NCBI GenBank assembly: GCA_947477885.1
Contig: CANJUD010000002.1
Location: forward strand, 248,001-312,000
Reading direction: 5' to 3'
From: Bacteroidota bacterium
GTDB lineage: Bacteria; Bacteroidota; Bacteroidia; UKL13-3
DNA length: 64,000 nt
Shown here: positions 1-64,000 of the stretch, piece by piece
How positions within the stretch are numbered: the first letter of the stretch is position 1
How the letters are laid out: every line of letters begins with the position of its first letter
Position numbers and translations under genes: made by a program
The notes under the pieces: generated by a model
What the model was told of the DNA's origin: nothing
What the model saw: the letters and a program-made list of their open reading frames with translations, nothing else
The model's database searches: none

Positions 1-3
1 AGA

Positions 4-522
4 ATGCGAGCCATGGTGGTTTCATTTTTTGTTTTTAACCTTTGGCAAGACTGGCGGGAATTGCATTTTTTAGCCCGAAATTTTTTGGATTACGAACCTG
101 GCATACATTATCCGCAACTGCAAATGCAATCGGGTGTAACAGGTATTAATACCATTCGTATTTACAATCCAATTAAAAACTCACAAGAGCACGACGAAGA
201 AGGTATATTTATAAAAACATGGATACCAGAATTAAGAGAAGTTCCGGCCGCAATAATACATGAGCCTTGGAAAATGAGTTTGATGGAACAAAATTTATAT
301 CAGGTGATTATTGGTAAAGATTATCCTAATCCAATTGTTGATATAGAAGCCACCCGTAAAGCAGCAAGTGATATTATTTGGAGTTTCAAAAAAACGGATG
401 AGGTGAGAAAAGAAAGCAAAAGAATTTTAAAGAAACATGTGAATAGTTCATCAGCATTCAACTCAAAAAGCAAACAAAAAAGCAACAGTGAAAAGGATAA
501 AAAAATCAGACTTGCCAACTAA
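4..522 (+). CDS. C-terminal part of a cryptochrome/photolyase-family FAD-binding protein (5' end outside window)
   Basis: Translation '[66 protein letters not shown]' matches the photolyase/cryptochrome FAD-binding domain C-terminus; open to the window edge. Confidence 0.85.
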
Positions 523-634
523 AATTTGTATGGTTTGTCAACGACCCTTTGCATGGCGAAAAAAATGGGAGAAAATTTGGGACGAAGTAAAATACTGCAG
601 TGATAAATGTAAAATGAACAAAAACAAAAAATGA
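488..634 (+). CDS. DUF2256 family small zinc-finger-like protein (not in the supplied ORF track)
   Basis: GTG start at 488 gives [48 protein letters not shown]; the CxxC...CxxxC pattern and '[23 protein letters not shown]' are typical of DUF2256, commonly next to photolyases; ATGA overlap with the next gene. Confidence 0.8.
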
Positions 635-2106
635 GTAAAACAGGAATCATATTTCCACATCAATTATTTGAAAACAATATACTTATTTCAAAATGTGATA
701 CCATTTATTTGGTGGAAGAGATATTGTTTTTTAAACAGTATAATTTTCACAAACGCAAAATTGCTTTTCACAGGGCAAGCATGAAGTTTTATGAAAGCTT
801 TCTTCAATCAAAAAATATAAAGGTTATTTATATCGATTCAACAAGTGAGCTAGCTGATATAAGAAATCTGATTGCTTATTTGAAAACACAAGAAATAAAT
901 TCTTTCGAATACATGGATACAACCGACTGCTGGCTTGAGCAACGGATTAGCAAAACATGTAATATGCATCAAGTTAATAAAACAAAACATGCTACTCAGT
1001 TATTTCTTAATTCTTTCGATGAAATAGAAGCTTACTTTTTAAATAAGAAAAGAATGTTTCAAACAGATTTTTATAAGCACCAGCGTAAAAGCAGAACTAT
1101 TTTATTAGAAAAAAACAACAATCCAGTTGGAGGAAAATGGTCTTTTGATGAGGAAAATCGTTTAAAATACCCCAAAGGAAAAACGCCTCCTAAAGTTAAT
1201 TTTTTAGAACAAAATAAATTCTTTACAGAAGCTATTGCCTATACCAACAAATATTTCCCCAACAACTATGGTAAGTTAAACACAAATTTTGTTTATCCAA
1301 CCACTTTTACCGAAAGTAAAAACTGGCTCCAAACTTTTTTAAAATCAAGGTTTTCGGAATTTGGAGCATATGAAGATGCCATTGTGGCAAATGAAAATAT
1401 TTTGCATCACAGTGTGTTAACACCCATGCTCAATGCCGGTTTGCTTACCACTCAATTTATTATAGATGAAGCATTGCAGTATGCAAACGATGAAAAAATC
1501 CCGCTAAATTCTGTAGAAGGTTTTATAAGGCAAATGATAGGTTGGCGAGAATTTATAAGAGCAGTTTACGAATTGAAAGGCAGTGAAGAACGAACGAAAA
1601 ACTACTGGGGTTTTACCCGTAAAATACCTGCCTCTTTTTGGAACGGAACTACAGGAATAGAACCGCTGGACATTACCATAAAAAAAGTTTTAGAAACAGG
1701 GTTTTGTCATCATATAGAAAGGTTAATGGTATTGGGGAATTTTATGTTGTTGTGCGAATTTGACCCTGATGAAGTTTACCGTTGGTTTATGGAGCTTTTT
1801 ATAGATGCTTATGATTGGGTGATGGTTCCTAATGTTTATGGCATGAGCCAGTTTGCTGATGGAGGTATGATGGCTACTAAGCCCTATATTAGCGGCAGCA
1901 ATTATTTAATAAAAATGAGTGACTACAAAAAGGGCGTTTGGCAACAAATATGGGATGGATTATTTTGGCGATTTATGCATACCCATCGGAATTTCTTTTT
2001 GCAAAATCCTAGATTGGGAATGTTGGTAAGAACCTTTGATAAAATGTCCGAAACAAAACAACAGAATCATTTAAAGCATGCCAATCAATTTCTTGATTCA
2101 CTTTAA
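631..2106 (+). CDS. Cryptochrome/deoxyribodipyrimidine photolyase-related protein (FeS-BCP / (6-4) photolyase type)
   Basis: 'FPHQLFENNILISKCDTIYLVEEILFFKQYNFHKRKIAFHRASM' N-terminus and 'RQMIGWREFIRAVYELKG...MVPNVYGMSQFADGGMMATKPYISGSNYLIKMSDY' C-terminus are hallmarks of this family. Confidence 0.9.
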   Translation: MSKTGIIFPHQLFENNILISKCDTIYLVEEILFFKQYNFHKRKIAFHRASMKFYESFLQSKNIKVIYIDSTSELADIRNLIAYLKTQEINSFEYMDTTDCWLEQRISKTCNMHQVNKTKHATQLFLNSFDEIEAYFLNKKRMFQTDFYKHQRKSRTILLEKNNNPVGGKWSFDEENRLKYPKGKTPPKVNFLEQNKFFTEAIAYTNKYFPNNYGKLNTNFVYPTTFTESKNWLQTFLKSRFSEFGAYEDAIVANENILHHSVLTPMLNAGLLTTQFIIDEALQYANDEKIPLNSVEGFIRQMIGWREFIRAVYELKGSEERTKNYWGFTRKIPASFWNGTTGIEPLDITIKKVLETGFCHHIERLMVLGNFMLLCEFDPDEVYRWFMELFIDAYDWVMVPNVYGMSQFADGGMMATKPYISGSNYLIKMSDYKKGVWQQIWDGLFWRFMHTHRNFFLQNPRLGMLVRTFDKMSETKQQNHLKHANQFLDSL

Positions 2107-2151
2107 GGAATCCTAAATTTGGAATGGAGTTTCTTAAAAAAAAAATCAAAA

Positions 2152-2619
2152 ATGAATACATATTTAAAACTATTCTGTTGCACACTCTTCACGCTATCTA
2201 TAGGTGCAATTTCAGGTATAGCCACTTCTTCAGGAATAAACAATTGGTTTATGGAATTGAACAAACCGTTTTTTAATCCACCAAATTATTTATTTGGCCC
2301 CGTTTGGACATTGCTTTATTTGCTTATGGGAATTTCTTTTTTTCTTATTCTTCAATCACCAATAAAAGAGTTAAAAAGAAAAGCAATTATCATATTCATT
2401 ATTCAGCTTTCATTAAACTTTTTATGGAGCTTTCTGTTTTTCAAATTTGAATTAATAGGATTGGCTTTTATTGAAATTATTTTGATTTGGATAAGCATTT
2501 TAACTATGATTATTGCGTTCAATAAAATTAATCGATTCGCCGCAGCACTACAACTTCCCTATTTGCTATGGGTAAGTTTTGCAACAGTATTAAATGGAGC
2601 TATATGGTGGCTAAATTAA
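2152..2619 (+). CDS. tspO: TspO/MBR-family tryptophan-rich sensory protein (ORF opens at 2119; start at 2152 preferred)
   Basis: 'WFMELNKPFFNPPNYLFGPVWTLLYLLMGISFFLI' and 'LNFLWSFLFF' TspO motifs; five TM segments. Confidence 0.85.
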   Translation: MNTYLKLFCCTLFTLSIGAISGIATSSGINNWFMELNKPFFNPPNYLFGPVWTLLYLLMGISFFLILQSPIKELKRKAIIIFIIQLSLNFLWSFLFFKFELIGLAFIEIILIWISILTMIIAFNKINRFAAALQLPYLLWVSFATVLNGAIWWLN

Positions 2620-2649
2620 ATGGTGATCAACTTTTAAAATCAATAAAAA

Positions 2650-3555
2650 ATGAAGAAAATAATTGTAGTGGTAGGTGCTACCGGAAATCTTGGAGGTAAA
2701 ATTGTCAATGCCTTATTAGTTCAAGGAGCAGAAGTAAGAGCAATCGTTCGATTAGAAACTGACAAAAAGAAAATAAACGAGTTAGAACTTAAAGGTGTCA
2801 ACGTATTTCAAGTTGATACAAGCAATAAATTGGAAATAGCAAAACACTGCATCGGTGCAATATGTATGGTCTCTGCTTTAGCTGGTTTACGAGAAACAGT
2901 TGTAGATGCTCAAAAAATCTTTCTAGATGCTGCAGTGGAAGCAAATGTGCCAAGATTTATTCCAAGCGATTACTCAAGTGACTTTACAAATTTAAAGGTA
3001 GGTACAAATAGAAATTTAGATTTAAGAAGAGAATTTCATCAGTACCTTGACAAAGCTCCTATAAAACCAACCACCATATTTAATGGTCCATTTATGGAAT
3101 TGCTAACCACAGATATGCCCTTGATTATGTTTAAACAAAAACGCATTCTTTGTTGGGGTAATCCAGATCAAATAATAGAATTTACAACCACCTATAATAT
3201 TGCTGAATATACTGCTAAGGCCGCTTTGGATGAAACAACACCTCGGTTTTTGAGAATTGCTGGAGACACGCTATCATGCAATGACTTCGTGAAATTGCTA
3301 ACTGAAATTACAGGTAATAATTATAAACTATTCAGGCCCGGTGGTATTGGTCTTTTTAATATAGTAATCAAACTCACCAAATTCTTTTCACCTTCAAAAA
3401 CCGAACTGTATCCTGCTTGGCAAGGAATGCAATACATGCGAGATATAATGGAAGGTAGAATTATTTTTCGAAAATATGACAATGAAAGATATTATAATAA
3501 AAAATGGACAACAGTAAAAGATTTTCTAACTTTTGAAAACGTAAGTTTTAATTAA
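2650..3555 (+). CDS. NmrA-like / isoflavone-reductase-like NAD(P)-binding protein
   Basis: N-terminal Rossmann 'VVVGATGNLGGKIVNALL'; 'RFIPSDYSSDFT' typical of the NmrA family. Confidence 0.8.
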   Translation: MKKIIVVVGATGNLGGKIVNALLVQGAEVRAIVRLETDKKKINELELKGVNVFQVDTSNKLEIAKHCIGAICMVSALAGLRETVVDAQKIFLDAAVEANVPRFIPSDYSSDFTNLKVGTNRNLDLRREFHQYLDKAPIKPTTIFNGPFMELLTTDMPLIMFKQKRILCWGNPDQIIEFTTTYNIAEYTAKAALDETTPRFLRIAGDTLSCNDFVKLLTEITGNNYKLFRPGGIGLFNIVIKLTKFFSPSKTELYPAWQGMQYMRDIMEGRIIFRKYDNERYYNKKWTTVKDFLTFENVSFN

Positions 3556-3648
3556 ACAAATGAATAATTAAACCTCTATAAAAACTATACGTCAAAGTGA
3601 AATTAATATATTCATAAACTTATTGCAGAGAAATCACTTATATAAACA

Positions 3649-5661
3649 ATGAATAAATCAATAACTACAGTCCGAAACTGTTTTTTAGCAGCAATTACAA
3701 TTGCATTTTCTACCATACATGTAAATGCTCAAGCACCCATCTTGCCATTAAATTCATATGGGGTTTGGGACAGGTCAAATGCATTTGATATTTCAAAAGA
3801 TACAGCTTATAATTATTTAAGAGGTATTAGTGCAGATGTTTTTTGGAAAGATGTTCAAGCTATTGACTCAGGACATTATGATTGGTCTGCAATTCAAGCT
3901 ATTTTACAAACAGCATATACTAACGATCAAATGGTAAACATAAGTGTTGGTGTTGGTCCTGATGCACCAGCATGGATTTATGTAAATGGAGTGCCTAGCG
4001 TAATTACGGATGATACACAACATCCTGGTTGGACAAAGTATCCCTACTACTTGGATTCAGATTACAAACACTATTATTTTAAACTAATAGATAGTTTTGG
4101 TGTTTTTTTAAGAACGCTACCTGCAAACTTATTTAGTCGCATTGCTTATGTTCAAGTAAAGACTGGTTGCACTGGTGACGAAGTTGCATACAAAGGAAAT
4201 CCGCTTGATACTTTATACAATATTTCAGATTCAACTTGGAGTGCATTTCGATTAAATACATTTGAAAAATTTAGATTAAACTTTAACACAGGTAATAACA
4301 GCAATAAAATCGGTCTTCTTTTCAATAGCATCGACTCAGCCGACCACGCCAACGAATGGCAATGGGTTTTAACCAATATTACTTATGGCTTTGGAATTAA
4401 AGGTGGTGCCTATGGTCGAGGCCATCATCTTTCAGATGAACTTACATACAAAAACACTCGGACACAATATCTCATCAACCCCCAGAACTTACAACTATTT
4501 TCTGCAGCTGAACAAGACCAAACTTGGAAGGGTCCAGTATACCAAATAAATGTTCCCTTGGGTTTTTATTGGGGTGCTATCAGTGGACTTAATACGGGGC
4601 TTTCTGTTTGGCTTGTAACGCAAAGTGCATTAAATGAAGCACAGGTAAAACCCAAATTACATAGCATTTTCAGAATGTTTAACAAGTATGCTGGGCAAAT
4701 TTATCCTACTACTGCAAATGCAGCCTACACTATTTTTCACGAAGGTTTAAATTCAGCTAATACCAATAAATTTTCTGTAGCTAAGTTCGGTAATGCAAGT
4801 CAATCAAATCAAGCTCGTTATACAGCCATATGTGCTGCCTATGCTGCAAGAGGTGCTAAAATGGATGATGTGTATGCGGCCACAAAAGGACAGGTTTATC
4901 AGCGTGCCAGTCAAACAGGATACAATGATGCTGGCTGGAATATTGAGGAAGGTAATTACGAAAGATGGATAACGCAGATAAACCCTGATTCTACTTCCAT
5001 AGGTCTTTTCAGAGTTCGTGGAGTTATTGACTCAACTTCATCTATGTATGACCGTTTTGCACGGTCATTTGAGAACAGCAGTGGCAAAAACGCTATGTAT
5101 TTCAAATTCCATCAAAGCCTATTTTCCCTTGCACTTCCTGATAGTTTATCATTCAAAATTACTTGGCTTGACAAGAACCAAAACTCAACTTGGGCTTTTA
5201 AATATTATAATACGAATGGCTTGCAAACGGCATTAACTGTTACAGGTATTGGCGATAATCAGTGGAAAACAGTGGGTGTGGTTTTACACAATGCTGTTAT
5301 AAATCACAATGGTATATTAGGCTCGGATTTTATGCTAGTAAATACGGATGGCATTGAAGATATTTTCCATGGCATTGAAGTGGATATAACCCGCGGAGGA
5401 ATTTTATCAGTTATCAACGATGGGTTGGGTTTATCGAATACAACCTTATTTCCAAATCCGACAAATTCAATTGTATCATGGGACAAAGAAATTAATGCTG
5501 ATGAGATTATTGTTTATAATACTTATGGGCAAAAAGTACTTAGAATAGCTAACATTACAAACAATTCACTAAATTTAATTGACTTGAATAATGGACTCTA
5601 TTTTGTTGAATTATTAAAAGGTAAAAAGAGAATTTCAGTAACCAAAGTGATTAAGGAATAA
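3649..5661 (+). CDS. Secreted TIM-barrel glycoside hydrolase-like protein with T9SS type A sorting domain
   Basis: Signal peptide; beta-galactosidase-like N-terminal region; C-terminus 'LFPNPTNSIVSW...GLYFVELLKGKKRISVTKVIKE'. Confidence 0.65.
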   Translation: MNKSITTVRNCFLAAITIAFSTIHVNAQAPILPLNSYGVWDRSNAFDISKDTAYNYLRGISADVFWKDVQAIDSGHYDWSAIQAILQTAYTNDQMVNISVGVGPDAPAWIYVNGVPSVITDDTQHPGWTKYPYYLDSDYKHYYFKLIDSFGVFLRTLPANLFSRIAYVQVKTGCTGDEVAYKGNPLDTLYNISDSTWSAFRLNTFEKFRLNFNTGNNSNKIGLLFNSIDSADHANEWQWVLTNITYGFGIKGGAYGRGHHLSDELTYKNTRTQYLINPQNLQLFSAAEQDQTWKGPVYQINVPLGFYWGAISGLNTGLSVWLVTQSALNEAQVKPKLHSIFRMFNKYAGQIYPTTANAAYTIFHEGLNSANTNKFSVAKFGNASQSNQARYTAICAAYAARGAKMDDVYAATKGQVYQRASQTGYNDAGWNIEEGNYERWITQINPDSTSIGLFRVRGVIDSTSSMYDRFARSFENSSGKNAMYFKFHQSLFSLALPDSLSFKITWLDKNQNSTWAFKYYNTNGLQTALTVTGIGDNQWKTVGVVLHNAVINHNGILGSDFMLVNTDGIEDIFHGIEVDITRGGILSVINDGLGLSNTTLFPNPTNSIVSWDKEINADEIIVYNTYGQKVLRIANITNNSLNLIDLNNGLYFVELLKGKKRISVTKVIKE

Positions 5662-5670
5662 CGAATACAC

Positions 5671-6020
5671 CGTGCGGCAAACGCAGAGTTTATCAAGCGG
5701 TGCGAGAATATCTTGATCACCGGGCCAACGGGCACGGGCAAAAGCTTACTGGCATCCGCTATCGTCCACCAGGCCTGCCCATCTAAGTTTTAAGGTGCTA
5801 TATGTCAATACCAGCAAGCTGATCTCCCACCTCAAAATGGCAAAGGCAGATGGCTCGTATGTGCGTGAGATGGCTACAGCAGGAACTGCTGATACTCGGT
5901 GATTTTGCACTCCAGCCCTTTTACGCAGCCAATCGTGCAACACTAATGGAAGTGATGGAGGACAGGCACGGGAAGAGGTCTACAATCATTACTTCGCAGC
6001 TACCGGTAAAGGGATTGAAT
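5671..6020 (+). pseudogene. istB: Decayed IS21-family istB ATPase remnant with frameshifts
   Basis: Fragments in different frames: 'ENILITGPTGTGKSLLASAIVHQACPSK' (Walker A), '[28 protein letters not shown]', '[43 protein letters not shown]' (Walker B / IstB C-terminal motif). Confidence 0.85.
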
Positions 6021-6089
6021 GTGAATACTCTTCTAATTCATATTTTCTTTTATCTTTATACTTTTATCTTTCCTTACTAAATTTGCCCA

Positions 6090-8186
6090 GTGCAACGTAT
6101 CGCTTTTCTTTTCATCGTTTTATTATTTGCTACGCCCATCTTTGCCCAAACCGAGGATGATGACATGCAGCAAGAGCAGCAACTAATAGAAAAACTTACC
6201 GAGAACCAAAGCACCAATGCCGATGTAAATGAATGGACCGAACAGCTTAGACAGTTTGCCCAAAACAAAATAGAACTGAACCATTGCACCCGTCAGCAAT
6301 TAGAGTTGCTTGGTTTGCTTACCGATATTCAAATTAATAACTTACAGGCTCATATTGCCAAGTTCGGCAATCTCCTTTCTGTATTAGAGCTGCAAGTTGT
6401 TCCCGGTTTCGATGTGGCAACTATTAAAAGTATACAACCATTTGTAATGGTGCAAAAAGATTGGCTTCCGCAAGGAACTGGCATTAAAGGTTTGCTTACC
6501 AGTGGCTCGCACCAACTCAATTGGCTCAACCAAATACAACCCGAACAAAACGAAGGTCAACGCCGCCGAGTAGCAAACGATACTGATGGCAAAAGTTATT
6601 ATCCCGGGTCTCCGGTTCGTTCAGTTTTGCGTTATCGTTATTCATTTTCCGATAAAATAAGTATATCATACTTGGGCGAAAAAGATGCAGGAGAACAATT
6701 TGGCAAAGGCGCAAATAAACAGGGTTTCGATTTCAACTCTGCACATATAATGATTGGAGGATTTAAACATATACAAAAATGGGTAATTGGCGATTTCAAT
6801 ATTACCTTAGGTCAAGGACTTACTTGTGGCAGCGGATTGGCATTTGGCAAATCGGCTATGGTTTTAAACTTAAAAAGAAACTATAATGGCATTAGACCTT
6901 ACCGTTCAGTAAATGAAAATGAATTTATGCGTGGTAGTGCCATCACACTTAAATTTGGCAATTGGTGGGTAACCGCATTTGCATCACGCCAGCGTTTGGA
7001 TGGCTCTGCAAATCAGGATACTTTTGCCAATGAATCAGGGAGTATTGCAGGCTTGGTAAGCACGGGCTTTCATCGCACCGCTAGCGAACAAGCTGGAAAA
7101 GACATACTGCTGCGTAATGCACTTGGTGGTAATCTAACTTACAAAACGTATAATTTCCAAATTGGTTTTAATATATGTTATATAAATTATGGGCAGGCTT
7201 TCGCTCCCCAATACAAGCCTTACAATATATATAAATTTCAGGGAACAAATAATATAAAAGTTGGAACGGACTACCGATATACAAAACGTAATTATACTTT
7301 GTTCGGCGAGTTAAGTATTAACCAAAATGGCGGGGTAGCCGGCTATCATGTTTTGATGGTCAGCTTAACCAATAAACTGGATGTGGCTATCATGATGCGT
7401 CATTATGCCAAAAACTTTCAGCCAATTTTATCCAATGCAATTGGCGAAAACACCGACAATCAAAACGAGCAAGGATTATATACTGGTTGGATATATAAAG
7501 TGGGAAGAGGATTTACCTTAAATAGTTATATAGATTTTTATCGCTATCCATGGATTACCTCAAGTGCCGATGTGCCCAATAGCTATGGTGCAGACAACCT
7601 TAATCAATTAGATTATCAGGTATCGAAAAAGATATCCATGTATTTCAGACATAAGTATAAAATGAGTCAGTTAAATAGTAGTAACGGTGCTGTTCTTTCA
7701 TCGCTCGAAGACCAAGCACGGCAGAACTTCAGATTCAATTTGCAAATGGCTTTGCCGGGCCAAATTGAACTGCGTTCGAGGATAGAAGCATCCTTATATA
7801 GTCACACGAATCAAAAAAACGAACAGGGAGTGATGGCTTATCAGGATATAGAAAAACATTGGCGAAAATTGCAAGTCACGCTCAGAATGGCTTTCTTTAA
7901 TATGCCCAGTTTTAATAGTAGGATATATGCATATGAAAGCGAAGTTCCTTTTTCATATTCTATCATACCCTATTATGGAATGGGTACTCGCTATTATATA
8001 ATGACCCGCTGGCACCACTCGCGAAATTTTGATATTTATTTCCGTTTGGCACAAACCTATTATACTGATAAAGCCGAAAGTGGAAGTGGTCTCGATTTAA
8101 TTAAAACCAATCATAAAACAGATGCAAAGATTATGCTCTCATGGAGGATACAAGGTCACCCACCAAAAAATTTCGCTAACAAATAA
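6090..8186 (+). CDS. Helix-hairpin-helix domain protein with large outer-membrane-like beta-rich C-terminal region
   Basis: Signal peptide; 'KIELNHCTRQQLELLGLLTDIQINNLQAHIAKFGNLLSVLELQVVPGFDVATIKSIQPFV' tandem HhH; remainder beta-rich. Confidence 0.65.
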   Translation: MQRIAFLFIVLLFATPIFAQTEDDDMQQEQQLIEKLTENQSTNADVNEWTEQLRQFAQNKIELNHCTRQQLELLGLLTDIQINNLQAHIAKFGNLLSVLELQVVPGFDVATIKSIQPFVMVQKDWLPQGTGIKGLLTSGSHQLNWLNQIQPEQNEGQRRRVANDTDGKSYYPGSPVRSVLRYRYSFSDKISISYLGEKDAGEQFGKGANKQGFDFNSAHIMIGGFKHIQKWVIGDFNITLGQGLTCGSGLAFGKSAMVLNLKRNYNGIRPYRSVNENEFMRGSAITLKFGNWWVTAFASRQRLDGSANQDTFANESGSIAGLVSTGFHRTASEQAGKDILLRNALGGNLTYKTYNFQIGFNICYINYGQAFAPQYKPYNIYKFQGTNNIKVGTDYRYTKRNYTLFGELSINQNGGVAGYHVLMVSLTNKLDVAIMMRHYAKNFQPILSNAIGENTDNQNEQGLYTGWIYKVGRGFTLNSYIDFYRYPWITSSADVPNSYGADNLNQLDYQVSKKISMYFRHKYKMSQLNSSNGAVLSSLEDQARQNFRFNLQMALPGQIELRSRIEASLYSHTNQKNEQGVMAYQDIEKHWRKLQVTLRMAFFNMPSFNSRIYAYESEVPFSYSIIPYYGMGTRYYIMTRWHHSRNFDIYFRLAQTYYTDKAESGSGLDLIKTNHKTDAKIMLSWRIQGHPPKNFANK

Positions 8187-8842
8187 GCTGCCCCTGCCGC
8201 CACAGCACTAATAAAGCAAACTCTTACTGCTCCCCAAATTGGATTTTGCCCTGTTAGTTTCGATTTAAAATATCCAAACACCAATAATACAACTCCAGTA
8301 GAAACTGATGACCATATTAAACCATCATTGGGTGTGCTTGTGTGCCAATATGATACTAAAGGTATAATACCTCCGGCCACATAAGCAAGTGCGATTACTA
8401 GGCCACTCTTATATGCTTGGTTGGGATTGGGGCGTTCTAATCCAAGCTCAAAGCGCATCATAAATTCTATGTAGTTTTCTTTGTTTTGTTTTAAGTCTTC
8501 TATAAATTTAAGTCTTGTATCTTTACTAATGCCATATACTACCAATGCATCATCAACTTCTTGTTCTTCTGCCTCGGGCATATGTTCTATTTCATAGGCT
8601 TCACGCTGGCGTTCGTTATTATAATGTTCTGCACTTGTTTTTGCAGCTAGATATCCTCCCAACCCCATAGCTATAGAGCCCGCAGCAACTTCAGCCAAAC
8701 CAGCTGTTACAATCAAATTGTTATCGTGAAGAGCACTGCTCAATCCTGCTGCCAATGCAAATGGCACTGTTAAGCCATCGCTCATGCCCAATACTATATC
8801 ACTAAGTGCTTGCGAGCCATTAAAGTGTTTTTCATTTCCCAT
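8156..8842 (-). CDS. VIT1/CCC1-family (Fe2+/Mn2+) transporter
   Basis: 'LSDIVLGMSDGLTVPFALAAGLSSALHDNNLIVTAGLAEVAAGSIAMGLGGYLAAKTSAEHY' is diagnostic. Confidence 0.9.
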   Translation of the reverse strand: MGNEKHFNGSQALSDIVLGMSDGLTVPFALAAGLSSALHDNNLIVTAGLAEVAAGSIAMGLGGYLAAKTSAEHYNNERQREAYEIEHMPEAEEQEVDDALVVYGISKDTRLKFIEDLKQNKENYIEFMMRFELGLERPNPNQAYKSGLVIALAYVAGGIIPLVSYWHTSTPNDGLIWSSVSTGVVLLVFGYFKSKLTGQNPIWGAVRVCFISAVAAGAAYLLAKFFGG

Positions 8843-8844
8843 AT

Positions 8845-9612
8845 TTATTTATTCAACATCAATAATTTTATTTGGGCCAACTTCCGTTTGGTGTCAAGCG
8901 CAAAATCACTGTTCATCATCCAGTCGTAATAGGAAGGTTCGTTTTGCAAAACCTGAGTAACGGGTTTTCCTTTATGCTTCCCAAAATTGAACAAAGGAAC
9001 TTTATTGTTATCATATATAAATCGTCCACCAAAATCGACTAGATTTGTCTTACCAGCAAACTCTGATAGTTTATCAATCTGATTTGAGATTTGAGGATAG
9101 CGGATCAATTGGGCTTTCAATATTTCATAGGTAGCTTTTGTATCTGCCATAGCAGTATGTGCATTTTCCAATTCTTTATCGCAGTAAAACTTATATGCTG
9201 CTGATAAATTTCGAGGCTCCATGGTATGAAATATTCGTTGCACATCCACAAATTTTCTGCTGTCGCTATCAAAATCCACATTGCTTCTTAAAAACTCCTC
9301 GACCAATAGTGGGAAATCAAACCGTACTGAATTGAATCCTGCAAAATCGCAATGTTTCATATATTCATTGAGCTCGCCTGCCAGCTGGGCGAAGGTTGGC
9401 TCATTCATCACATCTTCGTTTGTGATTCCATGTATAGCCGTAACTTCAGGCGGAATGGGAACAGTTGGATTTACCAAATAACGTTTGTCTTCTTCTCTTC
9501 CATCCGGGAATATCTTCACAATACCTATCTCTACAATCCTATCGGTGGCAACATTGGTACCTGTAGTTTCCAAGTCGAACACAATCAGCGGCCTATTTAA
9601 TTCTAATTCCAT
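8845..9612 (-). CDS. 3'-5' exonuclease, DnaQ/Pol III epsilon-like
   Basis: 'LIVFDLETTGTNVATDRIVEIGIVKIFPDG' ExoI motif, 'HTAMADTKATYEIL' ExoIII motif. Confidence 0.9.
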   Translation of the reverse strand: MELELNRPLIVFDLETTGTNVATDRIVEIGIVKIFPDGREEDKRYLVNPTVPIPPEVTAIHGITNEDVMNEPTFAQLAGELNEYMKHCDFAGFNSVRFDFPLLVEEFLRSNVDFDSDSRKFVDVQRIFHTMEPRNLSAAYKFYCDKELENAHTAMADTKATYEILKAQLIRYPQISNQIDKLSEFAGKTNLVDFGGRFIYDNNKVPLFNFGKHKGKPVTQVLQNEPSYYDWMMNSDFALDTKRKLAQIKLLMLNK

Positions 9613-9891
9613 ATGGGAGCAAAGATGCTATATGTTCCGTAAAATTTATCGGGAAAATATAAACCAAATTCACACCACTTATTTACGATGTACGACATAC
9701 GATTTACGATGTTTGCTAACGCCAGATTAAGGATGCCGTGGTGAGCGTAGTCGAACCATGGCTGACGCCTGATTTATATACTTGAAGGTCTAACATATAA
9801 AAAAATGTTAAAAAAAGCTCCACCCAAATGTTTTGGGGCTGTAATAAAATCAGTTTATAATTCAGAAACAAGTTACTAAATAGGCAAAAAT

Positions 9892-9927
9892 AAAAAACCC
9901 TCTCGTTTTTATACGAAAGGGTTTTTT
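9892..9927 (-). terminator. Rho-independent-like terminator downstream of gldN
   Basis: AAAAAACCCTCTCGT-tttt-ATACGAAAGGGTTTTTT hairpin flanked by A/T tracts. Confidence 0.7.
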
Positions 9928-9945
9928 ATATATTTTATAACAAGC

Positions 9946-10803
9946 TTAAAACTCCCACAGATTGTGTTCGTATTCAAACAGTTTTTTCTTAATGTTATCA
10001 CTTTCTATCAGTGCATTTACAGGACTTGTTTTAAATTCATCAAATTGGTTGATACGCATATCAAATGGATTTGATTCCTTATAAACCCAACTACTAAACA
10101 TACGCATTTCGAAAAAATCGTCATACGTTAATCTAGCAGCATCGTTGCTCCTGTTATATAATTCTTGATGTACAGCTACATTGCGAAAACAGAAACTGTC
10201 AGCACCTGTATTATCATGGTATTTAAAATAGCATACGGGTATTTCACCTGCTGGTGTTCCATTTACTGTTTTAATAAACATGGGAGCTATATATATAATA
10301 CGACTATAAAAGCGAGATTCCTTTTTATCGAAAATCCAATCTTCCATAATTTTATAACGTTTTATACCATCTTCCCAACTTAGTTTAATCTGTATGATAG
10401 AATCATGCCCAGGCCCAAATGGATCGGATGGATCATCCGGTACAAAAGAAACTTTTTCATCGCTCGTAAATTTAGTCACATCATCAATGGTCATCACCCT
10501 GTCCAATGAATCTGAAAAGTAAGGAGTTAAATAACCCTCACTCATTGAATTTTGCAATACATGTGAAAGTGGATTTTTAGGCCAGTTCATCAAGATATTC
10601 ATTTTTTCGCGTACATCTATCATACGTTCCACACGCCAACAATACATTACATCTGCTTCGCGAAGGTGGGGCCAATATATAAGACCGCGCTCATTTACTG
10701 AAGAGCGGTTATATATAAATTGATCAAACGTACTATTTATAATCTGTGCATTTGCCTCAATAGCCAGCAACCAAACTAAAATAAACTGTGCAACCCTTTT
10801 CAT
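9946..10803 (-). CDS. gldN: Gliding motility/T9SS protein GldN (PorN)
   Basis: 'GLIYWPHLREADVMYCWRVERMIDVREKMN' and synteny gldK-L-M-N. Confidence 0.92.
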   Translation of the reverse strand: MKRVAQFILVWLLAIEANAQIINSTFDQFIYNRSSVNERGLIYWPHLREADVMYCWRVERMIDVREKMNILMNWPKNPLSHVLQNSMSEGYLTPYFSDSLDRVMTIDDVTKFTSDEKVSFVPDDPSDPFGPGHDSIIQIKLSWEDGIKRYKIMEDWIFDKKESRFYSRIIYIAPMFIKTVNGTPAGEIPVCYFKYHDNTGADSFCFRNVAVHQELYNRSNDAARLTYDDFFEMRMFSSWVYKESNPFDMRINQFDEFKTSPVNALIESDNIKKKLFEYEHNLWEF

Positions 10804-10916
10804 ATGTATTTTTTATTTTTTATTTTTTTATTCTTGCTACCCTGAGCGGAGTCGAAGGATTATTTTTCATTTTCACCCTGAGCGATCCCGATAGCTATCG
10901 GGACAAAGGGCAATTT

Positions 10917-12455
10917 TTATTGTACGGTCAACGCAATAGCTGAAGGTAATCTTACCAAACCAACTTTACCTGGGCCCATCGCTTCAATACCTGATACTTG
11001 TATTTGGTCTCCACTACGTGGGTTCTTCATTGCATCTTTAATTTGTTGAGAAATAGCAGCACCTGTAACAGTATAGAACTTAGGATCTTGCCTTTTTTGG
11101 GTATAAACCAAAGTGTATTTCGTTACAGTATATTTCATTCCATCAAACAAAAACTCGGGGCCTAAACCTGCCCATATAATGGTTTGCAATCCAACCTCAC
11201 CTGGAGCAATTCTGCCGCTTTCTTTATTACCAAACAACGGGAATGGTTTTGGAACACTCTTAATACGGAATGTCATTGAACCCATGGCCTTTCCTTTTAC
11301 AGTTGCAGTAGCTTTAACTTCTTTAACTCCACTACCAACTTCAACTATATATTGGCCAGGTTTTACTTTTCTTGCTGTGGCTCCAGGGAAACTACATTCA
11401 ACATCTTCAGCTCTTGCTCCAGATACACCTACCGTAATAGGGTTTTCTAAACCAATATAAAGAACGTTCATTTTATCTGCTGAAATTGTAGCAGAAGCTT
11501 TAAATCCAACGTACTCTCCTTCAAATTTTTTTTCTTCAGTTCCTCCATCAGGTTTTTTAACTGTAATAGAACCTGTATATTTATGTTCGCCTACGCTCGA
11601 CGACTGTTCAAATTTACCAACTCCGTTTTCAACCTTAATGGGAGATCCATTTACAGTCATGGCATTCTGATCTTTTGAATTATAGGCTGTAAGTATTACT
11701 TCAGCTTCAAATTTCTCACCCTCTAATACCATGGTTGATTTTGGAATTACCTTAGCTACTAATTGATCAAACTTAAAGTCAGCTGCATTTATTTTCGCTG
11801 CTAATTCTGCCATTGCCTCTGAACCTGCATTTTTAGCATCGTTTTGCATTTTAGTCAAAATTGTAATAACGGCTGCTAATGGTGAATGTTCAAATAATTC
11901 TGATTCCCATGTGTGTCCCGATTCTTTATTGTCATTAGCCTCCACATCTTTTAATGATAAAAGACTCTTAGGATCGATGTTCATCTTCTGAACAATAGCA
12001 GACAAATCAGCGCTGAATGTATTTACAACTTTTTTCAAATCAGCTCCTTTGCCTTCATTAATAAAGTAATGAGCGTGCTTCTCCATATTGTCTCTACCTT
12101 GCAATTGTCCCTCGCTTGATTCGCCTTTACCGAATCTTCCTCCAGTTTCCTTTTCTAAGAACAATTTAATATCATCAATATGCTTTACATATGCTTTTAC
12201 TTTTTTGTCAACCTCAACTGCAGCATCCATAAATGGTTTTGCTTTGGCAGGTTCTTTATCAACTGCTTTTTGCAAAGCACCTAAAATTTGTATATTGCGT
12301 TGGTCTATATTTTTTCCTGATTTTAACATGGATACCTCCACAAAATAAAAGGCTTTCAATATTTCTGCTGATACGTTCAACGCTAGAAGAGCTATCAACA
12401 CGAGATACATCATGTTAATCATCTTCTGCCTGGGGCTCTGTTTACCACTTGCCAT
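10917..12455 (-). CDS. gldM: Gliding motility/T9SS protein GldM (PorM)
   Basis: 'MASGKQSPRQKMINMMYLVLIALLALNVSAEILKAFYFVE' GldM N-terminus; synteny. Confidence 0.95.
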   Translation of the reverse strand: MASGKQSPRQKMINMMYLVLIALLALNVSAEILKAFYFVEVSMLKSGKNIDQRNIQILGALQKAVDKEPAKAKPFMDAAVEVDKKVKAYVKHIDDIKLFLEKETGGRFGKGESSEGQLQGRDNMEKHAHYFINEGKGADLKKVVNTFSADLSAIVQKMNIDPKSLLSLKDVEANDNKESGHTWESELFEHSPLAAVITILTKMQNDAKNAGSEAMAELAAKINAADFKFDQLVAKVIPKSTMVLEGEKFEAEVILTAYNSKDQNAMTVNGSPIKVENGVGKFEQSSSVGEHKYTGSITVKKPDGGTEEKKFEGEYVGFKASATISADKMNVLYIGLENPITVGVSGARAEDVECSFPGATARKVKPGQYIVEVGSGVKEVKATATVKGKAMGSMTFRIKSVPKPFPLFGNKESGRIAPGEVGLQTIIWAGLGPEFLFDGMKYTVTKYTLVYTQKRQDPKFYTVTGAAISQQIKDAMKNPRSGDQIQVSGIEAMGPGKVGLVRLPSAIALTVQ

Positions 12456-12501
12456 TTTATTGTTCTCCTTTTTTTAAATTACCCTATGGTGATGATTGAA
12501 C

Positions 12502-13296
12502 TTAATTACGTGAAACATTCATGGCTGACAACATGTTGCCATAGATGCTATTGAGTGAAGATAGATTCTTACCCAATGTGGTGATTTCACTTGTGATTTG
12601 TTTAGCAGTGCTTTCAGTCTCACTAAGAGAATTAACAACATTGCTCAAATTGCCTACAAACGAATTGATTGTTTTCAAATGGTTATTTGATTCTGCAATC
12701 TCCATTTCATAAACTTGATTAAGCGAAGCTAAATTTTTGGTGATGTTTTCCATTTGCTTAGCATATTCTTGCGAATTCGATGAAGCTGAAGTTAAACCAT
12801 TCATGGCCTCAACTGCCTTCATATAAGAATCGTTTACGCTTACAATTGATTGACTAGCCTTCTGAACATTTTCAGCGTAATTACTTGTAGCCACTGAAAC
12901 TTGAGTCATATCTGACATGGTTGAAACATTATCACCCAACGACTTCAAATTGGTTCCCAAACTAGAAATTAATTCTGGACTAACCTTAGCCTCTTCCAAC
13001 ATTTTATCTAATTGCTGCGATATGCTGCCAGTCGCTTTTTTGTCTTTGGTTTCCATTCCTGCAAGTTCTGGATATACTAATGACCAGTCGATATCTTGAT
13101 GAGGAGGTTCAAATGCTGATATTGCAAATATAAATGCTTCTGTAAGCAAGCCCACAATAAGCATAAGGTCGGCACCTGGCCAGTGCGTAATTTTAAATAA
13201 TGCACCTACGATTACTACTGCTGCTCCGAGACCGTAGATCATACCCATGATCCTTTTTCCTGCTTTACTTTCGAAAAAACTTGTCTTGTTACTCAT
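12502..13296 (-). CDS. gldL: Gliding motility/T9SS protein GldL (PorL)
   Basis: 'KRIMGMIYGLGAAVVIVGALFKITHWPGADLMLIVGLLTEAFIFAISAFEP' is diagnostic. Confidence 0.95.
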   Translation of the reverse strand: MSNKTSFFESKAGKRIMGMIYGLGAAVVIVGALFKITHWPGADLMLIVGLLTEAFIFAISAFEPPHQDIDWSLVYPELAGMETKDKKATGSISQQLDKMLEEAKVSPELISSLGTNLKSLGDNVSTMSDMTQVSVATSNYAENVQKASQSIVSVNDSYMKAVEAMNGLTSASSNSQEYAKQMENITKNLASLNQVYEMEIAESNNHLKTINSFVGNLSNVVNSLSETESTAKQITSEITTLGKNLSSLNSIYGNMLSAMNVSRN

Positions 13297-13405
13297 TTTT
13301 TTTGGTTAGATTTTAAATGTTAGAAATTGATTAATTGAATTGGATTTTATTGAAAAAATGGTTAATTTTTTTAACTGTAATTTAGTAAGGGTGGAGAAAA
13401 GCAGA

Positions 13406-14674
13406 TTACTCTTTGTCCTTATTAGAACGTCCGATATAAGTCATTACGCAACGGAAACCTACAAAACTCTTTGACGAGTCAGCATATTCATATTGGGTGC
13501 GGGTACCATTTTGTATATAGTAAGCTATATCTTTCCATGAACCTCCACGCACAACTTTCTTCTTCTGAGTTTCTGATTCCTCTTTTTTGTAACGGTAACG
13601 ATATTCTGGACTTCCGTCACTAGTAATTTGGTTACCTTGCTCTGCATAAGCGGTGTTGGTCCATTCAGCTACATTACCTGCCATGCAATACAAACCATAA
13701 TCGTTAGGGAAATAAGCATTAACTTTTACGGGATAAAAACCTCCGTCATTAATATAATCTCCACGTCCTGGTTTAAAGTTGGCTAAGAAACATCCTTTTG
13801 TATTACGAACATAAGGTCCGCCCCATGGATACATGTTACCGTCTCTACCTCCACGAGCTGCATATTCAAATTCATTCTCTGATGGTAAACGGAATTGCTC
13901 TTGACTGTATTCGTTAATATTGTATAAGAAATTGTTTAAGCGATGTGAACGCCAATGACAAAATGCACGGGCTTGCTGCCAACTAACTCCCACTACTGGA
14001 TAATCGTCATATTTTGGGTGAGAGAAATATTGACGGGTCATAGGATCATTAAAGGCATAGGTAAAATCGCGAACCCAACATAAAGTGTCAGGATAAATCA
14101 TAAACTCTTCTTTGATTAAATAATCGGCCCTGTTTTTACTGTGCCACTCGTTACCAGTTGTATATGCTGCTGCACCAACATGGTCTTCCCAATACCACAC
14201 ATATTTCAATGTTCTAACATCAACCTGAGGTCTGTTATAGTATTTATCATTTCCTTGGTACATGTACCTTGATTTTGCCCATGTATCATCTGCCCAATTC
14301 ACTTTCTTATTATAATCAAGATATACTACACCATCAGGGTCAGTATAAGTAAGTGCTTGTTCAGTGCGGGCTAATGAATCAATAACATAATATACAAACT
14401 GACGATATTCGTTGTTTGATATTTCGGTATCATCCATATAGAATGCGGGGATAGATACCTGGCGATTTTGAGCTAGTTGTGTAAAGGGAACGTCTTGGTC
14501 ACTTTGCCCAATGTGGAAAGTTCCTGTTGGAACATATACCGTACCCATCGGGGCTTGATGAAACCATTTGCGACGACCAGGAACACCTGTCAATTCACCA
14601 TTATCTCCATTTAAGCCACAACTTCCTAAAGTTAAGGTTATTGCGATTATTAGGAACAGATTTAATCTTTTCAT
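13406..14674 (-). CDS. gldK: Gliding motility lipoprotein GldK (PorK), SUMF1/FGE-like domain
   Basis: Lipobox signal, 'GTFHIGQSDQDVPFTQLAQNRQVSIPAFYMDDTEISNNEYRQFVYYVIDSLAR', FGE fold motifs. Confidence 0.95.
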   Translation of the reverse strand: MKRLNLFLIIAITLTLGSCGLNGDNGELTGVPGRRKWFHQAPMGTVYVPTGTFHIGQSDQDVPFTQLAQNRQVSIPAFYMDDTEISNNEYRQFVYYVIDSLARTEQALTYTDPDGVVYLDYNKKVNWADDTWAKSRYMYQGNDKYYNRPQVDVRTLKYVWYWEDHVGAAAYTTGNEWHSKNRADYLIKEEFMIYPDTLCWVRDFTYAFNDPMTRQYFSHPKYDDYPVVGVSWQQARAFCHWRSHRLNNFLYNINEYSQEQFRLPSENEFEYAARGGRDGNMYPWGGPYVRNTKGCFLANFKPGRGDYINDGGFYPVKVNAYFPNDYGLYCMAGNVAEWTNTAYAEQGNQITSDGSPEYRYRYKKEESETQKKKVVRGGSWKDIAYYIQNGTRTQYEYADSSKSFVGFRCVMTYIGRSNKDKE

Positions 14675-14704
14675 TTGTATAGTTTATAGTTGTCGAAAAG
14701 TATG

Positions 14705-14734
14705 CAAAAATAGGTAATTCGACCAAAAATGCAA
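14705..14734 (-). promoter_or_regulatory. Bacteroidetes-type promoter upstream of gldK
   Basis: Minus strand TTG-N19-TATTTTTG (consensus TTTG/TAnnTTTG), about 30 nt before the gldK ATG. Confidence 0.6.
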
Positions 14735-14873
14735 GTTTTTTTTATCAAAAGGTGTGTTTTAGATCTGATTGTTCAGATTTGATATCTAAACGTGCTAATC
14801 ATTCTTTTATTGCCCTTCTCTTCAATTATATTTTTGTTGTTTTATTAATAGGTTGATATTCAGTTTAAAAAAA

Positions 14874-15932
14874 TTATCGTTGCCAACCATTGGCACGACG
14901 GGTATCGTAGTATTTTTTAGTAGGTGGTGGTTTAAAATCAAGTTTGAAACAATATTGGGCCATCAATTCAACAGTACCAAAGCTATTGGTAAATTGACCC
15001 AAACGAGAAACAGTAATATCATAAGAAATACCGAATTTTAGTTTTGGATTTGGTTTCCATCCGGCCATCAAAATCACAGCATCGCTGCGGTATACAATTT
15101 TATAACTGTCCCAACGGTAGGAAACGCCACCCCAATATTGATTGTTGATATAATAGTTCGCATTTATCTCGAACTGTGTCTTGGTTAAATCTGTACGGAA
15201 TTTAATATTGGGTTGTAAAACATTAGCTCCCATTTGTATATCACCTCCAGCTATTAATTGGGCATGGGTTCTTAAATTGATTGATCCACCTGTAGCATAA
15301 GTAAGTTTGCCGGGTAAAAGATGCGTTGCTGAGAGTCCGCCATAAAAATTATCCAACCCCATAAACGATTGCTTGGTATAGTATAATCCAAAACCAAGAT
15401 CTGGCTTGCTTTGGGTAGCATCAGTTGCTGGGATACTGGGATCAGTACCGCTTGCTGTTTTTTGAAGATCGGTTAAAGTGCGCAGCTTAGTACCGTCAAG
15501 TGCTTTTTGTACCATACCTGCTGATGCACCTATTGAAAGTGCTGACTGATTGGCTAACTCAATTTTGCGAGAATAACTAAGCGAGAAATTTATCCCCTTT
15601 TGAAAACCCAATTGGTCTTGCTCCACGTTTAAACCATAACCGTTGCTACCAAAATTGGCTGCAACATTAAAGTTAGATGTGGTAGGAGTTCCAAGCCAAC
15701 CGAACCATTGGTTTTTGTAAACTACAGTTGCACATACATGGTCTTGCATATTATTAGACGCATATGCAGGATTGTAGGTAAGCTTATTAAACATAAAATG
15801 AGCATAGTAGGGATCCTGCTGTGCTTTAGCTGCATTCCCAATTAGCAACAAACAAATAGTGGTTGTAATTAGGGCTTTGATGGATAGTTTTTGCATAATG
15901 TTCAGATGGATGCTGCTCAAGTTTCGCCGCAA
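14874..15932 (-). CDS. porP: PorP/SprF-family T9SS membrane protein
   Basis: 'QQDPYYAHFMFNKLTYNPAYASNNMQDHVCATVVYKNQWFGWLGTPTTSNF' PorP/SprF motif; next to gldKLMN. Confidence 0.9.
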   Translation of the reverse strand: MRRNLSSIHLNIMQKLSIKALITTTICLLLIGNAAKAQQDPYYAHFMFNKLTYNPAYASNNMQDHVCATVVYKNQWFGWLGTPTTSNFNVAANFGSNGYGLNVEQDQLGFQKGINFSLSYSRKIELANQSALSIGASAGMVQKALDGTKLRTLTDLQKTASGTDPSIPATDATQSKPDLGFGLYYTKQSFMGLDNFYGGLSATHLLPGKLTYATGGSINLRTHAQLIAGGDIQMGANVLQPNIKFRTDLTKTQFEINANYYINNQYWGGVSYRWDSYKIVYRSDAVILMAGWKPNPKLKFGISYDITVSRLGQFTNSFGTVELMAQYCFKLDFKPPPTKKYYDTRRANGWQR

Positions 15933-16027
15933 TTATAAACTATAAATGGAATATTTCGGAGAAAGACTTAAACAAATTTTAACCATTGAGAAAAAAAATG
16001 TTGAAAAGGTTGCCTGCATATACAAAA

Positions 16028-16777
16028 TTATCCTTTGCTTGCTAGTATAATATATTTCTCCAAAGCCAGTCCCATCGAAGGGCACTCTGGTGAGGGTGCT
16101 GAAATGTTAACTGCTAGATTTGCATCTTCCACGGCTTTAATAGTAGTTTTTCCCCATGCTGCAATTCTAGTATCCTTTTGCTCGTAGCCAGGGAAATTAT
16201 CGAAAAGAGATTTAATATCGGCAGGACTATAGAAAACAATAATATCATAATATACATCGGCCAAATCGGAAAGATCGGCTGAAACGGTGCGGTATATCAT
16301 GCCCTCTTTAAAAATGATTTTATGTTTGGTCAAAAATTCTGGGATATCATTTTTACGGATATCAGAACAAGGGAAAAAATATTTTTCGGAACTGTGCTTT
16401 TTTAGCAAGCTCATTAATGATGCTTCTGTTCCTTCGGCATGAAATAACTTGCGTTTACGCACTTGCAAGTGCTTTTGCATGTAATTAGCTGCCTGCTCAT
16501 TGATGCAAAAGAATTTCATATCCTCAGGAATCGCAGTTCGCATTTCGGTAGCAATAGCAAAATAGGTATCAATAGCATTTTTAGAATTGAAAATGATGGC
16601 GGTAAAATCCGAAATAGGTGCTCGTTGGTTTCTAAACTCACGAACAGTAACTGGTTCTATCTGAATAAAAGGCCTGAAATCTATTTTGCAATTGAGCTTT
16701 TTCGCCACATCTATAAGTGGCGATTTGTCCACTTCTGGGCGGGGTTGCGACACTAAAATTGTTTTTACTTTTTTCAA
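16028..16777 (-). CDS. hemD: Uroporphyrinogen-III synthase
   Basis: 'ILVSQPRPEVDKSPLIDVAKK...IIFNSKNAIDTYF...RIAAWGKTTIKAVEDANL' HemD fold motifs. Confidence 0.85.
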   Translation of the reverse strand: MKKVKTILVSQPRPEVDKSPLIDVAKKLNCKIDFRPFIQIEPVTVREFRNQRAPISDFTAIIFNSKNAIDTYFAIATEMRTAIPEDMKFFCINEQAANYMQKHLQVRKRKLFHAEGTEASLMSLLKKHSSEKYFFPCSDIRKNDIPEFLTKHKIIFKEGMIYRTVSADLSDLADVYYDIIVFYSPADIKSLFDNFPGYEQKDTRIAAWGKTTIKAVEDANLAVNISAPSPECPSMGLALEKYIILASKG

Positions 16778-16792
16778 GTTCGATGTTTTTGT

Positions 16793-17782
16793 TTAATTGC
16801 TAAAGTAAAAATACACCAATAGCCAAGGTAAAACTTCTAAGCTGCAAATATAGAGTAAAAGATACAATGCGGGGTAATGGAACACCGGCAATAAACCCTG
16901 AGTTTGTCGTAAAATCCTGTAAATAAGAGATATTGCAAATAGTATCAACAGTATAATATTTAATTGCTGCACTGAAATTAGACCAAAGTTGAGATAATTG
17001 ATTAAGAATAATGGGAAGGCTAATAGCAACATGAGGAAATTAACAACGATAGTATTGTTAATCATTATAATAGCCAACCTATCTACTTGCAGCAGGTATT
17101 GCATAAAATGATGCACCAACATTTTCACCAAATAAATGAAAAAGAACAAAGTAATCAATGCCACTATTTTAATAACAGGCACCAAATCGATGGACATGAA
17201 GCTGGTATCGCCATACAAGAAATAACCGAGAGAAAGAATTAATACTGACAAAAACAGCAATTGCAAATTGACTCCACTTGCTGCCGTTTTTTGTTGCGAT
17301 ACATAACTAAAAGTTTTGTTGCCTGATGCCATCACTTGGTTCACCATCGAAAAGATTTCACGCTCGCTCCATATTTTGATGATGGCTACCACAAACATGA
17401 TATTGATAACCACGATAAATATAAGCAAATTATTGCGAGGTGGCGGGCGACGAATATAACCTTCAGGCGGTTCGAACTGTTCGAAATTATCTTCGTCCAA
17501 CCTAAATGGATTTCTATTACTTAAGGCCATGAAGGGATTGCATAACACCATCAATACCGAATCCGTTGTGGAACTATCTATCTTGATGGCTTTTATTGCA
17601 ATATGATTTGAACTATCAGGTCTTTTTGAAGGTTGCTCTTCGGTTTGTTCATGACGGACGCGAGCCGCATGACGATTTTGACGATTTTGCCCCTGCATTA
17701 ACTGCAAAGGCGACTGAGCTGGCAGTGTATATGCCAGTATAAAAAAAATTAGGGTGAATAGAAGTTTGTATATGTTGCCCAT
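16793..17782 (-). CDS. DUF4271 domain multi-TM membrane protein
   Basis: Multi-TM C-terminal half; commonly precedes hemD in Bacteroidetes. Confidence 0.7.
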   Translation of the reverse strand: MGNIYKLLFTLIFFILAYTLPAQSPLQLMQGQNRQNRHAARVRHEQTEEQPSKRPDSSNHIAIKAIKIDSSTTDSVLMVLCNPFMALSNRNPFRLDEDNFEQFEPPEGYIRRPPPRNNLLIFIVVINIMFVVAIIKIWSEREIFSMVNQVMASGNKTFSYVSQQKTAASGVNLQLLFLSVLILSLGYFLYGDTSFMSIDLVPVIKIVALITLFFFIYLVKMLVHHFMQYLLQVDRLAIIMINNTIVVNFLMLLLAFPLFLINYLNFGLISVQQLNIILLILFAISLIYRILRQTQGLLPVFHYPALYLLLYICSLEVLPWLLVYFYFSN

Positions 17783-17789
17783 GGGGCTT

Positions 17790-18929
17790 CTATCTTAAAA
17801 CATCGCGTGAAATAACAATTTTTTGTACTTCGCTAGTCCCTTCATATATCTGGGTAATTTTAGCGTCTCGCATCAATCGTTCCACATGGTATTCTTTCAC
17901 ATAACCATAGCCTCCATGCACTTGCACGGCTTCAATAGTTACATCCATAGCAGTTTTAGATGCATAGAGTTTGGCCATGCTACTAGCAATTGCGTATTCT
18001 AGATGTTGGTCTTTTAACCAAGCTGCTTTAAGACATAACAATCGTGATGCTTCAATTTCGGTTGCCATATCGGCCAATTTAAATTGGATGGCTTGGTGAT
18101 TCATAATTTCGGTACCAAATGCTTTACGTTGTTTTGAATATGCTACAGCTAATTCAAAAGCTCCTGAAGCAATTCCAAGTGCTTGAGCTGCAATTCCGAT
18201 ACGGCCACCACCCAAAGTTTTCATAGCGAATTTGAATCCGAAACCGTCCTCCCCTATCCTATTTTCTTTAGGAACAATCACATCTTGAAACATAACTGAG
18301 TGGGTATCGCTTGCACGTATTCCCATCTTTTGTTCTTTGGGTCCGAGTGTTATGCCAGGGCTATTGCGTTCTACTATAAAAGCATTGATTCCTTTATGTC
18401 CTTTCTCGGGATAAGTTTGTGCAATTACCAAATAAGTACTTGCAGTATTGCCGCAGGTAATCCAATTTTTTGTTCCATTCAATATATAGTGGTCACCTTT
18501 ATCAGCAGCGGTGGTTCTTTGCGAAGTAGCATCACTACCTGCTTCAGGCTCACTTAGCAAAAATGCTCCGTGGCACTGACCACTTGCTAAAGGAACCAAG
18601 TATTTCATTTTCTGTTCCTCATTACCAAAGGTCTCAAGTCCCCAGCAAACCAATGAATTGTTTACAGAAACTACAACAGATGTGGATGCATCTATCTTGC
18701 TAATTTCTTCCATGGCCAATACATAGCTCACAGTATCCATACCCGCTCCACCATATTTGGGGTTCACCATCATTCCCATAAACCCCATTTCGCCCAATTT
18801 CTTAATTTGTTCAGTTGGAAACTTTTGGGTTTCGTCGCGTTCTATTACTCCTGGTAGCAATTCTTGTTGAGCAAAATCGCGTGCCGCTTGGCGTATCATC
18901 AAATGTTCTTCGGATAACTGTAAATTCAT
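17790..18929 (-). CDS. Acyl-CoA dehydrogenase (short-chain/butyryl type)
   Basis: 'GAFLLSEPEAGSDA', 'RKAFGTEIMNHQAIQFKLADMATEIEASRLL', 'QVHGGYGYVKEYHVERLMRDAKITQIYEGTSEVQKIVISRDVL'. Confidence 0.95.
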   Translation of the reverse strand: MNLQLSEEHLMIRQAARDFAQQELLPGVIERDETQKFPTEQIKKLGEMGFMGMMVNPKYGGAGMDTVSYVLAMEEISKIDASTSVVVSVNNSLVCWGLETFGNEEQKMKYLVPLASGQCHGAFLLSEPEAGSDATSQRTTAADKGDHYILNGTKNWITCGNTASTYLVIAQTYPEKGHKGINAFIVERNSPGITLGPKEQKMGIRASDTHSVMFQDVIVPKENRIGEDGFGFKFAMKTLGGGRIGIAAQALGIASGAFELAVAYSKQRKAFGTEIMNHQAIQFKLADMATEIEASRLLCLKAAWLKDQHLEYAIASSMAKLYASKTAMDVTIEAVQVHGGYGYVKEYHVERLMRDAKITQIYEGTSEVQKIVISRDVLR

Positions 18930-19152
18930 GGGTGCAAAAATAAGGGGGGAATCACGATTTACGATATACGATTTACGATGTCCGATTTGCGATATTTTTT
19001 TGTTAGCTGAAAATAGACCAGCAAAAAAATATTTTGCACCCTATCCATTTCATTCCTATAATTGCCCGCAAAATCTTACTTGCGAATTTTTGCTAAAAAC
19101 CGAAAACAACATCCAAAAAAACCACATTAAAATAGTGTTTAAGACTATACTA

Positions 19153-19167
19153 CCCCCCCCCCCCCCC
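19153..19167. repeat. Homopolymer C15 tract
   Basis: Fifteen consecutive C in an AT-rich intergenic region. Confidence 0.9.
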
Positions 19168-19447
19168 AGCAATTCGCTAAAAATCTTGCCAATAACGGGG
19201 TTTCGGGTAATTACTCAGTTTCGTCTCATTCAATACTTCTCATCATCATGTTGCAAATGCAGGGCATTGTGCCCTAGCCGCTACTAATAGTATGGAACAT
19301 AGTGAAAATAGTAATATGTGCTTTAAAAGTTGCAAAATAATACCGATAAATATCTTATGCAAAAATAATTTGATTTCTAATAAGTTAACTCCCCTTTTGT
19401 GGGTATATCCAAATTAATTGAATATTTTATTAAACCCGTAAATTATA

Positions 19448-20362
19448 TTAGATATCTTTTGAATGCTTTTTTTTGTATTTGGATTTTATTTTAAAAACAA
19501 ACAAGCGTATGATATCTTTAAATGACAAATGCTTGAACATAATCAAGCTCTCTTTGCTATAAAAACCATATATATTATATATTCTTCTAACTTGAACCAA
19601 TATGGCATCATTTATATAATTACTATAACGCTTGTTCAAATGCTTTCTATGATACTTGTATAGCAAAATATTATTTACCAAAAAATCAACTCTGTTTACT
19701 GGGTTATCTCTTAGTGAGGTAAATGCTCCATGAATATGCTTTCTGTATGCACACCTATTGTCATGCATATAATAGAATGAACCTTTGTCAAGCAACAATA
19801 ACAACAACACAGTATCGCCCGCATAAAACTTCAAGTCAGCTTCTTTAATTTTTATTACGTTTCGGTACACCAAAGAAGCGGTAGGATATATGCCTCCCCC
19901 TCTTAAAATTATTTGCTCGGGTTCAATATCTCTATCGGTATCCCAATCATGATATCGGGCAACGGCAATACCATTTTCTATGATATCAGCATTATGAAAA
20001 CACCCAACATACTGCGGTTTTTTTTCTAAAAAGTCAACTTGTTTTTGCAATTTATTTTCATCTGTCCAATAATCATCTCCTTCAAAATACGCTATATATT
20101 TTGATTGGGGAGAAGTGATCAAATCCATCCAGTTTTTTGCTGCTCCAACATTTTTTTCTTGCAGAATGAGCTTGATAAAATCAGGATATTTTTCTTTGTA
20201 TTCTAATAAGATTTCTCTGGTATCGTCTTTGGAGCAATCATCGGCAATAATTAATTCCCATTCAAAATTTACTTTTTGCATCAATACACCGTCAATTGCT
20301 TGACGAATATATTTCGCATGATTATAAGTAATCAAACATACTGAAAGCAGCGGGGAATTCAT
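19448..20362 (-). CDS. Glycosyltransferase family 2
   Basis: 'PLLSVCLITYNHAKYIRQAIDGVLMQKVNFEWELIIADDCSKDDTREIL', 'YFEGDDYWTDENKLQKQVDFL'. Confidence 0.93.
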   Translation of the reverse strand: MNSPLLSVCLITYNHAKYIRQAIDGVLMQKVNFEWELIIADDCSKDDTREILLEYKEKYPDFIKLILQEKNVGAAKNWMDLITSPQSKYIAYFEGDDYWTDENKLQKQVDFLEKKPQYVGCFHNADIIENGIAVARYHDWDTDRDIEPEQIILRGGGIYPTASLVYRNVIKIKEADLKFYAGDTVLLLLLLDKGSFYYMHDNRCAYRKHIHGAFTSLRDNPVNRVDFLVNNILLYKYHRKHLNKRYSNYINDAILVQVRRIYNIYGFYSKESLIMFKHLSFKDIIRLFVFKIKSKYKKKHSKDI

Positions 20363-20369
20363 AACGTAA

Positions 20370-21110
20370 TTACCCTTTCTCGCACATTAAAAAAATACTT
20401 GAGCACAAGTCAGGGTATTGTTGTCCCAATTGATAGCAACCTTCAAGATATTCTTTTGAAATTATATCTGTCTGTAACAAACGATCCCATTGGAAATTAG
20501 CCAATGCTTTAAAGAAAATTCCTGAACGATATACTACCTTTAGTCCTGCGGCTTTTGCATCGCGTTCCAAGGTATCTAATGTATAAGTGATATGATGCCC
20601 GTGCTCGGCTTCAGCAGGAGTGATAGCCGAATTATGTGTGATTAAGCCCATTTTCACTGCTATTTGGCGAGAAGGTGCATTCGCATTGGGACATACCAGA
20701 AAAAAACGACCTTTATCTGTTAACCATTCGTCGTTAATACGTTTTAAAACAGCTACTGGGTCGCTTATGTGTTCAAGTACATGCGTAAGCACTACATTAT
20801 CATATTTTGTTGGCAGTGTGGCCGTTTCAAAAAGTGAATTAATAAACTTCACTTTATCACCAAACTCATTGTGTGCAATTTTCACAGCTTCGTCTGATGC
20901 TTCCACACAAGTGATATCCTCGAAATATGGCATAAATTTTCTTGTGAAATCTCCTTTAAAACTTCCCAATTCTAAAAAATTGCCTTGCTTAAAAAAAGGA
21001 ATAAATGATTTAAGCATATAGTGATGCATTACATCAAAATCGAAACTGTATGCATACTTATGGTCTGCAGTGTCTTTTAGTTCTTGGTTATAATCTCTTT
21101 GGTTACTCAT
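20370..21110 (-). CDS. Class I SAM-dependent methyltransferase
   Basis: 'FLELGSFKGDFTRKF', 'YDNVVLTHVLEHISDPVAVLKRINDEWLTDKGRFFLVCPNANA'. Confidence 0.9.
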   Translation of the reverse strand: MSNQRDYNQELKDTADHKYAYSFDFDVMHHYMLKSFIPFFKQGNFLELGSFKGDFTRKFMPYFEDITCVEASDEAVKIAHNEFGDKVKFINSLFETATLPTKYDNVVLTHVLEHISDPVAVLKRINDEWLTDKGRFFLVCPNANAPSRQIAVKMGLITHNSAITPAEAEHGHHITYTLDTLERDAKAAGLKVVYRSGIFFKALANFQWDRLLQTDIISKEYLEGCYQLGQQYPDLCSSIFLMCEKG

Positions 21111-21122
21111 AATATATTATAA

Positions 21123-21566
21123 TTATTTTTCAATGTTGATTTGCATAAATAACGAATCCATTTTTTCGTATTCGATTTCGAATTTATTCTTCTTATAAAA
21201 TGCGACTACATTCCTATTTTTTGCATTTACTTCTAATCCAATCTTATCGAATTCATTATTTTTTGCATATTCTTTTGTCATGTTTAACAACTGGGTTGCG
21301 ATGCCTTTGTTGTTATATTCTTCCAATACACTCACATTACTTATAAAGCCTTTATTTGTTTGCCTGTCAGTAAAATAAGCACCGATAAACCCAACCAATT
21401 CTGTCTTATCCCAAGCTTCAAATGTATATGCTTTTTCAAACAATTTGAGGGCATAATCATTTAAATTCACTATATCGCTAAGCGGGGGTACAAACAAATG
21501 ATTGCATTTTTCTAAATGCAAATATAAATCTTTTTGTGAGGCTTGCTTTACTTTATAGTCAATCAT
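21123..21566 (-). CDS. GNAT-family N-acetyltransferase
   Basis: 'LVGFIGAYFTDRQTNKGFISNVSVLEEYNNKGIATQLLNMTKEYAKNNEFDKIGLEVNAKNRNVVAFYKKNKFE'. Confidence 0.88.
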   Translation of the reverse strand: MIDYKVKQASQKDLYLHLEKCNHLFVPPLSDIVNLNDYALKLFEKAYTFEAWDKTELVGFIGAYFTDRQTNKGFISNVSVLEEYNNKGIATQLLNMTKEYAKNNEFDKIGLEVNAKNRNVVAFYKKNKFEIEYEKMDSLFMQINIEK

Positions 21567-21570
21567 AACA

Positions 21571-22536
21571 TTATTGCTCTAGTTCTGCCATTCCAAATCC
21601 ATATTTGCCAAATTCATTTCCATTATATAAGAGATAAAATTTCGAGTCCATCTCAAACAAATGCGGATAACACATCATCTCTGAATCGAAACCATCAGGG
21701 CTTATAGTTATTCCCGAATTTTCATCATCACGTGTCCAGTTTTTCAAATCATCGGAATAAGCATATCCCAATTTATAACTTCTCGCAGCGTTCTTTCTAA
21801 AATCAGTTGCTTCGCGAAAGCAAAAAAACATATGATAGCGTTGGTTTATTTTAACAACGGTGGGTAATGCCTGACATTCATTCTCGTTTAACTTATCCGA
21901 AATTATTTGTATTCCTTCCTCTTTTTTCCATTCAATCCCATCAACAGAAGTTGCGTGTGCTATTTTATATACCCTTGCTTCAGGTTCTATTTCCGTAGCC
22001 GCCATCCATTTTGTTCCGAATATATACCACATGTGATATATACTATCATATTTTTGTACAAAGGCATCGCCCACTAAAACGGGTTCATGCAAAGAAGAAC
22101 TCATTATTGGGCCACTACCATATTTTTTAAAAGTAACTCCATCATCATCACTTATTGCCAAGCCGATAGAGGTCTCTACAGAAACACTTACCCTCCTATT
22201 CCAACCACAGGTATATGCAAGAATTTTATTCCCGTCTTTCAATAGATTAATTGGGAAAATTCCATGCTCGTCAAAAGTACCTAATTCACCTAAAGGAATT
22301 ATATCTTGTGTGGACGAATTAAGGATGGTTTTCAAATCTTTGTCAACATCAATATAGGCAATGAAACTTAGGTATTTTCCTGTTATTTCATCTTTCTTCC
22401 TTGTGGAAAAATAGATGCGGACAAAATCATCAAAAACAATTGTTTGAGGTGACTGGGCAAATTCCTTACACCCATTGGCCAAGCTATACAAGGTAGGATC
22501 GAACAGTTTTCCTCTTTTAATCCATTTCATTTTCAT
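21571..22536 (-). CDS. Glycosidase-like five-bladed beta-propeller protein (GH43/GH32/GH130-like fold), copy 1
   Basis: 'EFAQSPQTIVFDDFVRIYFSTRKKD', 'HATSVDGIEWKKEEG', 'GYAYSDDLKNWTRDDE', 'DSEMMCYPHLFEMDSKFYLLYNGNEFGKYGFG'. Confidence 0.7.
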   Translation of the reverse strand: MKMKWIKRGKLFDPTLYSLANGCKEFAQSPQTIVFDDFVRIYFSTRKKDEITGKYLSFIAYIDVDKDLKTILNSSTQDIIPLGELGTFDEHGIFPINLLKDGNKILAYTCGWNRRVSVSVETSIGLAISDDDGVTFKKYGSGPIMSSSLHEPVLVGDAFVQKYDSIYHMWYIFGTKWMAATEIEPEARVYKIAHATSVDGIEWKKEEGIQIISDKLNENECQALPTVVKINQRYHMFFCFREATDFRKNAARSYKLGYAYSDDLKNWTRDDENSGITISPDGFDSEMMCYPHLFEMDSKFYLLYNGNEFGKYGFGMAELEQ

Positions 22537-22543
22537 ATATAGA

Positions 22544-23497
22544 TTATAGTTCTAATTTTGCAAGTCCAAAACCATATTTTCCTACACCATTTCCTAGATA
22601 AAACATATATATATCACCATCCAATTCGAAGACATGGGGATAGCTAATCATTTCTGAATCCCACCCCTCTTCTGAAACGTCAATTCCTACCCGAGAATCG
22701 TCCCTTGTCCAATTTTCCAAATCATCTGAATAAGCATACCCAATTCGATATCCATTTGCATGCCCCCTATAATTAGTACTGTATCGATAACAAAAAAACA
22801 TATGATACTGTTCATTCATAAATATGACATCGGGACTAGCCTGTGCTTCATTCTCTTCAATACTATCTGCTATTAAATCTCTGTTATGTTTGTGCCATTT
22901 AATTCCATCAACTGAGGTTGCCATTCTGATTTTATAAACCGGTTCAGGTTTCCCACTATCCAAAATCCACTTTCTTCCGGCAATATAATACAGATACCAA
23001 ACATCATTGAACTTTCTAATTTTTGGCCCGCTTAATATAAATGGCTCATGTGGTGAATAAGAAAGTATTGGACCATCGCCAAGTTTCTTGAAGGTTTTCC
23101 CTTCATCATCACTTATCCCTATCCCTATTGCAACATTAAACGGTACCGATTCACACCTCGTCCAACCACCATAGTAAACTATATACTTTTCTTTATCTCT
23201 TATTACTGAAGCTGGATAGGTTCCGAACTCATCAAATGTGCCTAATTTCCCTAGTTCCAAAATAGGTTCCTTACAAATATCAACTATCTCTAATAAGTTA
23301 TTTCTGTTCAAATCAACGTATGCTGAATAGCTAACATATTGTCCATTAGAATCAGGTTTTGGGCGACATGAAAAATATACCCTTACAAAATTATCAAATT
23401 TTATAACAGAGGGAGCTTGAGCAAATCCGTTCATCCACTCCGGGGTTTCATGCTCACTGGGATCAAACACTTTCCCTATCTTATTCCATTTAAACAT
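22544..23497 (-). CDS. Glycosidase-like five-bladed beta-propeller protein, copy 2 (tandem paralogue)
   Basis: Colinear similarity to 21571-22536 ('GFAQAPSVIKFDNFVRVYFSCRPKPD', 'GYAYSDDLENWTRDDSRVGI', 'DSEMISYPHVFELDGDIYMFYLGNGVGKYGFG'). Confidence 0.7.
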   Translation of the reverse strand: MFKWNKIGKVFDPSEHETPEWMNGFAQAPSVIKFDNFVRVYFSCRPKPDSNGQYVSYSAYVDLNRNNLLEIVDICKEPILELGKLGTFDEFGTYPASVIRDKEKYIVYYGGWTRCESVPFNVAIGIGISDDEGKTFKKLGDGPILSYSPHEPFILSGPKIRKFNDVWYLYYIAGRKWILDSGKPEPVYKIRMATSVDGIKWHKHNRDLIADSIEENEAQASPDVIFMNEQYHMFFCYRYSTNYRGHANGYRIGYAYSDDLENWTRDDSRVGIDVSEEGWDSEMISYPHVFELDGDIYMFYLGNGVGKYGFGLAKLEL

Positions 23498-23514
23498 TGT
23501 ATATATACTTAATT

Positions 23515-24216
23515 TTATATAATGGTATATTCATTTAAAAACGCTTGCACCTTTTCTTTGGGATTGAAAAACAAAACATCTATAATAGAAAGCCAAGGTA
23601 CAAATGCGTAAGCAAACTGTTTGTATTCTATAGGATTTGATTTTATAAAATTCAATTGCAACCCATTATTACTAAATATGTCCTTTGAGTATAGTTCTAC
23701 GCCCCCAATTGGATTCAAATAACTCTTTGAATTAAGTGCATTACATATAGCAATAACTTTATCCTGCGACCTTAATGAGTGGTCAATTGTTATAGTTGAA
23801 GAAACTATAAACTTGGTTGTTATATCAAGATAGGTAGATATACTTTTTATGGAATAAAAAACAAAATCGAATAAATTTAATTCACTGCAATAAAATATAT
23901 CTTCTATTAAAGGAAATACCTCACTAAAATAAGGTGATTTTTTATATAGTTCTGAAATTCTACCAACAATTTTTGTCTTATCTTTGGCATATGATTCCGA
24001 TATATATCGATGATTAATATTTAAATAATCGGAATCTTTTTTTAGGGGAATGGTAAAATAGTCATCCTTGCCATTTACAAGAATTCTATTTCTATTGATC
24101 CACCCTTTTTTAGTAAATTGAATATTGTCATATATGATAAATTCATCAACAGCATTTATTAGTTGGAAATATCCAATATATGGAAATAAATATGGCTGCA
24201 TAATGGCAATTTTCAT
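23515..24216 (-). CDS. WbqC-like family protein
   Basis: 'MKIAIMQPYLFPYIGYFQLINAVDEFIIYDNIQFTKKGWINRNRIL' is diagnostic for WbqC family. Confidence 0.93.
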   Translation of the reverse strand: MKIAIMQPYLFPYIGYFQLINAVDEFIIYDNIQFTKKGWINRNRILVNGKDDYFTIPLKKDSDYLNINHRYISESYAKDKTKIVGRISELYKKSPYFSEVFPLIEDIFYCSELNLFDFVFYSIKSISTYLDITTKFIVSSTITIDHSLRSQDKVIAICNALNSKSYLNPIGGVELYSKDIFSNNGLQLNFIKSNPIEYKQFAYAFVPWLSIIDVLFFNPKEKVQAFLNEYTII

Positions 24217-25289
24217 GAAATGGCTACATTTAATATATCAACAATAGTTTTAACATCATTTTGCGAAAGACCTGTATACAACGGCAAACACAAAACTCGT
24301 GAGGCAATACTTTCTGAAATAGGCATTGTACTGCCATTTGTATAGTGAATTGTATTTAAGGAAGGGTAAAAATATCTTCTGGGAAAAATTTGCACTTGAT
24401 TTAGTGCATCTTGAGCTTGAAGTAGCTTTCCTTCTGTTTCAAAAATCACAGGATAGTAACTATAATTCCACTCTGTATGTTCCCGAATAATCATTGTTTT
24501 AAGTTTTGAAAAATCAATATTATTATTATAGTAATCAACAATTTCTTTCCGTTGCCCCAATATTTCTGCCATATACGGTAAAACCGCCAAACCCATTGCG
24601 GCCTGTAGTTCCGACATTTTAGCATTAATTCCAACTCCATGAAAGTCCAACGGTCCGTTATGTCCAAAATTATGACTATAAAATAATTTATGCTGCAATT
24701 CCTTATCTGAAGCAAACATTGCACCCCCTTCGCCGGTATGAAACAATTTGGTAGCATGGAAACTACAAGTGCTCACATCTCCATAATTAAAAATAGATTT
24801 GTCTTTATAGTTAACTCCAAAACTATGGGCTGCATCATAAATTACTTTTAGTTTATGCTTATCAGCTATTCGCTTTATTTCATCAACATTACATGGATTA
24901 CCAAAAACATGGGTCACTAAAATTGCGGTAGTTTTGTCTGTTACTGCCGCTTCAATTTTAGTTTCATCGATGGTTAAATACTCAGGATGGATATCGACAA
25001 AAACTGGGGTACATTTCTCCCAAACAATGGCGGCTGTTGTTGCAACGTATGAGAATGGCGTGGTAATAACCTCTCCTTCTTTTGCCAACACTTTTAAGGC
25101 AATTTGCAATGGCAGCGTACCATTGGTAGTGAATAAAACATGATTTGCTGACAAATATGAAAGCACTTTTTCTTCTAACTCAATCAGCAATGGACCTCTA
25201 TTTGTAATCCAAAATTTATCCCATGCTCTTTGCACTTGAGATTGATATTCTTCGATAGGGGGTAGAAAGCTTTTGGTAACTGGTATCAT
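24213..25289 (-). CDS. DegT/DnrJ/EryC1/StrS-family PLP-dependent aminotransferase
   Basis: 'HVLFTTNGTLPLQIALKVL', 'VIYDAAHSFGVNY', 'STCSFHATKLFHTGEGGAMF'. Confidence 0.93.
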   Translation of the reverse strand: MIPVTKSFLPPIEEYQSQVQRAWDKFWITNRGPLLIELEEKVLSYLSANHVLFTTNGTLPLQIALKVLAKEGEVITTPFSYVATTAAIVWEKCTPVFVDIHPEYLTIDETKIEAAVTDKTTAILVTHVFGNPCNVDEIKRIADKHKLKVIYDAAHSFGVNYKDKSIFNYGDVSTCSFHATKLFHTGEGGAMFASDKELQHKLFYSHNFGHNGPLDFHGVGINAKMSELQAAMGLAVLPYMAEILGQRKEIVDYYNNNIDFSKLKTMIIREHTEWNYSYYPVIFETEGKLLQAQDALNQVQIFPRRYFYPSLNTIHYTNGSTMPISESIASRVLCLPLYTGLSQNDVKTIVDILNVAIS

Positions 25290-26557
25290 ATATTATCTAT
25301 TTTCCATTTAAACATTGGTCTGATATTGCCTGGCTCTCTGCCCATATATTCTCCAAGCCCACGTCCGCCATCAACTATAGTAAAACTCATAATATCCTTT
25401 TCAGTAAAAATAGCTTTTCTTTTATCCTGAACTACATAAAGAGAAAGATAATAGCTGCCTGACTGAAAGAAGGATGCAGGAAATATACAAGTCAACTTAT
25501 TTAACCCTTGCTTTAATACTTGCAATCCGTAATTGGAAAATGAAAACATAGGCTCCCCCATTTCATTATATAAATGATAGGTGATATGATAACGTTCAGG
25601 TTCGTTATCCTTTATGGTAATTTCAGTCAATAATTCTATTTCAGAATTTTCGGTTAGCGGGTCATCATTTGTTTGATGGGCATTGTTCAAACTTATACAG
25701 TTCAGTGCAAATTCATCTTTATTATATGCTGCACCAAATGTTTTTTTGTTTTGTGTTTCCGAATCGCCTTTGAGGTAATAACTCACTGCTTCGGTTGAAT
25801 TTCCTATAAATTTTGTACCTCCATGTTCCAACACAATTCCTTTTTGACAAAGCGTTTTTACTGCTGCCATATTGTGGCTCACAAATAATATAGTTCTTCC
25901 TTCTCCTTTGCTCACCTCTCCCATTTTACCCAAACACTTTTTCTGGAATTCGGCATCGCCTACCGCCAGCACTTCATCTACAATCAAAATTTCCGACTCA
26001 AGGTGGGCCGCAACTGCAAACGCCAGGCGAACATACATTCCACTACTATATCTTTTCACAGGTGTATCCACATATCTTTCTACACCGCTGAAATCTATTA
26101 TCTCATCTAATTTTCTGCTGATTTCTTTTTTTCGCATGCCTAAAATAGCACCGTTCAAATATATATTTTCACGCCCTGTTAACTCTGGATGAAAACCTGT
26201 ACCAACTTCTAATAATGATGCTACCCTACCTTTTACTTTTATTTTACCTGTGGTAGGCGAGGTAACACGACTCAGCAACTTTAATAAGGTGCTTTTACCA
26301 GCTCCATTCCTTCCTATAATACCCACAGCATCGCCTTGTTCTATTTCGAAATTGATATCTTTTAAACTATATACTATATTGCTAGTACCTTTATTGGCTC
26401 TATCATTTGCCTCTCCTATTTTTAGGAATGGGTCTTCGTTACCCCTCACTTTCATAGTCCACCACCGCTGCAAATCGTGACTGATGGTGCCAGTTCCTAT
26501 TTCTCCCAATCGGTATATTTTGGAAAGATTCTCAACTATGATTGCTATTTTCGACAT
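25286..26557 (-). CDS. Polysaccharide/O-antigen ABC transporter ATP-binding protein with C-terminal Wzt-like domain
   Basis: Walker A 'IIGRNGAGKSTLLKLLSRVTSPTTGKI', 'RYSSGMYVRLAFAVAAHLESEILIVDEVLAVGDAEFQKKC', ~170 aa Wzt-C-like extension. Confidence 0.93.
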   Translation of the reverse strand: MSKIAIIVENLSKIYRLGEIGTGTISHDLQRWWTMKVRGNEDPFLKIGEANDRANKGTSNIVYSLKDINFEIEQGDAVGIIGRNGAGKSTLLKLLSRVTSPTTGKIKVKGRVASLLEVGTGFHPELTGRENIYLNGAILGMRKKEISRKLDEIIDFSGVERYVDTPVKRYSSGMYVRLAFAVAAHLESEILIVDEVLAVGDAEFQKKCLGKMGEVSKGEGRTILFVSHNMAAVKTLCQKGIVLEHGGTKFIGNSTEAVSYYLKGDSETQNKKTFGAAYNKDEFALNCISLNNAHQTNDDPLTENSEIELLTEITIKDNEPERYHITYHLYNEMGEPMFSFSNYGLQVLKQGLNKLTCIFPASFFQSGSYYLSLYVVQDKRKAIFTEKDIMSFTIVDGGRGLGEYMGREPGNIRPMFKWKIDNI

Positions 26558-26586
26558 GTATAATAATTGGTGTTTTTTGTGAAAAA

Positions 26587-27450
26587 TTATACAGTGTCTA
26601 CAAATGATTTTTCAGTTTTGTTAAATATAACAACTCCCAACACTAAAAATATGGCTGTTACAGTTACTGTATATAAAAAACCATGTAATGTAAATTCTCC
26701 GATACCCAAAAAAGCATATCTAAAACCTTCTATAATATTAGTCATCGGATTTAGTTCTATTATGTAACGATACTTTTCAGGAATTTTTGATAATGGATAA
26801 ATAACTGTGGTACCATACATTAATAGCTGCACGCCAAAGGTAATTAAAAATGCCAAGTCACGATATTTAGTTGTCATGGCAGTTATAATTAAACCCAATC
26901 CCAATCCGAGCAAAGCCATTAACAAAGTTAAAACAGGAAATAATAAAATAGCCCAAGTGATATGAAAATTCGATCCTTGAAAAAAATAATAGTATCCCAT
27001 CATTATCAGCATCAAACTCATTTGTACGGCAAAACGAACAAGGTTACTGGTAACAATGCTAAGTGGCATAATAAGCCTAGGGAAATATACTTTGCCAAAT
27101 ATGCTGGCATTATCCCTAAATACGCTGGATGTTTTTGTTAAGCAATCTGCAAAATAATTCCAAGCTGTAATGCCTGCGATATAAAATAATGGGGCGGGAA
27201 TATCATTAGGTGCTAACCCTGCTAGATTTCCAAATATAAAAGTAAATACGAGCGTAGTAAAAAACGGTTGGATAAAAAACCACAGAGGTCCTAAAACAGT
27301 TTGCTTATAAAAGGCTACAAAATCTCTTTTAACTAATAACAGCAGCAAGTCTCTATATCTCCAAACAGCTTTTAGATTTAAGTTAAATATTGAACTTTGT
27401 GGTTCAATAATTAAATCCCATTTTTCTTCTTGCAGTTGATGTTGATTCAC
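26587..27450 (-). CDS. Polysaccharide ABC transporter permease (Wzm-like)
   Basis: 'LLLLLVKRDFVAFYKQTVLGPLWFFIQPFFTTLVFTFIFG', 'YGTTVIYPLSKIPEKYRYIIELNPMTNIIEGFRYAFLG'. Confidence 0.93.
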   Translation of the reverse strand: MNQHQLQEEKWDLIIEPQSSIFNLNLKAVWRYRDLLLLLVKRDFVAFYKQTVLGPLWFFIQPFFTTLVFTFIFGNLAGLAPNDIPAPLFYIAGITAWNYFADCLTKTSSVFRDNASIFGKVYFPRLIMPLSIVTSNLVRFAVQMSLMLIMMGYYYFFQGSNFHITWAILLFPVLTLLMALLGLGLGLIITAMTTKYRDLAFLITFGVQLLMYGTTVIYPLSKIPEKYRYIIELNPMTNIIEGFRYAFLGIGEFTLHGFLYTVTVTAIFLVLGVVIFNKTEKSFVDTV

Positions 27451-27869
27451 AATTTATATTAATATTGGTTCCTAGTTGTTTAACTAAAATATGAAGTTAA
27501 AATAAGGATATTCATTTTAGCTGCAAAACTACTACCTATTCCTTAATGAATCAAATCTAATTTATGCCTTTTAAAGCATATTCAGTTTCATTATAAACCG
27601 TGCATTTGACGTTAATTTGAGTAGTTTTCAACACCCCTATTCAGTAAATCTCTATTATATAAATGTGAATATTCTATTGGGATTAAACGTAAGTGACTCA
27701 ATAATGAAATCAGCTGGAAAATTTACCAACTCATTCGCGTTAGGTCACAAAAAAACAAATACGCCTTACCGAATAATTACTTATCCTATCATATTTCCCA
27801 TTAAATTTGCCTGCACATCAGTTGGACAGGATATCACCAAACGCCCTTGATGGAAACACGAAGCATTGA

Positions 27870-27968
27870 ACCCTTCGACTGCACTTCGGCTGCTTCGCCT
27901 GCCGCTCAGCACAGGTTTGCGCAGTGCAGGCTGCTCAGGGTGAAAATGCCCCTCGACTACGCTCAGGA
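27870..27968. repeat. Dispersed CCTTCGACTnCGCTCAGGGTGA-type repeat, one copy apparently interrupted by a hairpin-forming insert plus a second partial copy
   Basis: cccttcgact[gcacttcggctgcttcgcctgccgctcagcacaggtttgcgcagtgcaggct]gctcagggtgaaaatgcccctcgactacgctcagga. Confidence 0.7.
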
Positions 27969-28010
27969 TAAAAATATAAATTATAATTATAAAATAAAAA
28001 ATAACACATT

Positions 28011-29777
28011 ATGAGACAGTTTTTTAAAATGCTTTTTGCCTCCATGTTTGGCTTCATCATCGGTGGCATACTATTGGTTTTTATTGTCGGTGGTATTATA
28101 ACTGCCAGCCTCAGTAGCTTGGCCGACAAAAAAGTTTCTACTATTGAAGACAAATCTATCCTGCACATTACACTAGGTTACCCCATTCCTGAACGTACTC
28201 CAAACAACCCATTCTCAAGCATTATGGGCGATGCAGATATAGTTGGTTTAAATGATATAATGGACAATCTTAAAAAAGCCCAGTCTGATCCCCATATCAA
28301 AGGTGTATTGTTAGAAATTATGGCCGTGGGCGGAGGTTGGGCCACTGCCGAAGAAATTCGCAATGCTATTATAGACTTTAAAAAGAGCGGCAAATTTGTA
28401 ATTGCCTATAGCGAAATATATACAAATGGCTCTTATTATATAGCAACAGCTGCCGATAAAATATACTTAAACCCTACCGGCGAAATGCTGTTCAATGGCA
28501 TGTTTGCACAGGTAACTTTTTTCAAAAAAGCATTAGATAAACTTGGAATAGAAATGACTGCCATCAAAGGCCCCGACAATAAATATAAAAGTGCGGTTGA
28601 ACCATTTTTATACGACCACATGAGTGCTGAAAACAAAGAGCAGGTAGAAGTATATTTGAATAGTATTAATAACCATATGCTTGAAAAAGTAGCCGAGAGT
28701 CGCAAGATGCAAATGGCCGATGTGAAAGAGATAGCCAACGAGCTTAAAATAAAATGTGCATCCGATGCCAAGAACTTAAAAATGGTGGATGACTTATGGT
28801 ATAAAGACCAACTGCTAGCCGAACTCAATAAAAGATTGGGACAGGGCGAAAAGGATAAAATCCATATGGTGGATATGGGCAAATATGCCAATGTAAATGT
28901 GCCCGGCAGTGAGCCCGATGGTGAAGGAAAAATAGCTATTATATATGCTACCGGAGAAATAAATAGTGGAGAAGGAAGTGACAATAGTATAGGCAGTGAA
29001 CGCATTAGCGAAGCCATACGCAAAGCACGTAAAGATGACAAAATAAATGCAGTGGTTCTGCGTGTAAATTCACCAGGTGGAAGTGCTTTGGCTTCGGATA
29101 TTATATGGCGTGAAGTGGAACTAACTCGCCAGAAAAAACCCGTAGTAGTGAGCATGGGCGATGTAGCCGCATCAGGTGGATATTATATAGCCGCTCCTGC
29201 AAGTTATATATTTGCTCAGCCTAATACCATAACAGGTTCTATTGGTGTATTTGGATTGATACCCAATTACCAAAAACTAATGAATGATAAATTAGGGATA
29301 ACAACAGAAGGAATTAAAACTGGAAAGCACAGTGACCTTGGCGATATGGGCCGCCCCATGACTGCCGAAGAAAAAACCATATATGAAACTTTGGTTACCA
29401 AAGTATATAATAATTTTGTGGATCGCGTAGCAACGGGCCGCAAAAAAAGCAAAGCCGAAATTGACGAAATTGCTCGCGGTCGCGTGTGGACGGGTGAAGA
29501 TGCATTGAAAAATGGATTGGTTGATAAAATAGGTGGCATTGATGACGCCATTAAAAAAGCTGCCGAACTTGCCAAAATAAAAAGCTTCCGTATTAAAGTG
29601 CTTCCACAAATGAAAAACCCTTTGGAGAAATTTTTTAAGAACGGAACCTCAGATGTTAAACAAGATTTAATTGAAAGCGAACTTGGAGAGTATGCAACTG
29701 TATACCGCACACTCAAAGCTATCAAAACATGGAAAGGTGTGCAGGCGAGGATGTTGTTTGATGTGGAGATAAGGTAG
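28011..29777 (+). CDS. sppA: Signal peptide peptidase SppA, 67K type
   Basis: Tandem S49 domains; 'INAVVLRVNSPGGSALASDIIWREVELTRQKKPVVVSMGDVAASGGYYIAAPASYIFAQPNTITGSIGVFG'. Confidence 0.95.
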   Translation: MRQFFKMLFASMFGFIIGGILLVFIVGGIITASLSSLADKKVSTIEDKSILHITLGYPIPERTPNNPFSSIMGDADIVGLNDIMDNLKKAQSDPHIKGVLLEIMAVGGGWATAEEIRNAIIDFKKSGKFVIAYSEIYTNGSYYIATAADKIYLNPTGEMLFNGMFAQVTFFKKALDKLGIEMTAIKGPDNKYKSAVEPFLYDHMSAENKEQVEVYLNSINNHMLEKVAESRKMQMADVKEIANELKIKCASDAKNLKMVDDLWYKDQLLAELNKRLGQGEKDKIHMVDMGKYANVNVPGSEPDGEGKIAIIYATGEINSGEGSDNSIGSERISEAIRKARKDDKINAVVLRVNSPGGSALASDIIWREVELTRQKKPVVVSMGDVAASGGYYIAAPASYIFAQPNTITGSIGVFGLIPNYQKLMNDKLGITTEGIKTGKHSDLGDMGRPMTAEEKTIYETLVTKVYNNFVDRVATGRKKSKAEIDEIARGRVWTGEDALKNGLVDKIGGIDDAIKKAAELAKIKSFRIKVLPQMKNPLEKFFKNGTSDVKQDLIESELGEYATVYRTLKAIKTWKGVQARMLFDVEIR

Positions 29778-29799
29778 CCCTTCGACTACGCTCAGGATG
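29778..29799. repeat. Dispersed CCCTTCGACTACGCTCAGGATGA repeat copy directly after the sppA stop codon
   Basis: cccttcgactacgctcaggatg begins at the base after the TAG stop. Confidence 0.75.
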
Positions 29800-30408
29800 A
29801 TAAAAGGATAAAGTATCAAGTACCTCGGAAGTTTTATTAAGCGGGAATACCTCCTGTAATTTTTAAGGAGCAAAAAAATATAAAAACGAATGTTTAACCT
29901 TTCTGCTTAATTACGAAATTGAGATAAAAATCTCTATTATACTTAATCATTAAGTGGCAGTATATACAAACCCTTTATAGGTAAGACTTATATATTTTAT
30001 TGATATTATAGACAATCACTTAGTTTGTAATTGTATAATAGTGGTAAATGTTTACCTCGATATTATAAACTGTAAAAGATTGGAATGGGCATTAATCAAT
30101 TATATGTTTGCTTGCCAAAGCAATGTAATATTATAAAAATATGGGTAATTAACCCCAATTATTATACCTAGGGAAATCCCTAGTATTTAAAATATATTTT
30201 TTGTTGTTGGTTTTTGTACTTTCATTTGAAGGTGATAAGATTGAAATAATAATGAAAACTATTATATTTGCTTTATTATAATTCATCATCTAAAAAATAT
30301 TAATTATAACACAATGAAAAACAACAAGTTAGCCCCCTCTCAAAATTTTTATTAAAAACCAAAACACCAACCTATCATAGGTTTGGGAGGTTATTATCTG
30401 TTACATTC

Positions 30409-31764
30409 TTGGTACTTTTTGCATTGATGCCTTTTAGTAAATCTAAAGCACAATGCACTGTTACTACTTTGCGTGAAACCTGTAATACATCTCTTGTGTT
30501 AACTTCTCAGAACGGTGCTCCATGGTTGTATACTTGGTACGAATGTAACTCGAGCGGTGGCAGTATGACTGTTCTAAATGGTGGCGTTCCAACAAACAGT
30601 ATAACCGTTTTTCCTAACCAGACAACAAACAACGAAACTAAATATTTTAGGGAGATTGGGCTGCTCCTAGTTGCACCTTTCACTATCTGTACTTCAGCAG
30701 TAATCACCGTGAAGTTTGATTATAGTTTGGTAATTGCAAATGTGGCCGGAGTCCTTACTGCACAAACGTATTCAGGTACAATTACATACAACAATTACCA
30801 ATGGTATAAGACTGGGAGTGGACCAATAGGTTCGGCTACGAACAGTACCTATACCCCAACTTCTTCTGGAAGCTATTATTTAATGGCAATCGCTTCATGC
30901 GGGGGTACCAGAACATCAAATAGCATAAACTTCTGTGCTTCCAATACGCAGTGCAACCCCACTGCCGTAACTTATGCCACATGTAGTACCGCCTATGCAC
31001 TAAGTTTTACACCAACCCCTTCCACAGGGTACAATGTATATTGGTACGAGTGCAATTCCAGTGGCGGCAGCGGCTCCATATTGAACAGCGGCACCCCTAC
31101 AAACAATTTGACTGTTTATCCCAATTCGTCAACTGGCAACCAGACCAATTACTACTATTATGTGTCCAGGGATAATTTCTGTACCTCTATCTGCACTTCT
31201 GCGGTTATTACTGTAAAGTGGGATTACGACCTAGAGATAGTTTCTGATTATGCATCACCTCCAACATATAGTGTGCAGCCTTACTCGGGTATAACATATT
31301 CAAGTTACCAATGGTATAAGGGAGGTAGTTCTATTTCAGGTGCAAACAGCCCTGCATATTCACCAACAACTTCTGGTTCTTACAATGTAATGGCCTCCCC
31401 GTCCTGCGGTGGTACTAGAACTTCGAATGCAATTATATATTATGCACCCAATACACAGTGCAATGCAACTCCGCAAACTTTAGCCACGTGTGCTTCTTCC
31501 TATACATTAAGTTTTACACCAGCAAGTGGGTATAGTGTTGACTGGTATTCGTGCAATTCAAGTGGGGGCAGTGGGAGTTTAATATCAAACAGCAATAGTT
31601 ATATCGTATACCCTGCCAGCACTACTGTCAATGAAACACAATATTACTATTATGTGTGCACTGATAATTATTCTAATGTGCCATGCACTTCAGCCGTGAT
31701 CACTTTAAAGTATGACTACGTTATTGGTATCTCTGGGGGGCACGGTTCCCAGCACCACTCTTAG
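30409..31764 (+). CDS. N-terminal part of a large secreted adhesin-like protein with three tandem ~167-aa repeats (frame-disrupted; real start probably ATG 30314)
   Basis: Repeats begin at 30454, 30952 and 31459 (WYxCNSSGGS...CTSAVITxKxDY...YQWYKxG...CGGTRTSN); frame breaks at the G6 run 31735-31740 and continues in the next ORF. Confidence 0.7.
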   Translation: MVLFALMPFSKSKAQCTVTTLRETCNTSLVLTSQNGAPWLYTWYECNSSGGSMTVLNGGVPTNSITVFPNQTTNNETKYFREIGLLLVAPFTICTSAVITVKFDYSLVIANVAGVLTAQTYSGTITYNNYQWYKTGSGPIGSATNSTYTPTSSGSYYLMAIASCGGTRTSNSINFCASNTQCNPTAVTYATCSTAYALSFTPTPSTGYNVYWYECNSSGGSGSILNSGTPTNNLTVYPNSSTGNQTNYYYYVSRDNFCTSICTSAVITVKWDYDLEIVSDYASPPTYSVQPYSGITYSSYQWYKGGSSISGANSPAYSPTTSGSYNVMASPSCGGTRTSNAIIYYAPNTQCNATPQTLATCASSYTLSFTPASGYSVDWYSCNSSGGSGSLISNSNSYIVYPASTTVNETQYYYYVCTDNYSNVPCTSAVITLKYDYVIGISGGHGSQHHS

Positions 31765-33739
31765 TTACTCGCCATATTCCAGTTTGAATACCTATAATAA
31801 TTTTCAATGGTACAAAGATGGTGTTTCATTGGGTGCAGCAGGAAATGCAAGCACCTACAATGCAACATTGCCTGGCACCTATTATTTCACAACCACATCA
31901 AGCAACTGTGGAAACAGGACATCTCCAAGTATAGTGGTTAATTGTGGGACAAATTCCTATGCCACTAGCAATAATTTTACAGGCCTTACTAATATTACCG
32001 GTGGAACAATTATATTTGATGGTCAGATTACAATTGCTGCTGGTGCGGTGGTCAATATTAGCGGGGCAACCATTATCATGCAGCAAAACTCATCCATAAC
32101 AATACAAAAACATAGTAGTACTGGAAATGGAGGCGAACTAAACCTTACAAGCTGCAATATCAGCAGCTGTGGCGACTGGCAGGGCATTTTTGTTCGCGGA
32201 ATGTCTACAGCCAAAGATGTATCGAATGGCTTGCTTTATATGCGGAGTTCATCAATACGCGATGCGAACATAGCAATCTATGGAGACAATTGTGCACGGA
32301 TTGATGTCCAGTCTACGAACTTTGATAACAATTATTCTCATCTCCAGCTTAACCATTACAACAATGTAACGAGCGGACATGGCCCTGATATTCTCTTTAG
32401 TGGCTGCAATTTCAATGCATTGATGCCAGCTGCCCCACTCAGTGGTTTACCAGGTTTTGTTTTGGCTGTCCTTAATAGCCCTAAGAGACCCATGGCTTAT
32501 CTGTATGATGTGAAGTCCGTTTCTTTTCTTACCTGTACTTTTGGATGCACCAATTATGCCACACCCCCTGACCAGATTGGCATAGATGTTTTTGATGCCA
32601 TGGGCACATCCAGTTCGATATCAGGAGTGAATGCATGGGATTGCGATTTTACAGGCGAATTTAACACTGCCATATATATGAACAACGGCAATTGGTCTGA
32701 AATAGGCTCATCGGGTCTGCCAACTACTGTAACTGGTAGTTTTATTGATGGGGTAGCCGTATTAAATGGTAGCGAAGTGATAATACAATATACAGATATT
32801 ACCCATGCTAGCGGCACTCTTGGGCATACAGGGATAAAAATAGACCAGACTGTTAATATTAATTTGCATGACAATAAATGTAAGTATTTTACCAACGGGA
32901 TGGAATACTATTTTGACCAGTCTATATCGACCAACAACACTTATTCCGTTTTAAATGGAAACACTTTTGACTATAATACCTACGGGCTGGTTTACGCACC
33001 AGTGTGTTACCCCACAGGCAATGTTTCATGCAACAATGGCCACCGTGCCAAGCATGGAAGCAATACCAGTGCTTTTGATTTTACTTGCAATAGATTTGAG
33101 CACAACGACTGGGGTTTCGTGGGTACTGGGGATATGGATGATCAGGGCAGTTCAGGAGGGGACGATTGGGGTGGTTTTTTTGGGGACTGTACGGGCTGGG
33201 ATAATAGCACTCCTGCCATATGCACCACTTATGTCTCAACCAGTGCCAAAGCTGATATAGCGTGGTACGATGCTAATACTTTCAATGTCTATTTTTATCC
33301 TACTTTTGGCCTTTACTTCAATTCCGCTTGTTCACTTTTATTAGACAATCATTCTGTTGATTACCTAACCACTAATTGCCCTGGATCTAACTCCACATAT
33401 GAAAACTCTTGTTTTTCATCATTCAAAACAGACCCTAATGCAAGCAGTGGCACGAAATCATTTGATATAAAAAATGAACCATTACTGGACTCTATAGTTA
33501 AGATATTTCCCAACCCAAATAACGGTAGTTTCTTTATGCAAAACCATTCAAAATCTTTATATAATTATAAAGTATACAATGCCATTGGGCAGCTTGTATG
33601 CCAAGGTTATATAAATGCCGATAAAACAGAACCTATCCATATAATTACAAACCCCACAGGTTTCTACAATATTGTAGTTGAGCCTATGGGCGGGGAGGGC
33701 AAAAGACAGGTTTTTAAGATTATAAAAACAAATGACTAA
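31712..33739 (+). CDS. C-terminal part of the same secreted protein: rest of repeat 3, right-handed beta-helix-like region, T9SS sorting domain
   Basis: 'GTVPSTTLSYSPYSSLNTYNNFQWYKDG' completes repeat 3 in the +1 frame; C-terminus 'IFPNPNNGSFFMQ...GFYNIVVEPMGGEGKRQVFKIIK'. Confidence 0.75.
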   Translation: MTTLLVSLGGTVPSTTLSYSPYSSLNTYNNFQWYKDGVSLGAAGNASTYNATLPGTYYFTTTSSNCGNRTSPSIVVNCGTNSYATSNNFTGLTNITGGTIIFDGQITIAAGAVVNISGATIIMQQNSSITIQKHSSTGNGGELNLTSCNISSCGDWQGIFVRGMSTAKDVSNGLLYMRSSSIRDANIAIYGDNCARIDVQSTNFDNNYSHLQLNHYNNVTSGHGPDILFSGCNFNALMPAAPLSGLPGFVLAVLNSPKRPMAYLYDVKSVSFLTCTFGCTNYATPPDQIGIDVFDAMGTSSSISGVNAWDCDFTGEFNTAIYMNNGNWSEIGSSGLPTTVTGSFIDGVAVLNGSEVIIQYTDITHASGTLGHTGIKIDQTVNINLHDNKCKYFTNGMEYYFDQSISTNNTYSVLNGNTFDYNTYGLVYAPVCYPTGNVSCNNGHRAKHGSNTSAFDFTCNRFEHNDWGFVGTGDMDDQGSSGGDDWGGFFGDCTGWDNSTPAICTTYVSTSAKADIAWYDANTFNVYFYPTFGLYFNSACSLLLDNHSVDYLTTNCPGSNSTYENSCFSSFKTDPNASSGTKSFDIKNEPLLDSIVKIFPNPNNGSFFMQNHSKSLYNYKVYNAIGQLVCQGYINADKTEPIHIITNPTGFYNIVVEPMGGEGKRQVFKIIKTND

Positions 33740-36700
33740 AATTCAATTACTGTATAGGTTATTGTTATGCGTATTCAGTATGGCTGTTTTTGCTAGTAGC
33801 ACTCATGCCCAAATGGGCAATAACTGGTGCTTTGGGAGAAAGGCAGGGATTACATTCAACACCTTGCCTGCTAGTACTTTTACCTCCGCCATTCATGACA
33901 GAGATAGTGACACCTCGGGTGCCCGTTTCTCCCAGTGCTATTCAAACTGTAAAGGAGAGCTGTTATTGTACACGGGTGATGGTTATCGCATTTGGAACAA
34001 GAAGCACAAACTTCTTCCCTCTTGTAGTATAGTTGCACCAACAACTTACAATTCACTGTTTTTACCAGACCCAAATGATGATTCAACCATATTTCTGTTT
34101 GTGAATGGCGTAGATACCAGTGTTAGTCACTTTGAGTATTATACCATAGACTTGAGGCTGGACAGTGGAAGAGGGGATATAAGCAGCGGACCTACACTGA
34201 TTTCAGATTCTACCTCGAATGTTATTGCTTATATCAAACATGCCAACGATACTTCTTATTGGGTATTGGTAAAAAATAATTTTTTTACTGTTAATGCTTA
34301 TCTACTATCTACCGCAGGTCTATCAAAAAAGCCTATTGTAACCAAAATGATAGGGAAAGGATGGGGAAATGCCAATAGCCCTTCTGTAAATTTCAGGGTT
34401 TCCAATACTGGCAAATATATAATAGCCCCACAGCAAAGCAGCATCGGCAAGGTTATAAATTTTATATACGATTTTGACAATGCAACGGGAAAATTTTCAA
34501 ACGCAAGAACTTTGGTAGATAACCAGAAATTTTATTTTGAAAGTAGTGTTTATGTAGCTTTTAGTTTTTCTCCCAATGATAGCATTGTATACGCTATCAC
34601 CACCAATACTGGGGCAGACAGCACCTTGGTGTACCAAATACCTACCCATGATCCCAACCCCTACCTTAAAATAAAACTGGTAAATGGTGGCATTACCAAC
34701 GATGGCAACAAAGGGCCGCAATTGGGGCCTGATAATAGGATATACCTTCTAAGGGGAAGAGATAGCACAAGATCAGGCAGGTACTTGAGCTATATTCCCT
34801 ATCCAGATGTATGGGGCAGTGGAAGCGGCCTTATTATCAATGGTATAAAGGTTGATAGTGGGACAAATTGTAAAACTGGGGATATGCCTTGTTATGCCTT
34901 CCCCGTAAAACGTATTGCTAATAAATTTGATGTAACAGGTGCCAATGGCTGTGGCTACGATAGTGTGCGTTTCACCGCAGATGCAGATAGTGCGTTTAAA
35001 AGCTACAACTGGTATTTTGGAGATGGAGATAGTGCCACAGGAAAAAGCGTGGTTCACCAATACAAAAACCCTGGTAGTTATTATGTAAAGCTAGGCTGTG
35101 AACTAGGCAACTGCGGCTATATGCAATGGGTGGGAGATAGTGTTACTATCAAGTTTAAACCCACTGTTTCTTTAAACACAAACCAAACTATCTATTGTGG
35201 TGAGCAAACGATAGATGCCCAAGTAAATTATAGATACAGCGATACGGTGCAAGTGGCATGGGGAGATGGCACAGATACATTATTGTATGTTGCAGATACA
35301 AACCTGGCAGATAGTGTGCAGTTGCAACATATATATAATAAAACGGGCAACTATGCCATAAGCTGCAAAGCATGGAACCCCAACTGTTATGATAGTGTGG
35401 CAACAGTATATAATATAATAATAGATACCCTACCTAAATCAAGTTTCGCCGCAGATTATATAACAAGCTGCGGTACCAAAAGTATTATACTAACTGATAC
35501 TTCAAAATTTGATAGTGTGGTAGTAAATAGAACATGGCATATTTATAAAGTCAATGGTTTTGATACAACTATTACAACAGGTGCGGTTAATAATTTATCT
35601 TTCTTATTTAATGATACAGGAGCATATTCTGTTAAGTTAACAGTTCAAAGCAAGCAAGGGTGTATAGATTCGTTGGAGAAAATTAATTATATACAAATCA
35701 ATCCATTTCCTGCAAGCAAAATAAGTGGCAAAACAAGTTGGTGCGGTGTAGATTCAACTACGCTCAGCGTAATGGGAGGTAATAATTACAAATGGAGTAC
35801 GGGAGATACAACAGCTTTAGTATTGTTAAAACCTCTAACATCAAACTATTATAGTGTGGTTGTCACTAATATATATAATTGTTCGGCTAAAGATTCGGTT
35901 TATATAACCGTAGGTAAAATACTAAAACCAAATTTCAAGCCGGATTATATACAAAGCTGCGGCTATAGCACTATTACCCTTGCCGATAGCAGCGGGGGCA
36001 TGGATAGTATCATACAACAACGCAAATGGATGATTGAGTTCCCCAACAATGCCATCAAACAATATGATACTGTAAGTAGTAACAAATTAAAATTGATTGT
36101 ACAAGATACCGGTTATTATAATACCAAACTTATATATGTAACCAAACAAGGCTGCACGGATTCATTAACTAAAACCAATGTATTTCGTATATTGCCGCAG
36201 CCTGTTGTGTATATAGATAGCCCAAGCCACAACCCTTTGTGTTTTGGAGATAGTTTTGTTCTCACTGCCAAACAAAAAGATATAAACTACCCACCTCTGG
36301 TAAAATACAAATGGAACGCTGGGCCAGTTAATACACCAAGTATTATAGTAGATAGCAGCAACAGTTATTATGTGAGTGCTACCAACTCTTATGGCTGTGG
36401 GTCACAGAGCAATACGGTGAAGATAAGTTTCTTGCCGCAACTATTTACCAATATTAAAACTGCGAAGGATAGTTTATATACAATATCTACGCGTCCTATT
36501 CTGTCATATACTTGGTATAAAGATACTATTTTCTATAGTAATACTTCATCGCTTTTTCATCCGCCCACGGGCAGGTATTATGTGCATGTGGTGGATGGGA
36601 ATGGGTGTGTGGCGAATAGTGGGTCGTTGTTGCATATTGGTTTAAACAATATAACTTATACAGATAATGGAATGTATATTTATCCCAACCCAGCCAATGA

Positions 36701-36890
36701 TAAATTATATATTTCTACCGAAAATCTAAAAACAATTTATATATATAATTTGCTTGGTGAATTAGTGTATCAATCCAATTTTGTCCTTTCAAAACCTATT
36801 GATATTTCTGCACTTGGCAAAGGATTATATCTATTAAAAGCCGAAAACACTTTTGGTGAAAAACATGTTATAAAATTTGTGAAAGAATAA
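33732..36890 (+). CDS. Large secreted protein with PKD-type domains and T9SS type A sorting domain
   Basis: 'YNWYFGDGDSATGKSVVHQYKNPGSYYVKL' PKD motif; C-terminus 'YPNPANDKLYISTENLKTIYIYNLLGELVY...GLYLLKAENTFGEKHVIKFVKE'; ATG overlaps preceding stop by 8 nt. Confidence 0.85.
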   Translation: MTKIQLLYRLLLCVFSMAVFASSTHAQMGNNWCFGRKAGITFNTLPASTFTSAIHDRDSDTSGARFSQCYSNCKGELLLYTGDGYRIWNKKHKLLPSCSIVAPTTYNSLFLPDPNDDSTIFLFVNGVDTSVSHFEYYTIDLRLDSGRGDISSGPTLISDSTSNVIAYIKHANDTSYWVLVKNNFFTVNAYLLSTAGLSKKPIVTKMIGKGWGNANSPSVNFRVSNTGKYIIAPQQSSIGKVINFIYDFDNATGKFSNARTLVDNQKFYFESSVYVAFSFSPNDSIVYAITTNTGADSTLVYQIPTHDPNPYLKIKLVNGGITNDGNKGPQLGPDNRIYLLRGRDSTRSGRYLSYIPYPDVWGSGSGLIINGIKVDSGTNCKTGDMPCYAFPVKRIANKFDVTGANGCGYDSVRFTADADSAFKSYNWYFGDGDSATGKSVVHQYKNPGSYYVKLGCELGNCGYMQWVGDSVTIKFKPTVSLNTNQTIYCGEQTIDAQVNYRYSDTVQVAWGDGTDTLLYVADTNLADSVQLQHIYNKTGNYAISCKAWNPNCYDSVATVYNIIIDTLPKSSFAADYITSCGTKSIILTDTSKFDSVVVNRTWHIYKVNGFDTTITTGAVNNLSFLFNDTGAYSVKLTVQSKQGCIDSLEKINYIQINPFPASKISGKTSWCGVDSTTLSVMGGNNYKWSTGDTTALVLLKPLTSNYYSVVVTNIYNCSAKDSVYITVGKILKPNFKPDYIQSCGYSTITLADSSGGMDSIIQQRKWMIEFPNNAIKQYDTVSSNKLKLIVQDTGYYNTKLIYVTKQGCTDSLTKTNVFRILPQPVVYIDSPSHNPLCFGDSFVLTAKQKDINYPPLVKYKWNAGPVNTPSIIVDSSNSYYVSATNSYGCGSQSNTVKISFLPQLFTNIKTAKDSLYTISTRPILSYTWYKDTIFYSNTSSLFHPPTGRYYVHVVDGNGCVANSGSLLHIGLNNITYTDNGMYIYPNPANDKLYISTENLKTIYIYNLLGELVYQSNFVLSKPIDISALGKGLYLLKAENTFGEKHVIKFVKE

Positions 36891-37023
36891 GGGGTGGAAT
36901 TTATCCCACTACTATTTAAATACCAGCCATTTCCTTCCTGATCATGGATACTTGAAAAAAATCTTTTAAGTATTGCAACCTTTTTCATACCTTTGGCCTC
37001 TTAATTATAAAAAACAACCACAA

Positions 37024-40000
37024 ATGAGGAAATTTTACGCATTGGTTTGCACCCTAATTTTATTGCAAACTACAAACACTCAAGCCCAATCATATTGTAC
37101 CCCAAGCTATACTGGATATGGTTGGAACAATAATAAAAATGTTTCTACCTCGTTCTATACCCACATCAAAAATGTGACCTTGGCTGATATGAACGTGAGC
37201 ACTGCGGCACCTCAGAACAATCCATCATCTACCTATGATGACAATACGCTTGAAACTGCTAGAGTGGCGAAGGGAGCTAGTTACCCACTAAGCATTTTCT
37301 TGGGCAATGGAGCCAATCCGCAAATAGTGGCGGTGTGGATTGATTACAATCAAAACTATACTTTTGAAACCACCGAGCGTGTATATGCTGCATTTGACCC
37401 CATGAATTCGGGCAACCACATTGCAGGCACCAATATCACCATTCCGGTAAATGCCAAAACTGGTGCAACCAGGATGAGAGTTGGAACCGTATTTTCAAAC
37501 ACAAATGCTGCAGCCAATATCCCCGACCCATGTAATAACAATGATGCCAATACCACCACCATCAAATGGAGCCAACACTTTCAAGATTTCACTGTGGATG
37601 TATATCCACCATCAGCACAAACTTATAAAAGTAGTGATGTTGCACAAATAAATTTTGATGAAGTAACACAGGGAAGTACCGATAATCAAATACTAAAAAT
37701 AATAGTAGACAATAATCCTGGTGGAACGCTGAGTCCACTTACTGCGGGCAATTTTAACTTCAGCACTTTGGGAACTTCTAACCCCGCTGAAATTGCAAAA
37801 GCAAAACTATATTATACTGGTAACAATGCAAATTTTGGAATTACCAATCAAGTGGGTAGTGCTGTTAGCAGCCCTAGTGGTTCATTTTCTATCAATGCGA
37901 ACCAAGCTTTAAAGCAAGGTCAAAATTACTTTTGGTTGGTATATGATATCAGCAACACTGCACTATTAGGCAGCCTAGTAGATGCTCGTTGCTACGCTAT
38001 CGAAATTAATAGTATTAAACGTATTCCAACTAATGTAAATCCTGCCGGCAATCGCAGGGTAGGTTACTGCGTGAGCAGAGGCAATCAGACTAATTTTATA
38101 GGCATATATAGTGTGCAAATGGGCTCCATTAGCAACAGTACCTATTTCCAACAAACATCCGGTTATGTTGACTATACTTATTTGAGCGATACAGTTGATC
38201 GTGGCAATGCACAATCGATCGGTGTTGTGTGCGGCAATGGCGTAAATGCTACCAGAGTAAGGGCTTGGATTGACTTTAACCACAATGGTATACTAGACCC
38301 CACAACTGAAAAAGTATTAGATACTTTTAATTTTACTACCAACCAAACACAGGGTTCTTATGTACTATTACAACAAAATTTCAAAGTACCGAGCAATGCA
38401 GTGTGCGGCCCTACCCGATTGCGTGTGAGCACGCAAAGCTACCCCGTAACTGCACAAGGTCCTTGCACAAACCCAATACAAATAGGAGAAGTAGAAGATT
38501 ATACTGTTGTGATAAGAGAAAGCGGTCAACCTGTTTCTGAGTTTAAAGCTGGGGCTAGCTGCCTGGGCAGTCAAACCGATTTTTATGATGGGTCCTATAC
38601 TTTTGGAAACTATAATATCAATAGTTGGCATTGGGATTTTGGAGATGGCAATTTAGATACCGTAAATCAAAACCCATCACACACCTATGCAAGTGCAGGA
38701 GTATATAATGTAAAACTAACTACCAATACAAATTTACCGGGTACACCTTCTGTAATTACACATGCGGTAACTGTAGAAAAACCTCAGGCCGATTTTATAA
38801 CAGATTTAAATGTATACCAAGTGCCTATTACTTTCAACGATGTTACCTCGGGTGGCGTAGTTGTATTTTGGAATTGGGATTTTGGCGACCCACAGTCAGG
38901 AGCTTTCAATAAAAGTATACAACCACAACCCACACATACATTTGATACTGCAGGAACATATAATGTTAGGCTGATAGTTATTACACAAGGTGGCTGCATC
39001 GATACCATAGTTAAAACAATAACTATATTACAAAAACAACAACCTATATCTGACTTTACTGCCAATACTTTCAATCCCTATGTATATGAAAGTGTGAGTT
39101 TGCTCGACCAAAGTGTGAACCAACCCGACCAATGGAAATGGACCTTTAGCCCCAGCAAAATAAGTTTTAAAAACAGTACTAATGATACCACACAAAACCC
39201 AACAGTGAGCTTCGATTCTGTGTGTACTTATACCGTATTTCTTGAAGCTAAAAATATTGCGGGAAGTAATACCAGTAGCAAACAATTCATTGTTAAAAAC
39301 TATACAACACCTAAGGTTGGTTTTTATGCAACGCCTCTTACTGTTAAAGTTGGGCAACAAGTTAGTTTCATTGATACTTCCCTTAACGACCCTACTAATT
39401 GGGCTTGGGATTTTGGTGATACGATTTCAGGTGCTAATAATACATCTAATATTCAATTTGCTTTCCATAGTTTTGCCAATGCTGGTAAATATAAAATTAC
39501 ATTGTTAGTTAAAAACCCAGCAGGTAAAGACAGTATTGCTAAAAGCCAATATGTGAATGTAACAAACCAATTTAATATGTGCGATAATACCGCCGTTGTG
39601 AGCACTGCATACAAAGGTTTTATATATGATTCGGGTGGGCCTGTTACAAACTATAATGATGGTTCAAATTGCGGTTTTTTAATACAACCCAACTGTGCAG
39701 GTAAAATTGTAATATCATTCACAGCACTCGATATGCAAGCCAATGACTATGTGCAAGTATTTGATGGAGTAGATGATGTTTCTGGAAAACCATTACATCC
39801 TGGTCTTGGATTTACGGGCACCAATTCTCCGGGTTCATTAACAGCAAATAGTGGTTCTATATATATAAAAGAAATTACCGATGGCAATAATAACTCAGCC
39901 GGATTTGCTGCATCGTGGACCGCATTTGCCAATCAAAAACCAAAAGCAAAAATCAATGCCGACAGTGTTGCTTATATTAATAGTCCATATAATATTCGCA

Positions 40001-42744
40001 ATGCTACACAAACTGGTAGTGGAAACAAATATCAGTGGGATGTGGATGGTGACGGAGTAATAGATGATACTTTATTTAATACATCATATACTTATACAAG
40101 TTTAGGTCAGCAAACAATTATGCTGATCGCTACCAATTGTGCAGGGACTGACACCGTTTACAAAACTATCAATATCAAAACTCCAACTGCCGCTCCTGTC
40201 GTTAATTTCCTGTCTGACCAAGACACAGTTTACCCCAACGATCCAATACAATTAACCGACCTTTCAACCAATGGCCCTACAAGTTGGTTCTGGGAATTTT
40301 CTCCAGCCAATCAAGTATTCTTTATTACGGGTGATGAGTTTTCTCAAAACCCTCAAATAGGTTTTCTCACTTCGGGTAATTATACAATTTGCCTAACGGC
40401 TACCAATGCAATTGGTACAAGTGTAAAAGTTTGTAAAACCAATTTGGTTATTGTGAAAGAACTTGCACAAATGTGTATATTCCCTTATGAAACGACAGTG
40501 GCAGCAGGTTCTCTCTTCGATTCAGGAGGACCCAATGCAAACTATAGTGACAATGAAAACTGTAATTATAAAATAGGCCCATGTAATAGTGAAATAGAAT
40601 TAAAATTCAACAAATTCAATTTATCAAATGGCGACTATATAAGAATATATGATGGCTCTGACAATACAGGAACACCTTTATATAGTGGTCTTGGATACAG
40701 CGGTAGCAATATACCTGGCCCTTTCAATGCTTACTCAGGAAATATGTATATAGAATTTACATCCAATGCACAGGGAAACTCAGCAGGATTTGCTGGCGAG
40801 TGGAACAGCAAACCTTTGCAAGCAGCAGTTGCCGATTTTATCGTTCCCGCTAAAGTATATAATAGTGGTATAACGCATTTTGTAAACTCAAGTAGTAATG
40901 GTACAACCTATGAGTGGGATTTTGATGGCAATGGCACTACAGATTCAACCACCACTGACGGTGATTGGAAATTTAACGCAACTGGAAATGTAGATGTAAC
41001 CTTAACAGTGACCAATTGTTTGGGAACAACTTTTATAACAAAAACTATAAGCGTAGTTGCACCAACTGCCAAGCCCGCAGCAGGTTTCACTGCCGACTTC
41101 ACCATTGCTGACACCATGCAAGTTATAACCCTGATGGATACAAGTACCAATGGTCCCAAAACTTGGAGTTGGGCTATCACACCATCAGCAACAGTGAACT
41201 TTCTAAACGGCAGCTCAGATTATAAAGCTATAATAAACTTTACTGATACCGGCGATTATAAAGTATGTTTAACGGTATCAAATAATTTTGGAAACGACAA
41301 TGTGTGTCGCACTGCATATATACATGTATCAGCAATATGCCGCCCCAATCCTACTATGATTAGTGGTGTTGGATTAAATAGAGTAGGCATTAATAGCATC
41401 ACAAAAACTACACCTTCAATTGTGGGATATACTGATTATACCATGAATGGTGTTTCATTCAAACTAGAAAGAAAAGCTAAAACTACTTATAGATTAGAAA
41501 AATTTGATATAGGTACCAATCAAAACTGGCGTGCATGGGTTGACTATGATCAGAATGGAGATTTTGATGTTACTAATGAGCGAGTGATTAATGATGCTCC
41601 TACAAGCAACCAAGTTGTATCTGGAAACTTTACTGTGCCTGCGGGTGCAAAAACTGGAATTACCAGAATGCGTGTTGCGGTAAGTTATAATAACAATCAA
41701 AACCAACCTTGTAATGTTTCATTTGGTGAAGTAGAAGATTATTTTGTTTTAATTACTGATGATAAAACCCCTCCAGTATTAACTTTAATAGGTAGCAATC
41801 CCGATACACTTGAGCAGGGACTAACCTATAATGACAAAGGTGCAACTGCTATAGATAATGTAGATGGAAATATTAGTGCCGATATAGTTTCAGCAAATAA
41901 TATAAATAACCAAGTAGTGGGAAGTTATATAGTAAAATATAATGTATCTGACTCAGCCGGGAACAAAGCACCTGAAGTGCAACGCACTGTATATGTATTA
42001 CCTGATAATACTGGCCCATCTATCTCACTATTAGGTGTGGATAGCCAATATGTAGAAGTGCATAACGCCTATATAGAAAAAGGTGCCACCGCTATTGATA
42101 GCATGGACGGAAATGTTACCAATACTATTATAGCAACAGGTGTAGTTGATACCAGTAAATTAGGATGGTATACTATTACCTATACCGCAACAGATAAGAG
42201 CAAAAATACCAATACACGCACACGTATGGTGCATGTTGGCGATACCACTCGCCCTGTTATAAAACTCATAGGTAAAGACAGTATATATATATTCCTCAAC
42301 GCAACCTTCACTGATCCTGGCGTAAAAATTACAGATAATTATGATGTAATTCCATTCTCTTCTATTGTTCGCACTGGCAATGTAAATAATACTGTGAAAG
42401 GATGGTATGCATTAGACTACGATGTGCAAGACAAACAGGGCAACAATGCATTAACAGTTACCCGCTGGATAAATGTAGATGCCAACGCCATCAATGTTCC
42501 TGCCGATAAATCATTCGAACTATATCCAAACCCAACTAATGACAAAATCAATATACAACTACAACAAAATAGCACTGCAGTGCGTTGGAATATATATGAT
42601 GCCACAGGCAAATTGATTGTAAATGGAAATCTTCGTGGTAGCACGCAAATTGATGCAGCTAATATGGCCAAAGGATTATATCATTTGCAATTGTTAGATG
42701 CCGATGGACGTACTTTGGGAAGCAAGCAATTTGTGAAAGAATAG
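37024..42744 (+). CDS. Giant secreted multidomain protein (GEVED, PKD, CUB-like, DUF5011/Ig-like repeats, T9SS sorting domain); ORF opens at 36973
   Basis: 'VRAWIDFNHNGILDP...GEVEDYTVVI' (GEVED), 'WHWDFGDGNLDTVNQNPSHTYASAGVYNVKL' (PKD), 'YVQVFDGVDDVSGKPL' (CUB-like), 'DKTPPVLTLIGSNPDTLEQGLTYNDKGATAIDNVDGNIS' (DUF5011), C-terminus 'YPNPTNDKINIQL...GLYHLQLLDADGRTLGSKQFVKE'. Confidence 0.9.
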   Translation: MRKFYALVCTLILLQTTNTQAQSYCTPSYTGYGWNNNKNVSTSFYTHIKNVTLADMNVSTAAPQNNPSSTYDDNTLETARVAKGASYPLSIFLGNGANPQIVAVWIDYNQNYTFETTERVYAAFDPMNSGNHIAGTNITIPVNAKTGATRMRVGTVFSNTNAAANIPDPCNNNDANTTTIKWSQHFQDFTVDVYPPSAQTYKSSDVAQINFDEVTQGSTDNQILKIIVDNNPGGTLSPLTAGNFNFSTLGTSNPAEIAKAKLYYTGNNANFGITNQVGSAVSSPSGSFSINANQALKQGQNYFWLVYDISNTALLGSLVDARCYAIEINSIKRIPTNVNPAGNRRVGYCVSRGNQTNFIGIYSVQMGSISNSTYFQQTSGYVDYTYLSDTVDRGNAQSIGVVCGNGVNATRVRAWIDFNHNGILDPTTEKVLDTFNFTTNQTQGSYVLLQQNFKVPSNAVCGPTRLRVSTQSYPVTAQGPCTNPIQIGEVEDYTVVIRESGQPVSEFKAGASCLGSQTDFYDGSYTFGNYNINSWHWDFGDGNLDTVNQNPSHTYASAGVYNVKLTTNTNLPGTPSVITHAVTVEKPQADFITDLNVYQVPITFNDVTSGGVVVFWNWDFGDPQSGAFNKSIQPQPTHTFDTAGTYNVRLIVITQGGCIDTIVKTITILQKQQPISDFTANTFNPYVYESVSLLDQSVNQPDQWKWTFSPSKISFKNSTNDTTQNPTVSFDSVCTYTVFLEAKNIAGSNTSSKQFIVKNYTTPKVGFYATPLTVKVGQQVSFIDTSLNDPTNWAWDFGDTISGANNTSNIQFAFHSFANAGKYKITLLVKNPAGKDSIAKSQYVNVTNQFNMCDNTAVVSTAYKGFIYDSGGPVTNYNDGSNCGFLIQPNCAGKIVISFTALDMQANDYVQVFDGVDDVSGKPLHPGLGFTGTNSPGSLTANSGSIYIKEITDGNNNSAGFAASWTAFANQKPKAKINADSVAYINSPYNIRNATQTGSGNKYQWDVDGDGVIDDTLFNTSYTYTSLGQQTIMLIATNCAGTDTVYKTINIKTPTAAPVVNFLSDQDTVYPNDPIQLTDLSTNGPTSWFWEFSPANQVFFITGDEFSQNPQIGFLTSGNYTICLTATNAIGTSVKVCKTNLVIVKELAQMCIFPYETTVAAGSLFDSGGPNANYSDNENCNYKIGPCNSEIELKFNKFNLSNGDYIRIYDGSDNTGTPLYSGLGYSGSNIPGPFNAYSGNMYIEFTSNAQGNSAGFAGEWNSKPLQAAVADFIVPAKVYNSGITHFVNSSSNGTTYEWDFDGNGTTDSTTTDGDWKFNATGNVDVTLTVTNCLGTTFITKTISVVAPTAKPAAGFTADFTIADTMQVITLMDTSTNGPKTWSWAITPSATVNFLNGSSDYKAIINFTDTGDYKVCLTVSNNFGNDNVCRTAYIHVSAICRPNPTMISGVGLNRVGINSITKTTPSIVGYTDYTMNGVSFKLERKAKTTYRLEKFDIGTNQNWRAWVDYDQNGDFDVTNERVINDAPTSNQVVSGNFTVPAGAKTGITRMRVAVSYNNNQNQPCNVSFGEVEDYFVLITDDKTPPVLTLIGSNPDTLEQGLTYNDKGATAIDNVDGNISADIVSANNINNQVVGSYIVKYNVSDSAGNKAPEVQRTVYVLPDNTGPSISLLGVDSQYVEVHNAYIEKGATAIDSMDGNVTNTIIATGVVDTSKLGWYTITYTATDKSKNTNTRTRMVHVGDTTRPVIKLIGKDSIYIFLNATFTDPGVKITDNYDVIPFSSIVRTGNVNNTVKGWYALDYDVQDKQGNNALTVTRWINVDANAINVPADKSFELYPNPTNDKINIQLQQNSTAVRWNIYDATGKLIVNGNLRGSTQIDAANMAKGLYHLQLLDADGRTLGSKQFVKE

Positions 42745-42756
42745 TTATTAAAGATT

Positions 42757-42778
42757 CCCTTCGGCTTCGCTCAGGGTA
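42757..42778. repeat. Dispersed CCCTTCGGCTTCGCTCAGGGTA repeat copy
   Basis: Same family as copies at 29778, 27870, 10839, 61537; 12 nt after a stop codon. Confidence 0.7.
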
Positions 42779-42817
42779 AAAATGATTAATTGTTAATGAC
42801 AAACTAGTATGATATTT

Positions 42818-42850
42818 AATCCCACGTTATAATAAAGCGTGGGATTTTTT
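42818..42850 (+). terminator. Rho-independent terminator
   Basis: AATCCCACG-ttataataaag-CGTGGGATT followed by T tract. Confidence 0.75.
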
Positions 42851-42916
42851 TTATACCCGTTGCAACCAAAAGTAGAAATTAAAGCATCTTACATAAAAAA
42901 ACATAAAAAATACAAA

Positions 42917-43861
42917 ATGAAATTATTGAAATTATTTACTTTTTTTTGCATTACACTACTAATTGTTACTTGCAAAAAAGATGTGCAAATTAATTATGCA
43001 TTAACACCAAATTTATTTTCTTCTGTTGATGATTTCTTTGCCAAAAATGCACCACCTATGCAAATCTATATTATTAATGGCAGCACGGGAGGCAGCTTCA
43101 CTACAACCCAAGGCACAATTGTAACAATTCCATCCAATGCGTTCGTTGCACCGAACAACACAATTGTAACAGGCAACCTTAAAATATTCTTTAAAGATAT
43201 ATATAAGAAGAGTGACATGTTTCTAAGCAACAAACCTGCAACTACTATTAATGGTGCCCCACTAAAATCTGCTGGAGAGTTCTATATAAAAGTAACATAC
43301 CAAGACACCAGTGTTGAAATAGCAAATGGTAAAAAAATTACAATTTCGCAACCCGCTAGTCTCACAGGTGGACTTGACAGCAAAAACAAAATGACACCAT
43401 TTAAAATGTTAAACAATGCTGATTCAAATGAATGGATTGCAACTTCAACTGACACTGTTGAATATTTGGCCGATAAATATATGTATAACTTATATAGTTT
43501 TAGCCACCCTGCTTCTGAGGGCAGCTGGTGCAATAGTGATAATTCCTCATTTTTCTCAGCCTATAAACAAACGCTTTTAACACTTTCTCCTACAGATATA
43601 AAAGCAGATTACAATACGCAAGTATTTTTAGTTTTTAAAAACATAAGTTGCATGGTGCACGTATATTATTCTAGTAATACTTTCCCTTATAATTATGCCC
43701 CCGAAGGATTAGAATGCACGCTCGTGGCTTGTGGCGTAAAAGATGGGAAACTTTATTCTTCGTTTGTACCTATTACAATTAGCACAAATAAAACTGTCAA
43801 TTTTTCATTGAAAGAATCAACAAGTAGTGAATTCATTAATCACTTACAAACTTTAAATTAG
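42917..43861 (+). CDS. Putative lipoprotein (hypothetical); ORF opens at 42839
   Basis: MKLLKLFTFFCITLLIVTCKKD lipoprotein signal with lipobox cysteine. Confidence 0.6.
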   Translation: MKLLKLFTFFCITLLIVTCKKDVQINYALTPNLFSSVDDFFAKNAPPMQIYIINGSTGGSFTTTQGTIVTIPSNAFVAPNNTIVTGNLKIFFKDIYKKSDMFLSNKPATTINGAPLKSAGEFYIKVTYQDTSVEIANGKKITISQPASLTGGLDSKNKMTPFKMLNNADSNEWIATSTDTVEYLADKYMYNLYSFSHPASEGSWCNSDNSSFFSAYKQTLLTLSPTDIKADYNTQVFLVFKNISCMVHVYYSSNTFPYNYAPEGLECTLVACGVKDGKLYSSFVPITISTNKTVNFSLKESTSSEFINHLQTLN

Positions 43862-43998
43862 TAAATAAGTGGACGAATACCTCGAAACATATAGAACCTT
43901 TCACCACGACCACCTAGTATTTAATAAGACTGCATCTAACTTCACAATTTTCAACTTTGGTCATCCTACTTCCAATTAACCAACTAACGACTACCCCA

Positions 43999-44436
43999 AT
44001 GACCAACAAAATCAACGCCCCCGAGCGGTCCTACTTATATATAAACATCTCGCAACTTCCCTTAAGTGGCAATGGATTACATACCGCAATCAATATATAT
44101 AAAGATGAATATATAGCGATGTTCAAAGGAGAAATATTAACTACACTCCAAGCAAAATTGAGAGCAAACAATAACAAAGATCAGTATTTCATCACCATGC
44201 TCGATGGCAGTATTATGGATTCGATGAAACGAAATTGTTTTGCCAAATATGCCAATGATGTGAAAGGTTCTGCAAACACGCTATTTACAAACAATGCCAA
44301 AATAGGATTGGATGACGAGGAAAATGTTTGCCTAATTGCTACACGCTATATAAAAATCGGTGAAGAGATTTTTTGCAGCTATGGTATTAGATATTGGGAG
44401 AAACACGCAGCAGTGGTGTCAGGTGTTTCCAGCTGA
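43999..44436 (+). CDS. Small SET-domain protein (putative protein-lysine methyltransferase); ORF opens at 43957
   Basis: 'GLHTAINIYKDEYIAMFKGEILT', 'KRNCFAKYANDVKGSANTLFTNNAKIGLDDEENVCLIATRYIKIGEEIFCSYGIRYWEK' resembles SET core (NxxxNxx...GEEIxxxYG). Confidence 0.75.
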   Translation: MTNKINAPERSYLYINISQLPLSGNGLHTAINIYKDEYIAMFKGEILTTLQAKLRANNNKDQYFITMLDGSIMDSMKRNCFAKYANDVKGSANTLFTNNAKIGLDDEENVCLIATRYIKIGEEIFCSYGIRYWEKHAAVVSGVSS

Positions 44437-44447
44437 CACCACTGCAA

Positions 44448-44829
44448 TCAATCCATTTCATTAGTCAAAATCTCCTTATATAATAGTTGATTTGAATAGG
44501 AAGTGATTTTGATATTGCGTTGCACAAAATCACCTGCCCCATCGCTATCTTTAGCAGATACCGTGGGCACGCCCAACCTACATCATCTCCATCCCTGTCC
44601 TTCCAATTCCTTTTATCTGTGCCCCAATAGAATACCCTTTAAACCAATGCACCACCGGCATCTTATCGGTTAAAATAGTTTCATTGCGGAGATTGTAAGC
44701 ATGCAGCACACGGTTTATTTCCCTGGGATTGGCATAACCATAATGATAGCCGACCGTAAAACCCTTTTGCCCCATTGCCTGCCCCACAAAAAATGCAAAG
44801 AGTAAAGAGAGGAGTGTTTTATTTAACAT
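44448..44829 (-). pseudogene. Possible disrupted or truncated secreted protein gene
   Basis: Short ORF 'MLNKTLLSLLFAFFVGQAMGQKGFTVGYHYGYANPREINR...IGAQIKGIGRTGMEMM*'; the adjacent frame continues '...RLGVPTVSAKDSDGAGDFVQRNIKITSYSNQLLYKEILTNEMD*'. Confidence 0.35.
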
Positions 44830-45028
44830 GCTGCAAATAAATACCAAATTCGCCAATATCTATATACCCTGATGAGTGTATTTTTAGACCCTGCCTTTGG
44901 TTCGGTCTTTTGACCAACCAACACGGAGGCAGCATTGATTACTAACTTTACTGTCTGAGCGAAGTCGAAGGCACTGTTTACTGACTACTAATTACTGACT
45001 ACTGTTTGCCAACTACTATATTTGCACC

Positions 45029-47518
45029 TTGCACTGCACCCTACACGAAATAGCAACCATCACTAATGCCTCTCTGCCCAATGGCGGCAGCGACTTATTT
45101 GTTAAAAGTATTATAACCGATAGCCGCACTAGTCCCATTCATCCCCATGCATTATTTATAGCATTAGTAGGCGAACGAAACAATGGGCACGATTATTTGC
45201 AGCAGGCTTATGCCAATGGATGTCGATTTTTTATGGTGAGTCAAGAAATTGACCACACACTTTTTCCCGAAGCAAGTATTATACTAACACATGATACTTT
45301 AATTGCCCTACAAACCTTAGCTGCTTTTCACCGCAGGCAAATGTATATGCCCGTGATAGGAATAACAGGGAGCAATGGCAAAACGGTGGTGAAAGAATGG
45401 CTATATCATTTGCTCAATAAAGACTTTAATATATATCGTTCGCCACGCAGTTATAATTCTCAAATTGGTGTTCCACTATCTGTATTGGGAATTGAAAAAG
45501 AGCACGGACTTGCTATAATAGAAGCCGGTATTTCTCAGCCAGGTGAAATGCAAAAACTGCAACATATTATAAAACCCGATATGGTGGTGTTCACACATTT
45601 GGGCACTGCTCACGATGCAGGTTTTGAAACACATTTGCAGAAAGCCAATGAAAAACTCATATTGGCGGAAGGTGCTGATTGCCTGGTAACACCTGTTGAC
45701 AATGTTCAATTAAAAGAAGCATTGGAAACCTTCAAACAAAAACAATTTATTAAAATAATTGGCTGGGGTTATAATACTCCTGCATCTGTTAATATAACGA
45801 AAGTAGAAAAAAGTATTATAGGAAGTTCCATCACGTTTATATATAAATCATCAGAATTAAAATTCGAAATTCCTTTTACGGATGATGCATCCATTGCAAA
45901 TGCTATTACTTGCCTTTGTTGTTTGCTTGCATTGGAAAGATTGGATGAAGAACATATACAAAGATTCACCACATTGCAACCGGTAGAGATGCGTTTGCAA
46001 ATGCTGCATGGCGTAAATAATTGTATTATAATAAACGATAGTTACAATGCCGATATAGAATCGCTGCAAGTAGCTTTGGATTACTTGGAAAGACAGAATC
46101 CCCGACTCTCAAAAACTCTTATATTAAGCGACCTCCAACAAAGTGGTTTGCCTGCAAATGATTTATATAATATTATAGCAAATCTTGTCAAAAGACATCA
46201 TATAGATAAACTCATCGGCATCGGACCTGATATGAATAAACATATAGATTTGTTTGTCCCGATAGCTATCGGGAGCGAAAGAGAATTCTATATAGATACT
46301 ACAAGTTTTATATCAAAACTAAACACCTCCAAATGGAGCGACCAAGCCATACTCATTAAAGGCTCACGCATATTTGGTTTCGAACAAATAAGCAAAGCAC
46401 TAGAGAAAAAAACACACCAAACCCGGTTAGAAATTAATCTGGAAAATGTAGCACATAACCTCTATACTATTATGGCCATGCAACCGCCCAATACCAAAGT
46501 AATGGCCATGGTAAAAGCTTTCGGCTATGGAAGTGGCGGACACGAACTTGCCAAAATGCTGCAACACCAAAAAGTAGATTATATGGCCGTGGCCTATGCC
46601 GATGAAGGTGTGGAGCTTCGCAAAGCGGGAATCAAAACACCTATTATGGTAATGAGTCCTGAGCCCAATAGTTATCGTTTATTGGTGGATTATAATTTGG
46701 AACCAGAAGTATATAGTCCCGAGGAATTGGAAACATATATAAATTTTTTAGCCGATAATCATTGTAATACTTGGCCACCGGTTCATTTGGAATTGGACAC
46801 TGGAATGCACCGCTTAGGTTTTCAAGCAAAAGAAATAGAAGTATTATATAAAAGACTCAATGAATTACCCAAACTCAAAATAGCATCTGTATTTACCCAC
46901 TTGGCTGCGGCAGATGAAAATGAATTTGATGAATTTACAAAAACTCAATTAGATATATTTGAGCAGATGGCTTCTCAAATTCAAAATACTATATCATATC
47001 CTATCATGCGTCACGCCAGTAATACTGCTGGAAGTATTCGTTTCAATCCAAACAGACCGTATGATATGGTTCGCCTCGGTATTGGATTATATGGTATCGA
47101 CCCGACAAACAATATACAAAGCAAACTGCAACCCGTTAGCCGTTTGGTATCTGTTATACTACAAACCAAACATATAAAACAAGGCGACACCATCGGCTAT
47201 GGCCGCCACACCACTGCCGATAAAGATATGCAAATAGGTATTATAGCCATAGGCTATGCCGATGGACTGAATAGACTCCTAAGCAACCGTAACGGGAAAC
47301 TATATATAAACAAACAACCCGTCGACATCGTAGGGAATGTGTGCATGGACATGTGCATGGTCGACCTCACCAATATAGAAGCCAAAGCCGGCGGTGAGAT
47401 TATTATATTTGAAACTGCCGAGCAATTAAATGCAATGGCTGTTGCTTGCCAAACAATTCCCTATGAAATACTCACACACATTTCGCAGCGGGTGAATCGG
47501 GTTTATGTGTTTGATTAA
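45029..47518 (+). CDS. murF-alr: Bifunctional UDP-N-acetylmuramoyl-tripeptide:D-alanyl-D-alanine ligase / alanine racemase
   Basis: MurF motif 'VIGITGSNGKTVVKEWLYHLL' and Alr motifs 'KVMAMVKAFGYGSGGHELA', 'ELDTGMHRLGF', 'IGYADGLNR', 'GNVCMDMCMVDLT'. Confidence 0.95.
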   Translation: MHCTLHEIATITNASLPNGGSDLFVKSIITDSRTSPIHPHALFIALVGERNNGHDYLQQAYANGCRFFMVSQEIDHTLFPEASIILTHDTLIALQTLAAFHRRQMYMPVIGITGSNGKTVVKEWLYHLLNKDFNIYRSPRSYNSQIGVPLSVLGIEKEHGLAIIEAGISQPGEMQKLQHIIKPDMVVFTHLGTAHDAGFETHLQKANEKLILAEGADCLVTPVDNVQLKEALETFKQKQFIKIIGWGYNTPASVNITKVEKSIIGSSITFIYKSSELKFEIPFTDDASIANAITCLCCLLALERLDEEHIQRFTTLQPVEMRLQMLHGVNNCIIINDSYNADIESLQVALDYLERQNPRLSKTLILSDLQQSGLPANDLYNIIANLVKRHHIDKLIGIGPDMNKHIDLFVPIAIGSEREFYIDTTSFISKLNTSKWSDQAILIKGSRIFGFEQISKALEKKTHQTRLEINLENVAHNLYTIMAMQPPNTKVMAMVKAFGYGSGGHELAKMLQHQKVDYMAVAYADEGVELRKAGIKTPIMVMSPEPNSYRLLVDYNLEPEVYSPEELETYINFLADNHCNTWPPVHLELDTGMHRLGFQAKEIEVLYKRLNELPKLKIASVFTHLAAADENEFDEFTKTQLDIFEQMASQIQNTISYPIMRHASNTAGSIRFNPNRPYDMVRLGIGLYGIDPTNNIQSKLQPVSRLVSVILQTKHIKQGDTIGYGRHTTADKDMQIGIIAIGYADGLNRLLSNRNGKLYINKQPVDIVGNVCMDMCMVDLTNIEAKAGGEIIIFETAEQLNAMAVACQTIPYEILTHISQRVNRVYVFD

Positions 47519-47539
47519 TTAAATTATGTTCATGTCTTT

Positions 47540-47560
47540 ACCCAGAGCGCAGTCGAAGGG
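47540..47560. repeat. Dispersed ACCCAGAGCGCAGTCGAAGGG repeat copy
   Basis: Reverse orientation copy of CCCTTCGACTnCGCTCAGGGT family, 21 nt after the murF-alr stop. Confidence 0.65.
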
Positions 47561-47604
47561 TTAGTCCATGGTTCGTGTCCCCACCAACCATCATGTTACT
47601 CGGG

Positions 47605-48282
47605 TTATTTCTTAGTGGTTTTACCAGTTGTTTTCTCATTAGCTAATTTGTTGAACTCAATGATATATTCTTTGTAAAGGTTGCCAAGTTTGTTGATTTG
47701 CAAGGTGCGTTCAGCGGCCATCATTTCTGCAGATGCGTTTGGGTTTGATCTGAAATCTCTTTTTGCATATGATTGTGCGATGGCTTTCGATGCAGCTTCT
47801 TGGCTAAGACCGTTGGTGTTTTCTAACATTTCCACTTGGCTGTGAAGGCTATTTGCTGTTAAGAAAGAACGGAACTGATTATATAATGATACCGAATCAA
47901 GTTTCATTTCAACTGTGTACTCAAGGTCTTGGTCGTAGCTAACCATAATGATAGCAGGAACGCTAAGTACGTTGTATTTTTTTGCGATGTCTTTACCTTC
48001 TTTGGTGGTAACGTTTGCTTCCATGCAAACAAAGTTTTTGTCAGCAAATTTTGCGAAGTTTTGTTTGGCAACTATCTGACGGGTAAAGGTGCGGCTGCTG
48101 ATGCATTTGGTAGAGTGTATATAAATCATCATTGGTTTGCGTTCTTGTTTGGCAAAGCCTTTAGCCATTTCTACATTCGCTTTTACCATGAAACGAAGTG
48201 GATCGTTTGAACCGAATGAGTTAGTAGCAATAACGAAGCTTAAAACTAAAGTAGCGATGGTGATTGTGATGATGTTTTTCAT
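47605..48282 (-). CDS. Thioredoxin-like fold secreted/periplasmic protein
   Basis: Signal peptide; 'KPMMIYIHSTKCISSRTFTRQIVAKQNFAKFADKNFVCMEANVTTKEGKDIAKKYNVLSVPAIIMVS' thioredoxin-like; CxxC-equivalent reads STKCISS. Confidence 0.75.
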   Translation of the reverse strand: MKNIITITIATLVLSFVIATNSFGSNDPLRFMVKANVEMAKGFAKQERKPMMIYIHSTKCISSRTFTRQIVAKQNFAKFADKNFVCMEANVTTKEGKDIAKKYNVLSVPAIIMVSYDQDLEYTVEMKLDSVSLYNQFRSFLTANSLHSQVEMLENTNGLSQEAASKAIAQSYAKRDFRSNPNASAEMMAAERTLQINKLGNLYKEYIIEFNKLANEKTTGKTTKK

Positions 48283-48540
48283 GGTAGTAATTATTTAAAT
48301 TTTGTTGCTCTTTTTATATTCACAAAATTGCGGCAATCGCCACCCGTGATAAATTAAATGAAACAGGTTTTCTTACATACAATTTCACCCTATACAAAAG
48401 CAGGTGTGAATAACCTTTCTTTTGTTTACAAGGAACAACAAACTATGGGCCATCCAAAGGACACTTATATTACACATTGAAAGGTGGAAGTAAGGGAGAG
48501 AATGGGTGCAAGAATTAAGAAAATAGCAGCCAATAACAAC

Positions 48541-48580
48541 AAAAAAGCAGCGTGCCTTTTTGGGATACGCTGCTTTTTTG
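48541..48580. terminator. Strong bidirectional-type terminator hairpin
   Basis: AAAAAAGCAGCGT-gcctttttgggat-ACGCTGCTTTTTT. Confidence 0.8.
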
Positions 48581-48613
48581 GGATTGCTAACTACGTTTGT
48601 TATGGGGTACGTA

Positions 48614-49069
48614 TTATGGTAAAACACCATGTGCATCCGCAGTTGAAGGCCACTTGCTACTTGCCACAAAAATTGCAGCCCCATTATTCACTGTCACAAA
48701 TACGTTTAAACTATTATTATGACCTGCTGGTGCTGGACCAGGTGGGGTACATTTTACAGAAACGTAATCTCCTTCCTTTGCATCAAACGATAATGACTGC
48801 CAATCTAAAAAATTGGATGCTGTCGTAACAGTTTGAGAATAGGTATTACCCGCTATTACATAATAAAATTTATATTGCGACGAGTCTTCTACAATGCCAG
48901 TTGCTTTATATGTAACAGTATAACTCTTTTTCAACTTGCAAGAACCGTCGTCTTTTTTGGCTGCTGGATTGTAGTTTGTGGCATTTTTATCAGTACAGCC
49001 TTCTTTTTTAGCACAACCTGAAATAAATGAGGCCAAAACTGCCAATATAATAAATAATAGCTTTTTCAT
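48614..49069 (-). CDS. Lipoprotein with GCTDxxAxNYNPxAxxDDGSC motif
   Basis: Lipobox 'LASFISGCAKKE' and 'GCTDKNATNYNPAAKKDDGSC'. Confidence 0.65.
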   Translation of the reverse strand: MKKLLFIILAVLASFISGCAKKEGCTDKNATNYNPAAKKDDGSCKLKKSYTVTYKATGIVEDSSQYKFYYVIAGNTYSQTVTTASNFLDWQSLSFDAKEGDYVSVKCTPPGPAPAGHNNSLNVFVTVNNGAAIFVASSKWPSTADAHGVLP

Positions 49070-49343
49070 TTTTATATTTTAATTAGTTAATATTTTTTGC
49101 CCCAGGCAAGCTTAATTGCCCCAGGCAGCCCCACGAAAGAAGTATGCCAGCCCACTTAACAGGCCAGTAATAATTGTTTTTGCTTTTGGTGATAAAGGAG
49201 TACAGCCAATATGCTGAGCCGGCAGTTAGCTTGCCGTAACAAAAAGTGGGCATACCGCAAGGTGCTTCCCTGAGACAGAATAGTATTGATTACCAATAAA
49301 TGAAGTGGTTCTTGTACTATAACCCTGGAAACACTTGTGGGAG

Positions 49344-49374
<31 letters not shown>

Positions 49375-49498
49375 GCGAGGGCTAGTGGTTTAGTACGCAT
49401 AAATACGGGTGCGATATAAGAGTGAAGTTTGGAATTGCAAATTTATTTTTCGGTTTGCTAGTGGGTTTCTAACCTAGCTGCACAAAGACGGGCACAAA

Positions 49499-49528
49499 AA
49501 AAAGGCCACTCAATATGAGCAGCCTTTA
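49499..49528 (-). terminator. Putative terminator hairpin downstream of rpsC
   Basis: AAAGGC-ca-CTCA-ata-TGAG-ca-GCCTTT with A tract on the distal side for the minus strand. Confidence 0.6.
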
Positions 49529-49600
49529 TATTTATTCTTGTGTAAGTAAGATTGGCATCTAGTCTATATACTTTATACCATCTACTTTATACTTCTTCGT

Positions 49601-50416
49601 TTATCTTCCACCTCCACCACCGCCTCTGCGGTCACCGCCACCACCACTAGGTCCACGACGTTCACGACGTTCGCCACCACCACCACCTCTGCGGTCTCTG
49701 CGATCACCACCGCCACGGTTATCACCGCCACGATTATCGCCACCACCACGGTTGCTGCTAGTCATTCCGATGTTAGGGCTAAGGTCACGTTTGCCTAGCA
49801 CTTCGCCACGGCATATCCATACTTTCACACCTATTTTACCATATACTGTTAGTGCTTCGCTTAATGCATAGTCAATATCAGCTCGGAAAGTGTGCAATGG
49901 GGTACGTCCTTCTTTGTATTGTTCGCTTCGGGCAATCTCGGCTCCACCTAAACGGCCAGAAACCATTACTTTAATTCCTTCAGCACCCATACGCATAGTT
50001 GATGAGATAGACATCTTAACAGCTCTTTTAAAAGAAACACGAGCTTCTAATTGCTGAGCAATAGAGTCTGCTACCAATTTAGCATCCAACTCAGGACGTT
50101 TGATTTCAAATATATTTATTTGAATATCCTTTTTGGTAAGCTTTTTAATTTCTTCTTTAATCTTATCTACTTCAGCACCACCTTTCCCGATAACAATACC
50201 TGGGCGGCTAGTGTGAACAGTAATAATAATACGTTTCAAAGTACGCTCAATAACGATACGGGCAATGCCACCTTTCGCTATACGAGCTTTTAAATAGTTC
50301 CTGATTTTCTCGTCTTCGAGTAACTTTTCAGCAGCATTGCGGCCACCAAACCAATTAGAGTCCCAACCTTTGATGATTCCAAGCCTAAAGCCTACGGGGT
50401 TAACTTTTTGTCCCAT
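49601..50416 (-). CDS. rpsC: 30S ribosomal protein S3 with Gly/Arg/Asp-rich C-terminal extension
   Basis: '[25 protein letters not shown]...' S3; tail '[52 protein letters not shown]'. Confidence 0.97.
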
Positions 50417-50419
50417 GTA

Positions 50420-50827
50420 TTAATTATTATTTTCGGTTATTGTTTCGGTTGCTTCTTCTACAACTGCATCATTGCTTGTAGCCACTTTGCTATCAACTAT
50501 CAAAGTAATATGATTCGAACGTTTGCGGATACGATACCCACGTCCTTGTGGAGCTGGTCTCATGCGTTTGGCCATAGTACCACCGTCTACATATATTGTT
50601 TTTACAAACAGTTCGCTTTCTTCTACACGGTTACCAGGATTCTTTTGTTCCCAGTTCGATATGGCAGATTTCAATAGTTTCTCAACATAGTTGGCATATA
50701 TCTGCCTGTTGTTAAACTTAAGAGTATTTAAAGCTCTTTCCACCTTTTCGCCCCTTATCATATCTACAATCAGCCTCATTTTACGAGGCGATGTGGGGCA
50801 GTTATTTAATATTGCTACAGCTTCCAT
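50420..50827 (-). CDS. rplV: 50S ribosomal protein L22
   Basis: '[30 protein letters not shown]'. Confidence 0.95.
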
Positions 50828-50834
50828 TTTCTAG

Positions 50835-51101
50835 TTAGTTTTTCTTTTCTGGATGAGATTTAAATGAGCGGGTTGGAGAGAATTCTCCCAATTTGTGCCC
50901 CACCATATTTTCAGTAACATACACAGGTATAAATTTATTTCCGTTATGTACAGCAAATGTTTGCCCTACAAAGTCTGGAGTTATCATGGTACGGCGTGAC
51001 CAAGTTTTAATCACCGATTTCTTTTTTGATTCAATCAAAGCCATCACTTTCTTTTCAAGTTTGATGTCAACGAATGGTCCTTTTTTAAGTGAACGTGGCA
51101 T
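50835..51101 (-). CDS. rpsS: 30S ribosomal protein S19
   Basis: '[19 protein letters not shown]...[21 protein letters not shown]'. Confidence 0.97.
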
Positions 51102-51115
51102 AGTGTTTTATTATA

Positions 51116-51940
51116 TTATTTTTTACGACGGTCTATGATATATTGATTTGAAGCTTTTTTCTTGTCACGTGTTTTGTAACCTTTGGCTAGCAATCCTTTG
51201 CGTGAACGTGGATGTCCACCTGAAGCACGGCCTTCGCCACCACCCATCGGGTGATCCACTGGGTTCATCGCTACTGGTCTTGTACGAGGGCGACGTCCTA
51301 ACCAACGTGAACGACCGGCTTTACCGCTGCGTTGTTGGTTATGGTCTGAGTTAGATACCGAACCGATTGTGGCTAAACAAGTAACCAATATCATACGGGT
51401 TTCGCCTGAAGGCATTTTCATAGTAGCATAGCGTCCGTCGCGGGCAAGTAATTGTGCATACCCACCAGCACCACGAGCCATAATACCGCCTTGCCCAGGT
51501 CTTAATTCTACATTGTGCACAACCGACCCTAGTGGTACTTCAGAAAGTGGTAATGCATTACCAATATCTGGTACTGAACCAGGTCCGCTCATTACTGTTT
51601 GTCCTACTTTAATTCCGGCAGGAGCAATAATATAGCGTTTTTCGCCATCTGTGTATGTAATCAATGAAATAAAACAAGAACGGTTTGGATCATACTCTAC
51701 TGTATTTACAATAGCTTTTTCACCATGTCTTTCGCGTTTGAAATCAACGATACGATATCTTCTTTTATGCCCTCCGCCTATTTGACGCATGGTCATCTTT
51801 CCTGAATCGTTACGTCCACCTGATTTTTTCAGGTCAACTACCAACGATTTCTCAGGTTTACTAGCAGTAAGCTCTTCAAACTTAAGAGCTACTTTAAACC
51901 TAGTACCGGGTGTTATTGGGTTATATCTTCTAACTGCCAT
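51116..51940 (-). CDS. rplB: 50S ribosomal protein L2
   Basis: '[17 protein letters not shown]...[25 protein letters not shown]'. Confidence 0.97.
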
Positions 51941-51948
51941 TGCTGTAA

Positions 51949-52239
51949 TTATATGTTAGCGTAAAAATCTATTTCTTGTCCATCTTTCAAAGTGATGATG
52001 GCTTTCTTAAAAGCTGCTTTTTTACCATGAACAAGTCCTTGTTTGGTATTCCGCGATTTGCGTTTACCATTATATACCATAGTGTTCACAGATTCTACTT
52101 CCACTGCATACATAGTAGTGATAGCTTTTGCTATCTGGTCTTTGCTTGCATCACGAGTTACTATAAAGCCATATTTATGTAGCTTGTCAGTAATCTTCTG
52201 CATCTTCTCTGTTACAACTGGTTTAATTAATATATTCAT
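51949..52239 (-). CDS. rplW: 50S ribosomal protein L23
   Basis: '[11 protein letters not shown]...[33 protein letters not shown]'. Confidence 0.95.
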
Positions 52240-52246
52240 CTTCGTC

Positions 52247-52873
52247 TTACTTTAAAAGTTCTTCAATTTTCTGTACTGAGTTTTCCATCAAAATTAAGGT
52301 TTGACAATTCAACAAATCATAAGTGTTGATATCGCCCGCAGCCATAATTTTTCCTTTTGCAAGGTTTCTACCTGATAAGTATATATTCTTATTATAATCA
52401 TCAGTAACAAATAAGAATTTTTTATCTGCTAAGTTCAAGTTACTAATCATCTCAGTAAAGCTCTTAGTTTTAGGAGCATCGAACGAGAATTGCTCAATCA
52501 CTGTAATACTATTATCTTTAGCTTTGCTTGACAATGCTGATATACGGGCAAGTGATTTTACTTTCTTGTTCAATTTGAAATGATAGTCACGTGGGTGTGG
52601 ACCAAAAATCCTTGCACCACCTACTATGGTTCCCGATTTGATTGAACCAGCACGGGCACCACCTGTACCTTTTTGACGTTTCAATTTCCTAGTAGAACCT
52701 GACATTTGAGAACGCTCTCTTGAACTATGTGTTCCTTGTCTTTTGTTAGCCAAAATTTGTTTAACATCAAGCCACATCACGTGTTCGTTTGGTGCTGCAC
52801 CAAATACGCTAGAATCCAATTTGGCTTTGCGTCCGGTTTCAGAACCACTTAAGTTATATATACTAAGTTCCAT
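52247..52873 (-). CDS. rplD: 50S ribosomal protein L4
   Basis: 'RQGTHSSRERSQMSGSTRKLKRQKGTGGARAGSIKSGTIVGGARIFGPHPRDYHFKLNKKVKSLA'. Confidence 0.96.
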   Translation of the reverse strand: MELSIYNLSGSETGRKAKLDSSVFGAAPNEHVMWLDVKQILANKRQGTHSSRERSQMSGSTRKLKRQKGTGGARAGSIKSGTIVGGARIFGPHPRDYHFKLNKKVKSLARISALSSKAKDNSITVIEQFSFDAPKTKSFTEMISNLNLADKKFLFVTDDYNKNIYLSGRNLAKGKIMAAGDINTYDLLNCQTLILMENSVQKIEELLK

Positions 52874-52874
52874 G

Positions 52875-53489
52875 TTATTTTTCGATTAAAATATATGAAC
52901 CATTGGAACCAGGTACCGCACCTTTGATTACCAATAGATTGTTTTCTTTGTTTATTTTAAGAACTGCAAGATTCATCATCTTTACACGTGTACCACCCAT
53001 ACGGCCAGCCATACGCATTCCTTTGAAAACCCTAGAAGGGAAAGAAGATGCACCTAATGACCCTGGAGCACGAAGACGGTTATGTTGTCCGTGAGTTGAA
53101 CCTCCAACACCAGCAAATCCGTGGCGTTTTACAACACCTTGGAAACCTTTTCCTTTTGTATTAGCTATAGCATCTACAAAATCTCCTTCTGCAAATAAGT
53201 CAACTGTTACAGTATCGCCCAAACTCATCGCTTGGTCAAAATGAAACTCAGCAACCTTTGATTTGGGAGTTGTTTTCGCTTTAGCAAAGTGCCCAATCAT
53301 GGGTTTGCCAGCATTCTTAACTTTAGCTTCACCAAAACCTAATTGAATAGCGGCATAGCCATCACTTTCAACGGTTTTTACTTGTGTAACCACACATGGA
53401 CCTGCTTGTATTACTGTACAAGCGTGTTTCTTACCTTCAGGGGTAATTACACTCGTCATGCCAATTTTTTTTCCTATTATTCCTGCCAT
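52875..53489 (-). CDS. rplC: 50S ribosomal protein L3
   Basis: '[20 protein letters not shown]...[34 protein letters not shown]'. Confidence 0.96.
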
Positions 53490-53505
53490 TGTAGTATCCT
53501 AATTA

Positions 53506-53814
53506 TCAAACTTTAATTTCAACATCAACCCCACTGGGTAATTCTAATTTCATCAATGCATCCACAGTTTTCGAAGTAGAGCTGTAGATATCCAACAAAC
53601 GCTTATAAGAGCACTGTTGGAACTGTTCACGTGCCTTCTTATTAACGTGGGGCGAACGTAAAACGGTAAATATCTTCTTATCAGTTGGTAATGGTATAGG
53701 ACCACTAACAATTGCACCGGTAGATTTAACCGTTTTCACAATCTTCTCTGCAGACTTGTCAACCAAGTTGTAGTCGAATGATTTGAGTTTTATTCTGATC
53801 TTCTGTGAAACCAT
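53506..53814 (-). CDS. rpsJ: 30S ribosomal protein S10
   Basis: '[41 protein letters not shown]'. Confidence 0.97.
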
Positions 53815-53836
53815 CTTATTGTATATTCTTTAATTA

Positions 53837-55966
53837 TTAGTTACTTTTTTTACCGTTTATCTTGGCTAAAACTTCTTCCGCAATGTTGCGAGGAGCATCA
53901 GCATAGTGATCAAATTCCATAGTTGATGAGGCACGACCAGAAGTAATAGTACGTAACTGTGTTACATAACCAAACATCTCGCCCAATGGCACTTTAGCTT
54001 TTACTACTTGCGAACCTGCACGTGAGTCCATACCATCCAATTGGCCACGGCGTTTGTTCAAGTCACCTATTACATCACCCATATTTTCTTCAGGTGTTAG
54101 CACTTCAATTTTCATGATAGGCTCTAATAACACGGGAGATGCTTTTTTACAAGCTTCTTTAAACGCAAGACGCGCACAAAGTTCAAACGACATTGAGTCC
54201 GAGTCAACGGCGTGGAAAGATCCATCAAACAAACGTACTCTGATATTCTCAACAGGGTAACCTGCAAGAACGCCGTTAGACATTGATGAGGCAAATCCTT
54301 TTTGAACTGACGGGATATATTCTTTTGGTATTGCACCACCCACAATCTCATTGATGAATTCCAGACCTTTAGTTTCAGCTGTAGGAGGAAGTATCTCAAA
54401 CTGGATATCGGCAAATTTACCGCGACCACCTGTTTGTTTCTTATACACCTCGCGATGAGTAACTGCCTGCGTAATGGTTTCTTTATAAGCAACCTGTGGG
54501 GCACCTTGGTTAATTTCTACTTTAAACTCTCTACGTAAACGGTCAACAATAATTTCAAGGTGAAGCTCGCCCATTCCTGATATAATGTTTTGTCCTGTTT
54601 CCTCATCAGTATGCACTTTAAAGGTTGGATCCTCTTCAGCTAGTTTAGCCAATGACACACCTAGTCTGTCCATATCAGCTTGAGTTTTGGGCTCAATCGC
54701 TAATCCAATAACAGGATCAGGAAAATTCATAGCTTCTAAAACAATCGGAAATTTTTCGTCGCACAAAGTATCCCCTGTACGAATATCTTTAAATCCAACT
54801 GCAGCTCCAATATCGCCAGCACCAAGAAACTCAATGGGGTTTTGCTTGTTAGCATGCATTTGGAAAATACGAGAGATGCGCTCTTTGTTTCCAGTGCGGG
54901 TATTATATACATATGAACCTGCATCTAACTTGCCTGAGTATGCACGCATAAAAGCCAAACGTCCTACGAAAGGATCAGTTGCAATTTTGAATGCAAGAGC
55001 AGTAAAAGGTTCATTATAATCAGGTTTACGAGATACTTCTTCATCAGTATCAGGGTTTGTGCCTACTACGCTTTCACGATCCATTGGACTAGGCATTAAT
55101 TCCATAACCAAATCAAGCATAGTTTGTACACCTTTATTTTTGAAAGATGAACCACAAACCATTGGAACTATTTTCATAGCCAAACATGCTTTGCGAAGTG
55201 CATCTAATATTTCACGCTCAGTAATAGAAGCTGGATCTTCAAAGAATTTTTCCATTAAATGGTCGTCAAATTCAGAAACTGATTCTAGTAATTTACCTCT
55301 CCATTCTTTGGCTTCTTCTATCATATCTTCAGGAATTGGCACTTCTTTGAAGGTCATTCCTTTGTCTTCTTCGTTCCAAACCATACCACGGAAGTTGATT
55401 AAGTCAACCACGCCAGTAAAGTTATCTTCAGCTCCTATTGGTAATTGTAAGGGAACAGCATTGCTGCCTAACATTTCTCGCACTTGTTTAACAACCATTA
55501 AAAAGTCAGCACCTGCACGGTCCATTTTATTAACGAAACCAATACGTGCAACATTGTAATTATTTGCCAAACGCCAGTTGGTTTCTGATTGTGGTTCAAC
55601 ACCATCAACTGCAGAAAACAAAAACACCAACCCATCAAGTACACGTAATGAACGATTTACTTCTACAGTAAAATCCACGTGACCAGGGGTGTCTATTATA
55701 TTAATATGGTATTGTTTTGTGTCAGGAGTTTTGTTGCCATCTTTCATTGGATAATTCCATGAAACTGTAGTAGCAGCAGAAGTAATTGTGATTCCACGTT
55801 CTTGTTCCTGTGCCATCCAGTCCATAGTAGCGGCACCATCATGCACTTCGCCTATTTTGTGATTGACACCGGCATAATATAAGATACGTTCAGTAGTGGT
55901 AGTTTTACCCGCATCAATGTGGGCAGCAATCCCAATATTTCTAGTATATTTTAAATCTCTTGACAT
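53837..55966 (-). CDS. fusA: Elongation factor G
   Basis: '[60 protein letters not shown]'. Confidence 0.98.
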
Positions 55967-55972
55967 GTATAT

Positions 55973-56440
55973 TTATGCTCTAAAATGTGAGAACGCTTTA
56001 TTGGCTTCTGCCATTTTGTGTGTGTCTTCTTTCTTTTTAACCGATGCGCCTTCACTTTTTGAAGCTGCTATAATTTCGGAGGCCATACGTTGTGCCATGG
56101 ATTTTTCGTTACGTTTGCGTGAGTATGCAATCATCCATTTCATACCAAGTAATATTTTACGCTCAGGACCCACTTCAATAGGTATTTGAAAGTTGGCACC
56201 TCCCACCCTACGAGCCTTAGTTTCAACTGATGGCATCACATTGTTCAATGCTTTTTTCCAAACATCAATTCCGCGTTCTTGCGTTTTTCCTTCAACAATA
56301 TCCAATGATTCATAGAATATTTTAAAGGCTAAACCTTTTTTGCCTTCCCACATCATGTGGTTTACAAAACGTGTTACCATAACATCGTTGTATTTCGAAT
56401 CGGGCAGAAGGATGCGTTTCTTGGGTTTCGCTTTTCTCAT
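55973..56440 (-). CDS. rpsG: 30S ribosomal protein S7
   Basis: 'MRKAKPKKRILLPDSKYNDVMVTRFVNHMMWEGKKGLAFKIFYESLDIV'. Confidence 0.97.
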   Translation of the reverse strand: MRKAKPKKRILLPDSKYNDVMVTRFVNHMMWEGKKGLAFKIFYESLDIVEGKTQERGIDVWKKALNNVMPSVETKARRVGGANFQIPIEVGPERKILLGMKWMIAYSRKRNEKSMAQRMASEIIAASKSEGASVKKKEDTHKMAEANKAFSHFRA

Positions 56441-56479
56441 CTTATTGGTATAGTAAAATTATTGATGTGTCTTAATTAA

Positions 56480-56893
56480 TTATTTTTTCTTCTTAGTTGT
56501 TGCTGCCGCAGCCGCTGCTCCAGCTTTAGGTCTTTTGGCACCGTATTTCGAACGGCGTTGTCTGCGTCCATCAACACCAGCAGTATCTAATGCACCACGA
56601 ATAATGTGATAACGCACTCCAGGTAAATCTTTAACCCTACCGCCACGTATTAATACGATAGAGTGTTCTTGTAGGTTATGACCTTCACCAGGGATATATG
56701 CATTCACTTCATTACCATTGGTAAGACGCACACGGGCTACTTTACGAAGAGCCGAGTTTGGTTTTTTGGGAGTGGTAGTGTACACACGAGTACAAACACC
56801 TCTGCGCTGTGGGCAAGAATCAAGGGCTGGAGATTTAGACTTCTCGGCCTTGCTCTCTCTGCCTTTTCTTACTAATTGTTGGATGGTTGGCAT
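56480..56893 (-). CDS. rpsL: 30S ribosomal protein S12
   Basis: '[57 protein letters not shown]'. Confidence 0.98.
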
Positions 56894-56923
56894 TCTATTT
56901 TGCTAGTTTTAAAAAACGGACTG

Positions 56924-56954
56924 CAAAAGTAGGCATATCTACCGAAATTACAAA
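56924..56954 (-). promoter_or_regulatory. Bacteroidetes-type promoter for the rpsL-rpsG-fusA-S10 cluster
   Basis: Minus strand TTTG-N19-TACTTTTG (exact TTTG/TAnnTTTG consensus), 30 nt upstream of rpsL ATG. Confidence 0.75.
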
Positions 56955-57165
56955 CGGGGGAATAAAAATATTTTTAGGATGAGGTACTAAGGCTATAAAT
57001 AAATTAAAATGCTAATAAACAAGTATTTTAATAATAAACATAGCCTTGTTAAAACTCCTTAATAAATCGGGGACCAGAAATACATCAGATTTTATTGTGT
57101 CGCATTTAACTTTCAGGAAGAAATAAATGCCCAACTATTTTTAGTTTATAAAAGTAAGTTATAAA

Positions 57166-57450
57166 TCAATTTTTCGGGAAAGGATCTGAAAACATCTCTT
57201 TGGAGATAAAATCCCAATCGTTAAGCGCATTTAGGAACGCTATCAGTGCTTTTTTATCTTGATCGCTGAAATTAAACCTAACCGGCTGCTGTGAATTCCA
57301 ATCTTTTAAAGTGTGGGTTAAACTAGAGTTTGCTCTTACCCCAGTGCTGTAATGGTTAATAACCTCTTCTAATGTTTTAAATCGACCATCGTGCATGTAG
57401 GGTGAAGAAAGTGCAATATTTCTTAAAGAAGGTATGGAGAAAATCGCTTT
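57166..57450 (-). pseudogene. C-terminal fragment of a di-haem cytochrome c peroxidase (MauG/CCP family)
   Basis: 'KAIFSIPSLRNIALSSPYMHDGRFKTLEEVINHYSTGVRANSSL...FNFSDQDKKALIAFLNALND' is the CCP C-terminus; catalytic/haem N-terminal part absent. Confidence 0.8.
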
Positions 57451-57969
57451 CAACATCTGTAGCATGTATGTCCAAAGTTTGATTTCCCTTTTTTGACCAT
57501 ATATAATTCACTAGCGGTTTGTCCATAGTAGGAGAATTACTTTTATTGCTCGAATTTTGCATATAAGAATACAGCGAAAACCCCTGATCCTACTGTACGT
57601 TCACAAATTGGGATAAGCAACATCTATCATATATAAATGTGTACTCTTTACCCGAATCCAAATCGACAGATGCGGAATAAACTGCCTCCTCATAACAATA
57701 ACTCCCGGTCTGCTGACTTTGCAACTTAACCGTACAGGTATTATACAGTTTGTTGTCGTTAAATACTCCTATGTCAAACTCTTGATTAAAATTAGCATTA
57801 GTAGATGGAATTCCAGACCGATACATTTTTACAGTCAACTCATATTTTAAAGTGGCGCCATTGTTAATTGACACTGCATATTGGCAACTCATTACCCCAC
57901 CTACCAAGTGAGTAACATTGGCACTTATAAAAAGTAAAAAAAGAACAGTTGAGCAATTATTTTCTTCAT
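57450..57969 (-). pseudogene. N-terminal fragment of a 'THLVGGE'-type T9SS/gliding-associated secreted protein, with an in-frame stop and a homopolymer frameshift
   Basis: Signal peptide from ATG 57969 readable only across the A7/T7 run 57936-57942; 'ANVTHLVGGVMSCQYAVSINNGATLKYELTVKMYRSG...EYTFIYDRCCLSQFVNVQ*DQGFSLYSYMQNSSNKSNSPTMDKPLVNYIWSKKGNQTLDIHATD'. Confidence 0.75.
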
Positions 57970-58018
57970 TGAACTAAGTTTTAATGGGGCAAGTGTATCC
58001 CAAAACAATTACAGTTTT

Positions 58019-58945
58019 TTATTTTCCATGCAAAAACTTCGCTTTATCTCTTGGTAATTGCACAGTATAAGTTTTACCTAGTTTATTGGTGAGCGAGGTC
58101 TTTTTAATCCAGGGGTTAAAAGTGCGTAGTACTTTATAATTTACACCATGTGCCTGGGCCCAATCGCTCCAGTTAGTTACTGGGCCACTTACTGTTTCAT
58201 CGGTGGTAGGATTTGTTGGGTAACCTGCCACATCGGCCATTTTATATCCGTACTTTTCAGGTGTTGTAAGTATTTCCTTTAGGGCCACAATACGAAACAA
58301 GTAACGTGAAGTTTCTTGGTTGATGAACAAATCGTAATACGAATCTACTTTCTGGAACTTTTGACTTTGTTTGATAGCTCCCATACCGCAGTTATAGCTT
58401 GCTGCCGCTAGGGTCCATGAACCCAAATCATCTTTCATATATTTTAAGAAGGTGCATGCTGCACGTGTTGCTTTATCTAATTGATACCGCTCGTCCACTT
58501 CATCATTAATTTCTAATCCATATCTACGTCCAGTTTCGGGAATAAACTGCCAGAATCCTGCGGCGGCGGCTGGAGATACCACATTGGCCAATCCACTCTC
58601 AGCCACTGCCAAGTATTTAAAATCATCGGGCATGCCTTGCTCTTTAAGGATTTTCTCTATCTCGCCAAAATGCCTTTTCATGCGTTTGTATATAATAATA
58701 TTATTGGACTCGTAAAAGGCGTTCGACAAGAGCTCTCTATCGAAACGCTCCATTACTTCGGGGTCGTCGATGGGTACTTCTTCCCCGCAGAAATCAAGCT
58801 TGGTGGGTAGGGCAAGGCTGTGTATTTCGCGTTCCATAGGCAATGCGATTTTTTTGGTTTCACTCCCTTCAAACAGATAAACCAAACTAGCCAGCACGGT
58901 AAGCATACCTAATGTGCTCAACAATTTTGTTGTTTTACTTTTCAT
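58019..58945 (-). CDS. Membrane-bound lytic murein transglycosylase (MltD-like, SLT domain)
   Basis: 'DDFKYLAVAESGLANVVSPAAAAGFWQFIPETGRRYGLEINDEVDERYQLDKATRAACTFLKYM...LAAASYNCGMGAI'. Confidence 0.92.
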   Translation of the reverse strand: MKSKTTKLLSTLGMLTVLASLVYLFEGSETKKIALPMEREIHSLALPTKLDFCGEEVPIDDPEVMERFDRELLSNAFYESNNIIIYKRMKRHFGEIEKILKEQGMPDDFKYLAVAESGLANVVSPAAAAGFWQFIPETGRRYGLEINDEVDERYQLDKATRAACTFLKYMKDDLGSWTLAAASYNCGMGAIKQSQKFQKVDSYYDLFINQETSRYLFRIVALKEILTTPEKYGYKMADVAGYPTNPTTDETVSGPVTNWSDWAQAHGVNYKVLRTFNPWIKKTSLTNKLGKTYTVQLPRDKAKFLHGK

Positions 58946-59552
58946 CTTCTTCTATGTTTTTAATACCACCTGATATTATGAATTGCATAAATTGGGTAGC
59001 GTTTGTTTCTATTTTTATTACTTGCTCATTGGGCACCAATACCAATTGACCTGATATGGCATAGGAGTCAGGGAAATAAACAGCCATGAAGCCTTGGATA
59101 TTCAGAAACTCTAAATCCTTTTGGGTAACAAATCCCAATCGATGTATACCTGTTTCCGAAATCTTAACCATTACAGGCTGACTGAATTTTTTCTTGTCGC
59201 CCACAAAGGCTTCGGTCATATCTTTGAAAAGATTGTAGAATGTTTTGAGCAGGGGTGTTTTGCTCATCAAATCGTCCAATAAGTCGAATAAAGGGCGGGA
59301 AACAAACTTATTTGCAAAGTATCCTACCACACAAATGGCCCCTATTATAATAACAATTCCTAAACCGGGTATAGCGAAAGCAAAAATGGTATCTACCTTT
59401 TTGAACAACCAATATATGATATATGCTGATGCAACAACTGGCAATACCAATAACAATCCTTTTAAAAAGTAATTGAGTATACGCATAAAGAAAGAACGCC
59501 TGTATCGGCGGTACTCTTGCAAAAGAAAGAATTCGTTTTTAGGGGTAGTCAA
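58935..59552 (-). CDS. DUF502 family membrane protein
   Basis: 'FLKGLLLVLPVVASAYIIYWLFKKVDTIF', 'PLFDLLDDLMSKTPLLKTFYNLFKDMTEAFVGDKKKFSQPVMVKI'. Confidence 0.88.
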   Translation of the reverse strand: MTTPKNEFFLLQEYRRYRRSFFMRILNYFLKGLLLVLPVVASAYIIYWLFKKVDTIFAFAIPGLGIVIIIGAICVVGYFANKFVSRPLFDLLDDLMSKTPLLKTFYNLFKDMTEAFVGDKKKFSQPVMVKISETGIHRLGFVTQKDLEFLNIQGFMAVYFPDSYAISGQLVLVPNEQVIKIETNATQFMQFIISGGIKNIEEDEK

Positions 59553-59619
59553 TTGATTGAATGATTGAAAGAGGTTTGATTAAATAAGCTGTTGGTAACA
59601 GTCTCGATAGCTATCGCTA

Positions 59620-59649
59620 CTATATACTTTATACCATCTACTTTATACT
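59620..59649. repeat. 30-bp sequence identical to 49564-49593
   Basis: ctatatactttataccatctactttatact present at both loci. Confidence 0.85.
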
Positions 59650-59701
59650 ACGAATATACATATAGTTTAGTTGCTATACAAATATTGTTATGAACCAACC
59701 A

Positions 59702-61417
59702 CTACTTATCGTAGTTTACTTTGAACAGTTTGGCTGATTCTTCTGCTTCAGGCGTTGGGGCACCTTCGGTTTTATAAGTTTTTACCAGCTCAAACTTGCG
59801 TCCTTGATATACCGAGTCGATTGGTTTCATGATATAGTGCATGGTGGTATATATTCTACCATCTGCTGTTTCAGGATTAGTGCGAAGGCTGGCCAGATTG
59901 ATATGCGTAATCTTTTGGTTTTTCAACCACCACAACATACTATCAGCCCCGTAAGATGGCACACTGTACGCCGATACAAACTTATCGCTGCCATTGGTAT
60001 ATATATAACTCATATTGCCTTTGCGGGTTAACACATGGGCATCCGCAGGCAGACTATCGGCACAATATTCACTCATCTTAAGGTAATTTATCCAATCGGG
60101 GGTAAAACCTGCAAGTTTGTCGCCGCCTAGCTGCTGTTTGAGTGTTGGGAGATTTTTACCACTCTGTTTACCTATAAAGAATAAGTTTGCAAGCACTATC
60201 ACTCCTATTAATATTACGTAATAAACTTGGGCAAAACTTACAGCATTTGCCAATTGGTAGAATGCCCCCATAAAGGCTAAAACCATGAGAGGTATTGCTG
60301 GTAGAATAAGCCGTTCCTGCATATTATTGGCTTGTATACCAAAAAATGTGGCACCTAAATATGCCATAAAACATAGAGAGGCGAAGAAGATTGCCTGGTT
60401 CTTTCGCCAATTGACTAGCATAATTAATAAGAATATGCACAGTGTGAACCATGCCAGTTTCATATTGTGCTGTCCATTGTTCTTTTCATATTGCTTCTCA
60501 AGTGTGTTTGTGTTCAAATGCATGATATGATAGAAATGGTAAGCCATATATAAACCGAGGTTGTTTTTAGCTCGGTCAATCAATCCCGAAAAGTCTTCTT
60601 TACCCAGTTGAGGTTTGTACTGGTCTTTTAGTAATATCACTTCTAGCTGGCTGCTATCTGGCTTACCCACTGTGGCTCTAAGTCCAACTTCTAAAGCACC
60701 TCGAGCTACTATAATGGCAGCAAACATATATACTACTGCCATCCATTTTTTCTTGAGCAAGAAATAAGCAACTATAGGAGCTGCCATTGCCAATGCCACA
60801 GGTTTGCATAATGATAAAAATACAACCCACGAACCATTGAGTAAAAACAGTTTCCAAGTTTCTTTAAAGGGTTTTCCTTCGAGCACTTTATCAATAAGTT
60901 TAAAAGCGAAGATAAATCCTATTGCCTGCAGCATCATGTAAAATGCCTCAGTATAAGTTTGGCTACTATAGAATTGCAAGTTGGCATTTAGCGAAACAAA
61001 AAGTAGTGAAACAAACAAAACCAAATAAGGAATACGCCCTTTAAATGCTTTATATAAGAACCAAATTCCCAGTGCCGAGAAGACGAGCGAAAGAAACTTA
61101 AGCACCCACAGATTGATACCAAACATTGCTATTGGCAACGCTAACATTAAAGGATATAAAGGCCCCTGATAAAACGGAAATTCGCCATTGTGTAAAAACC
61201 TATTGGCTCTTTCTATGTAACTGCTATCATCACCCCCAATCGATATTTTGGCATCGAACACAAGGAAGGAGAACAGTACATTTACACCTACAATAATGAG
61301 GGCATACATTAAATGTTTCTTCTGAAAATATTTTTCAATCCTGCCTAGTAGGTTCGATGTGCTAGTTGGCTTTGCTACTACCTTAGCTGCTTGCGGTTTA
61401 CTTTTATTACTGGCCAT
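59702..61417 (-). CDS. Multi-TM glycosyltransferase, PMT/ArnT (GT39-like) family
   Basis: 'GDDSSYIERANRFLHNGEFPFYQGPLYPLMLALPIAMFG' with >10 TM segments. Confidence 0.75.
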   Translation of the reverse strand: MASNKSKPQAAKVVAKPTSTSNLLGRIEKYFQKKHLMYALIIVGVNVLFSFLVFDAKISIGGDDSSYIERANRFLHNGEFPFYQGPLYPLMLALPIAMFGINLWVLKFLSLVFSALGIWFLYKAFKGRIPYLVLFVSLLFVSLNANLQFYSSQTYTEAFYMMLQAIGFIFAFKLIDKVLEGKPFKETWKLFLLNGSWVVFLSLCKPVALAMAAPIVAYFLLKKKWMAVVYMFAAIIVARGALEVGLRATVGKPDSSQLEVILLKDQYKPQLGKEDFSGLIDRAKNNLGLYMAYHFYHIMHLNTNTLEKQYEKNNGQHNMKLAWFTLCIFLLIMLVNWRKNQAIFFASLCFMAYLGATFFGIQANNMQERLILPAIPLMVLAFMGAFYQLANAVSFAQVYYVILIGVIVLANLFFIGKQSGKNLPTLKQQLGGDKLAGFTPDWINYLKMSEYCADSLPADAHVLTRKGNMSYIYTNGSDKFVSAYSVPSYGADSMLWWLKNQKITHINLASLRTNPETADGRIYTTMHYIMKPIDSVYQGRKFELVKTYKTEGAPTPEAEESAKLFKVNYDK

Positions 61418-61536
61418 TTATATATTTAATGATTTGCTATTCCTGTTATTCTGATTTTGTCATGCTGAGCGAAGTCGAAGTATGCAAATCTATGGTCAAT
61501 TCTTCGAAAATTGCAACCACATTATCGCTTATGTTA

Positions 61537-61556
61537 TCCTGAGCGAGGTAGAAGGA
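61537..61556. repeat. Dispersed TCCTGAGCGAGGTAGAAGGA repeat copy abutting the stop codon at 61557
   Basis: tcctgagcgaggtagaagga; a second copy ctgagcgaagtcgaag at 61464-61480. Confidence 0.65.
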
Positions 61557-63641
61557 TTATTTCAACACCACAAATTTGCCCGTCTTCACTATGCCTTTAT
61601 CCATATCTTTTACCGTAAAGAAATAAACGCCATGCGAGATTGTGTTTTTTGAATCACTCAATAGATCCCATGCGTGCTCGCCGCCGGGGCTAATAAACTT
61701 ATCGGTGCTCGAGAAATCGCTGTACCATTTTATGTCGGTGCCGGTGTAGGTGGCGGCATCGTGCTTTAGGGTTCGCACAACATCGCCAGCTGTTGTATAG
61801 ATTATTATTTCGCAACGGGCAGGCAGGTTGTAAAAGTATATCTTTTTGCTTCGAGAACTTGTGCCATCCCATGCGGCTGCAGTTTTATAAGGATTTGGGT
61901 ATACCCCCGGCTGCAAACTATCGGCAGTTGCAGTTCCATCAACTGGTTTAGTACCTGTAAATACTCTGAAATCAGTATTGGCAATGGATGATTCTAACGA
62001 TTGTAAACCTATGGTCTCATCGCCGACATCGAACGAGGTAAGCACAAAAAGGTATTGCCACCCATTGAGTAAATTATCTATTTCAATATGATAAGCATAC
62101 TCGGCAGTGTCGTCAGCAAACTTAATGGGGGCGGGTAGTTTTACGGTATTAAACCCATTATTATTACCTACATTGTTATTGGGCATGTCCCATTGTTGTA
62201 ATAGGTTTTTGGCATCAAGCAAGCTGTGGCTTAGGTCGTCGCCGGCATTGGTTCGGTATATTCGATAACCTTCAAAGTCGTGCTTTTTGCTCAAGGGGTC
62301 TATAGATTTCTCAGCGGCATTGTCCCAATATATATCTACTTTATTGTTGCCAGGAACTATCTTTACCGTGGGCGTAGCAGGTGGTTCGGGCAATATATAT
62401 CTATCAAGTTGGTTGTTATTGTTCAGGTCTTCGCCTGCATCCAGTTTGCCGTTCTCGTTGAGGTCTTCGCCGCTATAAGTACGTTTGGCCCAGCCCCAGT
62501 GTTCTACCAATTCTTTGCGGGCATCGGCATCATCAATAGCTGCGTTGTTTTGCAGAGCACCCAGCTGCTTGGCACAAACCATTGCTATCGCAAACTTGAT
62601 AGTTTCGCCTGGCTTTAATTGCACATAGGGTCCAGCAGACATAAGCTGAATCCAATTGTTGGTATAGTTAATAGGCCCAGTCGCATTATTCAAATCAGCA
62701 CTAGTGAGGCCAGTTTGTAGTTTATAAAAGCGTTCTATATCGTCATTGGGTTTGGCAAATGGAGGATTGGTGCCACCGTAGTTCCAAAAGTTAGGTAATA
62801 CTTGTGGTATAGGTAAGCTAGCACTTGCAAAAACATTTGCATTGCTTGGATGAAAATACATATTATGCCACTCGCTGCCTAGAAACATAGTGCTGCCATA
62901 GCTGCGGGTATAATCAATATCATCGCCCTTATTCTCATAAGCATATATGGCTTTGTAAGCACTGTCCCACCCGTTGCGACCTTTGTTAAAGAAAGCTGTC
63001 CCTGTTTCCTGCGTTACATTCACATTTCGCACCAATAGGTTATTATAGAAACCTATCCATATACTATCCCAATCTTGGGTACTATTGTTGGTGATGGCGT
63101 AATCGAGTATTACAAAGTAATCGGTGAAAGAATAGTTCCAGCAATAGGTTTGTAGGGTTACATCGGCATATAGCGGTTGTGTGTGCCCATTAATGGGCTG
63201 GCTGGTGCCCGGCACTATGGTATTTTTATCGGTAAAGTTTATTACAAAGTCTTGGTGGGAGACTGCATTGGCCCTATAGTTTGGGCTTGATGGTAGTGTA
63301 GACCGCTCAGCAAATAATCCGTTCGGTGTAAACTCGTAGCCCTGCTGCCCTGTGCTATATCCTTTGCTTGACTCGATTGCTGACGACGAAAGTTGTACTT
63401 GGCCGCCTACCTTGGCTCCTATCCAGAGGCCGCCCTCAAACAAATGTTCTACGCCACTGCCAATAGGATACTCCATACTTGGGCCTAGTTTGCTATTGGT
63501 TACCACATCGGGCCTGCCCACAGTGCCGGTATTGGTAAAGTTTATACCCAGCCTGCCTGCGGTGGTGCTTTTATATAGAAAGCTTTGGCCATGGGCACCC
63601 GAAGCCAATAGGATAAATATTACTATAATACTTTTACGCAT
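61557..63641 (-). CDS. Large secreted protein with C-terminal T9SS sorting/FlgD-Ig-like region (ORF opens at 63650)
   Basis: Signal peptide MRKSIIVIFILLASGAHG; 'EDLNENGKLDAGEDLNNNNQLDRYILPEPP'; C-terminal 'GVYFFTVKDMDKGIVKTGKFVVLK'. Confidence 0.75.
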   Translation of the reverse strand: MRKSIIVIFILLASGAHGQSFLYKSTTAGRLGINFTNTGTVGRPDVVTNSKLGPSMEYPIGSGVEHLFEGGLWIGAKVGGQVQLSSSAIESSKGYSTGQQGYEFTPNGLFAERSTLPSSPNYRANAVSHQDFVINFTDKNTIVPGTSQPINGHTQPLYADVTLQTYCWNYSFTDYFVILDYAITNNSTQDWDSIWIGFYNNLLVRNVNVTQETGTAFFNKGRNGWDSAYKAIYAYENKGDDIDYTRSYGSTMFLGSEWHNMYFHPSNANVFASASLPIPQVLPNFWNYGGTNPPFAKPNDDIERFYKLQTGLTSADLNNATGPINYTNNWIQLMSAGPYVQLKPGETIKFAIAMVCAKQLGALQNNAAIDDADARKELVEHWGWAKRTYSGEDLNENGKLDAGEDLNNNNQLDRYILPEPPATPTVKIVPGNNKVDIYWDNAAEKSIDPLSKKHDFEGYRIYRTNAGDDLSHSLLDAKNLLQQWDMPNNNVGNNNGFNTVKLPAPIKFADDTAEYAYHIEIDNLLNGWQYLFVLTSFDVGDETIGLQSLESSIANTDFRVFTGTKPVDGTATADSLQPGVYPNPYKTAAAWDGTSSRSKKIYFYNLPARCEIIIYTTAGDVVRTLKHDAATYTGTDIKWYSDFSSTDKFISPGGEHAWDLLSDSKNTISHGVYFFTVKDMDKGIVKTGKFVVLK

Positions 63642-63821
63642 AGGCTGCAAATATACTACTGCTCATGTTTAGGATGTGTTATGGAATTGTAGAATAGGCA
63701 TCTTTCGCAATTCAAAAAGTGCTTGCCGGTCATAATGAGCAAATGCTATAATTTCTTGCAGAATATACATTGACGTTAAAAAGATAAAAATATACGTTCG
63801 CTAAAGTGAAACAAGACCTTA

Positions 63822-63851
63822 TTGAACAATGCTAAATTTTATTTACATTTG
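63822..63851 (+). promoter_or_regulatory. Bacteroidetes-type promoter immediately upstream of the edge CDS
   Basis: TTG-N19-TACATTTG, ending 6 nt before ATG. Confidence 0.55.
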
Positions 63852-63857
63852 TCGGCT

Positions 63858-64000
63858 ATGAGAAAAATACCCATCATCCATTATTGTGCATTAGTATTTT
63901 GCTTTTTCACATTGCATTTTGCTACTATAGCACAAGATGCTTTAATGGGCCTAACAACTTGCCATGTTAGTACATTTAATCCCGCATTAACGGGTTGGAA
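63858..64000 (+). CDS. PorP/SprF-like T9SS membrane protein, N-terminal fragment (runs off window)
   Basis: Signal peptide MRKIPIIHYCALVFCFFTLHFATIAQ then 'DALMGLTTCHVSTFNPALTGW', resembling the PorP/SprF N-terminal 'NPAxxG' motif. Confidence 0.6.
   Translation, partial: MRKIPIIHYCALVFCFFTLHFATIAQDALMGLTTCHVSTFNPALTGW

Follow-up and report, generated by a model that had tools for sequence, protein, structure and literature searches.

An adhesin-like gene in a Bacteroidota genome is interrupted twice, which raises the question of whether it is phase-variable, decaying, or mis-assembled. The gene lies in a window of 64,000 nucleotides (G000:C2:248001-312000) taken from G000, a genome of 3.12 Mb in 25 contigs. 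The first-pass annotation kept all three explanations and placed the two breaks at an A5 run and a G6 run. The comparison covers five other copies of the gene in G000 (L009 to L013) and further copies in the independently assembled sister species G001 and G002 and in the more distant G013, with one genome per species; G000, G001, and G002 are metagenome-assembled genomes (MAGs). A contig search gave no second strain, only the sister MAGs and partial matches to more distant sequences. The reading preferred here, with a probability of roughly 0.64, is that the gene belongs to a family of cassette genes whose phase varies by slipped-strand mispairing at a poly-C tract and that the copy in the window has degenerated in the OFF state. 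The evidence thus favors phase variation at the level of the family and decay for the window copy, and it speaks against mis-assembly as a general cause and against A5 as the switch site.

Both breaks of the window copy are real in the printed sequence. The ATG at 30314 is out of frame, as annotated, and opens a frame of 13 codons that gives MKNNKLAPSQNFY and then stops. The long frame contains no ATG, GTG, or TTG upstream of 30409, and its earliest candidate start, TTG 30409, falls inside the signal peptide, which rules out an upstream alternative start for the main frame. The first frame change does not occur at A5, since the in-frame paralogue L010 carries the identical ATGAAAAACAAC with A5; the 5' alignment shows the A5 of ATGAAAAACAAC also kept in the G001 and G002 copies L076, L077, and L079. 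Conserved in an in-frame copy, A5 was rejected as the switch. The second break was placed correctly, as the frame stops just past G6 and the next long frame takes over, and the repeats that it cuts are real, with about 500 nt each. G6 was rejected as a conserved switch because L009, L010, L011, and L012 show no G run at the homologous place, and it looks like an incidental run. The features of the locus are collected in Table 1.

Table 1. Features of the cassette locus, in positions of the window
Feature	Positions	Strand	Basis or remark
Two-gene cassette (7.2 kb)	29778..36952	+	Flank similarity to L167/L168 stops at ~29776 and resumes at ~36953
Palindrome ACCTAGGGAAATCCCTAG, head of the shared 5' module	30166..30183		Up to 2 mismatches allowed
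TATATTTG, putative promoter-element match	30263..30270	+	TAYATTTG conserved in the aligned copies covering the position
First main-frame segment, ~500-nt Ig-like repeats	30310..31764	+	484 aa open, without a proper start
Start codon and conserved leader ATGAAAAACAACAAGTTAGCCCCC	30314..30337	+	Pattern search of G000, G001, and G002
A5 run named in the first-pass annotation	30317..30321	+	Conserved; the frame changes elsewhere
C5, apparently a short remnant of the family poly-C tract	30333..30337	+	Point at which the ATG frame leaves the main frame
Probable signal-peptide region SKFLL...KSKAQC, main frame	30340..30456	+	Sequence; conserved with paralogues
Second main-frame segment, beta-rich, C-terminal T9SS type A sorting domain	31712..33739	+	TIGR04183, AlphaFold, Foldseek
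G6 run, where the frame changes again	31735..31740	+	Paralogues without a G run here
Second cassette gene (1052 aa), with PKD and T9SS sorting domains	33732..36890	+	Domain search
3' block conserved among cassettes	34899..36479	+	~81% DNA identity to L012 and L013

The body of the window copy is built from three Ig-like repeats and a beta-rich part, which ends in a T9SS type A sorting domain at about 33503-33727. TIGR04183 scores 25.7 bits against this copy (cut-off, 23), and Pfam PF18962 reaches 24 bits, under its own cut-off of 27. The sorting domain is present in 9/9 family members examined. The secretion translocon is also encoded, with SprA (SprA_N) intact in all three genomes and contained in a single frame of 2421 aa in G000. 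The best reading of the cassette genes is that they encode T9SS-secreted surface proteins. The description as an adhesin has fold hints only, namely, the Ig-like repeats and the best Foldseek matches of the second segment to right-handed beta-helix proteins, obtained with an AlphaFold model of mean pLDDT 64. The bodies of the family members gave no match to a catalytic family or to a known family of adhesins.

The interrupted gene is the first of two in a cassette. In G001 and G002, sppA and the gene of the 1923-aa protein (87 to 92% identical to the window's) adjoin each other, with no cassette between them. It follows that the cassette either arrived at this site or disappeared from both relatives. 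The start of the second cassette gene overlaps the stop of the first by 8 nt, and each family member is followed by such a PKD/T9SS gene. Among the copies of the first gene, the 5' modules show 74 to 88% DNA identity and the bodies about 30% protein identity. Within G000, the palindrome ACCTAGGGAAATCCCTAG, with at most two mismatches, is found only upstream of three cassettes, those of the window, L010, and L013. The element TATATTTG fits TAnnTTTG, the -7 promoter element of Bacteroidota. A search of G000, G001, and G002 gives six sites with the leader pattern, each of them in a copy of the cassette-gene family. The mosaic of a conserved 5' module, a divergent middle, and a conserved 3' block of the second gene, together with the roughly nine copies of this partner gene in G000, would also fit a reservoir of silent copies, in which the out-of-frame genes would chiefly supply sequence for gene conversion into an expressed copy, by way of the 5' and 3' blocks that they have in common. 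Such a reservoir is very doubtful as the main explanation, given that several copies (L009 and L010) look expressible together and that the conserved ends may stem from selection or duplication history.

Slippage at a poly-C tract is suggested by the aligned 5' ends, in which the variable part is a C run about 20 nt past the ATG. Where the window copy has C5, three other G000 copies show C8 (L013, at G000:C1:405130), C9 (L012, at G000:C5:5655), and C5TC4 (L010). Two G001 copies have C5AC3 and C8 (the latter in L077, at G001:C262:4324), and the G002 copy L079 has C11 (at G002:C107:15976). L010, with its tract broken by a T, is the sole in-frame leader copy, and in every other leader copy the tract is the point where the frame of the ATG and that of the body part, so that the tract sets the frame of the start codon relative to the body. 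Known contingency loci carry a long G/C homopolymer early in the coding sequence; one is present at the homologous place in L012, L013, L077, and L079, and in the window copy it is reduced to C5. The family copies L009, L011, L075, L078, and L080 are without a poly-C tract; the switch is therefore not family-wide.

Run lengths across the genomes place these tracts in context. A 464-kb sample of G000 contains 146 G/C runs of length 5, 21 of length 6, and only 3 of at least 8, and neither the A5 nor the G6 run is unusual by chance. As short runs are ordinary and long ones rare, the signal lies in C8 to C11 at the homologous place in relatives and not in A5 or G6. Across the three genomes, 9 of the 47 distinct C/G runs of at least 8 nt lie at the 5' end of an open reading frame of at least 120 aa, compared to 1.3 expected by position (Poisson, 8e-6), and all nine are C on the coding strand. 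Four belong to the cassette family and two to an unrelated second gene pair, L087/L181 in G000 and L113/L184 in G001, in which a gene of about 1075 aa lies downstream of one for a short secreted protein.

Several side observations may be added. In the second gene pair (L181, G000:C3:185000-193500; L184, G001:C213:5000-13000), the C8/C9 tract lies 5' of the signal peptide, the short secreted protein contains cysteine, and the G000 copy is also without an ATG. L111 and L112 (G001:C183 and C188) carry C9 directly 5' of the ATG in enzyme-like genes that show no evident signal peptide, where the runs could change the spacing of the translation start. The window contains an intergenic C15 (19153-19167), far longer than expected by chance, between a glycosyltransferase gene (19448-20362, minus strand) and an acyl-CoA dehydrogenase-like gene (17790-18929, minus strand), about 225 nt upstream of the start of the latter. 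Another intergenic 15-base G/C run, at L094:2091-2105 (G000:C8:33590-33604), sits amid short GTCCC/GGGAC repeats. Elsewhere in the window (45029-47518), a MurF-type ligase and an alanine racemase are fused in a single frame of 829 aa.

No uninterrupted tract was seen in the ON phase. None of the seven out-of-frame tract copies counted, six of the cassette family and L113 of the second family, is ON, an outcome with a 6% chance if phases were random. Apart from L010, whose tract is broken by a T, every copy with a tract is out of frame, as could also be expected if the full protein were made through programmed frameshifting of the ribosome or slippage of transcription at the C run. This is highly improbable: the offset is not constant, its direction in the window copy and L077 differing from that in L012, L013, L076, and L079, which argues against a programmed frameshift, and the window copy is broken again at another site.

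The breaks in the gene bodies show another pattern. Four of the six out-of-frame leader copies have a body break, compared to none of six other family copies (Fisher, 0.03, for a small sample with groups set after inspection). In the window copy, L012, L013, and L079, each break lies at a different place and is of a different kind, and L013 has a large internal deletion as well. The window copy is broken at both C5 and G6, and its body break is not shared by the other three. In two cassette-gene copies, the break lies at a TA dinucleotide repeat (L178:4276-4342 in G000:C9 and L012 near 4115-4160), a second kind of repeat at which the family loses its frame. In L011 (442-520), the body is intact and ATA stands where the related L009 has its ATG start.

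Such breaks, the deletion in L013, the lost start codon of L011, and the missing cassette at this site in the sister species would suit plain pseudogenes, that is, surplus copies decaying by random indels, with the C runs as mere indel sites and no reversible switch. Decay of this kind is rather unlikely to explain the family, since it would not be expected to leave C8 to C11 at the same site past the ATG in three species, and the second secreted-protein gene pair (L087 and L113) is arranged alike. In G001, L076 and L077 are out of frame at the tract and keep intact bodies, that of L077 comprising 905 aa behind a C8 tract and the conserved leader. Orthologues broken at other positions had been named beforehand as the mark of a plain pseudogene; this agrees with the body breaks, which differ among copies, and not with the 5' break, which recurs at the same tract. 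The window copy itself has probably decayed, because it retains only C5 and carries a frameshift in the body.

The breaks could also stem from errors of assembly or base calling in a gene that is intact in reality, as single-base differences in run length are the usual type of error. Composition-based frameshift scans of 464 kb say little on the background rate and were given no weight, as a first Viterbi version was blank even at known breaks and a second showed a sensitivity of about 10% in simulation. Little weight falls on this explanation. The neighboring sppA (588/588 aa) and the 1923-aa gene align over their full lengths to two sister species, SprA is in one frame, and genome completeness is 99.88%, which makes a general frameshift problem, and mis-assembly as a general cause, unlikely. 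Furthermore, the breaks differ in kind (C run, G6, TA repeat, and deletion), fall in family copies, and are found in the sister genomes as well. A base error may be present at G6 alone in the window copy.

For the slipped-strand reading, a multistep mechanism can be proposed. The shared 5' module comprises the promoter, the ATG leader, a poly-C tract at most about 25 nt from the ATG, and the signal peptide. Slipped-strand mispairing at C8 to C11 would shift the frame of the ATG and turn single copies on or off, and the tight overlap of the two genes would couple the downstream cassette gene to the switch. In the window copy, the tract may have shrunk to C5 while out of frame, with the loss of easy reversibility, after which a G6 frameshift could have been acquired under relaxed selection. 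Most simply, copies that can no longer leave the OFF state would decay, the window copy among them.

More tentatively, these genomes may represent a Bacteroidota lineage with no known host that possesses a multi-locus, poly-C phase-variable set of T9SS surface proteins. The set would have spread through a 5' switch module that is portable (palindrome, promoter, leader, C tract, and signal peptide) and recombines onto divergent bodies. A 2025 review counts the apparent restriction of many-locus phase-variable genomes to pathogens among the major open questions and offers database bias as one possible answer (PMC11868660). If the proposal is true, a slippage-controlled surface repertoire in Bacteroidota MAGs would be a test case for this question. 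In practice, the tracts of paralogues should be compared before a "frameshifted" MAG gene is called an error or a pseudogene.

Among known systems, the T9SS type A cargo proteins (TIGR04183) share with the cassette genes the C-terminal sorting domain and the presence of SprA, and the difference lies in bodies that matched neither a catalytic family nor a known adhesin family. Bacteroides surface loci that vary in phase by invertible promoters (cited in PMC11868660) are likewise a case of surface variation in Bacteroidota, based on site-specific inversion instead of tract slippage. For Ornithobacterium hominis, PMC13183296 mentions adhesin genes with a Fibrobacter succinogenes domain and a putative phase variation mechanism. 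These resemble the present family as adhesin-like paralogues, numerous in a member of the Bacteroidota, for which phase variation is proposed; they differ in protein domain and in being host-associated. This remark is all that a search of the open-access literature for homopolymer phase variation in Bacteroidota returned, which does not prove its absence. Further parallels are the simple-sequence contingency loci with intragenic poly-G or poly-C of Campylobacter jejuni, Neisseria meningitidis, and Helicobacter (PMC4965091, PMC5084427, PMC2823697). In contrast to those loci, the genes described here are T9SS cargo pairs in Bacteroidota MAGs without a known host, a shared 5' module is joined to divergent bodies, the switching is deduced from sequence, and the window tract is only C5. 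Common to both are a G/C homopolymer of at least 7 nt near the 5' end of a surface gene in an AT-rich genome (37% GC for G000), several loci per genome, and a reading frame set by the length of the tract.
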